NCBI GenBank assembly: GCA_028681575.1
Contig: JAQUHX010000004.1
Location: 1 to 56,141, forward strand
Length of the DNA: 56,141 nt
From: Patescibacteria group bacterium
GTDB taxonomy: Bacteria; Patescibacteriota; Patescibacteriia; Patescibacteriales; UBA12465
Direction: 5' to 3'
In this document: positions 1 to 56,141 of the stretch, piece by piece
Layout of the letters: each line of letters opens with the position of its first letter
Numbering within the stretch: position 1 is the stretch's first letter
Program-made: the position numbers and the translations under genes
Notes under the pieces: model-generated
Database searches by the model: none
What the model was told of the DNA's origin: nothing
Seen by the model: the letters and a program-made list of their open reading frames with translations, nothing else

Positions 1-108
1 CGCTTGTAATTTTTTGGCCTCTTTTTCTTTAAGCTCCAGATTCAATAGATTCGCCAAAGTTTTATTTTTTTCTTGCAGACTTTTAAGCTGCACTAATAAG
101 TTATCCAT
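1..108 (-). CDS. Partial coiled-coil protein, N-terminal 36 codons
   Basis: The reading frame opens at an ATG at 108 and runs off the left edge without a stop, giving 36 residues that begin MDNLLVQLKSLQEKNKT. The visible part is rich in Leu, Lys, Glu and Gln with heptad-like spacing of leucines, so it should be a coiled coil. It lies beyond the terminator of the ribosomal operon and has its own extended -10 box exactly 6 bases ahead of the ATG, so it is probably a separate, leaderless transcript. The family cannot be assigned from so short a piece. Confidence 0.7.
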   Translation of the reverse strand, partial: MDNLLVQLKSLQEKNKTLANLLNLELKEKEAKKLQA

Positions 109-114
109 AACTAA

Positions 115-123
115 ATTATAACA
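115..123 (-). promoter_or_regulatory. Extended -10 promoter for the partial gene at 108
   Basis: On the minus strand the sequence reads TGT-TATAAT, the extended -10 form TGnTATAAT. No good -35 is visible at 15-19 bases upstream. Six bases separate the hexamer from the ATG at 108, so transcription should begin at or within a base of the start codon. Confidence 0.65.
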
Positions 124-134
124 CAAAGAGCCAA

Positions 135-161
135 CAAAAAACCTCCTTGAAGGGAGGTTTT
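135..161 (-). terminator. Intrinsic terminator of the infA-rpsI operon
   Basis: A perfect 9-bp stem (AAAACCTCC with GGAGGTTTT, 138-146 and 153-161) with a 6-base loop is followed on the minus strand by six T residues. It lies 16 bases after the rpsI stop and closes the ribosomal operon. Confidence 0.9.
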
Positions 162-177
162 GAAAAAACAAATAAAA

Positions 178-681
178 TTAACGCTTACTCCATTGTGGGC
201 GCTTGCGAGCTTTTTTAAGACCCGGTTTCTTTCTTTCTTTAGCCCGCTTATCACGAGTTAAAAAATTATCAGTTTTTAAAGCGGTGTGAGTCTCAGGATC
301 AAGAGCCAAAACAGCCCGAGCAACTCCATGACGAACAGCCGCCACTTGGCCAATTAGGCCACCGCCTTTAGCAATTATCGAAACTGCTACATCATTACTG
401 TGGCCGGTAACCTCTAAAGGTTGTAAAGCGGAAGCGGCTAAATCAGCCCCAAAATAATCTTTAATATTTTTACCATTAACTACCGCCTCAGTCGCGGGCA
501 TCTCGGTATAAAGGCGAACTTGAGCAACCGCCGTTTTACGACGACCAAGCCCTTTAAAATACTTCCCAGAAAATTCCACCTTAACAACATCATCTTTTTT
601 TATTGATTTATTTTCAGAGGATTCTTTGGAAGTGATTTTTTTGGCAACCGTTTTTTTAACCACAGGTTTTTTATCGGACAT
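178..681 (-). CDS. rpsI: 30S ribosomal protein S9 with lysine-rich N-terminal extension
   Basis: Protein of the small-subunit head whose C-terminal tail reaches the P-site tRNA. The core starts around residue 40 (FKGLGRRKTAVAQVRLY) and ends with the usual basic tail KARKRPQWSKR. At 167 residues it is longer than the usual 130 or so, because the first 40 or so residues are an extra low-complexity Lys/Ser/Val stretch. It is the last gene of the alpha-type operon, 26 bases after rplM, the usual partner. No Shine-Dalgarno sequence precedes the ATG at 681. The function is certain; the role of the extension is unknown. Confidence 0.97.
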   Translation of the reverse strand: MSDKKPVVKKTVAKKITSKESSENKSIKKDDVVKVEFSGKYFKGLGRRKTAVAQVRLYTEMPATEAVVNGKNIKDYFGADLAASALQPLEVTGHSNDVAVSIIAKGGGLIGQVAAVRHGVARAVLALDPETHTALKTDNFLTRDKRAKERKKPGLKKARKRPQWSKR

Positions 682-707
682 AAGATTTAAATACTTTATT
701 GGAGAAA

Positions 708-1064
708 TTATTTGATGATTAAACGTTTCATCATACCATCACGCAAACGCGTTGGCGGCAACATTTGTTTAACTGCACGGCGCAACACATCAGCCGGATC
801 TTTTAGAAAAATTTCAGACATCTTGCGGGTTTTTAAACCACCAACATAACCAGTGAAGGAGAAATAATTCTTTTGTTCAAATTTGCGACCGGTAAATTTA
901 GCTTGAGGAAGGTTAACAACCTCAACAATATCGCCAAGATCCAAATGTGGTTCGTATTCTGGCTTATTTTTACCACGTAACAAAATAGCAATTTCGCTAG
1001 CCAAGCGACCAATTGCTTGTCCGGAGGCATCTAAGCGGTGAACTTTTCTTTCAATATTTTTCAT
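708..1064 (-). CDS. rplM: 50S ribosomal protein L13, shortened
   Basis: Early-assembling large-subunit protein that binds 23S rRNA. The L13 signature is clear: DASGQAIGRLASEIAILLRGK near the start, the TGYVGGLK region in the middle, and the MLPPTRLRDGMMKRLIIK segment at the end. It has 118 residues where E. coli has 142. The N-terminus is trimmed and the usual loop after the MLP...LKVY region is missing, so it ends on the last conserved helix. It sits between rplQ and rpsI, matching the classical rplM-rpsI pair, and has no Shine-Dalgarno sequence. Coordinates are well supported because the neighbours are close on both sides. Confidence 0.96.
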   Translation of the reverse strand: MKNIERKVHRLDASGQAIGRLASEIAILLRGKNKPEYEPHLDLGDIVEVVNLPQAKFTGRKFEQKNYFSFTGYVGGLKTRKMSEIFLKDPADVLRRAVKQMLPPTRLRDGMMKRLIIK

Positions 1065-1080
1065 AAATATAAACAGTTTA

Positions 1081-1437
1081 TTACTGAACTAATTCTAATT
1101 GAACCATTTCAGCGCCATCGCCTTGGCGATTACCTAATTTAACTATTCGCGTATAACCACCAGCACGCTCAGAATAACGAGGAGCTAAAACCTCTAAGGA
1201 CTTTAAAACAGCCTTTTTATGAAGCAAAAAAGCAGCCAAAGTGCGGCGAGCGGTTAAGGAATTTTCTCCTTTAGCGGCCGTAATCAGTTTTTCGACTAAA
1301 GGACGAACAGCCACCGCTTTCGCTTTGGTGGTCTGAACCTTTTCATACATAATCAAACTGGATGCTAAGTTGCGCAACATTAACTGTCGTGGTCCGCGCT
1401 TACGATCTAAAATTTTATTCTTATTACGGTGTCTCAT
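1081..1437 (-). CDS. rplQ: 50S ribosomal protein L17
   Basis: Large-subunit protein near the peptide exit tunnel. The start MRHRNKNKILDRKRGPRQLMLRNLASSLI is the typical L17 opening, and LVEKLITAAK and the C-terminal GDGAEMVQLELV motif are both present. Its 118 residues are the normal size. It follows rpoA by 26 bases, the standard gene order, and precedes rplM by 16. No Shine-Dalgarno sequence is visible. Confidence 0.97.
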   Translation of the reverse strand: MRHRNKNKILDRKRGPRQLMLRNLASSLIMYEKVQTTKAKAVAVRPLVEKLITAAKGENSLTARRTLAAFLLHKKAVLKSLEVLAPRYSERAGGYTRIVKLGNRQGDGAEMVQLELVQ

Positions 1438-1463
1438 ACTTTTTGAAACGGCTTATCTTTAAG

Positions 1464-2279
1464 CTATTTTTTCTTAGTTTTCTTAGGAGCGGCACTCTTA
1501 GGTTTAGTTACCAGCTCTGTTTTTTCTTCATCTTCTGTTTCATCAGAGGTTTCTTCAATCAACTCTTCTTCAGGGGCTAGTTCCAAAGAGTCGTCTTTAA
1601 TTACCAGTGAGGAAAGTTGATTAACTAAAATTTCAACGGACTGTTCAAAAGCTTCTTGAGGAGTAATAGTTTTATCCGTTTTGATATTCAAAATTAATTT
1701 ATCCCAGTTAGTCATTTTTCCGACACGCGCATCTTCAACATCAATACTTACTGACAAAACTGGCGAAAAAATAGAATCAATCTCGATATAACCAATTTCG
1801 TTATCACGCTTGCCACCCTCAGACATTTTATACCCGCGTCCTTCTTTAACAAAAATTTCCATCTCTAAGCTAGCATTATCTTCAGTTAACTCAGCTAATA
1901 ATAAATCAGGGTTAACAACAACGATGTTAGTATTTTTTTCAATATCAGCCGCTGTAACCTTTTTCTTACCTTTAACTTTTAAAATTAAGCTTCCTTCTTC
2001 TTCGTCGCCCATCATCTTCAGGCGCAGCTGCTTTAAATTTAAAATAATTTCTAAAACATCATCTTTAAGCCCCGGTAAAGCCATAAACTCGTGGCTAACC
2101 CCTTTGATTTTAACACCAATCACGGCTGCTCCCGGCAAGGAAGACAGTAAAATGCGACGCAAAGGATTGCCTAGAGTCATTCCGTATCCGGAATATAACG
2201 GTTCGATAATAATCTGCCCCTCACCGGCGTCTTCGCCCGCTTTAAATTCAATCTTTTTAGGTAAAGCGATTTTTTGCAT
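1464..2279 (-). CDS. rpoA: RNA polymerase alpha subunit lacking the C-terminal domain
   Basis: Assembles the RNA polymerase core through its dimerising N-terminal domain. Residues 1 to about 230 form a complete alpha-NTD, including the YGMTLGNPLRRILLSSLPG dimer motif and the GEGQIIIEPL start. The usual flexible linker and alpha-CTD (two helix-hairpin-helices that bind UP elements and activators) are absent. The protein instead ends in about 40 residues that are first acidic (EEELIEETSDETEDEE) and then Lys-rich. I start it at the ATG at 2279; an in-frame TTG at 2300 would add seven residues but touches a hairpin and lacks support. It lies between rpsD and rplQ. Confidence 0.96.
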   Translation of the reverse strand: MQKIALPKKIEFKAGEDAGEGQIIIEPLYSGYGMTLGNPLRRILLSSLPGAAVIGVKIKGVSHEFMALPGLKDDVLEIILNLKQLRLKMMGDEEEGSLILKVKGKKKVTAADIEKNTNIVVVNPDLLLAELTEDNASLEMEIFVKEGRGYKMSEGGKRDNEIGYIEIDSIFSPVLSVSIDVEDARVGKMTNWDKLILNIKTDKTITPQEAFEQSVEILVNQLSSLVIKDDSLELAPEEELIEETSDETEDEEKTELVTKPKSAAPKKTKKK

Positions 2280-2302
2280 AGATGCTTGAGGCCGCAGCAA
2301 AA

Positions 2303-2316
2303 CCGCTAAAGAGCGG
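2303..2316 (-). other. Hairpin in the rpsD-rpoA spacer
   Basis: CCGCT and AGCGG form a perfect 5-bp stem with a 4-base loop, GC-rich in an AT-rich spacer. On the minus strand it is followed by TTTT and ends 23 bases before the rpoA ATG. It could be a weak attenuator, an RNA processing site or a protein-binding hairpin; nothing in the sequence decides which. Confidence 0.5.
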
Positions 2317-2335
2317 ATCGTCTGGCGACACTAAA

Positions 2336-2968
2336 TTATTTAGAATAATACTCAATGATAACTTGAACGTTAAAGTTAGCCGGTAAATCTGTATCGGCTG
2401 GCTCATGTAAAACTTTAGCCTTTTTTTCGGCGTTATTCCAGCTTAACCAACTAGGACGCTCATCCACTTTGCGCTCCAAAGCTTTTTTAAAAAAAGCATT
2501 TTTTAAACTGCGCTCACGGATAGAAATAACATCACCCTCCTTAACTTGATAGGAAGGAATATCTACTTTTTTACCATTAACTAACAAGTGTCCATGGCCA
2601 ACAACTTGACGGGCTTCAAAACGAGAAACCGCAAAACCAAGACGAAAAACAGTATTGTCTAAACGCATTTCTAACATCTTTAAGAAATTTTTTCCCGCGT
2701 CACCACTCTTCTTTTTTGCGCGTTCAAAAGTGATGCGAAATTGTTTTTCCATCAAATTATAATATCGACGTACCTTCTGTTTTTCTGCTAATTGCTGTCC
2801 ATAATCAGAGACACGACGACGCCCCTTGCTAGCGGCACCATGAAATCCAGGCGCTGTATTACGCTTTACAAGTGCACATTTAGGGGACGAGCAACGCTCG
2901 CCTTTTAAGAAAAGTTTTTCGCCGGCACGACGACATTGTTTGCATTGGGCATCAAGGTTTGTAGCCAT
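2336..2968 (-). CDS. rpsD: 30S ribosomal protein S4, zinc-binding form
   Basis: Primary 16S rRNA-binding protein that nucleates body assembly of the small subunit. Cys9, Cys12, Cys26 and Cys31 form the N-terminal zinc site of the C+ type S4. Residues of about 95-160 carry the S4 RNA-binding domain (MRLDNTVFRLGFA, then GHGHLLVNGKKVDIPSYQVK). Length 210 is normal. In many bacteria S4 represses its own operon; the hairpins around rpsM and rpoA are possible targets here, but that is inference. Neighbours rpsK and rpoA are the expected ones. No Shine-Dalgarno sequence precedes the ATG. Confidence 0.97.
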   Translation of the reverse strand: MATNLDAQCKQCRRAGEKLFLKGERCSSPKCALVKRNTAPGFHGAASKGRRRVSDYGQQLAEKQKVRRYYNLMEKQFRITFERAKKKSGDAGKNFLKMLEMRLDNTVFRLGFAVSRFEARQVVGHGHLLVNGKKVDIPSYQVKEGDVISIRERSLKNAFFKKALERKVDERPSWLSWNNAEKKAKVLHEPADTDLPANFNVQVIIEYYSK

Positions 2969-2993
2969 ATTAAATCAAGATCATTGTTAATTA

Positions 2994-3635
2994 TTAAACG
3001 CGCCGCGGTTTTTTCGGGCGGCAACCATTATGAGGGACTGGGGTCGTATCTTTAATAGCAGTAACATTTAAACCATTAGCATTTAAAGAACGGATTGCCG
3101 ATTCTCGGCCGGTGCCAACACCGGAAACAAAAACCGAAACTTCTTCCAAGCCATATTCTTCTTTAGCTTTCTGACAAGCAATTTTAGTAATAATTGAAGC
3201 GGCGTAAGGAGTAGCCTTCTTAGCACCTTTAAATCCAGCCACACCAGCACTCGCCCAAGATATAACATTGCCATTACTATCAGTCAAAGAAACCATTGTG
3301 TTGTTGTAAGTGGCATTGATATAAGCGCGTCCAACTTTGACAGAATCCAGAGTGCTTTTCTTTTTGCGCTTCTTAATTAATTTTTTCTTAGCCCGCGCCT
3401 GCTTATTCTTTTCCAATTTTTGCTTAATTTCTTCCGGCAATTCCTCAGAACCACTATCCATAGAAAAATTAGAAGAAACCTCTTCCTTTTCGTCTAAATC
3501 TAAAGATTCATCGGCTTTAGTCTTAACTGCTTCTAAATCAGAAGCTTCAACCAAGACCTGCTCTTTAGTTTCTATTTTTTCTTCAGTTGCGGCTGCCTCA
3601 TTTTCGGCAGCAGTAGTATTTTTTTCGTCAGACAT
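2994..3635 (-). CDS. rpsK: 30S ribosomal protein S11 with long charged N-terminal extension
   Basis: Platform protein of the small subunit. The conserved core begins near residue 98 ([18 protein letters not shown]) and ends with the canonical [11 protein letters not shown]. Ahead of it lie about 90 extra residues: an acidic Glu/Ala/Asp-rich stretch followed by a strongly basic block ([16 protein letters not shown]). I use the ATG at 3635 (213 residues); a TTG nine bases upstream would add three residues. S11 is normally about 130 residues, so this is unusually long. It lies between rpsM and rpsD. Identity is certain; the extension has no recognisable domain. Confidence 0.96.
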
Positions 3636-3676
3636 AATTAACAATTGTTTCTTTAAAAAGGAGTTAAAATTAAAAA

Positions 3677-4069
3677 CTAGGTCTTAAGACCAGCCTTAAC
3701 TTTACCGGAAACTGCCGTCATCCGTCGATTACCACGAACAGTCCGACTATTAGTCTTAGTTCTCTGTCCCCGAAGAGGCAAATGCTTAGCATGACGAATT
3801 CCCCGATAAGAATTAATTTCTTTTAACCGTTTAATATTGCTTTGATTTTCACGACGTAAATCACCTTCAACCACAAATTTCTTCTCTACTTGTTCGCGCA
3901 ATTCATTTACTTTATCTTCACTTAAGTCTTGAGCTTTAGTTTCGGGATCAATTTTGGTATCTGCCAAAATTTTCAGCGCTCTGGTGTCGCCAATGCCGTA
4001 AATATAAGTTAAAGATATTTTAATCTTTTTTTCCATGGGAATGTTTACCCCTGCGATTCTAATAGCCAT
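3677..4069 (-). CDS. rpsM: 30S ribosomal protein S13
   Basis: Head protein of the small subunit that forms bridges to the large subunit and contacts P-site t[30 protein letters not shown] is the typical start, followed by the helix-two-turn-helix region and the basic [23 protein letters not shown] segment. Length 130 is slightly over average. It follows rpmJ by 48 bases, a spacer containing a 7-bp hairpin, and precedes rpsK by 41. No Shine-Dalgarno sequence is visible; the bases before the ATG are nearly all A and T. Confidence 0.97.
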
Positions 4070-4094
4070 AAAATAATAAAAATTTTTATTGAGC

Positions 4095-4114
4095 CTTAAC
4101 CAAAAAAGGTTAAG
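4095..4114 (-). other. Hairpin between rpmJ and rpsM
   Basis: CTTAACC and GGTTAAG form a perfect 7-bp stem around a six-base homopolymer loop, just after the rpmJ stop. No T-run follows directly on the minus strand, so it is not a standard terminator. It may protect or separate the infA-rpmJ part of the message. Confidence 0.4.
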
Positions 4115-4117
4115 CCC

Positions 4118-4231
4118 TTAGCCTTGTCTCTGTTTATGTTTAGGATTTTTACAGATAACATGAACTCGGCCATCTCGACGGACAACCTTACAGTCTTTGC
4201 AGATTTTTTTAACACTCGCTCTTACTTTCAT
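4118..4231 (-). CDS. rpmJ: 50S ribosomal protein L36
   Basis: A 37-residue gene beginning [19 protein letters not shown] and ending [10 protein letters not shown], the complete L36 pattern. The zinc ligands are Cys11, Cys14, Cys27 and His32, so this is the zinc-binding form. It lies between infA (21 bases upstream) and rpsM, the standard bacterial order infA-rpmJ-rpsM. It is easily missed because of its length. No Shine-Dalgarno sequence precedes the ATG at 4231. Confidence 0.97.
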
Positions 4232-4252
4232 ATTTCTTAAATGATTTAAAAC

Positions 4253-4513
4253 TTAGAGCCGATAAACAATTCTCCCTTTGGTGAGGTCATAAGGACTGAT
4301 TTGGACTCGGACTTTATCGCCCGGCAACAAACGAATGCGGTGCATCCGCATTTTGCCAGAGAGATGAGCCAGAATTTCATGGCCATTTTCTAAAAGCACC
4401 TTAAAGGTTGCCGCCGGCATTAATTCCTCCACCTCGCCCTGAAGCTCAATGAAATCTTTAGCATTCATTGTTTCAGCCTCATTCTGGGATTTATCTTTGG
4501 TACGTTTTGACAT
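4253..4513 (-). CDS. infA: Translation initiation factor IF-1
   Basis: Binds the A site of the 30S subunit during initiation. The OB-fold is complete from about residue 20 ([23 protein letters not shown], then [19 protein letters not shown] and [14 protein letters not shown]). It has 86 residues instead of the usual 72; the extra 15 form a polar N-terminal tail before the internal Met16. A start at Met16 would give the normal length, but the longer frame fits the 80-base leader from the promoter at 4600-4628. It is the first gene of the ribosomal operon. No Shine-Dalgarno sequence is seen. Confidence 0.94.
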
Positions 4514-4561
4514 TAAGACAAAAAAAATTTGATTAGACTGATGTCAGCCTCATCAATTCTT

Positions 4562-4594
4562 CATATTAACTTATTTATTTGGCAGGTTAATATG
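4562..4594 (-). promoter_or_regulatory. Inverted repeat at the predicted 5' end of the infA operon mRNA
   Basis: CATATTAAC (4562-4570) and GTTAATATG (4586-4594) are a perfect 9-bp inverted repeat with a 15-base spacer. The predicted transcription start, an A at 4593, falls at the outer edge of one arm, so the message would begin with this hairpin. It may stabilise the 5' end, or the same DNA may be an operator. Confidence 0.6.
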
Positions 4595-4599
4595 GGATT

Positions 4600-4628
4600 A
4601 TTATAGAGATAAGTTCTATTCTTGTCAA
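4600..4628 (-). promoter_or_regulatory. Consensus housekeeping promoter of the infA ribosomal operon
   Basis: On the minus strand TTGACA (4623-4628) and TATAAT (4600-4605) are separated by exactly 17 bases, a full match to the sigma-70 consensus. It lies 44 bases after the alaS stop and gives a leader of about 80 bases before infA. This strength fits a ribosomal-protein operon. Confidence 0.93.
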
Positions 4629-4647
4629 TAGAAAATATTATTCCTAG

Positions 4648-4668
4648 AAAAAATCAACTAATTAGCTG
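4648..4668 (-). terminator. Weak possible terminator after alaS
   Basis: A 5-bp stem (one G-U pair) with an AATT loop is followed on the minus strand by ATTTTTT, three bases beyond the alaS stop. The stem is short, so read-through into the ribosomal operon is likely. Confidence 0.35.
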
Positions 4669-4671
4669 GTT

Positions 4672-6522
4672 TTATTCTAAAATTGCTTTAATTCGACGGA
4701 CGCCAGCACTTGAAGATTCCTCTTTGATTATTCTAAAATGTCCCAATTCTTTAGTATTGCTAACATGCGGACCACCGCAAATCTCTTTAGAAAAACCTGT
4801 CACCTCATAAACTCTAACACGATCATCATATTTAGAATCAAAGACCCCCATTGCCCCCGCTTCTCTAGCTTCACTAAGAGACATTTCTGAATAAGCGACT
4901 GGAAGCTCCTGACCAATCACTTGATTAACAATTTTTTCTACCTCAGCTAACTCCTCAGGGCTCATCTTTTTATCATAAGAAAAATCAAAACGCAGTCGCT
5001 CGGCCGTGATATTACTTCCCTTTTGAAAAACTTCAGCCCCTAAAACTCGACGCAGAGCTTCGAGCAATAAGTGGGCGGCCGTATGCAAACGCGTTGTTGC
5101 CACACTGCTATCAGCTAAACCGCCCTTAAATTTACCTGCCGAAGCAGTGCGAGACAGCTCCTGATGTTTAACAAATTCTTGCTCAAAACCAATTCGGTCA
5201 ACTGTTAGCCCGCGCTCCCGCGCTAACTCCTCGGTAATTTCTAAGGGAAAGCCATAACTCTGGTATAAATTAAAGGCCTCAGCCCCGGAAATTTCTTGAG
5301 TTTTTATTTTATTAAATTCAATTAAACCTTTTTCTAAAGTGCGTTTAAACTTTTTTTCTTCTTGACTAAAAGATTCTTTAATAAATTCTTGATTACGAGC
5401 TAGCTCTGGATAAACACCAGCATAATCAGCAATAACTACCTGCGCCAATGAAGACAACCAATCATCATTATTAATATTTAATTGACGACCATAGCGCATT
5501 GCTCGCCGCAATAAGCGTCGCACAATATAACCCTGGTCTGTGTTAGAAGGAGCGACTCCCTGATCATCGCCAACAATAAAGGTAGCTGCTTTGATATGAT
5601 CGGCAATAATCTCGAAAGCACGCTCATTGTCGTCTGCTTTAAAATTAACCCCAGAGAGATCAGCAATCTTAGCGATTAATTTAGAAAATAAGGTCGTTTC
5701 AAAAATGCTTTCTTTTTGACCAACCACCATCGCTAAGCGCTCTAAACCGCCACCAAAATCAACATTTTTGTGAACCAATTCTTCCCAACCAGTTTCTGTC
5801 TGACGATACTGCATAAAAACTGAATTACCGATTTCTAAAAAACGACCACAATCACAATTCGGATGACAAAACGGGCCAAAAGCAGGATCATGAGCCCGGC
5901 CAGTATCATAAAAAGTTTCACTGTCTGGTCCGCCTAGCTCGCCCACAGCATCACCGCGGCGCCAAAAATTTTTATCTCGATAAGCAAAGATTCGCTGATT
6001 AGAAAAATCTAAATCAAGACCCGGTCCCTCTTCGCCAAGACCTAAAGTATCCGGCCCAACTTCCGCCCCCACTCCTAAACGGGTAAAGATTGATTGTAGG
6101 GCTTTAATTGATTCTTCATCGCGCGGTATTTTTCCATCAGCACTCCCAACATAAACAGTCTGATAAAGACGCTGCGGGTCAAGACCGAGTTCACTAACTA
6201 AAAAGTCAAACCACCAATTCAATTGTTCTTCTTTAAAATAATTACCCAAAGACCAATTCCCCAGCATCTCAAAAAAAGTATTGTGACGATGATCGCCAAC
6301 CTCGTCAATGTCTTCACTACGAAAACATTTTTGACTATTGCAAAGACGCTTACCGGCCGGATGCGGTGCTCCAGCTAAATAAGAAACAAGCGGAAACATT
6401 CCTGAATTTGTAAATAACAAAGTAGAATCATTTTCTGGCAACAAAGAAGCGCTCGGCAACAAAGCGTGCCCACGAGCACTAAAAAAATCTAAATATTTTT
6501 GACGGATGTCACTAGCAGTCAT
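4672..6522 (-). CDS. alaS: Alanyl-tRNA synthetase lacking the C-terminal domain
   Basis: Charges tRNA-Ala. The class II catalytic core is clear at the N-terminus (MTASDIRQKYLDFFSARGH, later FRSEDIDEVGDHRHNTFFEMLGNWS), followed by the tRNA-recognition helices and the editing domain with its zinc motif HTAAH and CGGPHVSNTKELG. The protein ends at GVRRIKAILE, the usual end of the editing domain. At 616 residues it lacks the roughly 250-residue C-terminal oligomerisation/C-Ala region of standard bacterial enzymes near 875 residues. The stop is followed closely by the next promoter, so this is the natural end. It is the last gene of the mur operon. Confidence 0.95.
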   Translation of the reverse strand: MTASDIRQKYLDFFSARGHALLPSASLLPENDSTLLFTNSGMFPLVSYLAGAPHPAGKRLCNSQKCFRSEDIDEVGDHRHNTFFEMLGNWSLGNYFKEEQLNWWFDFLVSELGLDPQRLYQTVYVGSADGKIPRDEESIKALQSIFTRLGVGAEVGPDTLGLGEEGPGLDLDFSNQRIFAYRDKNFWRRGDAVGELGGPDSETFYDTGRAHDPAFGPFCHPNCDCGRFLEIGNSVFMQYRQTETGWEELVHKNVDFGGGLERLAMVVGQKESIFETTLFSKLIAKIADLSGVNFKADDNERAFEIIADHIKAATFIVGDDQGVAPSNTDQGYIVRRLLRRAMRYGRQLNINNDDWLSSLAQVVIADYAGVYPELARNQEFIKESFSQEEKKFKRTLEKGLIEFNKIKTQEISGAEAFNLYQSYGFPLEITEELARERGLTVDRIGFEQEFVKHQELSRTASAGKFKGGLADSSVATTRLHTAAHLLLEALRRVLGAEVFQKGSNITAERLRFDFSYDKKMSPEELAEVEKIVNQVIGQELPVAYSEMSLSEAREAGAMGVFDSKYDDRVRVYEVTGFSKEICGGPHVSNTKELGHFRIIKEESSSAGVRRIKAILE

Positions 6523-6534
6523 AAAAATTATTTC

Positions 6535-7569
6535 TTATTTAAGTGGAGGAATAATATTAACTTCTGGCTCTAAGGTCAAGCCAAAACGCGTCTTTACCCC
6601 TTTAATTACCCTTTTAATCTGGGCTAAAACTTGGGCCGCACTCGCGCCGCCATAGTTAACTAAAATTAAAGCTTGCTTTTCATACATGCCTACCGCCCCA
6701 TAGCGCCGCCCTTTAAAACCGGCTTGTTCAATCAACCAAGCGGCTGGAATTTTAATTAAGTTCGGTTTAGAACCAGAAAAAAATTTAATTTCTGGCCAGC
6801 GCTTTTGCAATTTTTTAAATTCTTTTTCCGAAACCTCTGGATTTTTGAAAAAAGAACCAGCATTGGGTAAGATGGCCGGAATTGGTAATTTACTTGCTCG
6901 CAGCTCAGTCACCGCTAAAGCAATCTGCTTTGGAGTTGGAGTCTTTATTTTTTTAGCTAACAAAATCTCTTTAATTCCCCCGTAACTTAAATTTAAGCGT
7001 GGTTCTTTACTTAATTTAACGGTTACGCGATAAATAAAATACTTACCCCTTAAAGACTTTTTAAAAACACTATCACGATAAGCAAAATGACAATCAGACG
7101 CCTTAAAAATTTTAGAACGACCAGTCTTTAAGTTAAGTGCCTCTAAAGAAACAAAAACATCCTTTAACTCCGCACCATAAGCACCGATGTTTTGTACTGG
7201 CGCCGCTCCAACGCTGCCATAAATAGAAGCGAGATTTTCCAAACCATACAAATGACGACGGACCGAATCTTCAACAAACTTTTGCCAGTTTTCGCCGCTA
7301 TAGGCTTGGTACCAAACTGATTTTTTCGTCTCTTTAATAATTTCTGAACCAGTAATTTCATTTTTTATAACCAAGCCTGGCCAAGGTTTTGCTAAAAGAA
7401 TATTAGAACCGCCTCCCAAAATAAAGATTTCTTTTTTATTTTCTTTTGCCCAACTTATCGACTCCTTTAGTTCTCTTAAATTTTTCACAACCGTAAAGTA
7501 GCGAGCTGGCCCACCAATTTTTAAAGTAGTATAGGGAGCAAGAATAACTTGACGCTGAATCTTTATCAT
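6535..7569 (-). CDS. murB: UDP-N-acetylenolpyruvoylglucosamine reductase
   Basis: FAD enzyme that reduces UDP-GlcNAc-enolpyruvate to UDP-MurNAc with NADPH in the cytoplasm. FAD-binding motifs are visible: TTLKIGGPA (14-22), LGGGSN (51-56) and YGSVGAAPVQNIGAYG (117-132). YRDS at 164-167 marks the type I (E. coli-like) fold. Ser239 in AGSFFKNP is the catalytic proton donor, and LEPEV near the end carries the catalytic Glu. Length 344 is normal. Its start overlaps the hisS stop by four bases, and alaS follows 12 bases on, so translation is probably coupled. Confidence 0.96.
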   Translation of the reverse strand: MIKIQRQVILAPYTTLKIGGPARYFTVVKNLRELKESISWAKENKKEIFILGGGSNILLAKPWPGLVIKNEITGSEIIKETKKSVWYQAYSGENWQKFVEDSVRRHLYGLENLASIYGSVGAAPVQNIGAYGAELKDVFVSLEALNLKTGRSKIFKASDCHFAYRDSVFKKSLRGKYFIYRVTVKLSKEPRLNLSYGGIKEILLAKKIKTPTPKQIALAVTELRASKLPIPAILPNAGSFFKNPEVSEKEFKKLQKRWPEIKFFSGSKPNLIKIPAAWLIEQAGFKGRRYGAVGMYEKQALILVNYGGASAAQVLAQIKRVIKGVKTRFGLTLEPEVNIIPPLK

Positions 7570-8849
7570 ATAAAATCGCTTAAAGCTTGCCGTTTCTGAG
7601 AACCGCTAAGCATATCTTTAACGGAGACCTCATCAACAGCTAACTCCTCTTCTCCTAAAATATAAACAGTCTTAACCGACCAATGATTAGCCAAAGCTAA
7701 CTTCTTCTTTAATTTCTCGGGGCCATAAGCGCCAGCCACACTCAAGCCAGAGCGACGTAAACTGTCGGCTAAAGCTTCCCCGCGCTGACGATTATCGCTA
7801 ATTACTAAGGCATCGGAAACAGCAATAGTTGAGTCCACTAAAAGGCCAGCTGTTTTTAACTGATAAAAAAGCCGAGACAAACCAATTGAAGCCCCAACCC
7901 CAGGAAAAGCCCGCTCATTAAAACCCGCCACTAAATTTTCATAACGACCGCCAGAACAGATAGAACCAAGCTCTGGATAATTATCCAAAAATGTTTCCCA
8001 AACAGTACCCGTATAATAATCTAAACCCCGAGCAATCGAGAGATCAAAAGCGTAGTCTGCTGCTGAAACTCCATAATCAGCTAAACATTGAGCTAATTCT
8101 TGAAGCTCACCTAAACCAACGACAAAATCCGGATGCTTAATATCAAAAGCCCCCAACTTCTCTAAAACATTTTCCTTCAGAGATACAAATTCTAAAATTT
8201 CTTTAACTGTTGAAGAATTAAGTTCTAGCTTTTCTAGTTCACGACGGCAAGCAGCTTCACCAATTTTGGGTAGCTTATCTAAAATGCGCAAAATTTCTGC
8301 TGACGCTTCACTTAAATTTAACCAAGCGAGTAAGCCCGACAATAACTTACGATTACTAATTTTAATTGTAAACGGACCAATTGCTAGTTTTTTAAAAACA
8401 GTCGCTAACACTTTAATAATTTCCGCTTCCGCACTAAGAGGAAGAAGCCCTTCACCGATAATATCAATATCTGCTTGATAAAATTCTCGGTAACGTCCTT
8501 TTTGAGGGCGCTCACCGCGATAAACTTTAGCGATTTGATAACGCTTAAAAGGAAAAGTTAGCGCCCCTCCATATTCACTAATATACCGGGCTAAAGGAAC
8601 GGTTAAATCAAAACGTAAGGCTAAATCATCACTATTATTTTCTAAGTAATAAATCTGATGCTCGGTTTCACTACCAGCTTTTGCCAACAAAACTTCACGA
8701 CGTTCTAGAGCTGGAGTATCTAAAGGAATAAAAGCAAAAGAACGATAAGTTTCGGCAATCGTTTGCCTAAGCTGATTTAACAATAATTGGTCAGCCGGCA
8801 AATATTCAGGAAAACCAGAAACGGCTGTTGTTTTAATTTTTTGTTTCAT
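7566..8849 (-). CDS. hisS: Histidyl-tRNA synthetase
   Basis: Charges tRNA-His. Class II motif 2 is present (KRYQIAKVYRGERPQKGRYREF) with the downstream FYQADIDIIG. The histidine-binding loop appears as RGLDYYTG, and the C-terminal anticodon-binding domain follows (about residues 335-427). Length 427 is typical. It is embedded between murC and murB; the 4-base overlap with murB argues for one transcript. The 38-base gap from murC contains no clear promoter or Shine-Dalgarno sequence. Confidence 0.96.
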   Translation of the reverse strand: MKQKIKTTAVSGFPEYLPADQLLLNQLRQTIAETYRSFAFIPLDTPALERREVLLAKAGSETEHQIYYLENNSDDLALRFDLTVPLARYISEYGGALTFPFKRYQIAKVYRGERPQKGRYREFYQADIDIIGEGLLPLSAEAEIIKVLATVFKKLAIGPFTIKISNRKLLSGLLAWLNLSEASAEILRILDKLPKIGEAACRRELEKLELNSSTVKEILEFVSLKENVLEKLGAFDIKHPDFVVGLGELQELAQCLADYGVSAADYAFDLSIARGLDYYTGTVWETFLDNYPELGSICSGGRYENLVAGFNERAFPGVGASIGLSRLFYQLKTAGLLVDSTIAVSDALVISDNRQRGEALADSLRRSGLSVAGAYGPEKLKKKLALANHWSVKTVYILGEEELAVDEVSVKDMLSGSQKRQALSDFI

Positions 8850-8887
8850 ATAAAAGAATTAAACCAAAAGAGTGCCCAAGTGTAAAC

Positions 8888-10315
8888 CTATGATTTTTTT
8901 TTCTTAACTAAATTATGACCAACTCGAAAAATATCACCCGCCCCTAAAAGAAGAACCAAATCCCGAGCTTTTAGGTTAGCCCTTAAATATTTTTCCACTG
9001 CTGCTAAATCTGCTTGATAAACAACTTTTTGATGACTCTTGCTTGTTTTATTAACCGCCTGAATTGCGGCCACCAATTCCTCACTAGAGACACCGCCCCG
9101 CTCTTCTCGAGCTGAACCATAAATATCTAAAACAATTAGCGTATCAGCAGCGGAGAAACTTCGAGCAAAATCTTTAAATAAAGCTTTAGTGCGGGTAAAA
9201 GTGTGGGGATGAAAAACGGCGACTAAATTTTTATCCGGATAGGCCGCTGAAAATGTTTCTAAAGTTGCCTTGATCTCAGTCGGATGATGGGCGTAATCAT
9301 CAAAAATTGAAATACCTTGATATTTGCCCAGTAATTGCGCGCGCCGAGTCGTTCCTTTAAAAGTCGCCAAATGTTTTTTAACTGTATCTATCGACAGTCC
9401 TAATTCTAAAGACGCGCCAATCACCGCCAAAGCATTAAAAACATTATGCCTTCCTAAAAGCTTAACTTTAAACTGTCCATAGCCGTAAACTTGAAAATAT
9501 TGCCAACCGCCCTCAAGCCGATAATCATAAGCAGCTAATTTTACTCTTTTAGAAGCGGCCCGCGCTGCTGCCTCATCAGTAAATAAATTATAATTAATCA
9601 GCCTTCCTTTTAAATAAGGGTAAGTTTTACGGACAGCGGCATCATTATCGTTAGTAACTAAAAAACCACGAGTCGGTATTTTAGCGACAAAATTAGCAAA
9701 AACTTGAAAATAAGAAGATTTAGTAGGGAAAAAATCAGGATGATCATAATCAATATTGTTTAAAAGCGCTCCCACCGGCTGAAAATACTGAAGTTTATTT
9801 TGATACTCATCAACCTCAGCAACAAATAAATCCTTAGCGCCCAACTTGGCACTACCTCCTAGTTGGGGCACACTAGAACCAACCAAAATACTAGGCTCTA
9901 AGCCGGCTCTATCTAAAACATAGCCCAACCAGGCTGAAGTAGTGGTTTTGCCATGGCTACCAATAACCGCCACTCCATAATGAGCGCTAAAAATCTCTCC
10001 TAAAGCAGCCGCGTAAGAAAACTTCCTAATTTCGTGATTATTTTCTAAAGCCGCCAACTCAACATTGTTTTCGGCAGTATAGGCGGAAGAATAAATAACT
10101 GTTTTTACATTAGGGGGAATATTTTTAAGAGAAAAGCCGGAACTAAATTTTATTTTAGCGCTCCGCAAAACTTTATCAGTCAAAAAAACCTCCGCGACAT
10201 CAGAACCAGAAACCTTAGCCCCAGAAGCCTGTAAAAACTGAGCTAACATTGTCATCCCCACCCCCTTGATACCAATTAAATAAACCCTCTCATATTTCTC
10301 CGGTAGTTTAAACAT
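8888..10315 (-). CDS. murC: UDP-N-acetylmuramate--L-alanine ligase
   Basis: ATP-dependent enzyme that adds the first amino acid of the stem peptide to UDP-MurNAc. The N-terminal UDP-binding Rossmann region shows GIKGVGM (15-21), the ATP P-loop is GSHGKTTT (119-126), and later DDYAHHPTEIKATL and HPHTFTRTKAL mark the central and C-terminal Mur ligase domains. Length 475 is normal. The recycling ligase Mpl is less likely because the gene is packed with murG, ftsW and mraY. Gap to murG is 15 bases. Confidence 0.95.
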   Translation of the reverse strand: MFKLPEKYERVYLIGIKGVGMTMLAQFLQASGAKVSGSDVAEVFLTDKVLRSAKIKFSSGFSLKNIPPNVKTVIYSSAYTAENNVELAALENNHEIRKFSYAAALGEIFSAHYGVAVIGSHGKTTTSAWLGYVLDRAGLEPSILVGSSVPQLGGSAKLGAKDLFVAEVDEYQNKLQYFQPVGALLNNIDYDHPDFFPTKSSYFQVFANFVAKIPTRGFLVTNDNDAAVRKTYPYLKGRLINYNLFTDEAAARAASKRVKLAAYDYRLEGGWQYFQVYGYGQFKVKLLGRHNVFNALAVIGASLELGLSIDTVKKHLATFKGTTRRAQLLGKYQGISIFDDYAHHPTEIKATLETFSAAYPDKNLVAVFHPHTFTRTKALFKDFARSFSAADTLIVLDIYGSAREERGGVSSEELVAAIQAVNKTSKSHQKVVYQADLAAVEKYLRANLKARDLVLLLGAGDIFRVGHNLVKKKKS

Positions 10316-10330
10316 ATAATTAAGTTAATT

Positions 10331-11416
10331 TTAACTTTTTTTATCCCAAGACAAAATAATCCCAGCGATTGTCTCCGCCGCTCCCGGCTTAATAAATTGA
10401 GCCATTTCTCGAGACAAAGCCGTTCGCATTTCAACTTGAGTTAATAAGCGCTTAAGCGTCGGAACTAAAAAATCATTTAATTCTTTTTGAGCTAAAACCA
10501 AAGCCGCTCCTGCCCTCTGAGCCGCTTCAGCATTAGCTTCTTGATGAGTTTTGGGCATAGGCACCAACAAGCTAACTTTTTTTAAGGCTGACAGCTCAGT
10601 TAAGGTTCCCAAACCAGGTCGTGCAATTACCAAATCAGCTGCCGCCATTAAAGAGCAAAGCTCTTGATGGCTAGCAAACTCTTGTTGGAAATAACCTGGG
10701 GCTTGAAAATCAATCATTTTCCCGCGACCACTTAAATGAACAATCTGGGTCTGAGTTAAGAGTTCTGGCAACTTGTTGAAAATTGCCTCATTAAGAGCCT
10801 CGGCCCCTGTTCCTCCGCCAAAAATTAAAACCAAAGGCTTTGTGTTAACTAAACCATAACGGGCTAAAACAATTTCTTTCTTATCGAGGGCTGGAATTAA
10901 ATAAGGATTACCAACAACAATCGCCTCTGATCCGTAATCTTTAAGCGAGGCAGAAAAAGCAACAGTAATTTGACGCGCCGCCTTCGCCATTAACCTATTA
11001 GCCAATCCGGCCTGCAAATCTTGTTGATGAATTAAAATTGGAATCTTTAAAAAGTAGGCCGCCCAAACTAGAGGAACACTTACAAAAGCGCCAGCACTGA
11101 TAAGAGCCTGCGGTCTCAGGGAACGCAAAAGAGAAAAAGAGCGGAAAAAAGCAAAAATAATTACCCAAGGGTCAATTAGGTTTTTAAAGGAAAAATAACG
11201 TCGCCACTTTCCAGCTGGCAGAGCATAAAAAGAAATCGGCATTTCTTTAGCCGCCTCAGTAATTAAGGATTTTTCCGGTCCTGACTTAGTACCAACAAAA
11301 GAAAAATGCCAATTCGGCTCTTTTAAAAACAACTCTTTAGCCACGGCCAACAAAGGAGTAACACTCCCTAAAGTCCCCCCACCCGTCAAAAGAATTGTTT
11401 TTTTCTTGGTTTTCAT
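10331..11416 (-). CDS. murG: Lipid II synthase MurG (GT28)
   Basis: Adds GlcNAc to lipid I on the inner membrane face. The N-terminal donor-fold motif TGGGTLGSVTPLLAVAKEL, the central VGNPYLIPALD and FGGGTGAEALNEAI segments, and the C-terminal RPGLGTLTELSALKK motif place it firmly in GT28. I start at the ATG at 11416 (361 residues); the longer frame to 11479 would overlap ftsW by 59 bases and adds no conserved residues. It lies four bases after the ftsW stop and 15 before murC. Confidence 0.94.
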   Translation of the reverse strand: MKTKKKTILLTGGGTLGSVTPLLAVAKELFLKEPNWHFSFVGTKSGPEKSLITEAAKEMPISFYALPAGKWRRYFSFKNLIDPWVIIFAFFRSFSLLRSLRPQALISAGAFVSVPLVWAAYFLKIPILIHQQDLQAGLANRLMAKAARQITVAFSASLKDYGSEAIVVGNPYLIPALDKKEIVLARYGLVNTKPLVLIFGGGTGAEALNEAIFNKLPELLTQTQIVHLSGRGKMIDFQAPGYFQQEFASHQELCSLMAAADLVIARPGLGTLTELSALKKVSLLVPMPKTHQEANAEAAQRAGAALVLAQKELNDFLVPTLKRLLTQVEMRTALSREMAQFIKPGAAETIAGIILSWDKKS

Positions 11417-11420
11417 AAAA

Positions 11421-12587
11421 TTAACGACGCCGCGACTCTTTAGTATACTTACTAATGTTAACAACCATCCCAATTGCAATTAAAGAAGATAAAATTGAAG
11501 AACCACCAGCCGAAACAAAAGGAAGTGGCACGCCGGTCATCGGGATTAGATTCAACTGTCCTCCAATATTTAAAAAGGTTTGAATTGCCAACCAGGCAGC
11601 AACGCCGGTTACTAGATTACGCGAATACCGATCGGGAGCCTGTCTGGCAACTAATAAAATCCGATAAAATAAATAAAACAATAAAATAATAAAAAGAGCA
11701 GTAAAAATAAAACCAATCTCTTCAGCAATAATCGGAAAAATTGAATCACCCCAAACTTCGGGTAAATACATAAATTTCTGCCGACTTTGACCAAGGCCGC
11801 GACCAAAAGCCCCCCCAGAACCAATTGCAATCAATGATTGATTAATGTGAAAACAAACATTTTGCGTGTCAAAAGAGGGATCAAAAAAACAACGAATTCG
11901 GTTATCCTGATAAGAGGGGTTATTAGTACCAGAATTTTTAATAAATAAAGCTGGTAATAAAAAAATTACCCCGGTCAAAAAAGTAATCAGTAAATGTTTA
12001 AATTTTCCGCCGCCAACAAAAAAAACAATAATGGCGGTAGAAATGATAATAGCCAAGCTGCCTAAATCTGGCTGCAACATCATCAAAAAAGAAATCACCG
12101 CCAAAATAAGAAAGAACGGGAAAGCGCCACTACTAAAAGAAGCTAACTCATCCTGCTTTGCTTCTAACCAGGTTGCTAAATAGATTAAAAAAGTTATTTT
12201 AACTAACTCTGAAGGCTGAAAAGAAAAACCAAAAAGATTAATCCAGCTGCGCGAAGTTCCATAGTCAGACTGCAAACCAGGAATAAAAACTAAAAGCAGT
12301 AAGGCAATAGAAATAAGCAAAAAACCTAAAGCATATTTTTTAAAATAGCGAGAAGGAATTTTCTGAGCAAGATAAAAAGCGATTAAGCCAAGTGCTAAAG
12401 CGGGCAATTGCCCCACCAGATAATGATATTGGTTACCGAACTTATTAAAAGAAACCACCGCTGAAGCAGTAAAAAGCATTGCCAAGCCGAAAAACAGAAT
12501 CAAAAAAAGAGTGATTAATAACTTTTTATCTGGCTCATGAGCCTGAATGCGAACACCAGTTTTTTTGGAAAATTTTTTAAATGACAT
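11421..12587 (-). CDS. ftsW: SEDS peptidoglycan polymerase, FtsW type
   Basis: Polytopic membrane glycosyltransferase that polymerises lipid II during division. About ten hydrophobic segments are visible after a basic N-terminal tail. The SEDS features LFGFSFQPSELVKITF, MMLQPDLGS, the central loop ending IGSGGAFGRGLGQSRQKFMYLPE and the final PLPFVSAGGSSILSSL are all present. RodA is the alternative, but the position between mraY and murG is the usual one for ftsW. Length 388 is normal. A partner class B penicillin-binding protein is not in this window. Confidence 0.92.
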   Translation of the reverse strand: MSFKKFSKKTGVRIQAHEPDKKLLITLFLILFFGLAMLFTASAVVSFNKFGNQYHYLVGQLPALALGLIAFYLAQKIPSRYFKKYALGFLLISIALLLLVFIPGLQSDYGTSRSWINLFGFSFQPSELVKITFLIYLATWLEAKQDELASFSSGAFPFFLILAVISFLMMLQPDLGSLAIIISTAIIVFFVGGGKFKHLLITFLTGVIFLLPALFIKNSGTNNPSYQDNRIRCFFDPSFDTQNVCFHINQSLIAIGSGGAFGRGLGQSRQKFMYLPEVWGDSIFPIIAEEIGFIFTALFIILLFYLFYRILLVARQAPDRYSRNLVTGVAAWLAIQTFLNIGGQLNLIPMTGVPLPFVSAGGSSILSSLIAIGMVVNISKYTKESRRR

Positions 12588-12594
12588 GGATTTT

Positions 12595-13647
12595 TTAAAG
12601 GCCGCGATCGGCTAAGAAAATAATAACTCCGAGCAAAGCCATTGCTCCAGACACCAACCAAAAACGCATGACAATCTTGCTTTCAGGCCAACCAATCGCT
12701 TGAAAATGATGATGGATTGGTGCCGATAAAAATACTTTTTTACCGCGACGGAGTTTCTTTGAAGTCAACTGGATAATAACTGATAAGGACTCAATCAAAA
12801 AAATAAACCCAATAAACAAAAGCAATAAAGCGCTATTGGTTAGCAAGGCAATAATTGCCAAAGTGATTCCCAAGCTCATTGAACCAGTGTCCCCCATGTA
12901 AAAACGGGCCGGTGGAATATTGTACCAAAGAAAAGCCATTAAGGCGCCAATAATGACCGCACAGAAGGTGGCTAATTCATAACGACCAAGAAGGAAAGCG
13001 ATTGCCGCATAGGCAGCAAAAGCAACCAAAAGTGTTCCCCCTGCCAAGCCATCCAAGCCGTCAGTCTCATTAACTGAAAAAGCGGTGGCCACCACAATTA
13101 AAACAAAGGCTGGAATATACCACCAGGATATCTCCAGATTACCGACAAAAGGGATATGAAAAACAGTCCAATCTAATTTAAAATAAAACCAAAGTGCTCC
13201 AATTAAAGCAATTGCCGTATAAATTAATAAACGATGACGCATTTTTAAGCCGCCCCCTCCTAAAACCCCTTTGCCGCGAACGTCTAACCAATCATCGACC
13301 AAGCCAATGAGCGCAGAGGCGACCAGTGCTCCTAAAGGGAGTAGTGTTTCCGAACGAGTTAAAAAATTTAAATTACGAATAATTTCATAATCAAAAATCT
13401 GGGCCGCCACATAAAGACCAAGAATAAAAACCAAAACTGTCCCCCAAATTAAAACTCCCCCCATGGTTGGAGTTCCTTCCTTAGCCGCATGAAGCTTGCT
13501 AAAAATCGGCGTTTCTCCAGAATTACGAATCTTCTTTCCTAATTTATGTTTATATAAAAAATTAGTCAGCAAGGGGGTCATAAAACCAGCAAACAAAAAA
13601 GAGGACATTGCTAATAACAAGATTTTAATTATGTAAAAATAATCCAT
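12595..13647 (-). CDS. mraY: Phospho-N-acetylmuramoyl-pentapeptide transferase
   Basis: Makes lipid I by moving phospho-MurNAc-pentapeptide onto undecaprenyl phosphate in the inner membrane. Conserved cytoplasmic motifs are seen: GTPTMGGVLI, DDWLDVRGKG (Asp pair), NETDGLDGLAGG with the catalytic Asp, MGDTGSMSLG and the histidine cluster PIHHHFQAIGWPE. About ten transmembrane helices and 350 residues match the family. It follows a small membrane protein by 7 bases and precedes ftsW by 7. Confidence 0.97.
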   Translation of the reverse strand: MDYFYIIKILLLAMSSFLFAGFMTPLLTNFLYKHKLGKKIRNSGETPIFSKLHAAKEGTPTMGGVLIWGTVLVFILGLYVAAQIFDYEIIRNLNFLTRSETLLPLGALVASALIGLVDDWLDVRGKGVLGGGGLKMRHRLLIYTAIALIGALWFYFKLDWTVFHIPFVGNLEISWWYIPAFVLIVVATAFSVNETDGLDGLAGGTLLVAFAAYAAIAFLLGRYELATFCAVIIGALMAFLWYNIPPARFYMGDTGSMSLGITLAIIALLTNSALLLLFIGFIFLIESLSVIIQLTSKKLRRGKKVFLSAPIHHHFQAIGWPESKIVMRFWLVSGAMALLGVIIFLADRGL

Positions 13648-13654
13648 AAATTTA

Positions 13655-14068
13655 TTAGCGGAAATTCATTAAATAAATTAAAACAAGGGCTGAAAGTACC
13701 CCTAGATTACTAAGAACAGCCCCGCCTAGAAGAAAGTGGCTTTGAATTTTAAAATTACGGCCACTGCCTAAAATCAATAGCGCAATCAAACTAAGCACCA
13801 AAAAAAGCATCCCTAAGGAGGGAAAATAAAAAATCAAATTCGGAGCGCCGATTAAATCAATGCCAAAATCAACATTATAATGTAAAATTAAAACATTACC
13901 GGCAATAGCCCGAAAAACATAAGTGGCCAACCACCAAGATGCTCCTTGGATAATTAAAATCGCCAATAAATACAAGCGGTTAGAGCTTAAACCAAACAAA
14001 TCTTTAAGAGTTCCGGCCGCCTGCAAGCGCCAATTTTGCAGTCGACCATAAAATTGCGAGTACGACAT
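13655..14068 (-). CDS. Small three-helix membrane protein, unknown function
   Basis: A 137-residue protein with a cytoplasmic-looking basic N-terminus and three predicted membrane helices at about 31-53, 81-101 and 112-134. It is the first gene of the mraY-ftsW-murG-murC-hisS-murB-alaS run, 7 bases before mraY, so it probably acts in envelope synthesis. I do not recognise the family. FtsL, which often sits upstream of mraY, has one helix and a coiled coil, so this is not FtsL. No convincing promoter is visible in the 87-base divergent gap. Confidence 0.8.
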   Translation of the reverse strand: MSYSQFYGRLQNWRLQAAGTLKDLFGLSSNRLYLLAILIIQGASWWLATYVFRAIAGNVLILHYNVDFGIDLIGAPNLIFYFPSLGMLFLVLSLIALLILGSGRNFKIQSHFLLGGAVLSNLGVLSALVLIYLMNFR

Positions 14069-14121
14069 AATACTAGCTAAAGTTACAATAAATATAATTT
14101 ACTCTTTAAGTTTAGCACATT

Positions 14122-14149
14122 TTAACAATAAGATAAATAATGATATAAT
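14122..14149 (+). promoter_or_regulatory. Promoter of the ATPase-like/GT2/GT4 operon, leaderless geometry
   Basis: TATAAT (14144-14149) with TTAACA (14122-14127) 16 bases upstream, one mismatch to the -35 consensus. The ATG starts at 14156, exactly 6 bases after the -10 box, so the transcript should have essentially no leader. Confidence 0.75.
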
Positions 14150-14155
14150 AAAACC

Positions 14156-15196
14156 ATGACTAATAAAAACCTAAAAAAGATTAGTCGCTATGCTCGTCAG
14201 CATCAGCTAAACGTTCTAGCGATTGCCCCAGAAAACGGTCGCCAGGTTTTGCGCGGCGAAAATGCCAGCCAACAATATCGCCTGGTAATTGATTCTGACT
14301 TTGCCAGTGATTTAAGTAACGCTTACCGGCGCCTACTATCTCTGGCTCCCGATAATCTAGTTAGCAATGCTTATCTTAAAGATGACCTGGGAGCAATGCG
14401 CTTATCTATTATCCCCGAAGCTGACGGCGAAAAAATTATCTTGCAATTTATTAACGATTCAGCTGGTCCAAGCCGGCTTAGCCGCTTAGGCTTAGACCGA
14501 GACGCCCGCGCCCAAATTAAAAAATTTCTTAACCGCTCCCGAGCTTTAGTCTTAATCATTGCTAATAATCATCAAGGAAAAACCACCACTCTTCATGCCC
14601 TAACTCGCGAATTGATCAATCCTGAAAGTGCTGGCGTTATTCTAGAAAAATATTCAGAAGCAAAAATAGACAAAGTTAGTATTGTTCGTGAAAAGAATAG
14701 ACGTGTTCAAGCTTTAGAAAAATTAAAAAAACAAGACCACGACTGGATTGCAATCGATGATGCTGATGAAAAATTACTCATAGCTTCCCTAAACGCCGCT
14801 TCTGAAGGACGTTTAGTTTTAGTTACCCATAATAGTGACCAGCCGGCGCAAATAGCAACTTGGCTAAAAAAGACGGCCACCCCCGACTTACCTTTATTAA
14901 TAATTTATCAAGAAATTAAAGATAGAAACTGCCCCAATTGCTTAAGTGCTCGTCCTAGTTATCACTATCAAGGGCTACTAGAACGTTACTGGCCAAGCGA
15001 AAAAAAATATCGACCGACAAAATTTTTTCACAGTCGTGGCTGCTATCATTGCCACCATTCAGGCGTCCAAGGAAAGACAGCTGTTTTTGCCATTGAAGAA
15101 TCTAAGGGTGGAAAAATTGAATGGAGTGCACCTCTAAGTACTGATTTAATTATCAAAGCCGCTAACGGCCTAATCGCGCCAGAAAATAAAGTATGA
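14156..15196 (+). CDS. Degenerate PilB/GspE-like ATPase
   Basis: Resembles the C-terminal ATPase half of type II secretion/type IV pilus motors (GspE/PilB). A Walker A is at 136-143 (ANNHQGKT) followed by TTLHALT, and the family zinc site is kept as CPNC (259-262) and CYHC (296-299) in the GCYHCHHSGVQGKT context. The Walker B region, normally GEIRD, reads IDDADE (200-205), so the catalytic Glu is replaced, and the His box is altered. The usual N1 domain is missing. It heads a glycosyltransferase operon and overlaps the GT2 start by four bases. It may be a regulatory or inactive relative rather than a pilus motor. Confidence 0.75.
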   Translation: MTNKNLKKISRYARQHQLNVLAIAPENGRQVLRGENASQQYRLVIDSDFASDLSNAYRRLLSLAPDNLVSNAYLKDDLGAMRLSIIPEADGEKIILQFINDSAGPSRLSRLGLDRDARAQIKKFLNRSRALVLIIANNHQGKTTTLHALTRELINPESAGVILEKYSEAKIDKVSIVREKNRRVQALEKLKKQDHDWIAIDDADEKLLIASLNAASEGRLVLVTHNSDQPAQIATWLKKTATPDLPLLIIYQEIKDRNCPNCLSARPSYHYQGLLERYWPSEKKYRPTKFFHSRGCYHCHHSGVQGKTAVFAIEESKGGKIEWSAPLSTDLIIKAANGLIAPENKV

Positions 15197-15849
15197 AAAT
15201 TGCCTGCGTTATTCCTGCTTATAATGAAGCTAAAAATATTGGTCCGGTTTTAAAAAAGGTTCTCCCTTTAGTAGATGAGCTAATTGTTGTCGATGACTGC
15301 TCCTCTGATGAGACCAACCTGATAGCCAAAAAATATCCAGTTACGGTTATTCGCCACCCTATTAACCGCGGTCAAGGGGCAGCTCTGCAAACAGGCAATG
15401 AATATGCTCTAAAAAATGGCGCCGATATTATCCTTCACTTTGATGCTGACAATCAATTTAAAGCCGAAGAAATTCCAATAGTTCTCGCTCCACTGATTGC
15501 TGGCGAAGCTGAAGCAGTCTTTGGCTCTCGTTTTTTAGGGAAAGCAAACTTCCCCCCACTAAAGCGCTATTTAATTATGCCTTTAGCTCGCCAGCTAAAC
15601 CGTTGGTTAGGGATAAAAACAAGCGACCCGCAAAGCGGTTTTCGAGCTCTTAAAAAAGAAATTTGGCAACAAATTACCATCTATAATCGCGGCATGGCCC
15701 ATTGCAGTGAAATTCTTTTTAAAACAGTAAAAACGGGCTGTATTTTAAAAGAAGTGCCCATTCATGTCACTTATCACCATTTTGGACAAAAATTAAGCGG
15801 CGGCTTTAGAATCATTAAGGACCTTTTACTTCAAAAATTATCTAATTAA
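15193..15849 (+). CDS. GT2 family glycosyltransferase (polyprenyl-phosphate sugar synthase type)
   Basis: GT-A fold enzyme of the DPM1-like group, which moves a nucleotide-sugar onto polyprenyl phosphate. VIPAYNEAKNIG (7-18), VVDDCSSDET, the RGQGAALQTG loop and the metal-binding HFDADNQ are all clear. It is 218 residues with no membrane helix, as expected for the soluble catalytic type. The next gene encodes a DUF2304 membrane protein, a common partner. It overlaps the upstream ATPase-like gene by four bases. Sugar specificity is not readable. Confidence 0.88.
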   Translation: MKIACVIPAYNEAKNIGPVLKKVLPLVDELIVVDDCSSDETNLIAKKYPVTVIRHPINRGQGAALQTGNEYALKNGADIILHFDADNQFKAEEIPIVLAPLIAGEAEAVFGSRFLGKANFPPLKRYLIMPLARQLNRWLGIKTSDPQSGFRALKKEIWQQITIYNRGMAHCSEILFKTVKTGCILKEVPIHVTYHHFGQKLSGGFRIIKDLLLQKLSN

Positions 15850-15855
15850 AATCAT

Positions 15856-16233
15856 ATGTTTTTTTCTTGGCAACAAATAGCCGCCTTAATCGTTATTATT
15901 TTATTCGCTGGAAAACTTTTCAAACAAAAGCGAAAGAAACAAATCAATGGTAACGAATTTTCCCTCTGGTTAATTTTTTGGACTATCTCTGCTTTAGCAA
16001 TTATTTTTCTAAAACCCTTAGACAAGCTAACCACCGCTCTGGGTTTAAGTGCTAATGGTATCAACCTCTTATTCTACCTGGCTTCTTTAATTCTTTTCTA
16101 CCTAGTCTTTAAGATGCGCCTGCATCTAGCAAGACTCGAACAAGACTTAACTGTGTTAACTCGCCAAGAAGCTTTACGTCAAGCCAGTCCCAGTAAAAAC
16201 CCACCTCTAAAAACAGATTCTGATTCTAAATAA
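15856..16233 (+). CDS. DUF2304 membrane protein
   Basis: A 125-residue protein with three hydrophobic segments (about 5-20, 37-53 and 69-86) followed by a charged helical tail (LARLEQDLTVLTRQEALRQ), the standard DUF2304 layout. These proteins are often found next to GT2 polyprenyl-phosphate glycosyltransferases, as here, and are thought to be small membrane partners for them. It lies 6 bases after the GT2 gene and 5 before the first GT4. No biochemical role is established. Confidence 0.8.
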   Translation: MFFSWQQIAALIVIILFAGKLFKQKRKKQINGNEFSLWLIFWTISALAIIFLKPLDKLTTALGLSANGINLLFYLASLILFYLVFKMRLHLARLEQDLTVLTRQEALRQASPSKNPPLKTDSDSK

Positions 16234-16238
16234 TTATT

Positions 16239-17399
16239 ATGAAAATTGCCCAAGTGGTTTGCGCCTTCCCTCCTTATCCAGGAGGGATTGGCCAAAGTGC
16301 TGCCCGTTTTGGGCAGCTGCTGGCAGCCAATCACGAACTAACAACTTTCACCCTTCATCCTTTAAGCGGCCCTAAAAACATTGAGCCTAATTTAGTTTAT
16401 TTAAAACCTTCACTTAGGGCGGGCCATGGCGGATTCCCCTTCTCCCTCTTCTGGCGCCTTAGAAAATATGAAGCAGTTTTTTTGCATTACCCGTTTTTTG
16501 GAGCTGATTTAATTATCTATTTATTCTTATTATTTCACCCGCGAAAAAAATTATTTATCCATTATCACATGGATACTAAAAATTTAAGCCTTGGTTTTAA
16601 ATTATTAGCCCTCCCTAGTCGCTTAGTGAAAAAAAAATTATTTGCCCGAGCTACAAAAATTTCTGCTGCCAGTCTTGACTATCTCGCTCACGGGCAAGTA
16701 GCCCCCTTCCTTAAAAGTTGGCCTGATAAATTTATAGCACTTCCTTTTGGTCTAGATACAAATCGTTATCGCCCAAAACTTCCTAGCGAAAATGACGACT
16801 TAACCGCAAAAGGAAAAAAGATTGTCGATTTTGTTAATCACAACTTTATTAAACGTGGCCGCGTCAATTTACTCTTTGTCGGTGGTTTAGATAGCGCTCA
16901 TTATTTTAAAGGACTTAATTTTTTACTCCCGGCACTTGCCAAATTACGTTTTAAAAACTGGCAACTAACAATTGTTGGTGACGGCGACTTACGTCTAAGT
17001 TACGAAAAACAAGCAGAGGAATTAAATCTAAGACGCCAAATAAAATTTGTCGGCCGACTTAGTGAGGAGGAGTTAATCCGCACCTACCAAAACAGCGACC
17101 TATTTATTCTTCCCTCAATTAATCGTCACGAAGCTTTTGGCCTTGTCTTAACCGAAGCGATGGCTTGTGGCGTCCCGGTAATTGCTTCTGACTTACCAGG
17201 GGTTAGAACCGTCTTTCGCCCAGGAATTGATGGTCTACTAGCAAAGCCTCGAGAAATTGACGACTTAGCTACCAAAATTGCAGCTTTAGTTGGCGATGAA
17301 CCAAAACGAAAAGCTTACGGACGTTCAGCTCGAGACTATGCTGTTTTAAAATACTCATTAGAAACTAGCGACCAAATTTTAAAAGAAATGTTTTTGTGA
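16239..17399 (+). CDS. GT4 family glycosyltransferase
   Basis: GT-B fold, retaining glycosyltransferase with the N-terminal acceptor part (PPYPGGIGQSAARFGQLLA) and a C-terminal GT4 donor part (LLFVGGLDSAHYFKGLNFLL, then HEAFGLVLTEAMACGVPV with the E-x7-E pair and DLPGVRTVF). Length 386 is usual. It ends at a TGA that overlaps the GTG start of the next glycosyltransferase, so both are translated together. Substrate is unknown; an envelope glycan is the best guess from the context. Confidence 0.9.
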   Translation: MKIAQVVCAFPPYPGGIGQSAARFGQLLAANHELTTFTLHPLSGPKNIEPNLVYLKPSLRAGHGGFPFSLFWRLRKYEAVFLHYPFFGADLIIYLFLLFHPRKKLFIHYHMDTKNLSLGFKLLALPSRLVKKKLFARATKISAASLDYLAHGQVAPFLKSWPDKFIALPFGLDTNRYRPKLPSENDDLTAKGKKIVDFVNHNFIKRGRVNLLFVGGLDSAHYFKGLNFLLPALAKLRFKNWQLTIVGDGDLRLSYEKQAEELNLRRQIKFVGRLSEEELIRTYQNSDLFILPSINRHEAFGLVLTEAMACGVPVIASDLPGVRTVFRPGIDGLLAKPREIDDLATKIAALVGDEPKRKAYGRSARDYAVLKYSLETSDQILKEMFL

Positions 17400-18493
17400 A
17401 AATCTTATTACTCAACAATTTATTTATCCCTTATCAGCGCGGTGGTGCCGAGCGGATTGTCGAGTTAAGTGCTCAAGAATTTAAAGATGCTGGTCACAGC
17501 GTCAAAATTGTTTGCACTTACCCCAAACACGCCCGGAAAAAAGATACAGAACGAGAAGATGTCTTTTACCTGCCTTCAAATTATTACCACTTAAGCGAGA
17601 AGAGTTTCGTCTATCGCTTCTTCTGGCAGATAATTAATTTATTTAATTTTACTCAGGCCAGGCGTCTACAAAAAATTTTAAAACAAGAAAAACCAGATTT
17701 AATTATTGCTCATAATCTAATGGGCTTAGGGGGCTTTATTCCCAAAATAATAAAAAAACAAGGAAGCAAGCTAATCTTAACCCTCCACGATATTCAGTGG
17801 CTACATCCATCTGGTTTACTTTATTTTGGGGAAGAGAAAATTATTGATATCCTGCCAGCCAAAATTTATCAATTTTTAGGAAAATGTTTATTAAAAAGCG
17901 GGCCACAAAACACTCAAATTATCGCCCCCTCAGCCTGGCTCTTAAACCTCTACCAAAAACGAGGATTTTTCAAAAATCAAATCTGCACAGTAATTCCCAA
18001 CCCCTTAGCAATAAATAAAAATATAACTCAATCAAGACAAAAACAATTTTTATTTATCGGCCAAGCTGGTCATCATAAAGGCTTAGACCTATTTTTAAAA
18101 GCGGCTGCCAGCTTCCCTGCTTACACTTTTGCTGTTATCGGTGAACATTTAGAAAAAAGTCTTAATAACAATGTTAAATTCTTAGGGCGGCTAAGCAGCT
18201 TGGAAGTAAATACTGAGCTAGCTCAAAGTCTTGCCTTAATTGTTCCCTCTCGTTGCTACGAAAACTCTCCAACAGTTATCTATGAAGCCCAGCAAACAGA
18301 AACACCTGTAATTGCTGCTGCTTTAGGCGGCATCCCAGAATTAATCGACCGCTGGGGCGGATTGCTTTTTGAACCCGATAATTTAAACAGTCTAATTGAA
18401 ACACTAAATTATTTTATAAAAGAAGGGGCGCCCCTTAAGACACCCCCGCTCCCGCCGCCATACGGCGAACAAGTTTTAAATTTAGTTAACTAA
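17396..18493 (+). CDS. GT4 family glycosyltransferase, GTG start
   Basis: GT-B glycosyltransferase with NNLFIPYQRGGAERIVELSA at the N-terminus and a GT4 donor domain (FIGQAGHHKGLDLFLKAA, then YENSPTVIYEAQQTETPV with the E-x7-E pair and ALGGIPELI). The GTG start at 17396 overlaps the previous stop (GTGA). Length 365. The last 20 or so residues (LKTPPLPPPYGEQVLNLVN) are encoded by an unusually GC-rich, palindrome-bearing stretch and look unlike the family's normal tail. The gene ends 1 base from the convergent SDR gene, with no visible terminator. Confidence 0.88.
   Translation: MKILLLNNLFIPYQRGGAERIVELSAQEFKDAGHSVKIVCTYPKHARKKDTEREDVFYLPSNYYHLSEKSFVYRFFWQIINLFNFTQARRLQKILKQEKPDLIIAHNLMGLGGFIPKIIKKQGSKLILTLHDIQWLHPSGLLYFGEEKIIDILPAKIYQFLGKCLLKSGPQNTQIIAPSAWLLNLYQKRGFFKNQICTVIPNPLAINKNITQSRQKQFLFIGQAGHHKGLDLFLKAAASFPAYTFAVIGEHLEKSLNNNVKFLGRLSSLEVNTELAQSLALIVPSRCYENSPTVIYEAQQTETPVIAAALGGIPELIDRWGGLLFEPDNLNSLIETLNYFIKEGAPLKTPPLPPPYGEQVLNLVN
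18425..18467 (+). repeat. GC-rich palindromic patch inside the GT4 3' end
   Basis: A self-complementary GGGGCGCCCC (18425-18434) is followed by a hairpin CGCCG-CCATA-CGGCG (18453-18467). The composition is far more GC-rich than the surrounding gene. It is translated in frame into a Pro-rich tail. It may be an inserted palindromic element or a transcription stop signal for the convergent junction. Confidence 0.45.
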
Positions 18494-18494
18494 A

Positions 18495-19517
18495 TTAACC
18501 TTCAAATCCTTGGGCCCGACTAGCTGACTGTAAAGAAATGATTGTTTTTTTAATACCATTTTCCAAGGTTACCACCGGCATCCAACCTAAAACATTGCGT
18601 GCCTGATAAATATCAGGCAGGAGGAGCTCAGTTAAAAATAATCTATCCTCGGAATAAACAATCGGAGATTCAGATTCCGTTTCCTTGATAATCATTTGTG
18701 CCAACTCTGTCACATTAACATCAACATCGGAACCAATATTTATTGGCCCCGCCAGATTAGAATTGGCCATTTTAATTACACCATCGATTGCATCATCAAC
18801 ATAACAAAAAGACGAAGAAAATTTTTCATTGCCAAAAATTACCAAAGGTTTATTTTTAATAGCCGAATAAACCAAATCTGGAATAAGCTGGTCATCATCT
18901 AAGGTCATGCGTGGTCCATAAATTCTGAAGAAACGAATAATTTTTGTATCCAGGTTATGAGTCTCGCGATAAGAATTAACCATTGTTTCAGCAAAACGCT
19001 TACCCTCGTCGTAAGCGGCCCGCGGAGACAATTGATTAATAATGCCTAAATCTTCTTCTTTTGCTTTTTTGCCAATATTGTTAATATCGCGCCCACCATA
19101 AACAACTGAAGAAGAAAATTGAATAAATTTCGCCTGATTTTGAACGGCTAACTCTAGTAAATTATAAACTACCAAGGAATTAGCTTTTATAATTTCTAAA
19201 AGATTTTTAACAAAATGTTTCGGAGACAAAGGACAAGCCAAATTATAAATCTCTTGTATTCCTTGAAATTTTATCTTAAATCTTTCTAAAATTTTAATTT
19301 CTGCTAAATTCAAAGGTTGAGTTAAGTCGTGATTAATAAAAATAAAATCAGGGTTTGCTAATAAATGATCGATATTTTTCTGCTGCCCAGTAATAAAATT
19401 ATCAACACAAATAACTTTGCAAGTTTTTATTAATTCGTCACAAAGGTGAGAGCCAATAAAACCCGCCCCACCAGCTACTAAAACATTTTTTTTATCAAAA
19501 ATAACTTTTTTAGCCAT
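18495..19517 (-). CDS. Extended SDR, UDP-glucuronate decarboxylase-like
   Basis: NAD-dependent sugar-nucleotide enzyme. The Rossmann motif GGAGFIGSHLC is at 16-26, the catalytic Ser/Tyr/Lys are in FSSSVVYG (134-141) and YDEGKRFAETM (Tyr169, Lys173), and FRIYGPRM and SFCYVDDAIDG follow. The phrases IYNLACPLSP and YDEGKRFAET are typical of UDP-xylose synthase rather than 4-epimerases, so UDP-GlcA decarboxylation is the best guess. Length 340. It is the last gene of the long minus-strand run, 6 bases after the subtilase. Substrate is not proven. Confidence 0.8.
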   Translation of the reverse strand: MAKKVIFDKKNVLVAGGAGFIGSHLCDELIKTCKVICVDNFITGQQKNIDHLLANPDFIFINHDLTQPLNLAEIKILERFKIKFQGIQEIYNLACPLSPKHFVKNLLEIIKANSLVVYNLLELAVQNQAKFIQFSSSVVYGGRDINNIGKKAKEEDLGIINQLSPRAAYDEGKRFAETMVNSYRETHNLDTKIIRFFRIYGPRMTLDDDQLIPDLVYSAIKNKPLVIFGNEKFSSSFCYVDDAIDGVIKMANSNLAGPINIGSDVDVNVTELAQMIIKETESESPIVYSEDRLFLTELLLPDIYQARNVLGWMPVVTLENGIKKTIISLQSASRAQGFEG

Positions 19518-19523
19518 ATAGTT

Positions 19524-21551
19524 CTAATTATTAAAGCGAATTAAATTAACATTAACCCCACCTGTGAAACTCTCAGGATAAGCGTAAAACGAAGCCATTA
19601 AACTGCCATCGCGTTCAAAAACACGTGCGTGGGCTGTACCACCAGCCTGGGCGCCGGTAATAATTTCAGAAATACCGTCATTGGAAACATCACCAGCCGC
19701 TAAACTGACTCCGCCTCGCCAATTAGAATTATAAGCTAAAAATTGTTGCTGCAAAAGACCATGATTATCAAAAATTCTAACTTGGGGAACATAAGCACCG
19801 GCCGGAGCGACAATAATACTATCGCGCTGACCATTCTTTCGACCATACAAAGAAGCACTGGCAACATTTAATCCACCGTGATAATCAGACGGGTAAACAT
19901 AAAAAGCGGCTTCTAATTTAGCTTGCTGATTAAAAATTTTAACAATTGGTTTATTCCCTTCTCCTAAACCGATAATAAGTTCTAAATTACCATTACCATC
20001 AACATCGCCCAAAGCAACACTTAAGCCACCTCGATCTAAAATATCGTCAGCAAAGAATTGTTGTAGAACCTGCCCCGCGCCATTAAACACCCGGACATGT
20101 GGGCCGCCGCCTGGACCAGGAACGGTAATTATTTCTGAGTGGCCATCTTGATTATAATCACCGACAACCAGACGAACACCTCCTTTAAAGTCGCGATCGT
20201 AAGCCAGGAACTCTTTTAAAAGCTTACCTTTCTGGTCATAAATTCGCACCCAGGGTTCAGCCCCCGCCCCGTTAGCAGTAATAATTTTTATTTTTCCATC
20301 TCCTTGAAGATCACCGGTAGCAGCCATTAAACCTTGCGGCGATGAAGAAGAAAAAGGAGTGCTAGTAGCGCCATCTAGGCTAGCAAATAAAATTTCTTCG
20401 CTACCACTATAAGGTGTTAGCAATAAAAGATTAACATGATCAAAGAGAAGCTGTCTGGCAGAAGAAACTGCCGCCGCCGCATTTACCCGCCCAAAACCAA
20501 GTTGACCAGAATAATCGGGGTTTAAAAGAGTAATTGAATCAGCTGAGCCCAAAACTAAACCAACCACATCAGCCCGACTTAAATTAGGATTGGCTTGAGC
20601 TGTTAAAGCCATCACCCCAGAGACAACAGCGGTTGCCATGCTGGTCCCCGACCAATAACCATCATAATAAGGATTTATTGTTTCCGGATTACTTCCGGGC
20701 GTAATCGTGCTAAAAAAACTAATTCCCGGCGCGGTAATATCAATACAGTTTTCGCCATAACCAGAAAAAGGAGTTTTTTGATCTAAAGCATCAGTGGCCG
20801 CTACCCCAACGACCATATTTTCCCAACGGCTACCATCCATACAGGCGGGATAAATTGGATTTTTAGCGGTATTACGACCATCACCAGCAGCTTGGTCATT
20901 GCCAGCAGCGGCAACAACAATGATTCCTGCTTCATAAGCGCGTTTTATTGCCCCCGCTAAAGAATCATTATAATTATAAGTAACAAAACTTAAATTAATA
21001 ATATCTGCCTTATTTTTAATCGCATAATCAATTGCCCGAACAACAGCACTCACTCGCCCCTCGCCACGATCATTTAAAACTCTTAGCGGCATAATATTAG
21101 TCCGCCAAGCGAGGCCAGTAATTCCTTGATTATTATTGCCGCTCGCTCCAATAATTCCAGCAATCATTGTGCCATGAGAAACCCCCGCCTCAGTCCAACC
21201 GGTTTCAAATTTGGGGGAAGGATCAAAAGAGTCATCAACAAAATCCCAGCCGTAAACATCATCAATGAAGCCATTGCCATCATCATCTATCTCATTATCT
21301 GGAATTTCATCTGTATTAATCCAAATATTACCTTTTAAATCTGGGTGAGAAATGTCAATGCCAGCATCAATAACGGCAACCGTGATATCGGGAGCGCCGG
21401 AGACAATTTTCCAAGCTTCATCAGCCTTAATTTTAGACAAATACCATTGACGCAGATAAAAAGGATCGTCAGGCAGTAAGCGCGCTGAAGCGTTAAGGGG
21501 AAAGAAAAAAATAACTATTAAAAATAAAGTGATTATTTTGCTAATCTTCAT
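19524..21551 (-). CDS. Secreted subtilisin-like (S8) peptidase with FG-GAP repeats
   Basis: A signal peptide (about 1-23, ending ASA) precedes an S8 catalytic domain: Asp62 in AVIDAGID, His126 in SHGTMIAGI, oxyanion Asn218 in AAAGND and Ser304 in SGTSMATAVV. From about residue 395 to the end come several FG-GAP/VCBS-type repeats with Ca-binding-like Asp/Asn loops (GDYNQDGHSEIITV, GDVDGNGNLELIIG, GDVSNDGISEIITG) forming a probable beta-propeller. Total length 675. It should act outside the membrane, perhaps on surface proteins. It lies 17 bases after a GT4 and 6 before the UXS-like gene. Confidence 0.92.
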   Translation of the reverse strand: MKISKIITLFLIVIFFFPLNASARLLPDDPFYLRQWYLSKIKADEAWKIVSGAPDITVAVIDAGIDISHPDLKGNIWINTDEIPDNEIDDDGNGFIDDVYGWDFVDDSFDPSPKFETGWTEAGVSHGTMIAGIIGASGNNNQGITGLAWRTNIMPLRVLNDRGEGRVSAVVRAIDYAIKNKADIINLSFVTYNYNDSLAGAIKRAYEAGIIVVAAAGNDQAAGDGRNTAKNPIYPACMDGSRWENMVVGVAATDALDQKTPFSGYGENCIDITAPGISFFSTITPGSNPETINPYYDGYWSGTSMATAVVSGVMALTAQANPNLSRADVVGLVLGSADSITLLNPDYSGQLGFGRVNAAAAVSSARQLLFDHVNLLLLTPYSGSEEILFASLDGATSTPFSSSSPQGLMAATGDLQGDGKIKIITANGAGAEPWVRIYDQKGKLLKEFLAYDRDFKGGVRLVVGDYNQDGHSEIITVPGPGGGPHVRVFNGAGQVLQQFFADDILDRGGLSVALGDVDGNGNLELIIGLGEGNKPIVKIFNQQAKLEAAFYVYPSDYHGGLNVASASLYGRKNGQRDSIIVAPAGAYVPQVRIFDNHGLLQQQFLAYNSNWRGGVSLAAGDVSNDGISEIITGAQAGGTAHARVFERDGSLMASFYAYPESFTGGVNVNLIRFNN

Positions 21552-21568
21552 AAACTTATGATATCACA

Positions 21569-22786
21569 CTATTTCCGATTTTCTATAAGTGCCAAAGTTT
21601 CAGTGGCACAACGATACCAACTAAACTTTTTGGCTTGACGAAAGCCGCGCTCGCGTAAATCAGCTCGCAACTCCTTATTAATAACTATTTCAGCCATTGC
21701 TTCAGCAATATCACTGTAATCAAAGTGATTAAAATAACGAACCGCCTCCCCGGCCACCTCTTTTAAAACTGGGATATTAGAAACAGCTGTCGGCGTTCCC
21801 GAAGCCAAAGCCTGTAAAACCGGAATGCCAAAACCTTCATGCTTAGTAGGAAAAATAAAAGCACTTGCTTGCTGAAAGATAAATGGCAATTCCTCTTCTT
21901 CAACCCAACCAGGCATAATAACTTCAAGATCTAAATCAAACTCTTCAATCGCATACTTTACCTCATCATAACCATAACTAGCATTACCAATTAAAACAAG
22001 CTTCTCTTTAATCTCCGGGTATTCTTCCCGCAATAGAGCCAAGGCTTCAATCAGGGCAGGAGTATTTTTCTTTTTTTCCAAACGCCCAACATACAAAAAA
22101 TAGGGACGAGTAATTCCATAGCGCCTGAGACAATTATCTGCTTCGGACTCTGAAGATAGGCTTGGTTGATATAACTCGGAAGCAAAGCCATTATGAATAA
22201 CTTTAATTTTTCCCGGATCCGCAAAAGGAAAACAATCTAAAATTTCTTGTTTAGTAAAATCGGAAACGGTAATAATTGTCGAAGCGTGTCGCAAAGAAAA
22301 AGCTGTTGACCAATTAAGATACTCCAAAGTCGTCCCTCGATAACGCCCTCCGGTAAACAGTTTAATTAAAAATTTAAGAAAACGCCGACGCGCGGCAGTT
22401 CTAGCTTTAGGGCCCTCTTCACGATAAACTTCTTCTTCGCGAGCAAAGGCAACATCGTGAATAGTATTAATTGTCCGGCGCGGATGGATTAAAGGCAAAC
22501 CGTGAGCAGGAACAAACAAAACATCAGGAGAATTAAAAAGCATTTCTAAAGATAAACGGCCAAGAGTCCAAAAAGAAGTAAATGGCCAAGACAGAATCCG
22601 AAAATCAAAATTAGGAGCCGCCGCAAGCAATTCTTGAAGCTCTGTAGATGGCTTCTTATCAAGATAGAGACGATAGTGATTGTGGCGATCAAGACGAGCT
22701 AATTCCTTAATTAAATAAAAAGAATACCACTCAGTCCCCGTCTTCTTTTGTCTATTGGCGCGCGAGGCATCTAAACCAATCAACAT
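21569..22786 (-). CDS. GT4 family glycosyltransferase
   Basis: GT-B enzyme: MLIGLDASRANRQKKTGTEWYSFYLIKEL at the N-terminus, then the GT4 donor domain (FLYVGRLEKKKNTPALIEAL and HEGFGIPVLQALASGTPTAVSNIPVLKEV). The second Glu of the usual E-x7-E motif is Gln here (EGFGIPVLQ), a departure that occurs in some active members. Length 405 is usual. It resembles mannosyl/rhamnosyl transferases that open with a TGxGxY-like motif. It sits 24 bases after an MreB-family gene, linking surface glycan work with the shape cytoskeleton. Confidence 0.88.
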   Translation of the reverse strand: MLIGLDASRANRQKKTGTEWYSFYLIKELARLDRHNHYRLYLDKKPSTELQELLAAAPNFDFRILSWPFTSFWTLGRLSLEMLFNSPDVLFVPAHGLPLIHPRRTINTIHDVAFAREEEVYREEGPKARTAARRRFLKFLIKLFTGGRYRGTTLEYLNWSTAFSLRHASTIITVSDFTKQEILDCFPFADPGKIKVIHNGFASELYQPSLSSESEADNCLRRYGITRPYFLYVGRLEKKKNTPALIEALALLREEYPEIKEKLVLIGNASYGYDEVKYAIEEFDLDLEVIMPGWVEEEELPFIFQQASAFIFPTKHEGFGIPVLQALASGTPTAVSNIPVLKEVAGEAVRYFNHFDYSDIAEAMAEIVINKELRADLRERGFRQAKKFSWYRCATETLALIENRK

Positions 22787-22810
22787 AAAACTCTAAAATA
22801 AAAAGGCGAC

Positions 22811-23818
22811 TTATTTAGTCGCCAAAATACTCCGTTTATAGGAGTCTAAATTATCTAAGGCGATTCCCGTTCCCTTAACAACACACAAAAGAGCGTCATC
22901 AGCTACATAGGCCGGCACACCAGTTGTTCGAGAAATTAATTGATCCATATTCCGTAGCAAGGCACTGCCGCCGGTTAAAACAATCCCCTTATCCATAATA
23001 TCCGCTGCCAATTCAGGTGGAGTCATATTTAAAACTTTTTTAGCCGCAGCCACAATCGCCTCTAGTTCATTTTGGATTGCTTCGGTAACATCATCACTTG
23101 AAACAGTAATACTCCGTGGCAAGCCAGTGACAATATCGCGTCCACGAATCTCCATATACAACTTGTCTTCCATATACAGAGCGGAGCCAATATTAATTTT
23201 AATTTCTTCAGCGGTTCGGTCACCAATTGCTAAATTATATTTTTTACGAACGAATTCTAAAATAGCCGCATCAAATTTATTGCCACCAACACGAACAGAG
23301 GTAGAAGAAACAACACCGCCTAAAGAAATAACCGCCATTTCAGCAGTCCCCCCGCCAACATCAATAACCATATGTCCAGTTGCTGAACCAATCGGAATAT
23401 CAGCCCCGATTGCGGCCGCAACCGGCTCTTTAATGATATAAGTCGCTTTAGCTCCTGCTGAAGTAGCGGCCTCAATAACTGCTCGCCGTTCAGTGGAAGA
23501 AATGCCAGCCGGAACCGAAATCATTACCTCAGGACGTAAAAAACGCATCCCGCCAATAGTTTTATTAATAAAATAGCGAATCATTGCTTCAGTAGTTCGG
23601 TAATCAGCAATCACCCCTTCTTTTAAAGGTTGAACAGCTTTAATTGTATCTGGAGTACGCCCCAACATATCTTTAGCCTCATTGCCAACCGCTAAAATTT
23701 TATTATCATCAATAGAAATAGCAACCACTGAAGGCTCATTAATCACTATCCCTCTTTTAGGGAGATAGACTAATGTATAGGTTGTTCCCAAATCAATGCC
23801 GATTCGCTTAATAAACAT
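22811..23818 (-). CDS. MreB-family actin homologue, second copy
   Basis: Actin-like ATPase forming membrane-bound filaments that guide side-wall synthesis. Phosphate-1 motif GIDLGTTYTLVYL (7-19), VAVGNEAKDMLGRTP-like region, phosphate-2 VIDVGGGTAEMAVISLGG and adenosine motif VLTGGSALLRNMDQ are complete. Length 335. It is a paralogue of the mreB at 28609-29655 but is not next to mreC/mreD; it lies between a response regulator and a glycosyltransferase. It could be a specialised MreB or Mbl-like protein. The 86-base upstream gap shows a weak 5-bp hairpin and no clear promoter. Confidence 0.9.
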   Translation of the reverse strand: MFIKRIGIDLGTTYTLVYLPKRGIVINEPSVVAISIDDNKILAVGNEAKDMLGRTPDTIKAVQPLKEGVIADYRTTEAMIRYFINKTIGGMRFLRPEVMISVPAGISSTERRAVIEAATSAGAKATYIIKEPVAAAIGADIPIGSATGHMVIDVGGGTAEMAVISLGGVVSSTSVRVGGNKFDAAILEFVRKKYNLAIGDRTAEEIKINIGSALYMEDKLYMEIRGRDIVTGLPRSITVSSDDVTEAIQNELEAIVAAAKKVLNMTPPELAADIMDKGIVLTGGSALLRNMDQLISRTTGVPAYVADDALLCVVKGTGIALDNLDSYKRSILATK

Positions 23819-23904
23819 ATTTTTCTAATATTCAGCAAAAAATGCCAAATTTAGTCGCTATTAATTAACGACTTAACCCCTAAGTTATAACGGAAAAATA
23901 GAAA

Positions 23905-24351
23905 TTAGTCAATCTCCATAATTTCATCACCATTGTTCCAGCTATCATCAGTATCCTCCCCTAAACGTTCGGAATTCGCCATAATTTTTTTAACTTTTTC
24001 AGCAAACTCATAAGTATCAAACTCATCTTTAGGGAAAAAGTAATCGGCGCCAATCTCTAAAGTTCTGGCCCGGCTATCTTCGTCAGAAATGTCCGAAAAA
24101 ATAAAAATTGGTAACTCAACTAATTCGGCATCATTTTTTATTCTTTTAATAATTTCAAAACCATCCAAGTTTGGCAAAATAACATCTAAAATCAAATAAT
24201 CGGGACGGAAATCAATAATATCATCAATAATTTCCTCTAACTCTTCCTCTCCTTCATGCGTCTCGACGGTTAAGCCATCAGCACTAAAATTTGCCTCCAG
24301 GCTATAAAGGATATTAGCATCATCTTCGATAATAAAAAGTTTTTTACTCAT
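23905..24351 (-). CDS. Single-domain response regulator with acidic tail
   Basis: Receiver domain only: acidic pocket Glu9-Asp10-Asp11, phospho-acceptor Asp56 in YLILDVILPNLDG, switch Ser86 and conserved Lys108 (FFPKDE). After residue 125 a 23-residue acidic tail follows (GEDTDDSWNNGDEIMEID) with no DNA-binding domain. I use the ATG at 24351 (148 residues); the longer frame overlaps rfbB and adds a hydrophobic segment without homology. No histidine kinase is nearby. It may act by protein contact, perhaps on the neighbouring MreB or glycan genes. Confidence 0.88.
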   Translation of the reverse strand: MSKKLFIIEDDANILYSLEANFSADGLTVETHEGEEELEEIIDDIIDFRPDYLILDVILPNLDGFEIIKRIKNDAELVELPIFIFSDISDEDSRARTLEIGADYFFPKDEFDTYEFAEKVKKIMANSERLGEDTDDSWNNGDEIMEID

Positions 24352-24362
24352 AAAAATTAAAA

Positions 24363-25328
24363 TTAAGAACGCAAAGAGCGCCACCAAGAAGGATTGTCTT
24401 GATACCACTTGATTGTTCGCGCTAGACCTTCCTCCCAGCTTACCTGTGGTTGAAAATTCAACTGACGGTTTGCTTTAGAAAAATCAATTGCGTAACGCAA
24501 GTCGTGACCAAGGCGATCGGCCACATATTCAATCCTGTCTTCACTTTGCCCCATTAGGCGTAAAATATCTTTAGTTAATGAAAGGTTGTCACGCTCACTA
24601 TCTCCCCCTAAACAATAAGTTTCTCCAATTTTGCCCTGACTAATAATTAACTCCAAGCCACGGTTGTGATCATCAACATAAATCCAATCCCGAATATTCT
24701 TACCCTCGCCATAAATTGTCACCGGCTGATCATTCAAAAGATTAGTAATAAAATGTGGAATTAATTTTTCCGGATGCTGATAAGGACCATAATTATTAGA
24801 ACAATTAGAGATTGTCACCGGTAGGCCATAAGTATGATAATAAGCACGAACTAAATGATCAGAGGCAGCTTTTGAAGCGCTGTAGGGAGAACGGGGATCG
24901 TAAGGTGTGATTTCAGAAAACTTTGGCGAATCAAAGTCTAGAGCACCAAAAACTTCATCTGTTGAAACATGATGAAAACGTTTTAATCCGTGACGTTTAG
25001 CCGCCTCTAGCAATACCCTGGTTCCTTCAACATTAGTTTGAATAAAAGCAGCGCTATCAGAAATAGACCGGTCAACATGGCTTTCTGCTGCAAAATGAAC
25101 AATTAAATCACAATCAGAAACCAACTTATCTACCAAATCCCAATCCAAAATATTCCCTTTGACAAACTGATAATTAGGATTAGATTCTAAATCCTGTAAA
25201 CTTTCTGGATTAGCAGCATAAGTTAAAGCATCTAGATTAACAATTTTATCAAGTGGGTGCTTAGCTAACCAATAGTGAATAAAATTGGAACCAATGAAAC
25301 CAGCCCCTCCGGTAACTAAAATTTTCAT
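24363..25328 (-). CDS. rfbB: dTDP-glucose 4,6-dehydratase
   Basis: Makes dTDP-4-keto-6-deoxyglucose, the precursor of rhamnose and other deoxysugars. NAD motif GGAGFIGSNF (7-16), HFAAESHVDRSI, active-site STDEVFG (122-128) with the Asp-Glu pair, and YSASK (Tyr149, Lys153) are all present; it ends with the typical NPSWWRSL. Length 321. An RmlC-like epimerase gene lies two genes upstream, but rmlA and rmlD are not in this window. Gap from the HIT gene is 4 bases. Confidence 0.95.
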   Translation of the reverse strand: MKILVTGGAGFIGSNFIHYWLAKHPLDKIVNLDALTYAANPESLQDLESNPNYQFVKGNILDWDLVDKLVSDCDLIVHFAAESHVDRSISDSAAFIQTNVEGTRVLLEAAKRHGLKRFHHVSTDEVFGALDFDSPKFSEITPYDPRSPYSASKAASDHLVRAYYHTYGLPVTISNCSNNYGPYQHPEKLIPHFITNLLNDQPVTIYGEGKNIRDWIYVDDHNRGLELIISQGKIGETYCLGGDSERDNLSLTKDILRLMGQSEDRIEYVADRLGHDLRYAIDFSKANRQLNFQPQVSWEEGLARTIKWYQDNPSWWRSLRS

Positions 25329-25332
25329 GGTA

Positions 25333-25728
25333 TTAAGAATTTAGTTTTTCACAAATTGCCGCCATCTCACCAGGCTTATATTTTTTTTCAGGGAAACGTA
25401 AAGGCGTATCTTCTAGAACTCGGGGGATAATATGCCAATGAAGATGGGGTATTTCCTGACCAGCAATTGGATCATTGTTTAAAATTACATTATAACCAGA
25501 ATAACCAAGTTTAGTTTTTAAAAGCGCCCCCGCCTCTTTCACTTTTAAAATTAAAGCTCCCAACAACTCAGCATCAAGTTCTTCTAATGTAGCCAGGTGT
25601 TTTTTAGGAATCACCAACATATGGCCAGGGTTAACTGGTGCATTATCTAGAAAAACTAAAACATCCTCAGTCTCCATAACTTTAGCTACCGGCAGCTCAC
25701 CGGCAACAAGGCGACAAAAAACACACAT
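25333..25728 (-). CDS. HIT-family nucleotide hydrolase
   Basis: Small cytoplasmic nucleotide phosphohydrolase/transferase. The histidine triad HLHWHIIP is at 95-102, and an N-terminal CVFC pair with later His residues should bind zinc, as in the HINT group. GYNVILNNDPIAGQEIPH is the family context. I start at the ATG at 25728 (131 residues); a TTG two codons earlier is possible. It sits between RmlC-like and RmlB genes, perhaps by housekeeping chance. The substrate is not deducible. Confidence 0.92.
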   Translation of the reverse strand: MCVFCRLVAGELPVAKVMETEDVLVFLDNAPVNPGHMLVIPKKHLATLEELDAELLGALILKVKEAGALLKTKLGYSGYNVILNNDPIAGQEIPHLHWHIIPRVLEDTPLRFPEKKYKPGEMAAICEKLNS

Positions 25729-25755
25729 AGGCAATTTAAATAAAAAAATTTCTAA

Positions 25756-26208
25756 TTAAGGAATTTGATAAGGGCTATTGGGATCTTTTTCCCAACGAAT
25801 TTCATCAACTTCTTCCCCTTTCAAAATACCACGATAAAGTTTATCTGGAAAATTAATAGAAAGTGCGGGCTCCTGAGAGATTGCCTGATAACCATGGACC
25901 ACCCCTGGGGGGACAATGACTACAGATGGATTATCAACCCCAACATCAAGAGTCATCTTCTCTCCGTTAGTTGATGAATTAGAACGGCGATCCCAAAGAT
26001 AAAGACGAAAAGTCCCCGGGCCAGGAAAAATGAAATAATCACTTTGATAAACATGCTCATGGGGACCACGAGACACGCCCGGTTTCGTCCAGCTTAAATA
26101 AGACATCGCCACTTGGTAATCAATCTCATCGTGACGATAAATTTCAATTAAATGACCACGATCATCTTCATTCTTTTTTAATTCTTTAATGATAACACCA
26201 TTAATCAT
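25756..26208 (-). CDS. dTDP-4-dehydrorhamnose 3,5-epimerase-like cupin
   Basis: RmlC-family beta-barrel of 150 residues. The segments EDDRGHLIEIYRHDE, YLSWTKPGVSRGPHEH (active-site His in RGPHEH), VVIVPPGVVHGYQAI and SINFPDKLY follow the RmlC pattern. Standard RmlC is about 180 residues, and the C-terminal part is short, so it may be a WxcM/FdtA-like isomerase instead. Two genes downstream is RmlB, whose product would be its substrate. It lies 4 bases after the PfkB kinase gene. Confidence 0.8.
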   Translation of the reverse strand: MINGVIIKELKKNEDDRGHLIEIYRHDEIDYQVAMSYLSWTKPGVSRGPHEHVYQSDYFIFPGPGTFRLYLWDRRSNSSTNGEKMTLDVGVDNPSVVIVPPGVVHGYQAISQEPALSINFPDKLYRGILKGEEVDEIRWEKDPNSPYQIP

Positions 26209-26212
26209 AAAA

Positions 26213-27208
26213 TTATTTATTTAATTCTTTAAAAGAGCGCAAACCACTTTGGGCGCCATGTTGAGCTACTTTCCCAGCTGCTTGACGGCTAGCAAGGAGT
26301 GAAGCTCGTTTTAAATCTCCATTTGACATTAACCAAGCAGCCGCCCAAGTTGAACCATAAACATCACCAACCCCAGTTGCATCAACCGCTTTACGGCGAC
26401 CAATAACTGGCTGATAATAAGTATTATCCTGATCAGCACAATAAGAGCCAGAACGGCCATCAGTTAAGACAACCACCTTTAAACCATAAGAACGCAAACG
26501 ATCTAAAAGAAAGTAAGGGTCTTCTAAAGAAATTTTATCCTTAGAGCTTAAATGTGGATCACTTAAAATTAATTCAGTCGCCTCATCTCGATTAACAATT
26601 AAAACCGTAGTTTTCTTTAAAAAAGGCGCTAAAAACTTTAAACCCGCTTTTAATTGGCTGGAACCTGGATTCCAAAAGATTTGCCCCGAAGCATTGTTAA
26701 AAATCTCGCGCAAATCTTGTTTCCAAAATCCAGACAAAGAAGTTAAATAGATATTTTTTGCTTGAGAAAGAGCCCGACGACGAGCAGAGTCAAAATCTAA
26801 ATGACGGTTAGCCCCCCGAGCGGCAAAAATAACCCTCTCGCCATTAGGAGCAATTAAGATTAAAGACATGCCCGAAGCTTCTTGGGGCCAACTTTTAATT
26901 AAACTAACATTAACACGATTATTTTTTAAATTATTAATAATTTCTTGACCAACTAAATCGCGACCAATATCGCTAATAAGACTTACTCGCAAACCAAGTT
27001 TGGCTAAATTCACAGCCGTATTCGCCGCTCCACCACCAAAAGATTCCCAAACCTGAGAAACGCCAATTTTTGCCCCCTGCTCAAAAGCAATCAATTGTTG
27101 TCGCAATGGGTCAGAAGAATTATTAATTAAAACTCCTTCGGCGGTGAATAAAGATAAATCCTTAGTTGCCCCGCCAATTGTGAGAAAATCATAAATCATA
27201 TTTGTCAT
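26213..27208 (-). CDS. PfkB-family carbohydrate kinase
   Basis: Ribokinase-like fold. The N-terminal sugar-site region is GGATKDLSL and SFGGGAANTAVNLAKLG; the C-terminal catalytic motif is DATGVGDVYGSTWAAAWL with the catalytic Asp in GVGD. I use the ATG at 27208 (331 residues); a TTG at 27235 and a second ATG at 27199 are alternatives. It follows mreD, so it shares the shape-gene transcript, and leads into RmlC-like and RmlB. The sugar is unknown; adenosine, ribose or a heptose-type substrate are all possible. Confidence 0.85.
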   Translation of the reverse strand: MTNMIYDFLTIGGATKDLSLFTAEGVLINNSSDPLRQQLIAFEQGAKIGVSQVWESFGGGAANTAVNLAKLGLRVSLISDIGRDLVGQEIINNLKNNRVNVSLIKSWPQEASGMSLILIAPNGERVIFAARGANRHLDFDSARRRALSQAKNIYLTSLSGFWKQDLREIFNNASGQIFWNPGSSQLKAGLKFLAPFLKKTTVLIVNRDEATELILSDPHLSSKDKISLEDPYFLLDRLRSYGLKVVVLTDGRSGSYCADQDNTYYQPVIGRRKAVDATGVGDVYGSTWAAAWLMSNGDLKRASLLASRQAAGKVAQHGAQSGLRSFKELNK

Positions 27209-27245
27209 CTTAGCATAAAGAATCCCTTTCCTCAAAAAAATAAAT

Positions 27246-27788
27246 TTATTTTTTTTCTAAAAAAACCGGCTTTAATTTTTTAGATAAATTATTAACCAAG
27301 TTAAAAAATAAAAGCATCAAACCAGCGCTCCAAAGAATTTGTATCCCTAAATATTGCCAGAAAGAAACACTAAGCAAGAAAAATCCTGGAGCTAGCCCTG
27401 CCGGGATAATTAAAAGTAAAGTATAAATTAAAAAATTATAAAAAAGAGGCCCGAGAATTGCTAAAAGCAAAAAAGAATAAAAAGAACGATTAGTCACGAC
27501 TCTGGTTAAAAGTATATAGAGCAAAGAAACAGTAATTGGCAAACTAATTAAATGTAAGCCGAAAAATTGAAAACTTAAAATATCTAGCCAAAAACCCATT
27601 AAAATTGAGAGTGGTAAAAAAGAACTTGGCGGCATAAACAATAAACAAAAAATTAAAACCACCAAGGGCAAATTGAGAGCAGAAAAAATGCTTGGAAATG
27701 GGGCAACAAAAGAAGCTTGAAATAAAGCAATTAAAGTAAAGAGTAGGGCCAAAAAAAACCAATTAAACCAAGATTTTTTTAAAGTCAT
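27246..27788 (-). CDS. mreD: Rod-shape-determining protein MreD
   Basis: Integral membrane protein of the elongation complex. It has 180 residues with five or six hydrophobic segments and very few charges until the C-terminal Lys-rich tail. The sequence is weakly conserved as usual for MreD, but the phrase SILMGFWLDILSFQFFGLH fits the family, and the position after mreC with a 4-base ATGA overlap is decisive. It should bind MreC in the membrane. Confidence 0.88.
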   Translation of the reverse strand: MTLKKSWFNWFFLALLFTLIALFQASFVAPFPSIFSALNLPLVVLIFCLLFMPPSSFLPLSILMGFWLDILSFQFFGLHLISLPITVSLLYILLTRVVTNRSFYSFLLLAILGPLFYNFLIYTLLLIIPAGLAPGFFLLSVSFWQYLGIQILWSAGLMLLFFNLVNNLSKKLKPVFLEKK

Positions 27789-28600
27789 ACTACTAAGAGA
27801 ACATTAACAATCGTTAAAGAATTACGATTAAATAATGGTTCAATATTAACATTCTGCCAAATATCATTATTTAATTTATTCACCTGACTAACCTCCCCAA
27901 TAAGTAAACCGCGGGGAATTTCGCCGCCTAACCCGGAAGTAATTACTGTGTCGCCAGGAGAAATAATTTCTGACTGTGGAATATAAGTCATTTTAATAGT
28001 CAGCCCCTTATCTCCTTCGGTTAAACCAATTGTCCGAGTGTTATTCTGAATTGTCGCTGGCAACTGACAATCCCGACTAGTAGTTAAACAAACACGGGCT
28101 AAAGTGGGCCGAACTTCGGCAATCTTGCCAATAATTACACCATTTTCATCAATAACTCCAGCCCCAACCGTAACCCCATGGTTAGAACCGCGATCAATAA
28201 CAATATCTTGGTCATCTTGCTTGATATCAAAAACTAAATTTTGAGAAATAACATTAGCTAAAAGACCTGGAGCTTCAGTGCTGGCAGCAAAATCTAATTG
28301 GGCTCTTAATTTAATATTTTCTTGTTCTAATTCTTTAAGATCAGAGTTGGCAACGGTCAAGCGTACCACCGCTTCCTCTAAAGAATCGACTCGATTAGAA
28401 AAATTACGAAACTCTTCTCGGCGCTCATAAAAATGACGGACATTGGCACTAGAATTATAAAAAAACTGAGCTACTGGTTTTGCTGCCCAGGTCATCACCC
28501 GCTCAAAAGGCTGAAGCCAACCAATAAAATGAAGGAAAATTAATAGAGTCGCAATTCCCACCCACCACCAAATTCGCATTTTATTTTTAGAACGAGGCAT
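27785..28600 (-). CDS. mreC: Rod-shape-determining protein MreC
   Basis: Bitopic protein linking MreB to periplasmic synthases. A basic start and one membrane helix (about 10-29) are followed by a coiled coil (about 65-95, LEEAVVRLTVANSDLKELEQE) and the double beta-barrel domain (VIDRGSNHGVTVGAGVIDENG, GDTVITSGLGGEIPRGLLIGEV). Length 271. It sits between mreB and mreD, the classical order, 8 bases after mreB. Confidence 0.95.
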   Translation of the reverse strand: MPRSKNKMRIWWWVGIATLLIFLHFIGWLQPFERVMTWAAKPVAQFFYNSSANVRHFYERREEFRNFSNRVDSLEEAVVRLTVANSDLKELEQENIKLRAQLDFAASTEAPGLLANVISQNLVFDIKQDDQDIVIDRGSNHGVTVGAGVIDENGVIIGKIAEVRPTLARVCLTTSRDCQLPATIQNNTRTIGLTEGDKGLTIKMTYIPQSEIISPGDTVITSGLGGEIPRGLLIGEVSQVNKLNNDIWQNVNIEPLFNRNSLTIVNVLLVV

Positions 28601-28608
28601 AGGCCTAA

Positions 28609-29655
28609 TTATTTATCACCCGTACTTGGCAAAACGACTTTTTCTAAAAGATTTTTGTCTTTTAGTAATAAGCCGGTCCCCCGAGCAACACAAGTTAAAG
28701 GGTCAGTAGCAATTTTAACTGGTATTTTAGATGCTAAAGAAATCGCCTTATCAACGCCACGCAATAAAGCGCCACCACCAGATAGAAAAATTCCCCGCTC
28801 ATAAATATCAGAAACTAATTCCGGTGGAGTGATTTCTAGAATCGTTTTAATGCTTTCAATAATTTTATTAAGCGTCCGACTCAGAGCATCTCTTACTTGA
28901 GCGTCGCTGATAATAATTGCTCTAGGTAAGCCGGTAATTAAATCGCGCCCCCGAACTTCAATTTCTTGAGGATCGTCTAAAGGAATGGCCGAACCAATAG
29001 TAATTTTAATATTCTCAGCCACCTGTTCGCCAATTAAAATATTAAACTCCTCGCGGATATATTCAATTATATTTTGATCAAACTCATTCCCGGCTAAACG
29101 TAAAGATTTCCAGGTCACAACCCCGCCCAAAGAAATAACGGCAATTTCAGTTGAGCCGCCACCAATATCAACAACCATCGTCGCGGTGGCATCTACGACT
29201 GGCAAACCAGCACCAATAGCGGCCGCCATCGCTTCTTCAATTAAGTAAACTTTACGCGCTCCCGCTGACTTAGTCGCATCTTCAACTGCTTTACGCTCCA
29301 CCTCTGTTAAATCTAAGGGAATCCCAACCACGACTCGTGGTCGAGGCACTAAAGCAAAATTCTGCTGATGAACTCGAGAAATAAAATATTTAAGCATTTT
29401 TTCAGTGACCTCAAAGTCAGAAATAACTCCATCAATTAAAGGCTTAACTGCCTCAATGTGACTAGGAGTTTTTCCGACCATCCGGCTAGCTGCCTCGCCA
29501 ACCTCCAAAATCTCGTTAGTTCGCTTATTGATTGCCACCACTGAAGGCTCATTAACAACAACTCCCTTTTCGTTAAGATAAACAAGGGTATTTTTTGTTC
29601 CTAAATCAATACCTAAATCGTGGCTCATTTTTCCCCGTAATTTCCCAAATAACAT
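28609..29655 (-). CDS. mreB: Rod-shape-determining protein MreB
   Basis: Actin homologue of the elongasome. The phosphate-1 motif GIDLGTKNTLVYL (15-27), EAMAAAIGAGLPV, phosphate-2 VVDIGGGSTEIAVISLGG and the adenosine motif FLSGGGALLRGVDKAI are intact. Length 348, with a short basic N-terminal segment (MLFGKLRGKM) that may help membrane contact. It leads the mreBCD set and follows proS by 6 bases. The second MreB at 22811 differs mainly by having no mreCD behind it. Confidence 0.95.
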   Translation of the reverse strand: MLFGKLRGKMSHDLGIDLGTKNTLVYLNEKGVVVNEPSVVAINKRTNEILEVGEAASRMVGKTPSHIEAVKPLIDGVISDFEVTEKMLKYFISRVHQQNFALVPRPRVVVGIPLDLTEVERKAVEDATKSAGARKVYLIEEAMAAAIGAGLPVVDATATMVVDIGGGSTEIAVISLGGVVTWKSLRLAGNEFDQNIIEYIREEFNILIGEQVAENIKITIGSAIPLDDPQEIEVRGRDLITGLPRAIIISDAQVRDALSRTLNKIIESIKTILEITPPELVSDIYERGIFLSGGGALLRGVDKAISLASKIPVKIATDPLTCVARGTGLLLKDKNLLEKVVLPSTGDK

Positions 29656-29661
29656 AAAGCT

Positions 29662-30888
29662 TTATTTTAAATACTTTATTAAATCCTCCGGAGTAACAAT
29701 TTTTACATCTTTTTCAGAACGAGCTTTCAACTCTACTCCACCCGCCGCTAATGTTTTAGCAGAAACAAGCACTCGCCAAGGGCAACCAATTAAATCAGCT
29801 TCAGCAAATTTTTCACCCGCCCCCTTATCGCGATTATCAAACAACACTTCACAGCCAAGCGCCCGCAAAGACTGGTAAATTTTTTCAGCTTCTTCATCTT
29901 GATTAAGCGACAGAAGATGAACCTTAAAAGGAGCAATTTCCGCTGGCCAAATTATTCCTTGTTCATCATGACAAACTTCAACAATAGCTCCTAAAACCCG
30001 ACTTAAACCAATTCCATAACAACCCATCAACACTAAATTTTCATTACCCTGAGCATCACGATAACTTAGATTAAAGGGTTCGGAAAATTTTGTCCCTAAT
30101 TTAAAGATATTGCCAACCTCAACAGCTTTACGCTCAATCAAATCAGCATTACCACAATTAGGACAAGTTTTCTGATTAGCAATTATTTCTCGATTAATAC
30201 CCAGACGACAAGCATCGCAACAGTAAACAATATCTTCGCCAGCTTCGGTAAAAGTTTGAAACTCATGGGAGTATTTAGAAAATGAACCGCCATCTGCAAG
30301 GGTTAAATAAGTTTTTTCACCCAAACCAACTCGGCGATAAAATTTATGATAAGCCTCAAGGACGTTGTCATAATATTTATCTAAATCTTCTTGATTAGCG
30401 TGAAAAGAATATAAATCTTTCATTAGAAATTCACGACCGCGAATCAGGCCCGCCTTAGCCCGCTTTTCATTACGAAATTTAGTTTGAATTTGAAAAACCG
30501 AAAAAGGTAAATCCTTATAGGAAGTGACAAACTTTTTAATCAGAGGAGAGACCTCTTCTTCATGAGTTGGATTTAAAACATATTCTTTTTGATCAGACCC
30601 AGCCAATCGAAATATAATATCAATCGTTTCAAGACGACCAGTGCGAACCCACAAATCTTTGGGGGCTAGAGCCGTTAAACTTATTTCCTGACCACCAACA
30701 GCCTCCATTTCTTCAGTGATAATACGACGAATATTATTTAAGACGCGTAAACCAAGAGGCAAAAAAGAATAAACTCCCGCCGCCACCTTATCAATAAAAC
30801 CTGCCCTAATTAAAACTTGGGCATTATAACTCTGCTCATCTTTTGGTAATTCTTTTATCGTTTTAGTAAAAAGATTGGTCTGTTTCAT
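29662..30888 (-). CDS. proS: Prolyl-tRNA synthetase with zinc knuckle in place of the editing insert
   Basis: Charges tRNA-Pro. Class II motifs are present: motif 1 region GLRVLNNIRRIITEEM, motif 2 KFRNEKRAKAGLIRGREFLMKD (138-159) and motif 3 GCYGIGLSR; the anticodon-binding domain follows. Bacterial enzymes carry a roughly 180-residue INS editing domain between motifs 2 and 3. Here that position holds only about 30 residues with Cys224, Cys227, Cys242 and Cys245, a probable zinc knuckle. Length is 408 instead of about 570. It lies 20 bases after ruvA and 6 before mreB. Confidence 0.94.
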   Translation of the reverse strand: MKQTNLFTKTIKELPKDEQSYNAQVLIRAGFIDKVAAGVYSFLPLGLRVLNNIRRIITEEMEAVGGQEISLTALAPKDLWVRTGRLETIDIIFRLAGSDQKEYVLNPTHEEEVSPLIKKFVTSYKDLPFSVFQIQTKFRNEKRAKAGLIRGREFLMKDLYSFHANQEDLDKYYDNVLEAYHKFYRRVGLGEKTYLTLADGGSFSKYSHEFQTFTEAGEDIVYCCDACRLGINREIIANQKTCPNCGNADLIERKAVEVGNIFKLGTKFSEPFNLSYRDAQGNENLVLMGCYGIGLSRVLGAIVEVCHDEQGIIWPAEIAPFKVHLLSLNQDEEAEKIYQSLRALGCEVLFDNRDKGAGEKFAEADLIGCPWRVLVSAKTLAAGGVELKARSEKDVKIVTPEDLIKYLK

Positions 30889-30908
30889 AAAACAAGGGTT
30901 AAAATAAT

Positions 30909-31484
30909 TTAACGAGCCAGATAACGCAAAGCCGCTTTTAAACGCATGGCTGTGCTAGAAAACTCGGGACCGACTTGATTAAGGGCTAACCGAGCATCAT
31001 TTACAGAATACCCTAAGCTTAACAAAGCGTCTAGTTCGTCATTTAAACCGGTAAAATCCGAATCATTTTTACTTTCAGGACTAATTTTTAAAATCTTATT
31101 CTTTAATTCTAAAATTAAGCGTTCAGCAGTTTTTTTACCAATACCAGAAACTTTAGTTAATAAAGAAGCATCGCCGTGAATAATCGCCGTCTTCACATCC
31201 TCGGCTGAAGCTAAGGATAGGACCGCGAGGGCTGATTTAGGGCCAACTCCGGAAACAGAAATCAATAATTCAAAAAGTTCTAAATCACTTAAACGGGCAA
31301 AACCATAAAGATCACTAGCCTCTTCGCGTACCCGATGATGAACAAAAACAATCTGTCTCTGCCCCTTTTTGACAGTGGCGAGAAAATTTTCACCAGCAAA
31401 AACTTGATAACCGACGCCACCGGTTTCTAAAATAAAATAGGTTTCTGTTTTATCAATAACTTGACCCTCAAGATAAGCAATCAT
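30909..31484 (-). CDS. ruvA: Holliday junction helicase subunit RuvA
   Basis: Binds four-way junctions and loads RuvB. The N-terminal OB domain starts MIAYLEGQVIDKTETYFILETGGVGYQVF, two helix-hairpin-helix motifs follow (LISVSGVGPKSALAVLS and LTKVSGIGKKTAERLILELKNK), and domain III is present (DALLSLGYSVNDARLALNQ). Length 191 is normal. ruvB and ruvC are not adjacent. It lies 10 bases after the U32 gene. Confidence 0.96.
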   Translation of the reverse strand: MIAYLEGQVIDKTETYFILETGGVGYQVFAGENFLATVKKGQRQIVFVHHRVREEASDLYGFARLSDLELFELLISVSGVGPKSALAVLSLASAEDVKTAIIHGDASLLTKVSGIGKKTAERLILELKNKILKISPESKNDSDFTGLNDELDALLSLGYSVNDARLALNQVGPEFSSTAMRLKAALRYLAR

Positions 31485-31494
31485 AAAAAGATAA

Positions 31495-32778
31495 TTATTT
31501 TTTTTCCGTTCTTGTTTTTAAAAAGCGTCGCGCTACTGAAAACTCAGGGATTGGCTCTTCTAGAATAACAGCAATGCTCCGACTACCACCACCGCCGTGA
31601 ACCTCAATTAAAGGTTCGCCGCTTAAAGCGTCATAAAAATTCCTAATTTTTGGCTGCAACACCTTATAAAGAGGCCGAACAATTTCAACCTGATCATTGG
31701 CTAACCAAGTATTATGAACTCTAAAATAGGCAACAAATTGACCAAGTTTTGTTTTAGGAACAAAATATTCGGGCGCCGGAGCTAAAGCTTGTCCGCAAAA
31801 CTCCCAATCACAATCAAGCCGAGTGCGCTCTATAGTTTGACCGGCACGCTCGCCAAGTAAAAAACCACTTGTATAACCCCGGTGCGTTAATTTTTCGACT
31901 AATTCTTTTTTTAAATTCTTTAACTTCTCCTTAAGTTCTGCAAGTGGTAAAGCAGCCTGGCAATATTTTAAAGCTTGAGCATAAACTCCGCTGACCACTG
32001 CCTCATAATAAACACTTTTTGCCCGACCTTCAATTTTAAAAGAAGTCACTCCAGCAGCAATTAACTCTGGCAATTGCTCAATTAAACAAAGATCTTGAGA
32101 GTTTAAAAAATAAGATCCTTCTGACTCCTGAAGCACTTCAAATTCAGTTTCATGCCCCAGTGGCTTAAGTTGATATTGCCAGCGACAAGGCTGGGCACAG
32201 TCACCAAGATTAGCAGAACGACCAGTTAATTGTTGAGACAGAAAGCAACGCCCAGAATAAGCCATGCACATCGCTCCGTGAACGAAATATTCTAATTCCA
32301 ATCCCGGCGCCGCCTGAGAAATAGCCTTAATCTCAGAGAGAGAAACTTCACGAGCGAGAATAATCCGACTTAAGCCGAGCTCCTGCCAAAATTTAGCAGC
32401 CGCGCTATTGGTACAATTAGCCTGGGTTGATAAATGAATAAACGCCTCCGGCCACTCTTTTTTTACTAAAAAAATAATTCCTGGATCAGAAATAATTAGA
32501 GCATCCGGATTAAGGGGCCGAAGTTTTTTTATAAACTCGGGCAAACGTTCTAAGTGTTCCTCTTTAGCAAAAATATTTAATGTTACATAAGCACGTAATC
32601 CGTGATCATGAGCATATTTTATTCCAGCTGCCAAGGTTTTTAAATTAAAATCATTAGCCCGCGCCCGTAAAGAAAAATCAGGAACACCAAGATAAACAGC
32701 ATCCGCCCCAAAAGCAACTCCGGTTTGCAGTTTAAGTAAATTTCCCGCTGGAACCAATAATTCTAATTTTTTAGACAT
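31495..32778 (-). CDS. U32 family protein, probable tRNA hydroxylation enzyme (TrhP/YegQ type)
   Basis: Members of this family were named collagenase-like peptidases; YegQ/TrhP relatives act in 5-hydroxyuridine formation at tRNA position 34. The opening LELLVPAGNLLKLQTGVAFGADAVYLG and the signature EYFVHGAMCMAYSGRCFLSQ with DCAQPCRW, whose Cys residues probably bind an iron-sulfur cluster or metal, are well conserved. Length 427 matches the TrhP class better than short RlhA-type members. It follows htpX by 11 bases. The exact modification is inferred from family only. Confidence 0.85.
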   Translation of the reverse strand: MSKKLELLVPAGNLLKLQTGVAFGADAVYLGVPDFSLRARANDFNLKTLAAGIKYAHDHGLRAYVTLNIFAKEEHLERLPEFIKKLRPLNPDALIISDPGIIFLVKKEWPEAFIHLSTQANCTNSAAAKFWQELGLSRIILAREVSLSEIKAISQAAPGLELEYFVHGAMCMAYSGRCFLSQQLTGRSANLGDCAQPCRWQYQLKPLGHETEFEVLQESEGSYFLNSQDLCLIEQLPELIAAGVTSFKIEGRAKSVYYEAVVSGVYAQALKYCQAALPLAELKEKLKNLKKELVEKLTHRGYTSGFLLGERAGQTIERTRLDCDWEFCGQALAPAPEYFVPKTKLGQFVAYFRVHNTWLANDQVEIVRPLYKVLQPKIRNFYDALSGEPLIEVHGGGGSRSIAVILEEPIPEFSVARRFLKTRTEKK

Positions 32779-32789
32779 TTTCCTAATAG

Positions 32790-33707
32790 TTAAAGACCCG
32801 CCTCCCTTAAACGGGCCACTCTTTCTGCAATTGGCGGATGAGTCATAAATAGCTTTTTAAAGACAGAGGATTTATCCTTCTTTTTGTCTGGTTGAAGTGG
32901 CGCCACAATATACATGTGGGCGGTTGCAGCATTTGCCCCCTTCATATTTTGAGGAACAGAGCTAATTTTTTCCAAAGCTCTCGCTAAGCCCTCGGGATAA
33001 CGAGTCAATAAGGCAGCAGTACTGTCAGCTAAAAATTCACGCCGCCTTGAAATTGCTAAACTAAGTAACTTAGCTGATAGAGGGGCTAAAATCATCAAGA
33101 CAAGAAAAATCAGAAGCTTAATAATGGCGGCATTGCCGCCATTATTGTCATTATCGCTTCGACGATTACTCCAGAACATCGACCGAAAAGCCAGATCAGA
33201 AAGAATAGCAATTGCCCCGACCAAAACAGTGGCAACGGTCGAAATTAAAATATCGCGATTACCAATATGTGACAATTCATGAGCAATAACACCCTCAAGC
33301 TCCGACTTTTCTAGGCTCGCCAGCAATCCTGATGTTAAGGCAATCGCTGAGTGTTTTGGATTTCTGCCAGTCGCAAAAGCGTTGGGTGAAGAATCTTCAA
33401 TTAAATATATTTTCGGAATTGGCAAGCCAGCGGCAATACAAAGATTTTCTACTAAACGATATATTTCCTTGCCATTATTACGATCAATCGGCCGCGCTTT
33501 AGCCATTTGCAATATTATTTTATCACTCCACCAATAACTGATAAAACTAGAGACCACACTAAAAATAACGGCAATCCACAGAATAATAGAATCATTAAAA
33601 TACCAAGCAGCCAAATAACCAACAACAATAAAGAAAATAAAAAAACCGGACATCAGAAAAACTGTTCTTAGTTTATTGCTATCACTTTCTTGGTATAGGG
33701 TTTTCAT
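32790..33707 (-). CDS. htpX: M48 zinc metalloprotease HtpX
   Basis: Membrane protease for damaged membrane proteins. Zinc motif HELSH is at 143-147 in GVIAHELSHIGNRD, and the third ligand Glu is in SRRREFLADSTAA. Two helices lie at about 16-57 and two more at about 155-205. NAFATGRNPKHSAIALTSGLL is the family phrase. Length 305. It forms a membrane-quality group with slipin and LemA, which precede it at gaps of 6 and 22 bases; LemA-HtpX pairing is common. Confidence 0.95.
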   Translation of the reverse strand: MKTLYQESDSNKLRTVFLMSGFFIFFIVVGYLAAWYFNDSIILWIAVIFSVVSSFISYWWSDKIILQMAKARPIDRNNGKEIYRLVENLCIAAGLPIPKIYLIEDSSPNAFATGRNPKHSAIALTSGLLASLEKSELEGVIAHELSHIGNRDILISTVATVLVGAIAILSDLAFRSMFWSNRRSDNDNNGGNAAIIKLLIFLVLMILAPLSAKLLSLAISRRREFLADSTAALLTRYPEGLARALEKISSVPQNMKGANAATAHMYIVAPLQPDKKKDKSSVFKKLFMTHPPIAERVARLREAGL

Positions 33708-33713
33708 AAGTTA

Positions 33714-34457
33714 TTATTCTTTCTTAAAACCACCAGCAAAAGCTTTTAGAATTTCTACTGGAGTCACAAAGACAACGGTGTTTGATTGATCACTAGACAT
33801 GTCGTTGATTGACTGTAGCGTTCTAAGATGTAGAGCGCCATCAGATTCAGCTAAAACCTTAGCGGCGGCGGCGATATTTTCAGCGGCCGCTTTTTCACCT
33901 TCAGAATTAATAATAACCGCTCTTTTCTCGCGTTCCGCTTCGGCTTGCTTAGCAATAGTTCTCTCCATTGATTCAGGAAGAGAAACATCTTTAAGCTCAA
34001 CATTGTTTACTTTAATACCCCACTCATCAGTCTCTTTATCAACAATTTCTTTAATTCTCTCAGCAATCTTATCACGTTGTCCTAATAGCTCATCTAAAGT
34101 CACTTCGCCAACAATGTTTCTCATAGTTGTTTGCGCATACTGAGAAACGGCATAGTAAAAATTTTCCACCTCAATAACGGCTTTAGGTGCATCAGCTACT
34201 TTATAATAAATAACTGCATTAACAGTCACCGAAACGTTATCACGAGTAATTGCCTTTTGGTCAGGCACGTCAACTGCTTTAATACGAATATCTACCTTTT
34301 TAAAGGTTTGAAAGATTGGCAGTAATAATCTCCAGCCAGGGCTCATTGTGTAAGAATAACGACCCATAGTAAAAACAACCCCTCTTTCCCATTGGTTAAC
34401 TTGCTTAAGGCAAGATAAAACCAAAACTAATAAAACTGCACCGATTGTCCAAAACAT
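33714..34457 (-). CDS. Slipin, stomatin/SPFH-domain membrane protein
   Basis: An N-terminal membrane segment (about 2-17) leads into a Band 7/SPFH domain (QWERGVVFTMGRYSYTMSPGWRLLLPIF through VELKDVSLPESMERTIAKQAEAEREKRAVIINSEGEKAAAE). The helical, Ala/Glu-rich tail supports oligomerisation into ring-like scaffolds. Length 247. Slipins are usually next to NfeD or to proteases; here LemA and HtpX flank it, pointing to membrane-protein quality control. Confidence 0.93.
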   Translation of the reverse strand: MFWTIGAVLLVLVLSCLKQVNQWERGVVFTMGRYSYTMSPGWRLLLPIFQTFKKVDIRIKAVDVPDQKAITRDNVSVTVNAVIYYKVADAPKAVIEVENFYYAVSQYAQTTMRNIVGEVTLDELLGQRDKIAERIKEIVDKETDEWGIKVNNVELKDVSLPESMERTIAKQAEAEREKRAVIINSEGEKAAAENIAAAAKVLAESDGALHLRTLQSINDMSSDQSNTVVFVTPVEILKAFAGGFKKE

Positions 34458-34479
34458 AGGTTTTTTTGTTAATAATTAA

Positions 34480-35043
34480 TTAAAATTTAACAGTCACATT
34501 TTCCTTTTGAGCCGCGTCGCCAATTTCATAAAAACTATAGGCGGTGAACTTTAACATCTTGTTAATCAAGTTAGTTGGGAAAACTTGTAACTTAGTATTA
34601 AAGTCACGAACATTACCATTGTAGAAGCGGCGTGAAGCCATAATCTTGTCTTCGGTGTCAGTAAGCTCGCGTTGTAATTCCAAGAAATTTTGATTAGCTT
34701 TTAAATCAGGATAATTTTCTGCCAAAGCAAAAATGGAACGGAGAGTAGAAGACAACTGATTTTCTGCAACTATTTTTTTCTCCGGCTCGGCGCTCGACAC
34801 TTCCATTGCCGAATTACGAGCAGCAATCACTTTAGCTAAGGTTCCCTCTTCATGAACTGCATAACCCTTAACCGTCTCCACTAAATTAGGAATTAAGTCA
34901 TAACGTCGCTTGAGCTGAACGTCCATATCAGAAAGGGCCTCTTCAACTCTATTTTTTCCAGTAACCAAGTTATTATAAAGACCGGCGATAGCAAAGATTA
35001 AAACCGCCGCTATTGCTAAAATTAACCAAACAATCCAAGTCAT
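34480..35043 (-). CDS. lemA: LemA family protein
   Basis: One N-terminal membrane helix (about 3-22) followed by a helical bundle. VEEALSDMDVQLKRRYDLIPNLVETVKGYAVHE and the ARRFYNGNVRDFNTKLQVFPTNLI-like segment near 140-165 are diagnostic of LemA. Length 187 is typical. It is two genes upstream of htpX. The molecular role of LemA is not settled. Confidence 0.95.
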   Translation of the reverse strand: MTWIVWLILAIAAVLIFAIAGLYNNLVTGKNRVEEALSDMDVQLKRRYDLIPNLVETVKGYAVHEEGTLAKVIAARNSAMEVSSAEPEKKIVAENQLSSTLRSIFALAENYPDLKANQNFLELQRELTDTEDKIMASRRFYNGNVRDFNTKLQVFPTNLINKMLKFTAYSFYEIGDAAQKENVTVKF

Positions 35044-35063
35044 AGATTTTTAAATTAAATTTA

Positions 35064-37976
35064 TTAATTATCTAACACTTCTAAATTCAAAGAAAACTCA
35101 TGTTCGCCAATCTTAACCAAATCAGCTGTCGTTTTATCAATAAGTTCGCAGTCTTTGCTTAATGTAGCTGTCTTTATTTCTTCTTTTTTAGCGCTTACAA
35201 AATCAGCAATTTCCCTATCAGCGCCGCCAATAATTACTTTAGTTCTATCAGCCAAGTTAAGGCTGAGATCTTTTCGTTTTTTATTAATCAAACGGATAAA
35301 CTCTCTTGTCCAGCCAGCACGTTCTAATTCTGGCGTAATTACTGTATCTAATTCTAAGGCCAAAGAATCGCTTGTTTTCCAAATTAATTCGTTAACATTT
35401 AATTCTTCTATAATTAAAACTTTATATTCTGCAGGCAAACTAGCGCTAGGGGAGCTCACTGTTGCCGAAGCTAAGGCCTGACGAACTTTAATGCCAGCCG
35501 TATCTCGTTCAGCTAAGCCAAGCTCAACCACTTTTCGGACTAAAGACATATTTGTTAAAACAGTTTCATCTTTAGCACTTAAAGGTCTTGGTATTGGCCA
35601 ATTTTGCAAATGGACAGATTGGCTGGAATCCTTAAAATTATAAGCAAGTGTTTGCTGCCAAATATTCTCTGCGCTAAAAGGTAAAAACGGCGCCATCACT
35701 TTTGCTAATTCCGATAAAACATAAGCCAAAGACGCTAAAGCCGAATCCTTATCTGGCCCCAATTCTTTGAAGCGATCCCGAGAACGGCGCAAATACCAAG
35801 TTGAAAGTTCATCAATGAAATCTGTAATTGGACGCATTGCTTTAGGCAGGTTATAAGCTTCAAGGGCGGCAGTAACCTCAATCTCCAGCTGTGATAATTT
35901 AGCTAAAATCCAAGAATCTAAGACATTGCTAACCTCGGGGCGAGAAAAAGAAGTCTCTGATTCTCCAGCATACATTTCGTAAAACTTATAAACATTATTT
36001 AAAATCATGATATTTTTCCGCAAAGCATCAGCAACACCTTTTTCTGAAAAATTAAAATTCTCAGCCTGCATCACGGGGGCAGCTAACAAGTAAGCGCGTA
36101 AAGCATCAGCTCCATATTTATCAAGTAAAAGAAGAGGGTCGGGATAATTTTTTAGACGCTTAGACATCTTTTTCCCATCCTCAGCCAGGACTATCCCATT
36201 AACCACAACTTGATCAAAAGCCCGAGTTCCTTTTAGTGCCACCCCTAAAACATGGGTGTAATAAAACCAAGCACGCGTCTGGTCAACCCCCTCAGCAATA
36301 AACTGAGCGGGAAAATTAGCTTCAAACTTCTCTTGATTAGCAAAAGGATAATGCTGTTGCGCATAAGGCATCGAGCCAGACTCAAACCAGCAATCTAAAA
36401 CATCAGGGATTCTGGTCATTGTTTGGCCACAATCAGGGCAAGGAAAGGTTAATAAATCAACTTTATCTTTGTGAATATCGGTAATTGGAGAAACACCGGT
36501 TAATTCTTCTAGTTCTGCTACCGAGCCAACTAAATGCCGATGCCCATTAGCACACTCCCAAATCGGAATTGCGCTAGCCCAAAAACGTTGTCTTGAAATA
36601 GACCAATCGCGCGCTCCTTCTAGCCAGTTACCAAAGCGCCCGTCCTTAATATGAGCTGGTGACCACTTAATTTTCTTAGCCTCTTCAAGTAATTTATCTT
36701 TTATCTTAGTAATATTTACAAACCAAGAAGAGGTGGCGTAATTTAACAAAGGCGTATCGCAGCGCCAACAATGCGGATAGCTATGCTCATACTTAGCTTT
36801 AGAAAAAAGTAAATCACGATGAGCTAAGTTTTTAATAATCTCGATATCAGTTGCTTGATGATCGCCGGCAGGCTTAACGTTTAAACCGGCAAATTCCTTC
36901 ACTTCCGCTTTAATTGAACCATCAAAAGCCACATGTTGGACAAAAGGCAAGCCCTCTTTCTGACCCAGAATTAAATCATCTTCACCAAAAGCGGGAGCAA
37001 TATGAACAATTCCTGTCCCCTCTTCGGTATTAACAAATTCCGCCCCATAAATTTTCCAACCATTTTCTCGCTGCGGCAGCTGAGTATCACCCGCATAATC
37101 AGAAAAAAGCGGCTGATAAGCCTGGCCTATTAAATCAAGCCCTTTAAATTCAGAAATTATTTCATAATTCTTATCGGCTAAAACTTCAGCGGTCCGCTCT
37201 TTAGCCAAAATATAAAAATTATCTTCAATTTTCACCTTAAGATAATCAATCGTCTCATTAACTGCTAGAGCAACATTGCCAATTAATGTCCAGGGGGTGG
37301 TGGTCCAAGCAAGAATAAAAGTTTTTGGCTCAGAAACTAATTCAAATTTAGCAACCGCTGATAAATCTTTGATTATTTGATAACCCTCGGCAACCTCTGA
37401 CTGAGAAACGGTTGTTTCACAATGAGGGCAAATATGCATGGAGCGATGGTCTTGATAAATCAAATCTTGATCCCAAAGTTTTTTCATTGCCCACCAAACC
37501 GACTCCATATAATCTAAATCCATGGTCCGATAAGGATTATCCATATCTACCCAGCGGCCCAGTCGATCAATGGTTTTTCGCCACTCATCAGCATAAGTAG
37601 AAACACGTGCTCGACAAGTATCGTTAAATTTTTCAACTCCTAATTCAATGATTTCTTTTTTGCTTTTTACTCCTAATTCTTTTTCAACAATATTCTCAAT
37701 TGGTAAGCCGTGGCAATCCCAGCCCCAACGACGCTCAACCGAATAGCCGCGCATAGTTTGATAGCGCGGAATAACATCTTTAATAATACTCCCAACAAAA
37801 TGGCCATAATGAGGCAAGCCGGTTGCAAAAGGCGGTCCGTCGTAAAAAACAAAACGACCTTGCGGCGCCTCTTTAGCGACGGATTGTTTAAAAATTTCAG
37901 CACTTTGCCAAAAATCTTGAACACGTGCCTCCGATCCGGAAACCGGATTGCTGTGATTAATCTGTTCTTCTGTCAT
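35064..37976 (-). CDS. ileS: Isoleucyl-tRNA synthetase
   Basis: Class I enzyme charging tRNA-Ile. The HIGH-type motif is PHYGH (55-59) after FYDGPPFATGLPHYG, the editing domain contains the AWTTTPWTL and GIVHIAPAFGEDD motifs, and KMSKR occurs in EDGKKMSKRLKNYPDP. A long C-terminal anticodon domain follows. The 970 residues are full length and resemble the eukaryote-like (long, type 2) IleRS, which is typically less sensitive to mupirocin; that subtype is inference. It follows a small charged protein by 8 bases. Confidence 0.96.
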   Translation of the reverse strand: MTEEQINHSNPVSGSEARVQDFWQSAEIFKQSVAKEAPQGRFVFYDGPPFATGLPHYGHFVGSIIKDVIPRYQTMRGYSVERRWGWDCHGLPIENIVEKELGVKSKKEIIELGVEKFNDTCRARVSTYADEWRKTIDRLGRWVDMDNPYRTMDLDYMESVWWAMKKLWDQDLIYQDHRSMHICPHCETTVSQSEVAEGYQIIKDLSAVAKFELVSEPKTFILAWTTTPWTLIGNVALAVNETIDYLKVKIEDNFYILAKERTAEVLADKNYEIISEFKGLDLIGQAYQPLFSDYAGDTQLPQRENGWKIYGAEFVNTEEGTGIVHIAPAFGEDDLILGQKEGLPFVQHVAFDGSIKAEVKEFAGLNVKPAGDHQATDIEIIKNLAHRDLLFSKAKYEHSYPHCWRCDTPLLNYATSSWFVNITKIKDKLLEEAKKIKWSPAHIKDGRFGNWLEGARDWSISRQRFWASAIPIWECANGHRHLVGSVAELEELTGVSPITDIHKDKVDLLTFPCPDCGQTMTRIPDVLDCWFESGSMPYAQQHYPFANQEKFEANFPAQFIAEGVDQTRAWFYYTHVLGVALKGTRAFDQVVVNGIVLAEDGKKMSKRLKNYPDPLLLLDKYGADALRAYLLAAPVMQAENFNFSEKGVADALRKNIMILNNVYKFYEMYAGESETSFSRPEVSNVLDSWILAKLSQLEIEVTAALEAYNLPKAMRPITDFIDELSTWYLRRSRDRFKELGPDKDSALASLAYVLSELAKVMAPFLPFSAENIWQQTLAYNFKDSSQSVHLQNWPIPRPLSAKDETVLTNMSLVRKVVELGLAERDTAGIKVRQALASATVSSPSASLPAEYKVLIIEELNVNELIWKTSDSLALELDTVITPELERAGWTREFIRLINKKRKDLSLNLADRTKVIIGGADREIADFVSAKKEEIKTATLSKDCELIDKTTADLVKIGEHEFSLNLEVLDN

Positions 37977-37984
37977 AGTATTAA

Positions 37985-38224
37985 TTAAAGGCGACGAGAA
38001 GGATCGATGTCAGTCATTGGGTCATCATGATACAATTCATTGAGCTCCGCTTGGCGCTCCTCAAAATCACGACGCTGCTTCTCTGCTTGTTCGTTTTTTA
38101 ATTTTTCATCCTCAGCCGCCACTAAATCAGCTTCTTTTTCTAAAGCTGTTTGCTCACGACGAGTGAAAATTTTATCAGCCGCCTTATGACCGGCAGCCAA
38201 AGGGTCGATTATTTTTTCAAACAT
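37985..38224 (-). CDS. Small charged helical protein, unknown
   Basis: A 79-residue protein with very high Glu/Lys/Arg/Ala content, predicted to be one long helix or coiled coil (about 22-66), and a short tail ending HDDPMTDIDPSRRL. No membrane segment or known domain. It is the first gene after the promoter at 38249-38277 and lies 8 bases before ileS, so it heads the long minus-strand run. The start ATG at 38224 fits the promoter, with a leader of about 20 bases. Function not recognised. Confidence 0.75.
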   Translation of the reverse strand: MFEKIIDPLAAGHKAADKIFTRREQTALEKEADLVAAEDEKLKNEQAEKQRRDFEERQAELNELYHDDPMTDIDPSRRL

Positions 38225-38248
38225 AAATTTAAAACTCTTAACTTGCCT

Positions 38249-38277
38249 AAATTAACATATAAATACCGAAAAATCAA
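38249..38277 (-). promoter_or_regulatory. Promoter for the ileS-led gene run
   Basis: On the minus strand TTGATT (38272-38277) and TAATTT (38249-38254) are 17 bases apart, both moderate matches to the consensus. This is the only clear promoter I see ahead of the run of close-packed genes that continues to 18495. Confidence 0.55.
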
Positions 38278-38317
38278 GAGAAAAAATGAGCAAAAATAAG
38301 TTAAAATTAAGAAAAAA

Positions 38318-39460
38318 CTATTTTTTAGGACTTATTTTTTCATAAAGATTAATCATTTTCTGAGCCATTTTAAAGGCCTGAAACTTCTCCGCTGTTTGCC
38401 GAGAAGCGGTTGACATTTTCTGACGTAAATCAAAGTTATTAGTCAAGGATTGAATCGCCGCCTGAGCTTCGGCTAAATTATTAACAATAAAACCATTTTC
38501 ACCAGAATTGATAATTTCTGGAACAACTCCGACCGGATAAGCGACCGGAATTAAACCTTGCGACATAGCTTCAATTAAACTTAAAGAAAAACCTTCATAG
38601 CGCGAGGGCAGAAAAAAAATATCACCAGCGCTAGCAGCCAAATAATTGGGAATTTCATTTTTTAAAACATTAGCGATAACCTGATGATTGGAAATAGTGT
38701 TTTGCAACCAATTAATTAACTTCTTACTACGAGTCATTATTAAAGAAGTTTTTGGTAAATCGGAAAAAAGACGATATAAATTAACTAGGCGATCAATCCC
38801 TTTTAGCTTTAGAGTAAAAACATCTTCACCAATCCGCCCTAAAAAAACAATTTTCGGTTTTTCTGTAAGAGGTTGTTTCGGTTGGCTAAACCAGTAATCT
38901 TCAATTGCATTATGAACAACAAAAATTTTTTCAGCCGGAATTTCTTGTTTTAATAAATCCTGATAAACAATTTCTGAGGTCGCAATCACACAATCAGCAC
39001 GTTCAGCGGCATATTTTTCTATCATTGCAATATCATGTTGAGGACGACGCGATTTCAAATTTAATTCCTTAATTACCCCAGCCTGCTTTAACTCTTTGAT
39101 AATTTTACTCCCTCCATCTTCCAAAAATCTGGTCTTAGGGGTATCCCGTAAAAAACCATAAGTAGTCGAGCCAAAATGGGAGACAACCGGCTTATTAAAA
39201 CGCAAAAAAGCAAGCGGAGTATAAGTTGTGCCTTGAATAATATCAGCTTTTAAAATCTCGTTACGACTCTCCATTAATGAATAAAAGAAAAGGATATTAT
39301 TAACTCCTTTAAGGGCAATAGGTGTATCACTAAGAGAAAACCTCGGATAAAAATCTTTTACCCCAACTCCTTGTCGACGTAATGAGGCTACAATTAAACT
39401 ATTAATATACCCTGCCCCAGTTTTAACCTTTTTACTGCTATGAATGTATGATATTTTCAT
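38318..39460 (-). CDS. GT4 family glycosyltransferase, stand-alone
   Basis: GT-B enzyme with KISYIHSSKKVKTGAGYINSLIVASL at the N-terminus and a GT4 donor domain (VVHNAIEDYWF, IVFLGRIGEDVFTLKLKGIDRL, RYEGFSLSLIEAMSQGLIPVAYPVGVVPEII with E-x7-E). I start at the ATG at 39460 (380 residues); a TTG nine codons earlier overlaps the -10 box. It is not in an operon: the secA terminator lies ahead and the ileS-run promoter follows. It has leaderless promoter geometry. No terminator is visible after it. Confidence 0.86.
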   Translation of the reverse strand: MKISYIHSSKKVKTGAGYINSLIVASLRRQGVGVKDFYPRFSLSDTPIALKGVNNILFFYSLMESRNEILKADIIQGTTYTPLAFLRFNKPVVSHFGSTTYGFLRDTPKTRFLEDGGSKIIKELKQAGVIKELNLKSRRPQHDIAMIEKYAAERADCVIATSEIVYQDLLKQEIPAEKIFVVHNAIEDYWFSQPKQPLTEKPKIVFLGRIGEDVFTLKLKGIDRLVNLYRLFSDLPKTSLIMTRSKKLINWLQNTISNHQVIANVLKNEIPNYLAASAGDIFFLPSRYEGFSLSLIEAMSQGLIPVAYPVGVVPEIINSGENGFIVNNLAEAQAAIQSLTNNFDLRQKMSTASRQTAEKFQAFKMAQKMINLYEKISPKK

Positions 39461-39466
39461 ATTTAT

Positions 39467-39495
39467 AATATAGCTAATTACCACCAATAATACAA
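39467..39495 (-). promoter_or_regulatory. Possible leaderless promoter of the stand-alone GT4 gene
   Basis: TATATT (39467-39472) lies 6 bases before the ATG at 39460, with TTGTAT (39490-39495) 17 bases further up. The -35 match is weak and overlaps the U-tract of the secA terminator. Confidence 0.5.
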
Positions 39496-39521
39496 AAACC
39501 CGCTCCTTCGCTCGGGTTTTT
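39494..39521 (-). terminator. Intrinsic terminator of secA
   Basis: AAAAACCCG (39494-39502) and CGGGTTTTT (39513-39521) form a 9-bp stem with a 10-base loop, giving a run of five T residues on either strand. It lies 36 bases after the secA stop. Confidence 0.85.
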
Positions 39522-39557
39522 ATATTTTAACTAATGTTAATTTAAATAAGTTGGCGC

Positions 39558-42284
39558 TTAAGCCCCGCAACACTTTTTAAACTTCTTACCACTGCCACAA
39601 GGGCAAAGATCGTTGCGACCAACCACTTTACCAGATTCGTCTTTTATCTTATTCCTCACTAAATCAATAGTTTCCCCCGGCTGATGATCGGTGGCCACCT
39701 TGGCCGCTCCAGAAAATTTTAGATTTTGTTTATTATTCGATTTTTGAAGGTTAGCGACTAATTGTGGCGCCAACTCTAAGGCATCACCAGTTTTATAAAT
39801 TGAATAAACCACCTGACGGCGAATTAACTCGTTTAGCTCACGAAAAAGACGATAAGCTTCCTTTTTATACTCCACTAAAGGATCCCGCTGACCATAACCA
39901 CGCAAACCAATGGAACCCCGCAGATAATCCATCGTCTCTAAATGTTCAACCCATAACTGATCAATGGAGCGCAATAAAATACCCTTCTCTACTTCAATAA
40001 AATTAATCCCCGCCCCCTCAAGAGATTCTTTTAGATTTTCGTACTTTTTAGCTGCCCAATCTTGTAGCTCTGACAAAAGTGCCGCTGAACCTTCGTGACC
40101 AGAGTTATTATGAAAAGCTAATATTTTTTCTGTTTGCTCTTCATTTAAAGGGAAAATAGCAGTCACTGATTCAGCAACTTCTTGTAAGTTCCAATCTTTA
40201 GGCTCACCAAGGCAATGAAAAGAAATAATCTGGTTTAATTCTTCATTAATTATTTCTTTAACAATATCGGCCAACTGGCGGTCACCATGGTTGCCAACAC
40301 CCTCGGCAATTTCTAAAATCTCACGCCGCCTTTGATAAATGGCCTCTCGATGTTTATTAATAACATCATCATATTCAACTAAATGTTTGCGGGTATCAAA
40401 GTTATTACCCTCCACTCTTTTTTGAGCCGATTCAACCGACTTGGAAATCATGCTACTTTCAATCGGCATATCTTCCGGTACTTTAAGCATTCGCATAGCA
40501 TTCTTCATCCGATCACCCCCAAAAACTCGCATTAAATCGTCTTCAGTCGAAACATAAAAACGAGATGAACCAGGATCACCCTGACGACCGGCCCGACCAC
40601 GCAACTGATTATCAATTCGTCGTGACTCGTGACGCTCAGTGCCAATAACATGCAGTCCGCCTAAAGCAATCACCTCTTCCTGTTCCGCTTTGGCACGGGA
40701 AACGGCCTCAGGATCATTGCTGTCCGGTGTTCCCCCTAAAATAATATCAACGCCGCGACCAGCCATATTGGTTGCTAAAGTAATTGCCCCCTTGCGGCCA
40801 GCCTGAGCGATAGTTTCTGCTTCCCGTTGATGATTTTTAGCGTTCAACATTGCTGGATACAAACCTTCACGCTCCATCATTTCAGTCAAAATTTCATTTT
40901 TTTCAATTGAGATAGTACCAATCAAAATTGGCTGCCCCTTAGCGTTTCTTTCTTTAACATCAGCAATAACCGCTTGATACTTCCCTGTCTCGGTACGATA
41001 AATTAAATCATTATAATCCTTACGGATGTTTGGTTTATTTGTCGGAATAACAATAGTTTCCAATTTATAAATTTTATAAAACTCTTCTGCTTCTGTAACT
41101 GCCGTTCCAGTCATACCAGACAACTTTTGATACATTCGGAACAAGTTCTGAAAAGTAACCGTAGCCATTGTCTGCGATTCTTTCTGAACTTTTACGCCTT
41201 CCTTAGCCTCAATTGCCTGATGAAGACCTTCACTGTAACGACGACCAGGCATTAAACGGCCAGTAAATTCATCAACAATAATAATTTCATCTTCTTTAAC
41301 GACATAATCTTTATCCCGCTTAAACAAGACATGAGCTTTAAGTGCTTGTTCAATATTATGAACATCTTTGATGCCACCGGCAACATAGATATTTTCCACT
41401 CCAAGCAACTTTTCCATTTTATTTAAACCATTTTCCGTTAAAGTAACCGCGCGTTGTTTTTCATCTAAATTATAATCCTCGTTCTCTTCCAAACCTTGAA
41501 CTAGTTGGGCAAATTTAAAGTAACGATCACTTGACTCTTCAGCTGGAGCACTAATAATTAAAGGGGTTCTGGCTTCATCAATTAAAATTGAGTCAATTTC
41601 ATCAACAATCGCATAATGCAAATCGCGCTGCACAGTCTGCGCTAAACTACCAACCATGTTATCCCGCAAATAATCAAAGCCAAACTCATTATTAGTGCCG
41701 TAAGTAATATCACAATAATAAGCTTCGCGGCGAGAAATCGGTTTAAAATGCTGTAAACGCTCATCATACTGCGTCTCATCAATATATTCTGGATCATAAA
41801 TAAAAGCAGCATCATGGATAATGACGCTAGTTGATAAACCGAGAGCATAATAGACAGGAGCCATCCAGCCAGCGCCAACTCGCGCCAAATAATCATTAAC
41901 CGTAATTAAATGAGCCCCTTTTCCTTCTAAGGCGTTTAAATATAAAGGCAAGGTCGCAACCAGAGTTTTTCCTTCACCGGTTTTCATTTCGGCAATTTGA
42001 CCACGATGCAAAACAACGCCACCAATAAGCTGAACATCGTAGTGGCGCTTATTAAGTAAGCGCTTAGAAGCCTCACGAACAACCGCAAAAGCCTCCGGAA
42101 GTAAATCGTCTAAAGATTCTCCGGCTGCCAAACGCTCTTTAAAGAGAAGAGTTTTCTCTCCTAACTCAGACAGTGATAGGGTGCCCAGATTCGGCTCAAA
42201 ATCATTAATCTTTGCCACTAGTGGCAAAATTGTCCGAATAATTTTTTCATTAGGATCACCTAATATTTTACTGATTAAACTCAT
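39558..42284 (-). CDS. secA: Preprotein translocase ATPase SecA
   Basis: Motor of the Sec export channel. The N-terminal nucleotide-binding domain has AEMKTGEGKTLVATL (Walker A) and IVDEIDSILIDEARTPLIIS (Walker B), the second has NMAGRGVDIILGG and QLRGRAGRQGDPGSS, and the preprotein cross-linking and scaffold regions lie between and after them. The C-terminus carries a zinc-binding tail with Cys894, Cys896, Cys905 and Cys906 (DLCPCGSGKKFKKCC). Length 908 is full size. It has its own promoter and terminator, and hpf lies upstream. Confidence 0.97.
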   Translation of the reverse strand: MSLISKILGDPNEKIIRTILPLVAKINDFEPNLGTLSLSELGEKTLLFKERLAAGESLDDLLPEAFAVVREASKRLLNKRHYDVQLIGGVVLHRGQIAEMKTGEGKTLVATLPLYLNALEGKGAHLITVNDYLARVGAGWMAPVYYALGLSTSVIIHDAAFIYDPEYIDETQYDERLQHFKPISRREAYYCDITYGTNNEFGFDYLRDNMVGSLAQTVQRDLHYAIVDEIDSILIDEARTPLIISAPAEESSDRYFKFAQLVQGLEENEDYNLDEKQRAVTLTENGLNKMEKLLGVENIYVAGGIKDVHNIEQALKAHVLFKRDKDYVVKEDEIIIVDEFTGRLMPGRRYSEGLHQAIEAKEGVKVQKESQTMATVTFQNLFRMYQKLSGMTGTAVTEAEEFYKIYKLETIVIPTNKPNIRKDYNDLIYRTETGKYQAVIADVKERNAKGQPILIGTISIEKNEILTEMMEREGLYPAMLNAKNHQREAETIAQAGRKGAITLATNMAGRGVDIILGGTPDSNDPEAVSRAKAEQEEVIALGGLHVIGTERHESRRIDNQLRGRAGRQGDPGSSRFYVSTEDDLMRVFGGDRMKNAMRMLKVPEDMPIESSMISKSVESAQKRVEGNNFDTRKHLVEYDDVINKHREAIYQRRREILEIAEGVGNHGDRQLADIVKEIINEELNQIISFHCLGEPKDWNLQEVAESVTAIFPLNEEQTEKILAFHNNSGHEGSAALLSELQDWAAKKYENLKESLEGAGINFIEVEKGILLRSIDQLWVEHLETMDYLRGSIGLRGYGQRDPLVEYKKEAYRLFRELNELIRRQVVYSIYKTGDALELAPQLVANLQKSNNKQNLKFSGAAKVATDHQPGETIDLVRNKIKDESGKVVGRNDLCPCGSGKKFKKCCGA

Positions 42285-42308
42285 ATTTTTATCTTATCTT
42301 GAAGAAAC

Positions 42309-42337
42309 AGCCTAGCTCAATTAACAAGTGGCGTCAA
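42309..42337 (-). promoter_or_regulatory. Promoter of secA
   Basis: TTGACG (42332-42337), one mismatch to consensus, and TAGGCT (42309-42314) are 17 bases apart on the minus strand, giving a leader of about 17 bases before the secA ATG. The -10 match is poor. Confidence 0.5.
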
Positions 42338-42366
42338 TTTATTTTTTAAAAACAAAAAGAAAAATC

Positions 42367-42684
42367 TTAAGCCTTCTTATCGCGTTTCTTTTCTCGATGC
42401 TTAACAATTGCGGCCGCTAAATGATCTTTAACTTTATCAATTGCCTTATACATATCTGTCTCAGTCTTTTCTATCCGTAAAAGAGCACCGGGAAGATTTA
42501 AATTGGCCTCAACCCGAAAAACTTGCCCTTTGGCCTGGTCACCGCCGGTTTTAGCGAGTTCCACATCAAAATGAATTACCGGAGTATCACCAAGAAATTT
42601 TTCCAACATATTCATTTTTTCTTCAACATATTGAGAAATTGCTGGAGTAAGAGTTATTTTGGTGGCTAATAAATTAATTTTCAT
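42367..42684 (-). CDS. hpf: Ribosome hibernation promoting factor, short form
   Basis: Small protein that binds the 30S decoding region and inactivates ribosomes in slow growth. MKINLLATKITLTPAISQYVEEKMNMLEKFL and the basic C-terminal half (TDMYKAIDKVKDHLAAAIVKHREKKRDKKA) match the HPF/RaiA fold. At 105 residues it lacks the C-terminal dimerisation domain of long HPF. It is 25 bases after rseP. A TATAAT lies 14 bases before the ATG, but without a good -35. Confidence 0.93.
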   Translation of the reverse strand: MKINLLATKITLTPAISQYVEEKMNMLEKFLGDTPVIHFDVELAKTGGDQAKGQVFRVEANLNLPGALLRIEKTETDMYKAIDKVKDHLAAAIVKHREKKRDKKA

Positions 42685-42709
42685 ATATTTAACAGTTAAT
42701 TATAATAAT

Positions 42710-43816
42710 CTATTGAAAAAGACGAAGAACATCTTTATAAGTAACAAAGACAATTAAAGCCATTAAGAGGAAAAAGCCAGCATTATTGAGTAAGGCCTCA
42801 AGCTCTTTTTTAAGTGGCCGCCCGCGCAGTTTTTCAACCAAAAGAAGAAAAGCCCGTCCACCATCAAGAGCAGGAAAAGGAAAGAAGTTTAAAACAGCTA
42901 AGTTTAAAGATAGTAAGGCGGTAAAATTCATCAGGTTAGTAAAACCAAAACGAGCTACTTGCCCAGTCATCTGAGCAATCATAATTGGGCCACCAACTGA
43001 ATCGCCAACAGGAGTACCAACAAATAAATCTCTAATTAAATGAATAAAGGCTAGAATAATGACCCCCAACATTTGAAAGCTATACTTAAAACCTTCATAA
43101 ATTGCCAGGAAAAATGAATAACGGACCACCTCGACCTGATCTAGGCTAACCCCAATCAAACCTCGCCCCTCCTCGCCTTCAGGAACAACCGCTAAACGCT
43201 GTTCTTTTCCCGAACGCTCAATCGTCACTAAAACCTCCTGATTAGGAGAAGCGCCAATGGCTTCTTGAAAAAGAGCCACCTTATCCAGAGACTGATCATT
43301 AACAGCCTTTAAAACATCGCCGCTTTTAAAACCAGCCTGATCGGCCGGAGAGCCAGCCAGAACTTCAATAATTTTTATCTGCCCACCCTCAGCAACTGAC
43401 TGCGGCGCCCCTATCATCATACTGGCACTAAATAAAAAACCAGCAAAAATAACATTCATCGTAACTCCAGCCGCCAAAATAATAAAACGTTGCCAAATTT
43501 TTTTACTAGCAAAACTATCTTGATCAAGAGAATCGCCATCTTGACCCTTTATTCTGACAAAGCCACCCAAAGGCAGCCAATTCAAAGAATAAACTGTATC
43601 TTTAGGCTCTGGAATTAACTTCTCCAAATCGCGACTACCCCAAAAAAAATGCCATCCCTTATCAAGCCCTCGATAAAAACCAAACAAACGAGGCGGCATT
43701 CCTAAACCAAACTCCTCTGCTCCAACCTTAAAATAACGGGCAGCCCAAAAATGACCAAACTCATGAACCAGAACTAAAACGGAAAGAACCGCTAAAAAAA
43801 TTATAACAGTTAACAT
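42710..43816 (-). CDS. rseP: Site-2 zinc metalloprotease RseP/M50
   Basis: Intramembrane protease of the RseP/MmpA family. The zinc motif HEFGH is at 18-22 in the first helix, a PDZ domain lies at about 140-215 (GSPADQAGFKSGDVLKAVND), and the second zinc motif is NFFPFPALDGG near residue 320. Four membrane helices and 368 residues are normal. It is 9 bases after frr, a common pairing in bacteria, although uppS, cdsA and dxr are missing here. Its substrate, usually an anti-sigma factor, is not in this window. Confidence 0.95.
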   Translation of the reverse strand: MLTVIIFLAVLSVLVLVHEFGHFWAARYFKVGAEEFGLGMPPRLFGFYRGLDKGWHFFWGSRDLEKLIPEPKDTVYSLNWLPLGGFVRIKGQDGDSLDQDSFASKKIWQRFIILAAGVTMNVIFAGFLFSASMMIGAPQSVAEGGQIKIIEVLAGSPADQAGFKSGDVLKAVNDQSLDKVALFQEAIGASPNQEVLVTIERSGKEQRLAVVPEGEEGRGLIGVSLDQVEVVRYSFFLAIYEGFKYSFQMLGVIILAFIHLIRDLFVGTPVGDSVGGPIMIAQMTGQVARFGFTNLMNFTALLSLNLAVLNFFPFPALDGGRAFLLLVEKLRGRPLKKELEALLNNAGFFLLMALIVFVTYKDVLRLFQ

Positions 43817-43825
43817 GTGATTAAA

Positions 43826-44380
43826 TTAAATAGCCATGATATCCGCCTCCTTCTGATCGCGAATCTCTTTTAAGGCATCATTTTTTTTAGAAACCAAATC
43901 ATCTAACTCTTTTTCCAGACGAAATTTATTATCTTCGGCAATCTCTTTATCGTTAAAAGCTTGGCTAATTTTACCCTTTACTTCTTCTCGAACTTGACGT
44001 AAAGAAATTCTTGCTTTTTCCAAACGATCATTTAGTTTTTTTACCAAGTCAAGACGATTTTCTTGAGTTAAGTCAGGAATTGTCAAACGAATTTTATCGC
44101 CCTCATTCATAATCCCAAAACCCAGGTTTGCCTCAACTAAAGCTTTTTCAACAGCTTTTATCACCCCTTTATCCCAAGGAGTAATAAGAAAACTACGTGG
44201 ATCAGCAATCGAGACATTGGCGACAGCATTTAAAGGATTTAAAACGCCGTAAGCTTCAACCTGGACGCCGTCGAGCATCACTAAATTAGCGCGACCAGTC
44301 CGAAGACTGGCGATATCACGCTTAAAAAAGTCAAGCACGCTATTAAATTCAGACTCTTTTTCTTTAATAAGATTAAACAT
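43826..44380 (-). CDS. frr: Ribosome recycling factor
   Basis: Splits post-termination ribosomes together with EF-G. SLRTGRANLVMLDGVQVEAYG (about 25-45), NVSIADPRSFLITPWDKGVIKAVEKAL and the helical tail (RISLRQVREEVKGKI) define RRF. Length 184 is normal. It lies 11 bases after the propeller lipoprotein and 9 before rseP. Unlike many genomes, tsf and pyrH are not next to it. Confidence 0.96.
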   Translation of the reverse strand: MFNLIKEKESEFNSVLDFFKRDIASLRTGRANLVMLDGVQVEAYGVLNPLNAVANVSIADPRSFLITPWDKGVIKAVEKALVEANLGFGIMNEGDKIRLTIPDLTQENRLDLVKKLNDRLEKARISLRQVREEVKGKISQAFNDKEIAEDNKFRLEKELDDLVSKKNDALKEIRDQKEADIMAI

Positions 44381-44391
44381 ATATTTTTATT

Positions 44392-45522
44392 TTATTTTAA
44401 GATTAAACCAGCTCCTGGGCCACTATTAACACCTAAATAGAGAGTATTGGGATAACGATAATCAATTAGGATTTCTGAAACAGCCCGCTTGGTTGGTAAT
44501 TTTATATTAGACCAAGTCACGCCGCCATCAGTAGAGCGCGCAAAAGTAAACTGGGTTCCATAGTAGATATTGTTAGAGTTTTGCGGATCAATAGCAATCG
44601 CTTCAATTAAATCCTGTTTTTCTGAAGGCAAAAGATCAAGTTTTTGCCAACTAACACCCTTATCTGGAGATTTAATAACAATATTTTTGGTTGCCAACAA
44701 AACCAGACCATCGGAAGCGCCAACCTTTAAAGATTTAAAAGCGCTATCAACTCCTAATTCAGTTAAAACCTCTCTAAAATCGGACCAATTTTGAACAGAA
44801 AAATTAGCATTAATATCAGCAGAATTGCGAGGATTGGTAACACTGTTGGTGATAAAAGAATAAAAACCAGCGTTAATATCGGCGACAAAGATTTGCCGGC
44901 TATCGCTCGGAAGAAGAACAATTTTAGCCACCGCTTTATCTAAACGCTTAATGACCCGCCAAGAAACCCCACTATCAATACTTTTTAAAATATCACCATT
45001 TGAAGTGCCTAGATATAAGTTAGCTGGATTACGCGGATCAATTGCCAAGGTGTTAAAAGTAACTTTTGCATCAGCGTCTAGATAAAGTTGTTTCCAGCTA
45101 CGAGCGCAATCTGCAGAATGTAAAAGCTGGTTAGCAAAAATAGCAAAAAGCTCACATTTATTTTGAGGATTAACAACAACTTCATTAACAGTTACATCTC
45201 CTGGAAAAGATTTTACTCTTTGCCAGCCCTCAGAAACATTAGCCGTGTAATAAAGACCGTTGCCATAGGTTCCTAGATAAACCCGCAAATTATCACTTGG
45301 GTCAATAGCCAAGACGCGGACATTAACGTTTGAAATACTACTGGGCTTGCCAGAAATTGAAGGAATATAAGGCTGATGAGTGAAGTGGGCCCCATTATCA
45401 GTAGAAACAAAAACCGCCCCCAAATCGGCAAGCTCTTGATTGCCGCCAAAAGAACAGGCAGAAAGCGTCAGAGAAACGATAAAAAGCGTGAGCGCTAAGC
45501 GCCAAAATCTTAAATGAGTCAT
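44392..45522 (-). CDS. Lipoprotein with Asp-box beta-propeller (BNR/YCF48-like)
   Basis: A lipoprotein signal ends in the lipobox LSAC (Cys23). The rest is a repeat domain with Asp-box motifs S-x-D-x-G-x-x-W/F: STDNGAHF (40-47), SIDSGVSW, SPDKGVSW and STDGGVTW, each followed by strands such as IAIDPQNSNNIYYGT. This pattern is seen in sialidase-like, sortilin-like and HCF136/YCF48-like propellers. Length 376. It should be anchored on the outer face of the membrane. Nothing shows an enzyme site, so a binding or assembly role is likelier. It is co-transcribed with holB and frr. Confidence 0.85.
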   Translation of the reverse strand: MTHLRFWRLALTLFIVSLTLSACSFGGNQELADLGAVFVSTDNGAHFTHQPYIPSISGKPSSISNVNVRVLAIDPSDNLRVYLGTYGNGLYYTANVSEGWQRVKSFPGDVTVNEVVVNPQNKCELFAIFANQLLHSADCARSWKQLYLDADAKVTFNTLAIDPRNPANLYLGTSNGDILKSIDSGVSWRVIKRLDKAVAKIVLLPSDSRQIFVADINAGFYSFITNSVTNPRNSADINANFSVQNWSDFREVLTELGVDSAFKSLKVGASDGLVLLATKNIVIKSPDKGVSWQKLDLLPSEKQDLIEAIAIDPQNSNNIYYGTQFTFARSTDGGVTWSNIKLPTKRAVSEILIDYRYPNTLYLGVNSGPGAGLILK

Positions 45523-45528
45523 AAAATC

Positions 45529-46512
45529 TTAAAGATTAAAAATAACTTGTTCTAATACTGTAGCAGGACTAACATTTGCTGCCAAATATTTTTGGGCCCT
45601 TGTTAGAGACTCTGCTAATTGATAGTAATAAGATAAGTCTTGATTGGCCAATTGTAAATTAACCAATTGCAACTCTTCATGCAGAGCGGCATATTGCAAA
45701 AGTTCCGGCTGAGCCAGATGAAGCAGGAGCAAATCTCGCCAAACGCGCTGCCAAGAAAAAATCAAATTCTCAGCCTCTTCCCGACTCAAACTTCCTAACT
45801 TTTTTAAAGCAGAAACACGATCCACCATTGACTGAGAAAAAAAACTTAAGAATAAACGAACAGAATTTAATTGCTCTTCATAATACACCGGCTCCTCTAA
45901 TAAACGAATAGCCTCCAAAGGGCGACCAGCTGACAAAGCTGCTAAATTCTTAGCATTAGCCCGATCAACCTTCTTCTCACTAAGCAGATAATCATAAATA
46001 ATATCATAAGGCACGGGACTAAAATAAAGGGTTTGTGCCCGAGAAACCAGTGTTTCTGGCAAAGACATTAAAGAAGTTGCCAAAAGAATAATGACTACCT
46101 TGTCTCGCGGCTCTTCTAAAGTTTTTAATAAAGCATTAGCACTATTGAGATTAAGCTTCTCCGCCTCTTTAATAATTCCAATTTTATAAGAACCAAGAAA
46201 AGAGCTTAAAGACAACATCTTAATAAAATCACGAACAGCATCAATAGGAATTTCTTTTTTATCTTCTGGACGCTCTAAAATATAAAGGTCACTATTAACT
46301 CCCGAAAGTTTTTTTTGACCATCGGCTAATAATAAATTTTCAGCAAAAGCTTGAGCAAGAGTACTTTTCCCCAAACCATCAGCCCCTACAAAAATATAAG
46401 TTTGTGCCAATCGACCAGAACTTAGCGAGCTATCAAGAAAATCAGCCACCTTATTATTGCCTAAAGGAGGCCAGAAATAGCGTCTTTGATACTTAGAATC
46501 AGAATTTGACAT
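45529..46512 (-). CDS. holB: DNA polymerase III delta' subunit
   Basis: Clamp-loader AAA+ protein. Walker A GADGLGKS is at 43-50, a KEAEKLNLNSANALLKTLEEP segment is typical of delta'/tau, and SRAQTLYF is the sensor-1/arginine-finger region. The zinc Cys cluster of tau is absent and the chain is short (327), so delta' fits best. The promoter at 46519-46527 is an extended -10 with leaderless geometry. It is the first gene of holB-lipoprotein-frr-rseP-hpf. Confidence 0.9.
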   Translation of the reverse strand: MSNSDSKYQRRYFWPPLGNNKVADFLDSSLSSGRLAQTYIFVGADGLGKSTLAQAFAENLLLADGQKKLSGVNSDLYILERPEDKKEIPIDAVRDFIKMLSLSSFLGSYKIGIIKEAEKLNLNSANALLKTLEEPRDKVVIILLATSLMSLPETLVSRAQTLYFSPVPYDIIYDYLLSEKKVDRANAKNLAALSAGRPLEAIRLLEEPVYYEEQLNSVRLFLSFFSQSMVDRVSALKKLGSLSREEAENLIFSWQRVWRDLLLLHLAQPELLQYAALHEELQLVNLQLANQDLSYYYQLAESLTRAQKYLAANVSPATVLEQVIFNL

Positions 46513-46518
46513 GTTTTA

Positions 46519-46527
46519 ATTATAGCA
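46519..46527 (-). promoter_or_regulatory. Extended -10 promoter of holB, leaderless geometry
   Basis: On the minus strand TGC-TATAAT is a full extended -10, and the ATG at 46512 follows after exactly 6 bases. No good -35 is present. Confidence 0.7.
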
Positions 46528-46579
46528 TAATCAGCAACAAGAAACGAAACAATTTTTGCCTTAATTTAACTGAGCAGAA

Positions 46580-46608
46580 TTGATTTTAACACTTGCTCTT
46601 GCTATAGT
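46580..46608 (+). promoter_or_regulatory. Promoter of the sugar-phosphate transferase gene
   Basis: TTGATT (46580-46585) and TATAGT (46603-46608) are 17 bases apart. The predicted start is near 46615, leaving a leader of about 8 bases before the ATG at 46623. A second TATAAT at 46614-46619 is too close to the ATG to be the main -10. Confidence 0.65.
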
Positions 46609-46622
46609 AAACTTATAATTAT

Positions 46623-47942
46623 ATGAATAAACGCTTCAAACAAGTCTGCTTAGCTCTTGGTGACTTAGGAGTACTTTTTCTAGCACTCGGAGTTTCCCTG
46701 TTTATCCGCTACGGATCAAATTCGCAAGGGATGTGGTCCGACAATATCTTTTATTTTCGACCCTTATTTGGAGCTTGGTTGCTAATTCTGTATATTAGTG
46801 GCGCCTATAAATTAAACCTTGTCTATAACTTTAAGCGTTTTTGGCAAAATGCTGTTTCGGCGACGATTGCTTCCGGCTTAGTTTCAATTATTTATTTCTA
46901 CCTAATCCAGTCGCCAGTTTCACCAAAAACTATTCTAATTATTTTCTTAGGAGTTTTTCTACTCCTTTTCTTACTCTGGCGCAACCTAGCCAGTTTGGTT
47001 ATTCGCTCTTTTCTACCAGTCAACAATTTGGCTATTATTGGAAACACCCCCTTAAGCGATGAACTCTTAGAAAACTTAGCTAAGCAACCTCATCAAGGCT
47101 TTAATACTGCCTTAGTTTTCAAAAATATAGAAGACGCCAAAGCGCTCCCCGCCCTAATTAAAAAGCGCAACATTAATAGTATAATTATCGCGCCAGAGTT
47201 TGCTAACAACCCAGAATTGGTTGACTTACTCTTTGATTGCCTATCTCTTAATATAAATATCTACAATCTTAGCGATTTCTATGAGCTTGTTTACGGCCGA
47301 GTGCCTTTAAGCTCAATTAACCAGGCGTGGTTTATAGATAATATTAATCAAGGGGGTCGCCGTTATTTTGATTTAATAAAAAGAACCAACGATTTGATTT
47401 GGGCTAGCTTCCTACTACTTTTTTCTCTACCCTTCTTCCCTTTAATTGCCCTAGCAATTAAACTGGATAGTCGCGGGCCGGTTTTATTCCGACAAGAACG
47501 AGTCGGCAAAAATGAACGCTTATTCACAATGTTAAAATTTAGGACCATGAAAACTCAAGCAAACAACGGCACAATGACAAGCCTTAATGATAAGCGTATT
47601 ACCCGAGTTGGAAATTTTCTGCGCCGTAGCCGCTTAGACGAGATTCCTCAAATTATTAATATCTTTCGAGGGGAAATGAGTTTTATCGGCCCTCGTCCAG
47701 AAAGAACAGAATTCGTTTTGGATTTAAGTAAAAAAATTCCTTTTTATAAAACTCGCCTATTGATTAAACCCGGCATTAGTGGCTGGGATCAAGTTTCTGG
47801 TATTTATCACTCCCCGTCGCTAGAAGACAGCCAGGCAAAACTAGAATACGACCTCTTCTACTTAAAACACCGTTCTATTTATTTAGATTTAAGCATCGCT
47901 CTAAAAACTATCGCAACTATGCTTAGCCGCGATGGTCGTTAA
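46623..47942 (+). CDS. Polyprenyl-phosphate sugar-1-phosphate transferase (initiating glycosyltransferase)
   Basis: Starts a surface polysaccharide by moving a sugar-1-phosphate onto undecaprenyl phosphate. Four N-terminal membrane helices (about 10-28, 47-63, 78-95, 103-122) are followed by a Rossmann-like domain (NNLAIIGNTPLSDELLENL) and, after a further hydrophobic helix (about 250-275), the catalytic bacterial sugar transferase domain: RQERVGKNERLFTMLKFRTM, RRSRLDEIPQIINI and GEMSFIGPRPERTEF. Length 439 is typical of WbaP/WcaJ-like enzymes. It converges on a flippase gene, which would export the product. Confidence 0.93.
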   Translation: MNKRFKQVCLALGDLGVLFLALGVSLFIRYGSNSQGMWSDNIFYFRPLFGAWLLILYISGAYKLNLVYNFKRFWQNAVSATIASGLVSIIYFYLIQSPVSPKTILIIFLGVFLLLFLLWRNLASLVIRSFLPVNNLAIIGNTPLSDELLENLAKQPHQGFNTALVFKNIEDAKALPALIKKRNINSIIIAPEFANNPELVDLLFDCLSLNINIYNLSDFYELVYGRVPLSSINQAWFIDNINQGGRRYFDLIKRTNDLIWASFLLLFSLPFFPLIALAIKLDSRGPVLFRQERVGKNERLFTMLKFRTMKTQANNGTMTSLNDKRITRVGNFLRRSRLDEIPQIINIFRGEMSFIGPRPERTEFVLDLSKKIPFYKTRLLIKPGISGWDQVSGIYHSPSLEDSQAKLEYDLFYLKHRSIYLDLSIALKTIATMLSRDGR

Positions 47943-47960
47943 TTTTTAAAATAAACAAGC

Positions 47961-47989
47961 AAAAGCAAGCTTACCCGCTGGCTTTTTTT
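47961..47989 (+). terminator. Bidirectional terminator between the transferase and flippase genes
   Basis: AAAAGC-A-AGC and GCT-G-GCTTTT form a stem with one mismatch around a 6-base loop; T-run follows on the plus strand, and a shorter one on the minus strand. It overlaps the last codons of the convergent flippase gene, whose stop lies in the loop. Confidence 0.75.
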
Positions 47990-49284
47990 AATTTTCGATT
48001 CCGCTGCCTTTCATACAACATAAAAGAGGCCGGCCCCAATAAATAAGAAATGGTCGTCGCCCAAGCCGCCCCAGATAAACCTAAGCGTGGAATCAATAAA
48101 TAATTCAAAAAGACGTTAACAAGCATCATTAATAAATTAATCAGAAAAATAATCCGTAAACGATTCTCTGAGGTGAGCGCTTGATTGATAGCTGTTGTTA
48201 GAAAGAAGCCTAAACTAGACCAAGCATAAATACTTAAAACTGGGGCTGAAGCAGCATAATCAGCGCCAAAAATCATTACTGTTATTGGCCAACTAAAGAC
48301 TGCTAAAGGAAATGCAATTAAAAGGGCCAAAAAAAACATCAGTCTGTATAATTTTTTTAAACGGTTCTGGTAAAGAGTTGGGTCAGTTTTTTTAGCATTA
48401 ACAATTGCTGGAAATAAAGAACCACAAATAATCCCTGGAATAAAATACCAAATTTCAGAAAGCTTGGCCGCCACAGCATAAAAACCCACTGCTTCATTGC
48501 CCAAAAAACGGCCAACCATAACTTGATCAACTTTTTGATAAACAAGCGCAGCCGCGGAAGATAAGAGGAGCAGCCAAGAAACACTAATAATTTTTTTTGC
48601 TAAAGCGGGGTTGAAAGTCCAAGCACGCAAGCGATACCCTTTTTGACGATAAAAATAAACTGCCCCCACTGAAATAATTATTGACTCAATTAAAGCGGCT
48701 AAGGCCAGCCAAATTACCCCCTTAAAGCTGACAATTACAATTATTTTTAGAACAGCAGAAAACAAAACGGCTAAAGTTTGAACTTTAACATTTTTTAGCG
48801 ATTGGACGCGTGAATTAAAAAAAGTATAAGAAACATTAAAAGCTTGAAAAATAAAACTAATGGAAAAAACCAGAACTATTAACTTAACTAAAAAATCAGC
48901 CTCTAAGAAATAAGCGCTCACTGAGGCTGCCAAAAAAGCAATAACCCCGCCAATCAATTTTAGACGAAAAGCCGTCCCCATCAATTCATCGCGTTTCTGT
49001 GGCTGAGAAATAAGCTCACGATATAAAATAGCATCAACTCCTAAAGGGGCAATAAAAGAGAAAAGGCCCACAAAAGAAAGCGCATAATTATAAACGCCAT
49101 AATTAGCTGGACCTAAATAGCGAGCAACGGCGGCGCCAACAAAAAAAGAAATAAGCAAAGAAAAAAACTGGCCAATAAACATCCAGCCGGTATTTTTAAA
49201 ATATTTTTTGAAACCCTCATGGTCTAAAAAAGGGCGATATTGGACGGGAATTAATTCTAAAACGCGCTTCCACTTTAAGGACAT
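47971..49284 (-). CDS. Polysaccharide flippase, Wzx/MATE-like
   Basis: Integral membrane transporter with about 12-14 hydrophobic segments. The opening FLDHEGFKKYFKNTGWMFIGQFFSLLISFFVGAAVARYLGPANYG and the central ALVYQKVDQVMVGRFLGNEAVGFYAVAAKLSEIW are typical of the polysaccharide-export (MVF) family. It would flip undecaprenyl-linked glycan units to the outer face. Length 437. It is transcribed toward the initiating transferase, and both end in the same terminator. A Wzy polymerase is not seen. Confidence 0.9.
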   Translation of the reverse strand: MSLKWKRVLELIPVQYRPFLDHEGFKKYFKNTGWMFIGQFFSLLISFFVGAAVARYLGPANYGVYNYALSFVGLFSFIAPLGVDAILYRELISQPQKRDELMGTAFRLKLIGGVIAFLAASVSAYFLEADFLVKLIVLVFSISFIFQAFNVSYTFFNSRVQSLKNVKVQTLAVLFSAVLKIIVIVSFKGVIWLALAALIESIIISVGAVYFYRQKGYRLRAWTFNPALAKKIISVSWLLLLSSAAALVYQKVDQVMVGRFLGNEAVGFYAVAAKLSEIWYFIPGIICGSLFPAIVNAKKTDPTLYQNRLKKLYRLMFFLALLIAFPLAVFSWPITVMIFGADYAASAPVLSIYAWSSLGFFLTTAINQALTSENRLRIIFLINLLMMLVNVFLNYLLIPRLGLSGAAWATTISYLLGPASFMLYERQRNRKLKKASG

Positions 49285-49327
49285 AAATTAGTTTTTATCT
49301 AATGTCTTTAGTTTATCATTTTAACAA

Positions 49328-49357
49328 TAAAAAAAGGAGGTGTCATTTAACACCTCC
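49328..49357 (-). terminator. Intrinsic terminator after the helical-repeat gene
   Basis: GGAGGTGT (49336-49343) and ACACCTCC (49350-49357) form a perfect 8-bp stem with a 6-base loop, followed on the minus strand by a run of at least seven T residues. Confidence 0.92.
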
Positions 49358-49383
49358 CCCTTAAAACTTAGTTTAAACTGTTA

Positions 49384-50601
49384 TCAACTTAAACCCATTA
49401 TCATTCTGGCAAACGAATTTGATCGTAAATTCGTTGACTTTGAATACTGATTAAGCAATTCTGATTTTTCAAGAATCTTCCCTTTCGGAATTTTCCATAT
49501 CAAACGAATTGCTAAATCACGGTAATTAAAGTCAGAGACGTCCTGAGCCTGCAAGAGGAGTTCCAGGTTTTCAAGCAAGCGGTCTGAACTGATTTTATTG
49601 GCCAATAGCCGGGTGTGCTTCCGCACGCGGGCAAGAGCTGAATGTTGCGCTTGCAACAATAAGCTTAATGGCAAATCATCAGGATTAATTCTCCGCAAAA
49701 GAGTAAGAGCAATTGAGCGCTCATGGCGACTATGACTATCTAAACAGGCAATCAAGAAATCGGCATGATTTACCGGCTTAATCCACTCACTTTTGGCAAT
49801 TGTTTCTAAAGCCAAATAGCGAAATCCTTGACGAAGATTTTTTTCTCCCCAGCCAATAAAACTTTTGCAATATTCCAAGTATACCTCCTTGATTCCTTGA
49901 AAAGAATCATCAGAAGTAAAAAAGGAAAAAGCCAATTCAGCTGCTAAATAAGGAATCCTCTGGCTTGGATAGGAAGTCATTCTAACCAGATAGTCAAGAT
50001 CTTTTTGCAGATTAGCAACCGGAGCCGCCGCGATTACCTCAAGGTGTGCCAAATGAGCGGCCGCAGCCAAACTGCGATTGCCGCACTCTTCAATTTCAAG
50101 CACCACTTGAAGGTTTTTCCTCTTTTCATCAAGACTCCAAGAATTAAGGATTTTGACCAAAAGATCCTCCATTAATTTTCGAGTGACTAGCAGACAGCCC
50201 TCCTTAAGTAAATTCCTAATCAGCAGAAAATAAGGAGACAAAAGCGGAGCCGGTAAATCCCTAAGGATAATTGCCGCAGTTTCAAAAGTATCTTTTTCAT
50301 TGACCAGGGAAAAAATACTTTTCATCTTAGCTTCAAAAGCACTTTCAGGAAGAGCCTTTAAAAGCTCATTCACTTTCTGCTCGGCCACTCTGCAAATTGG
50401 TGCCAATCTGATGATTGTTTCCACATCATTGATAATTTCTTGCGGACTAAACTCTTTTAATCTCCGCCAAGCATACTCTCGCGCTTCATAATGACGCGAA
50501 AAAATTGAAATCCTGAGCCAAAAGCTGGGATTTTCAGAATAATTTTCCTCTGGATACTTGTTTAACCAGTCCAGAGAATCATAAAAATCTTCTTTTTTCA
50601 T
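49384..50601 (-). CDS. Helical-repeat (HEAT-like) protein, unknown function
   Basis: A 405-residue soluble protein made almost only of amphipathic helices, with repeated two-helix units such as NLQKDLDYLVRMTSYPSQRIPYLAAELAFSFF and SRHERSIALTLLRRINPDDLPLSLLLQAQHSALARVRKHTRLLANKI, suggesting a HEAT/ARM-type solenoid. There is no signal peptide, catalytic motif or membrane segment. It is a single-gene transcript between its own promoter (50642-50670) and terminator (49328-49357). The likely role is protein binding. Family not recognised. Confidence 0.8.
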   Translation of the reverse strand: MKKEDFYDSLDWLNKYPEENYSENPSFWLRISIFSRHYEAREYAWRRLKEFSPQEIINDVETIIRLAPICRVAEQKVNELLKALPESAFEAKMKSIFSLVNEKDTFETAAIILRDLPAPLLSPYFLLIRNLLKEGCLLVTRKLMEDLLVKILNSWSLDEKRKNLQVVLEIEECGNRSLAAAAHLAHLEVIAAAPVANLQKDLDYLVRMTSYPSQRIPYLAAELAFSFFTSDDSFQGIKEVYLEYCKSFIGWGEKNLRQGFRYLALETIAKSEWIKPVNHADFLIACLDSHSRHERSIALTLLRRINPDDLPLSLLLQAQHSALARVRKHTRLLANKISSDRLLENLELLLQAQDVSDFNYRDLAIRLIWKIPKGKILEKSELLNQYSKSTNLRSNSFARMIMGLS

Positions 50602-50641
50602 CTTTATATGGTTTTTAAGTTACGGTTTAGTTGTGTCGAAC

Positions 50642-50670
50642 ACTTTATCATATTTAAAGAAAAATGTCAA
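50642..50670 (-). promoter_or_regulatory. Promoter of the helical-repeat gene
   Basis: Perfect TTGACA (50665-50670) and TAAAGT (50642-50647) are 17 bases apart on the minus strand; TATGAT (50648-50653) with TTGTTT is an alternative. The -35 directly abuts the U-tract of the nrdJ terminator. The leader is about 35 bases. Confidence 0.65.
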
Positions 50671-50675
50671 ACAAC

Positions 50676-50707
50676 AAAAAAAGACAGCCCTTCAGAAAGA
50701 CTGCCTT
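50676..50707 (-). terminator. Intrinsic terminator of nrdJ
   Basis: An imperfect stem of 11-12 bp with two or three G-U pairs (AAGGCAGTCTT with AAGGGCTGTCTT on the minus strand) and a 4-base loop is followed by seven T residues. It begins 23 bases after the nrdJ stop. Confidence 0.85.
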
Positions 50708-50730
50708 TTTTCTGTTTAAGCAACGAAAGA

Positions 50731-53028
50731 TTAATTTATTTCACAAGCCCCACCAGCACAGGCCAATTCTTTCTTAACCTCAGTTTCATCTTGTTTTTCA
50801 TAAGTAATAATCTGAGAAAAATCCATATTTTTATATTTCTCCAACAATTCTTCATACCTCTTTTCGTTTATTTCCTCATACGGAGCCAGTTCGTAAACAT
50901 GATTAGTCCGTGGCAGGAAGGACAGGCCACCGATAATGTCCCAATTTTCATAAACCCAATTAGCAACCCCAACCCATTCATTATCAGACACAGTAATGGT
51001 CACTGAGGGGTTATGCTCGGTAAAATTAAGCTTAACCTTTTTCCAATGCTCTAATTGCTCTAAAGCGCTTAAATCGTCACCACAGATAGCCCCTTTAGGA
51101 GCCTTAACTGGGAATTCGAAGACAAAAGTAGTCGCCTCTTCGTAAGATTGACCAACTTCTGGTTTATGAGGGATACCCTGATCGCGCAACATTTTAAATA
51201 AAGAGTCGGTAGCTGAAATACGAACACGACGGATGTAGTAAGGAGAATAACGAGCGTGCATACCAGAAGCACAATCAACTAACTGAGAGACAGTTCCAGA
51301 TGGCTTAACGCAAGTAACCGAAGTTGAGGGCTGAATCTTAAAACGTTTAGCGTATTCCTTATTAACCTTGATTGACTCTTTCTTTAATTTCTCTAAAACT
51401 TCAGCTTGACGGCTAATTTTAGAATCCCATTGACCGGTAACAGAAACGCCTAACAAACGCTCAGCCTCACAATTCTTTTTCCAGTCTTTAGAAAGATAAG
51501 GAAAATAAGTAAGCGTAGACTGATATGTTCCCAAAATAGCGGCGAGACGAACCTTTCGGAGTAAAGACTCTTCAGTATCATCATAGCGAGCAACAACCTC
51601 GGTAAGATTACAAAATTGTTTAGATTGTAAAATAATCTCACCGCAAGGATTAGTACCCATCTGACCAACCATGTTGCCATAGGCATCAAAATAACCAGGT
51701 TTTTCAGCTAAAAGATCCAAACGTCTTTTGGGTAAAGTTTTAACTAAAGAGCCGCGATTGAAGATTCCCCGTTCACCAGAACCAGACTTCATTAAGGCAA
51801 TCCACTCATCTAAAAATTCTTGATTAGTAGGCTTTTTTAAATAAACCGCAGAATTATTAGCCAAACTACGTTGTGATTCAACTAAATAAAATTGACCCTT
51901 TTTAGCATCACGAATATCATCATCATCTAAATCCGATAAAGAAATCATCGCGCTACGACGAACCCCACCAGAAACAACACAATAACCAATCATGCAAATA
52001 ATATCATGCAAATCGATATTCCGAAGACGACGCCCCTGACGATTAAGCATTTTTTTACGAGTAAAATCAAGCAATTGGCGAAGTGGTTCTGGTCCGGAAC
52101 TTTTACCCCCCATAGTTTTCAGCCGAGCACCAGCTGGTCGTAACTGTGAATAATCAAACTCAATATCTTCACCAGCCGCCCAAGTCTTCATCCCTAAAGC
52201 AAGGGCATCTGACCACCCCTCCTTACTATCAGGGACGACAAAAGTACTTGGCTTTTTTCCACTCTGACTTAAAATTTGAGGGAATTTTTCAACATTCTGA
52301 CTCTCAACCGCCCAACCAACCCCAGTGCCACACATTGAAACATACATAATTTCAGCAATATCTTGAAAATTCTCAGGAGCAATATAAGAACAATTATAAG
52401 CACAAGCATTAGTGCGATCAGCCGCCTTGCCGGCAAACTGCATTAAGCGCATCGATGGCATAATCTCTTGATTTAAAATTGCCTCTCGCAATTCTCCATA
52501 CTCTTTATCAGTCAAAGCGTCTTTTAGATTTTTCTTCATGTAATCTAGATAACGGCCAACCGTTTCAATCCAGGTCTCGCGCCGTTTCTCATCTTCAATC
52601 CAACGAGAATAACTACGATAAAAAATAAACTCTGATAAAGGGTTTCTAAAATATTTTTTACTCTCAACTGTCAGTTTATGCACATACTCTGGAATCTCCA
52701 AGCTGCGTTTTCTGACATCAGATCTTTTCTGGCGGTATATAATATAAGCTTTAGCAACCTTAGGAAAATCGTTACGCATTAGTTCTTCCTCCACTAAATC
52801 TTGAATAAACTCCACATGAGGAATGAAGTTTTTTTCGTCTGAAAACTTCTTCATGCGCTTTAAATGTAGCTCCACTTGCAAACTAATTTTCTTAGCAAAT
52901 CCATTAGTCTCCTGGCCGACTTCTTGAAAAGCCTTATCAATTGCCTTTTCGATACGACTAAGATCAAATTTAACAATTTCGCCACTCCGTTTCCGGATTT
53001 TTGTAATCGAGGGTAAATTTTGGGGCAT
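50731..53028 (-). CDS. nrdJ: Adenosylcobalamin-dependent (class II) ribonucleoside-triphosphate reductase
   Basis: Makes deoxyribonucleotides using a B12-generated thiyl radical. An ATP-cone lies at about 7-98, then the ten-stranded barrel with the redox pair partner in NACAYNCSYI (near 209-213), CGTGVGWAVE, and NPCGEI with thiyl Cys462 and Glu464; Cys473 lies 11 residues later as in the Lactobacillus enzyme. The C-terminus ends with the CX4C pair Cys757/Cys762 (CAGGAC) that takes electrons from thioredoxin. Length 765 fits the monomeric RTPR type. No B12 synthesis genes occur here. It follows yidD by 45 bases without a strong promoter. Confidence 0.95.
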   Translation of the reverse strand: MPQNLPSITKIRKRSGEIVKFDLSRIEKAIDKAFQEVGQETNGFAKKISLQVELHLKRMKKFSDEKNFIPHVEFIQDLVEEELMRNDFPKVAKAYIIYRQKRSDVRKRSLEIPEYVHKLTVESKKYFRNPLSEFIFYRSYSRWIEDEKRRETWIETVGRYLDYMKKNLKDALTDKEYGELREAILNQEIMPSMRLMQFAGKAADRTNACAYNCSYIAPENFQDIAEIMYVSMCGTGVGWAVESQNVEKFPQILSQSGKKPSTFVVPDSKEGWSDALALGMKTWAAGEDIEFDYSQLRPAGARLKTMGGKSSGPEPLRQLLDFTRKKMLNRQGRRLRNIDLHDIICMIGYCVVSGGVRRSAMISLSDLDDDDIRDAKKGQFYLVESQRSLANNSAVYLKKPTNQEFLDEWIALMKSGSGERGIFNRGSLVKTLPKRRLDLLAEKPGYFDAYGNMVGQMGTNPCGEIILQSKQFCNLTEVVARYDDTEESLLRKVRLAAILGTYQSTLTYFPYLSKDWKKNCEAERLLGVSVTGQWDSKISRQAEVLEKLKKESIKVNKEYAKRFKIQPSTSVTCVKPSGTVSQLVDCASGMHARYSPYYIRRVRISATDSLFKMLRDQGIPHKPEVGQSYEEATTFVFEFPVKAPKGAICGDDLSALEQLEHWKKVKLNFTEHNPSVTITVSDNEWVGVANWVYENWDIIGGLSFLPRTNHVYELAPYEEINEKRYEELLEKYKNMDFSQIITYEKQDETEVKKELACAGGACEIN

Positions 53029-53073
53029 AGGGATTATGTAAATAAAAAATAAATAAAACTAAAAATAAAAAAA

Positions 53074-53337
53074 CTATTTAAGCGGATCATAGCCACCCTT
53101 ATTCCAAGGATTGCAGCGCAAAATACGCCAAATAGTCATTAAGCCACCTTTAATCGCCCCATATTTCTCTAGGGCTTGAATGCCGTAATCAGAACAAGAA
53201 GGCGTAAAACGACAAAAACCGTGAGGCCAATGCTCTTTAAAAAAACCGTGGTCAGGAGAAAGTGTTTTTTGATAAAGTTTAATTACAGCAATCCCTAATT
53301 TCCGCGGCCAATACCAAAAGATAAAATTGTCATTCAT
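53074..53337 (-). CDS. yidD: Membrane protein insertion efficiency factor YidD
   Basis: Small membrane-associated protein that helps YidC-dependent insertion. The signature is complete: [37 protein letters not shown] and [15 protein letters not shown], with Cys residues at the PSCS and RCNPW positions. Length 87 is normal. Usually it sits between rnpA and yidC; here it stands ahead of nrdJ. It has a near-consensus promoter with leaderless geometry. Confidence 0.97.
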
Positions 53338-53343
53338 GTCCTA

Positions 53344-53372
53344 ATTATAAAAAATCGGCCGCCACTTGGCAA
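53344..53372 (-). promoter_or_regulatory. Leaderless promoter of yidD
   Basis: On the minus strand TTGCCA (53367-53372, one mismatch) and TATAAT (53344-53349) are 17 bases apart, and the ATG at 53337 lies exactly 6 bases after the -10. It sits inside the terminator of the preceding gene, whose U-tract forms the upstream edge of the -10 box. Confidence 0.85.
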
Positions 53373-53378
53373 GCCGAT
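53349..53378 (-). terminator. Terminator of the 54860-53404 operon, overlapping the yidD promoter
   Basis: ATCGGC (53354-53359) and GCCGAT (53373-53378) form a 6-bp stem with an additional inner GCC/GGC stem and AAGT loop; six T residues follow on the minus strand and run straight into TATAAT. Confidence 0.85.
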
Positions 53379-53403
53379 ATTTTTAACCCTCTATTTACAG
53401 GGT

Positions 53404-54024
53404 TTAGAGTTTTTTCAAGAGAAGACTAGTTAAAAGAGAATATCTTTTTTCTATTTTTGGGTTTAAAAAAACAAAACCTATTTTAGTAGAAAAAATTGAT
53501 AACCCCTCCTTCTCAATGAAAGTACCAATAGTCTTTTTAGCAAACGAATGTTTATCGTTGCGGATACAAAGCAAACGCTTAACCCCAAAACCATCAGAAA
53601 ACGACGGACTAACAATAATGAGCTTTTCGAGATTCAGCTTTCGCAAATCAGCGTCAGAAATTGCCATCCTTAAAAGGGCGGCGATTTCTACCGTTGCCGG
53701 TAAAAACCCTTTCTTCTCAGCTGCTTGCCGAATTTCCGAAAAAGTCATTTTGTTAAACTTGAGAATAGCAATACCAATCGAGTCAGAACTAGCCTCGCCT
53801 TCAGAGTTGATAAAAATTTCTCGTGCCTCAGCAGAAAAGTAATACCCTTTTTCCTGAAGCTTACAAACCAAATCTTTTGGCGATCCGCTTTCAGGTTTCA
53901 GATTGAGTAAAATTTGATCCTTAAAATTGACAATGAGCGACGGAGCAAGCCTAAGCAAAAAGAAAGGTAAGATGACAAAAATAAAAACAACAAGCAAAAT
54001 TGCAAAAATCATATTTGTCTCCAT
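53404..54024 (-). CDS. Membrane-anchored protein with a CPR-type uncharacterised domain
   Basis: One strong N-terminal membrane helix (about 5-27) is followed by a 175-residue soluble part. It contains a helix pair with KGFLPATVEIAALLRMAISDADLRKL and a beta-rich end (KLIIVSPSFSDGFGVKRLLCIRNDK ... IGFVFL). The phrase GFLPATVEIAALL resembles recurring, unnamed proteins I associate with Patescibacteria genomes. Length 206. It is 2 bases after the next gene upstream, whose C-terminal half has a similar helix-then-strand plan. Function unknown; it should face either side of the membrane as an anchored domain. Confidence 0.75.
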   Translation of the reverse strand: METNMIFAILLVVFIFVILPFFLLRLAPSLIVNFKDQILLNLKPESGSPKDLVCKLQEKGYYFSAEAREIFINSEGEASSDSIGIAILKFNKMTFSEIRQAAEKKGFLPATVEIAALLRMAISDADLRKLNLEKLIIVSPSFSDGFGVKRLLCIRNDKHSFAKKTIGTFIEKEGLSIFSTKIGFVFLNPKIEKRYSLLTSLLLKKL

Positions 54025-54026
54025 AA

Positions 54027-54860
54027 TTAACCTTTTTTAAATCCGTTAACTGTCACATCCGCATAAGCCAGAAAATCAAAATTCTCGTCAAAATCTGAAT
54101 CCAAAGGCACTAATTCCAAACGCGGAACCCCATCTTCATGAACAAAAACCGGGATATAGGAATTGTCATCAATTTCATCCCAATAAATCGTCCCCAGAGA
54201 ACAAACATACCTTTTTGACCAATCTTTTGGAATCAAATTTCGATTATCCAAAAGAAAATAAAAAAGATTAACATTGGGAGATTTTTCCCTGAGAGAGCAA
54301 AAATAAGAGGAAAAACCATTTTTCAAGCCCTCGGGTTTAAGCAGCTTATAATCTCGAAGATTAAAAACTGTTGGGTCTTTAAAATTATTAAACCCAAGCT
54401 GGAACCCCTTGATATCCGCCGGACAATGCTGAAAATTTACCCGCTCGATATTATGAATAATCCGAGCACTACCAGAAACTACTCGCCTCATCAGGTGCCC
54501 CTGGTTTTCAATAATTCCCTGCAAAGCGTGAATAATTTCATCATAATTTAAAGCGTGCCGCTCCAACAAATCCCTAATTTTTTGATAAACCAGAAAAATT
54601 TGGTGAATCAACATCTGCTCATCAACAATGTCCTTGGTGGGGACTTCCGAAAAAAGAGCGTCCGAAGACCGAATAGGCTCAAGACCATTTTTGATGGCCG
54701 CAGGAATAATCCAGGCATTACCTTCGGTTAACAAATTCAACTCACAAATAGTGCTTTGATAGCTCAAGGAGTGATTTTCAATTCTCTTTTTTACCTCTTC
54801 AAGCTTTTTAACCAAAACTCCAATCTGAAAGTCAGCTAATTTTCTTCTACTTTCGTTCAT
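54027..54860 (-). CDS. Uncharacterised protein with helical N-terminus and CPR-type C-terminal domain
   Basis: A soluble 277-residue protein. Residues 1 to about 135 are helical, Leu/Glu-rich and partly coiled (FQIGVLVKKLEEVKKRIENHS, LLERHALNYDEIIHALQGIIENQGHLMRRV). The C-terminal part (about 160-270) has NLIPKDWSKRYVCSLGTIYWDEID followed by strands ending FDFLAYADV, resembling the plan of the neighbouring protein and of unnamed Patescibacteria families. No signal peptide. It is first in a two-gene operon with a near-consensus promoter and an unusually long structured leader. Function not recognised. Confidence 0.75.
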   Translation of the reverse strand: MNESRRKLADFQIGVLVKKLEEVKKRIENHSLSYQSTICELNLLTEGNAWIIPAAIKNGLEPIRSSDALFSEVPTKDIVDEQMLIHQIFLVYQKIRDLLERHALNYDEIIHALQGIIENQGHLMRRVVSGSARIIHNIERVNFQHCPADIKGFQLGFNNFKDPTVFNLRDYKLLKPEGLKNGFSSYFCSLREKSPNVNLFYFLLDNRNLIPKDWSKRYVCSLGTIYWDEIDDNSYIPVFVHEDGVPRLELVPLDSDFDENFDFLAYADVTVNGFKKG

Positions 54861-54908
54861 AATTTAAACAATTTTGAATTTTGCCGTTCTCAAATATTTA
54901 TTTATTCT

Positions 54909-54956
54909 GCAACAGCGCCCTGCTCTCTTTTTTTAAAAAGGCCAGAACGCTGCCGC
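54909..54956 (-). ncRNA. Long imperfect hairpin in the leader of the 54860 gene
   Basis: On the minus-strand RNA, GCGGCAGCG (54948-54956) plus TTCTG pairs continuously with CAGGG plus CGCTGTTGC (54909-54917), 14 bp including four G-U pairs; a smaller CTTTT/AAAAG stem caps it after an internal loop. The G-U pairs would be A-C mismatches on the other strand, so the structure favours minus-strand RNA. It is a candidate cis-regulatory element of unknown class, not a confirmed ncRNA. Confidence 0.5.
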
Positions 54957-54982
54957 AAAATAGGTGTTAAAGTGCTTATTTG

Positions 54983-55011
54983 TTTATAACTTAAAAATTC
55001 ATTTTAGTCAA
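54983..55011 (-). promoter_or_regulatory. Promoter of the 54860-53404 operon
   Basis: On the minus strand TTGACT (55006-55011, one mismatch) and TATAAA (54983-54988, one mismatch) are exactly 17 bases apart. The predicted start near 54976 leaves a leader of about 115 bases, the longest I see in this window. Confidence 0.85.
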
Positions 55012-55018
55012 GACACAA

Positions 55019-55043
55019 AAAAAGAGGCTCTTAGCCTCTTTTT
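55019..55043 (-). terminator. Strong terminator after the exported Cys-rich protein gene
   Basis: AAAAAGAGGCT (55019-55029) and AGCCTCTTTTT (55033-55043) form a perfect 11-bp stem with a 3-base loop; the minus strand continues with seven T residues in total. It starts 19 bases after the stop codon and ends just before the next promoter. Confidence 0.93.
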
Positions 55044-55062
55044 CTCTTAAACTAGGATTTAT

Positions 55063-56070
55063 TTATTCGGTCGCCATTCTAATTTGCCCACATTTACCGG
55101 CAACTGCGTCAACAGCATCAAAAATATCATCAATTTCTGGTTCATAAGCCGAGAGTTGACTGCCATTCTTTAAATCTAATTCCACAAATTTTTGATGACT
55201 TTGAAAAGCGGCATCAACTTCACAATTATTAATCGCTTCTAAAAGGATGGACCAAGTACTGTTAGCTTCATTTCTAAAAGAGCGGTTATCAGGAGTAAGG
55301 CAGAGATTGCTATCATTTTCATCAATCTTTAAACCCGCAGCTACACAATCATCATAGTTTCTTATATCCGCTAAAAGCTCAAGGCAATAATCATGACTAC
55401 CCCAATCACTAGCAAGCAGACAGGCAGCTAAACTATCCTTGACGCTTGTCTGACTAGGAGTAATAGTCTGGGCAATCTGGTCGACTAAGGAGTCTAAATC
55501 AAAAGCGGCCTGTTCTCTTTCGCAAGCTGATTTTTCAGGCTCGTCATAATTGGGGCATTGCGGGAAGCCTAAGAAAAAGGAGATAGCAGCAATTTGGTTT
55601 TCAAGAGGAAAATAATAACTATAGTTTTTATAAATAGTCCCCGCTGCACCTTCAGAATAAGTGGAAATACAATAAGGGCGATTGTTAATTGTTCTTTCAA
55701 CTGTCCAGATTCCCAGAGATGACTCATCACCAACTGGATTGCAAGAGTAGCTATTATTAAAAACAGCTAGTGTTGGTGACCAGTCCCTTGAGGAGATATA
55801 CTTGGTGCCTAGTTCGCTTGGATAACGATAGGTTTCGCCGGTTGGCGTAACACTAAAGACCCATCCCTCAGGAACACTAAAAGATTCAGAGTCACGGCCA
55901 AAATCAAGAAAACCCGGCATTTTAAAAGAGCTATTCTCGCTAACTAAAACGGCAACCGAAAGAAAAATTAGCCCAAGGGCGATAAACAGCAACAGAAGCC
56001 CCTTAAGAAGTAAAGGTTTTTTTGATGTGGTAGCCTTTGTTGTTTTTAAAGAAGAATTTTCAGGGTTCAT
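55063..56070 (-). CDS. Cys-rich exported, membrane-anchored protein, unknown function
   Basis: A Ser/Thr/Lys-rich cytoplasmic start is followed by one membrane helix (about 20-43) and a 290-residue external domain with ten Cys residues (110, 134, 172, 183, 217, 229, 242, 257, 283, 327), enough for five disulfides. Residues 239-265 (YDDCVAAGLKIDENDSNLCLTPDNRSF) match a motif of the form CxxxGxxxxxxxxxxCxxPDxRxF that I associate with exported Patescibacteria proteins. Residues 62-170 look like a separate beta-rich domain. No enzyme motif is recognised. It is a single-gene transcript ended by the terminator at 55019-55043. Confidence 0.8.
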   Translation of the reverse strand: MNPENSSLKTTKATTSKKPLLLKGLLLLFIALGLIFLSVAVLVSENSSFKMPGFLDFGRDSESFSVPEGWVFSVTPTGETYRYPSELGTKYISSRDWSPTLAVFNNSYSCNPVGDESSLGIWTVERTINNRPYCISTYSEGAAGTIYKNYSYYFPLENQIAAISFFLGFPQCPNYDEPEKSACEREQAAFDLDSLVDQIAQTITPSQTSVKDSLAACLLASDWGSHDYCLELLADIRNYDDCVAAGLKIDENDSNLCLTPDNRSFRNEANSTWSILLEAINNCEVDAAFQSHQKFVELDLKNGSQLSAYEPEIDDIFDAVDAVAGKCGQIRMATE

Positions 56071-56085
56071 ATATTTTACAAATTA

Positions 56086-56104
56086 AAGAAAGTTAAACTT
56101 TCTT
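56086..56104 (-). promoter_or_regulatory. Perfect palindrome upstream of the exported protein gene
   Basis: AAGAAAGTT and AACTTTCTT form a perfect 9-bp inverted repeat with a 1-base centre, ending 16 bases before the ATG at 56070. The symmetry without a loop suits a DNA-binding dimer better than an RNA hairpin. The promoter itself is not clear and may be cut by the window edge. Confidence 0.5.
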
Positions 56105-56141
56105 AAGATAATGATAACAAATTTATAGCTTTTAGGGAATT

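Follow-up and report, generated by a model that had tools for sequence, protein, structure and literature searches.

A pair of adjacent genes in a tiny, Falkowbacteria-like genome of the Patescibacteria raises the question of what two uncharacterized neighbouring proteins, here called A and B, are related to and whether they belong together. The window, meaning the whole stretch of 56,141 nucleotides that was analysed, is part of a genome of 28 contigs (G000). The initial annotation had placed at one end of it two open reading frames (ORFs) that seemed to share a C-terminal domain, and had offered them as the best candidate for an undescribed system.

Genomic context of the gene pair

The gene for protein A (277 aa) occupies positions 54027..54860 and the gene for protein B (206 aa) positions 53404..54024, both on the minus strand and separated by 2 bases, which upholds both coordinates given in the initial annotation; the sequence motifs that it had quoted were found in both proteins. 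A 335-aa gene lies upstream of the pair, and yidD and two further genes lie downstream, the latter two taken by us, by eye from the sequence and without a family search, to encode a ribonucleotide reductase and a HEAT-like protein. The yidD gene (membrane protein insertion factor; 53074-53337 of the window) is situated directly downstream of B, occupies the same spot in the same-genus genome G001, and sits outside the usual rnpA/yidC setting. When A and B were compared to Pfam, NCBIfam, PADLOC, and PHROGs, no family scored above cut-off. In NCBIfam, B weakly matched ribosome-inactivating toxin subunits (E 0.015, 14 bits; cut-off 720) and A weakly matched exodeoxyribonuclease VII; both matches were judged to be due to chance, and the promoter and terminator scan returned signals at chance level.

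Relationship to diversity-generating retroelement targets

The search of 98 related genomes recovered orthologues of both proteins in G001 (53% identity for A and 50-51% for B) and orthologues of A in G005 and G018 (37-38% identity). The other matches were short and weak, and several of them had genes for a reverse transcriptase (RT) and for Avd, a four-helix protein, as neighbours. According to the profile searches, 24 genomes out of 111 from the order carried A-type proteins and 16 carried B-type proteins, and among 380 genomes sampled across the phylum the counts were 27 and 22, respectively, so that the C-termini do come from recurring unnamed proteins of Patescibacteria, as had been proposed. 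The titles of 80 named A-type loci were nearly all Patescibacteria or unclassified bacteria, with two loci titled Micavibrio and Methylocapsa that possibly reflect contamination, and the Falkowbacteria loci grouped within window A's own family.

The usual cassette of these families consists of the target gene, a template repeat (TR), the avd gene on the opposite strand, and the RT gene. Comparison of each TR with the variable region (VR) of its target placed 476 of 508 mismatches at TR adenines in 35 unique A-type cassettes and 181 of 194 in 15 unique B-type cassettes, with adenine making up 24-25% of the TR bases. Because the mismatches are concentrated at TR adenines, both families consist of variable proteins targeted by diversity-generating retroelements (DGRs). 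The recurring proteins are thus DGR targets, and the pair is not of an undescribed kind, contrary to what had been suspected. The viral contigs searched contained no relatives of A or B, which argues, within that viral collection, against phage tropism proteins.

Membership of the window proteins themselves was determined with DGR-only HMMs, built from TR-verified targets alone (35 for the A-type model) and searched against 329 ORFs. Window A matched the A-type model with an E value of 5.3e-9, and its orthologues with values from 1e-13 to 8e-23. Window B was marginal (E 0.004), and its relatives in G001 (E 5.8e-11) and on contig C4 of G000 (E 1.5e-10) matched clearly; with a direct E value of only 0.004, the membership of B depends mainly on the 50%-identical G001 orthologue. 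The count of paralogues in G000 gave one member of the A family and three of the B family (the window protein, the copy on contig C4, and a DGR target on contig C19). A second, divergent A-like protein (L108, 398-958; E 2.5e-6 with the DGR-only model) was located near the A orthologue of G005.

Several other arrangements were observed among the collected loci. L270 (7755-12350) contains, in this order, an A-type target, a B-type TR and Avd, an IS200-like transposase, and a second DGR that is distinct from the first. This second DGR has a TR and a VR of its own, and 14 of the 15 mismatches between them fall on TR adenines. Locus L121 (contig C23 of genome G014, 154-1515) carries an A-type gene followed by a B-type gene at the edge of the contig, matching the gene order of the window, and RVT_1 reverse transcriptases of G014 are located on contigs other than C23. 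Loci L175, L176, L181, and L189 encode proteins of 464-650 aa that join a B-type C-terminus to a large upstream domain of another kind. This domain contains a GTGWCTAGES-like motif, and we take it to resemble PcfJ-type proteins; a TR is present for L175 and L176. The A-type proteins of L123, L125, and L126 bear signal-peptide-like N-termini, have no RT nearby, and are possibly exported fixed relatives.

Diversification at the pair and elsewhere in the genome

The segment of A equivalent to a DGR variable region, defined by alignment to verified VRs, corresponds to residues 227-265 (54066..54182, minus strand) and that of B to residues 150-190 (53455..53577, minus strand). The pair is not diversified. 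No TR for A was found within 3 kb (29/50, at background level), and none for either protein in the genome; no second copy of the 3' end of A or B was present in the G000 genome; and neither an RT nor an Avd was encoded in the window. The sole RT of G000 is situated on contig C19, where the RT (RVT_1, 84 bits), Avd (bAvd, 43.9 against a cut-off of 40), a TR (2685-2816 of L028), and a target that is a paralogue of B, containing the VR, form one unit. This VR differs from its TR at 22 of 33 TR adenines and at 14 of 99 other bases. The C19 TR matched its own target at 45/60 positions, the window pair at 30/60, and the rest of the window at 32/60, the last value representing background. In G013, the TR of a DGR matched a copy of B situated about 15 kb away at 53/60 positions, so remote targets occur in the family and are detectable by the same comparison. 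In all, one TR on contig C1 of G013 (L130, L131, L133) matched two additional copies of B elsewhere on the contig at their 3' ends, with 53/60 and 51/60 positions, as remote targets.

Domain architecture and predicted fold

Protein A begins with a helical module (residues 6-48; 54717..54845, minus strand) that aligned to the N-termini of L107, L108, L114, and L269 and is duplicated as an internal repeat at residues 85-130 (54471..54608, minus strand). The repeat was equalled by 5 of 1000 shuffles for the window protein and by 1 of 1000 for G001; the module is single in G005 and G018 and double in A. In the structural model of A, a long helix spans residues 3-44, with a pLDDT of about 80 up to residue 20 and below 50 from residue 34. 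This type of module is common to A-type and B-type DGR targets, as are other N-terminal modules, with up to 71% identity over 35 aa (E 2.5e-15).

In B, the N-terminal module of the DGR targets is replaced by a predicted transmembrane helix at about residues 6-27 (53944..54009, minus strand). The mean hydropathy over residues 6-23 of B was 3.33, and the G001 orthologue reached 3.05; A has no such helix, and a hydrophobic N-terminal stretch of any sort was found in 8 of 164 family members. The earlier description of one soluble protein with a coiled N-terminus and one membrane-anchored protein therefore agrees with the hydropathy values and with the model of A. Lysine and arginine are absent before the helix of B, and an arginine and a lysine follow just after it, which by the positive-inside rule suggests that the B domain lies on the cytoplasmic side. 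Placed in the cytoplasm alongside A, it would allow a two-part complex.

The C-terminal domain of A (residues 145-268; 54057..54428, minus strand) was predicted to be C-type-lectin-like, with an AF2 pLDDT mostly between 79 and 96. Five of the six VIA matches over residues 138-268 were C-type-lectin folds, namely the Bd2740 tip domain, ZK002, two rhodocetin entries, and 7jpu, which we take to be the C-type-lectin-like domain of an endocytic receptor; the sixth was SERA5E. All six had Z scores of 2.3-3.7, and the Bd2740 tip domain (8oks_A; Z 3.7, 88 aligned residues, 3.7 A) was among the best. With Z scores of 2.3-3.7, the matches are consistent with, and not proof of, the C-type-lectin-like domain expected of DGR targets. 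The top VIA rows for A, which covered the helical N-terminus (residues 69-134), looked like generic helical hairpins and were set aside. Foldseek returned no match under E 0.001 with the A model, and the PDB sequence profiles returned none for A or B.

The C-terminal domain of B (residues 80-188; 53461..53787, minus strand) is homologous to B-type DGR targets according to the alignment and the DGR-only HMM. Its AF2 model, obtained from two usable sequences, was poor (pLDDT 47), and fold matches from it are meaningless. Regarding the domain that A and B were proposed to share, BLASTP (E 0.089) and hhalign with 12 against 11 sequences (E 0.27) were non-significant. With 120 against 41 sequences, hhalign of the two C-termini was suggestive (E 0.0011, Prob 21%, score 26.6), and this score exceeded those of all 60 shuffled or reversed decoys (maximum 18.3), although the match takes in the variable segment as well as the DxxG turn, and similar residue usage shaped by DGR mutagenesis could inflate the score there. 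The proposal of a shared domain thus stands on the comparison with decoys and falls short on the profile probability, the smaller profiles, and BLASTP; from these alignments, homology of the two C-terminal domains is likely but unproven.

Conservation and inheritance

Between the window and G001, dN was 0.37 for A and 0.44 for B, and dS was 2.0 and 1.4, respectively; dS is near saturation, so the dN/dS ratios are rough. The VR-equivalent segments showed no hypervariability between the two genomes and were conserved above average instead: residues 150-190 of B, its best-conserved part, were identical at 29 of 41 positions (71%) against about 50% for the whole protein, and residues 216-265 of A at 30 of 50 positions (60%) against 53%. 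G001 keeps the complete order of the 335-aa gene, A, B, yidD, the ribonucleotide reductase gene, and the gene encoding the HEAT-like protein, and G005 and G018 keep A followed by the HEAT-like gene; no RT was found in G001, G005, or G018. In the tree, window A clustered with the G001 orthologue and the G005 and G018 proteins with modest support (88). A and B are inherited vertically as a gene pair. RT-linked and free copies were mixed in the A-type tree of 122 sequences, and the direction of change, that is, gain or loss of DGR control, could not be read from it owing to the small number of columns, the poor resolution, and label changes that carry no direction.

Discussion

The best explanation overall, and one that we consider probable, is that A and B represent fixed, "retired" relatives of two DGR target families with a wide distribution in Patescibacteria. 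The C-terminal part of each protein would be a C-type-lectin-like binding domain with a frozen surface. A would be cytoplasmic and carry the duplicated helical module as an adaptor, and B would be held in the inner membrane by its one N-terminal helix, with its domain facing the cytoplasm. The pair would then act as a membrane-tethered recognition or scaffolding unit with one constant ligand, perhaps each other; the ligand and a direct contact between A and B are guesses to which we give rather low odds. Retirement of a DGR-controlled ancestor and later capture of such proteins by a DGR would both fit.

Among the other explanations, the most serious is that A and B have unrelated folds and are DGR target families and neighbours by chance, with neither a common domain nor joint action. 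The non-significant BLAST and small-profile results and the 21% probability of the best hhalign comparison speak for it. The score above all decoys, the N-terminal modules common to both families, the A-then-B order in another genus (G014), and the neighbouring B-type TR and A-type target of L270 speak against it, and we regard it as rather unlikely, at about one chance in four. Decay is far less probable: A and B have no DGR and do not finish with the canonical C-termini of target proteins (GFAFVVSQVS, PAALAS), as functionless remnants might, but dN is well below dS in both proteins across two species at about 50% identity, the frames are open, order and synteny are fixed, and B is conserved best in its former variable segment.

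Mutation of the pair in trans, as remote targets of the C19 DGR, would fit the remote match in G013 and the fact that G000 owns one DGR RT with Avd and TR. The match of the C19 TR to the pair, however, stays at background level, far below that to its own target, the 3' ends of A and B have no other genomic copy, and the pair is kept in the RT-less G001, so this reading is very improbable. A toxin-antitoxin or defence function is, in our view, equally improbable: the pair is a small unit of two genes 2 bases apart, but PADLOC, Pfam, and NCBIfam matches are absent and its surroundings are fixed core genes rather than a defence island.

Considering fixed relatives of DGR targets as the preferred reading, the closest known proteins are the targets of the Patescibacteria-restricted DGR clade (clade 2), in which conserved domains, transmembrane ones included, can typically not be recognised, among which novel C-type-lectin variants are expected, and whose true non-membrane status and role were left open (Roux et al. 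2021, PMC8144416). The window pair shares with them homologous C-terminal domains, the host group, and the N-terminal module of A; it differs in having no TR and no adjacent RT or Avd, in its constant VR-equivalent segments, and in the transmembrane anchor of B, which is typically missing in clade 2 (PMC8144416). Like the Bordetella phage Mtd and the Thermus aquaticus and archaeal variable proteins (PMC6328139, PMC5006420), the families place the variable region in a C-terminal binding domain, and the C-terminal domain of A gives weak but consistent C-type-lectin matches; unlike them, the pair is not diversified and has no sequence match to solved structures. The tip domain of Bdellovibrio Bd2740, a constant, calcium-free C-type-lectin adhesin (PMC10769870), is among the best fold matches to the C-terminal domain of A, but Bd2740 tips a long surface fibre, whereas both window proteins are short and an export signal is missing from A. 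No description of RT-free, vertically fixed relatives of DGR targets was found in the literature searched, which did not include Paul et al. 2017.

A constant, vertically inherited pair with one membrane-anchored member offers a tractable handle on the DGR targets of Patescibacteria, since the ligand of a single fixed sequence can be approached biochemically and that of a hypervariable protein is the hard case. More tentatively, and with somewhat less than even confidence, Patescibacteria may repeatedly free DGR targets from mutagenesis and keep frozen variants as vertically inherited binding proteins; here, two families would have been retired next to each other as a conserved pair, one member of which would be attached to the inner membrane, and the DGR library would be a source of new cellular genes. 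The pair also suggests that hypermutation systems may supply new fixed genes to very small genomes.
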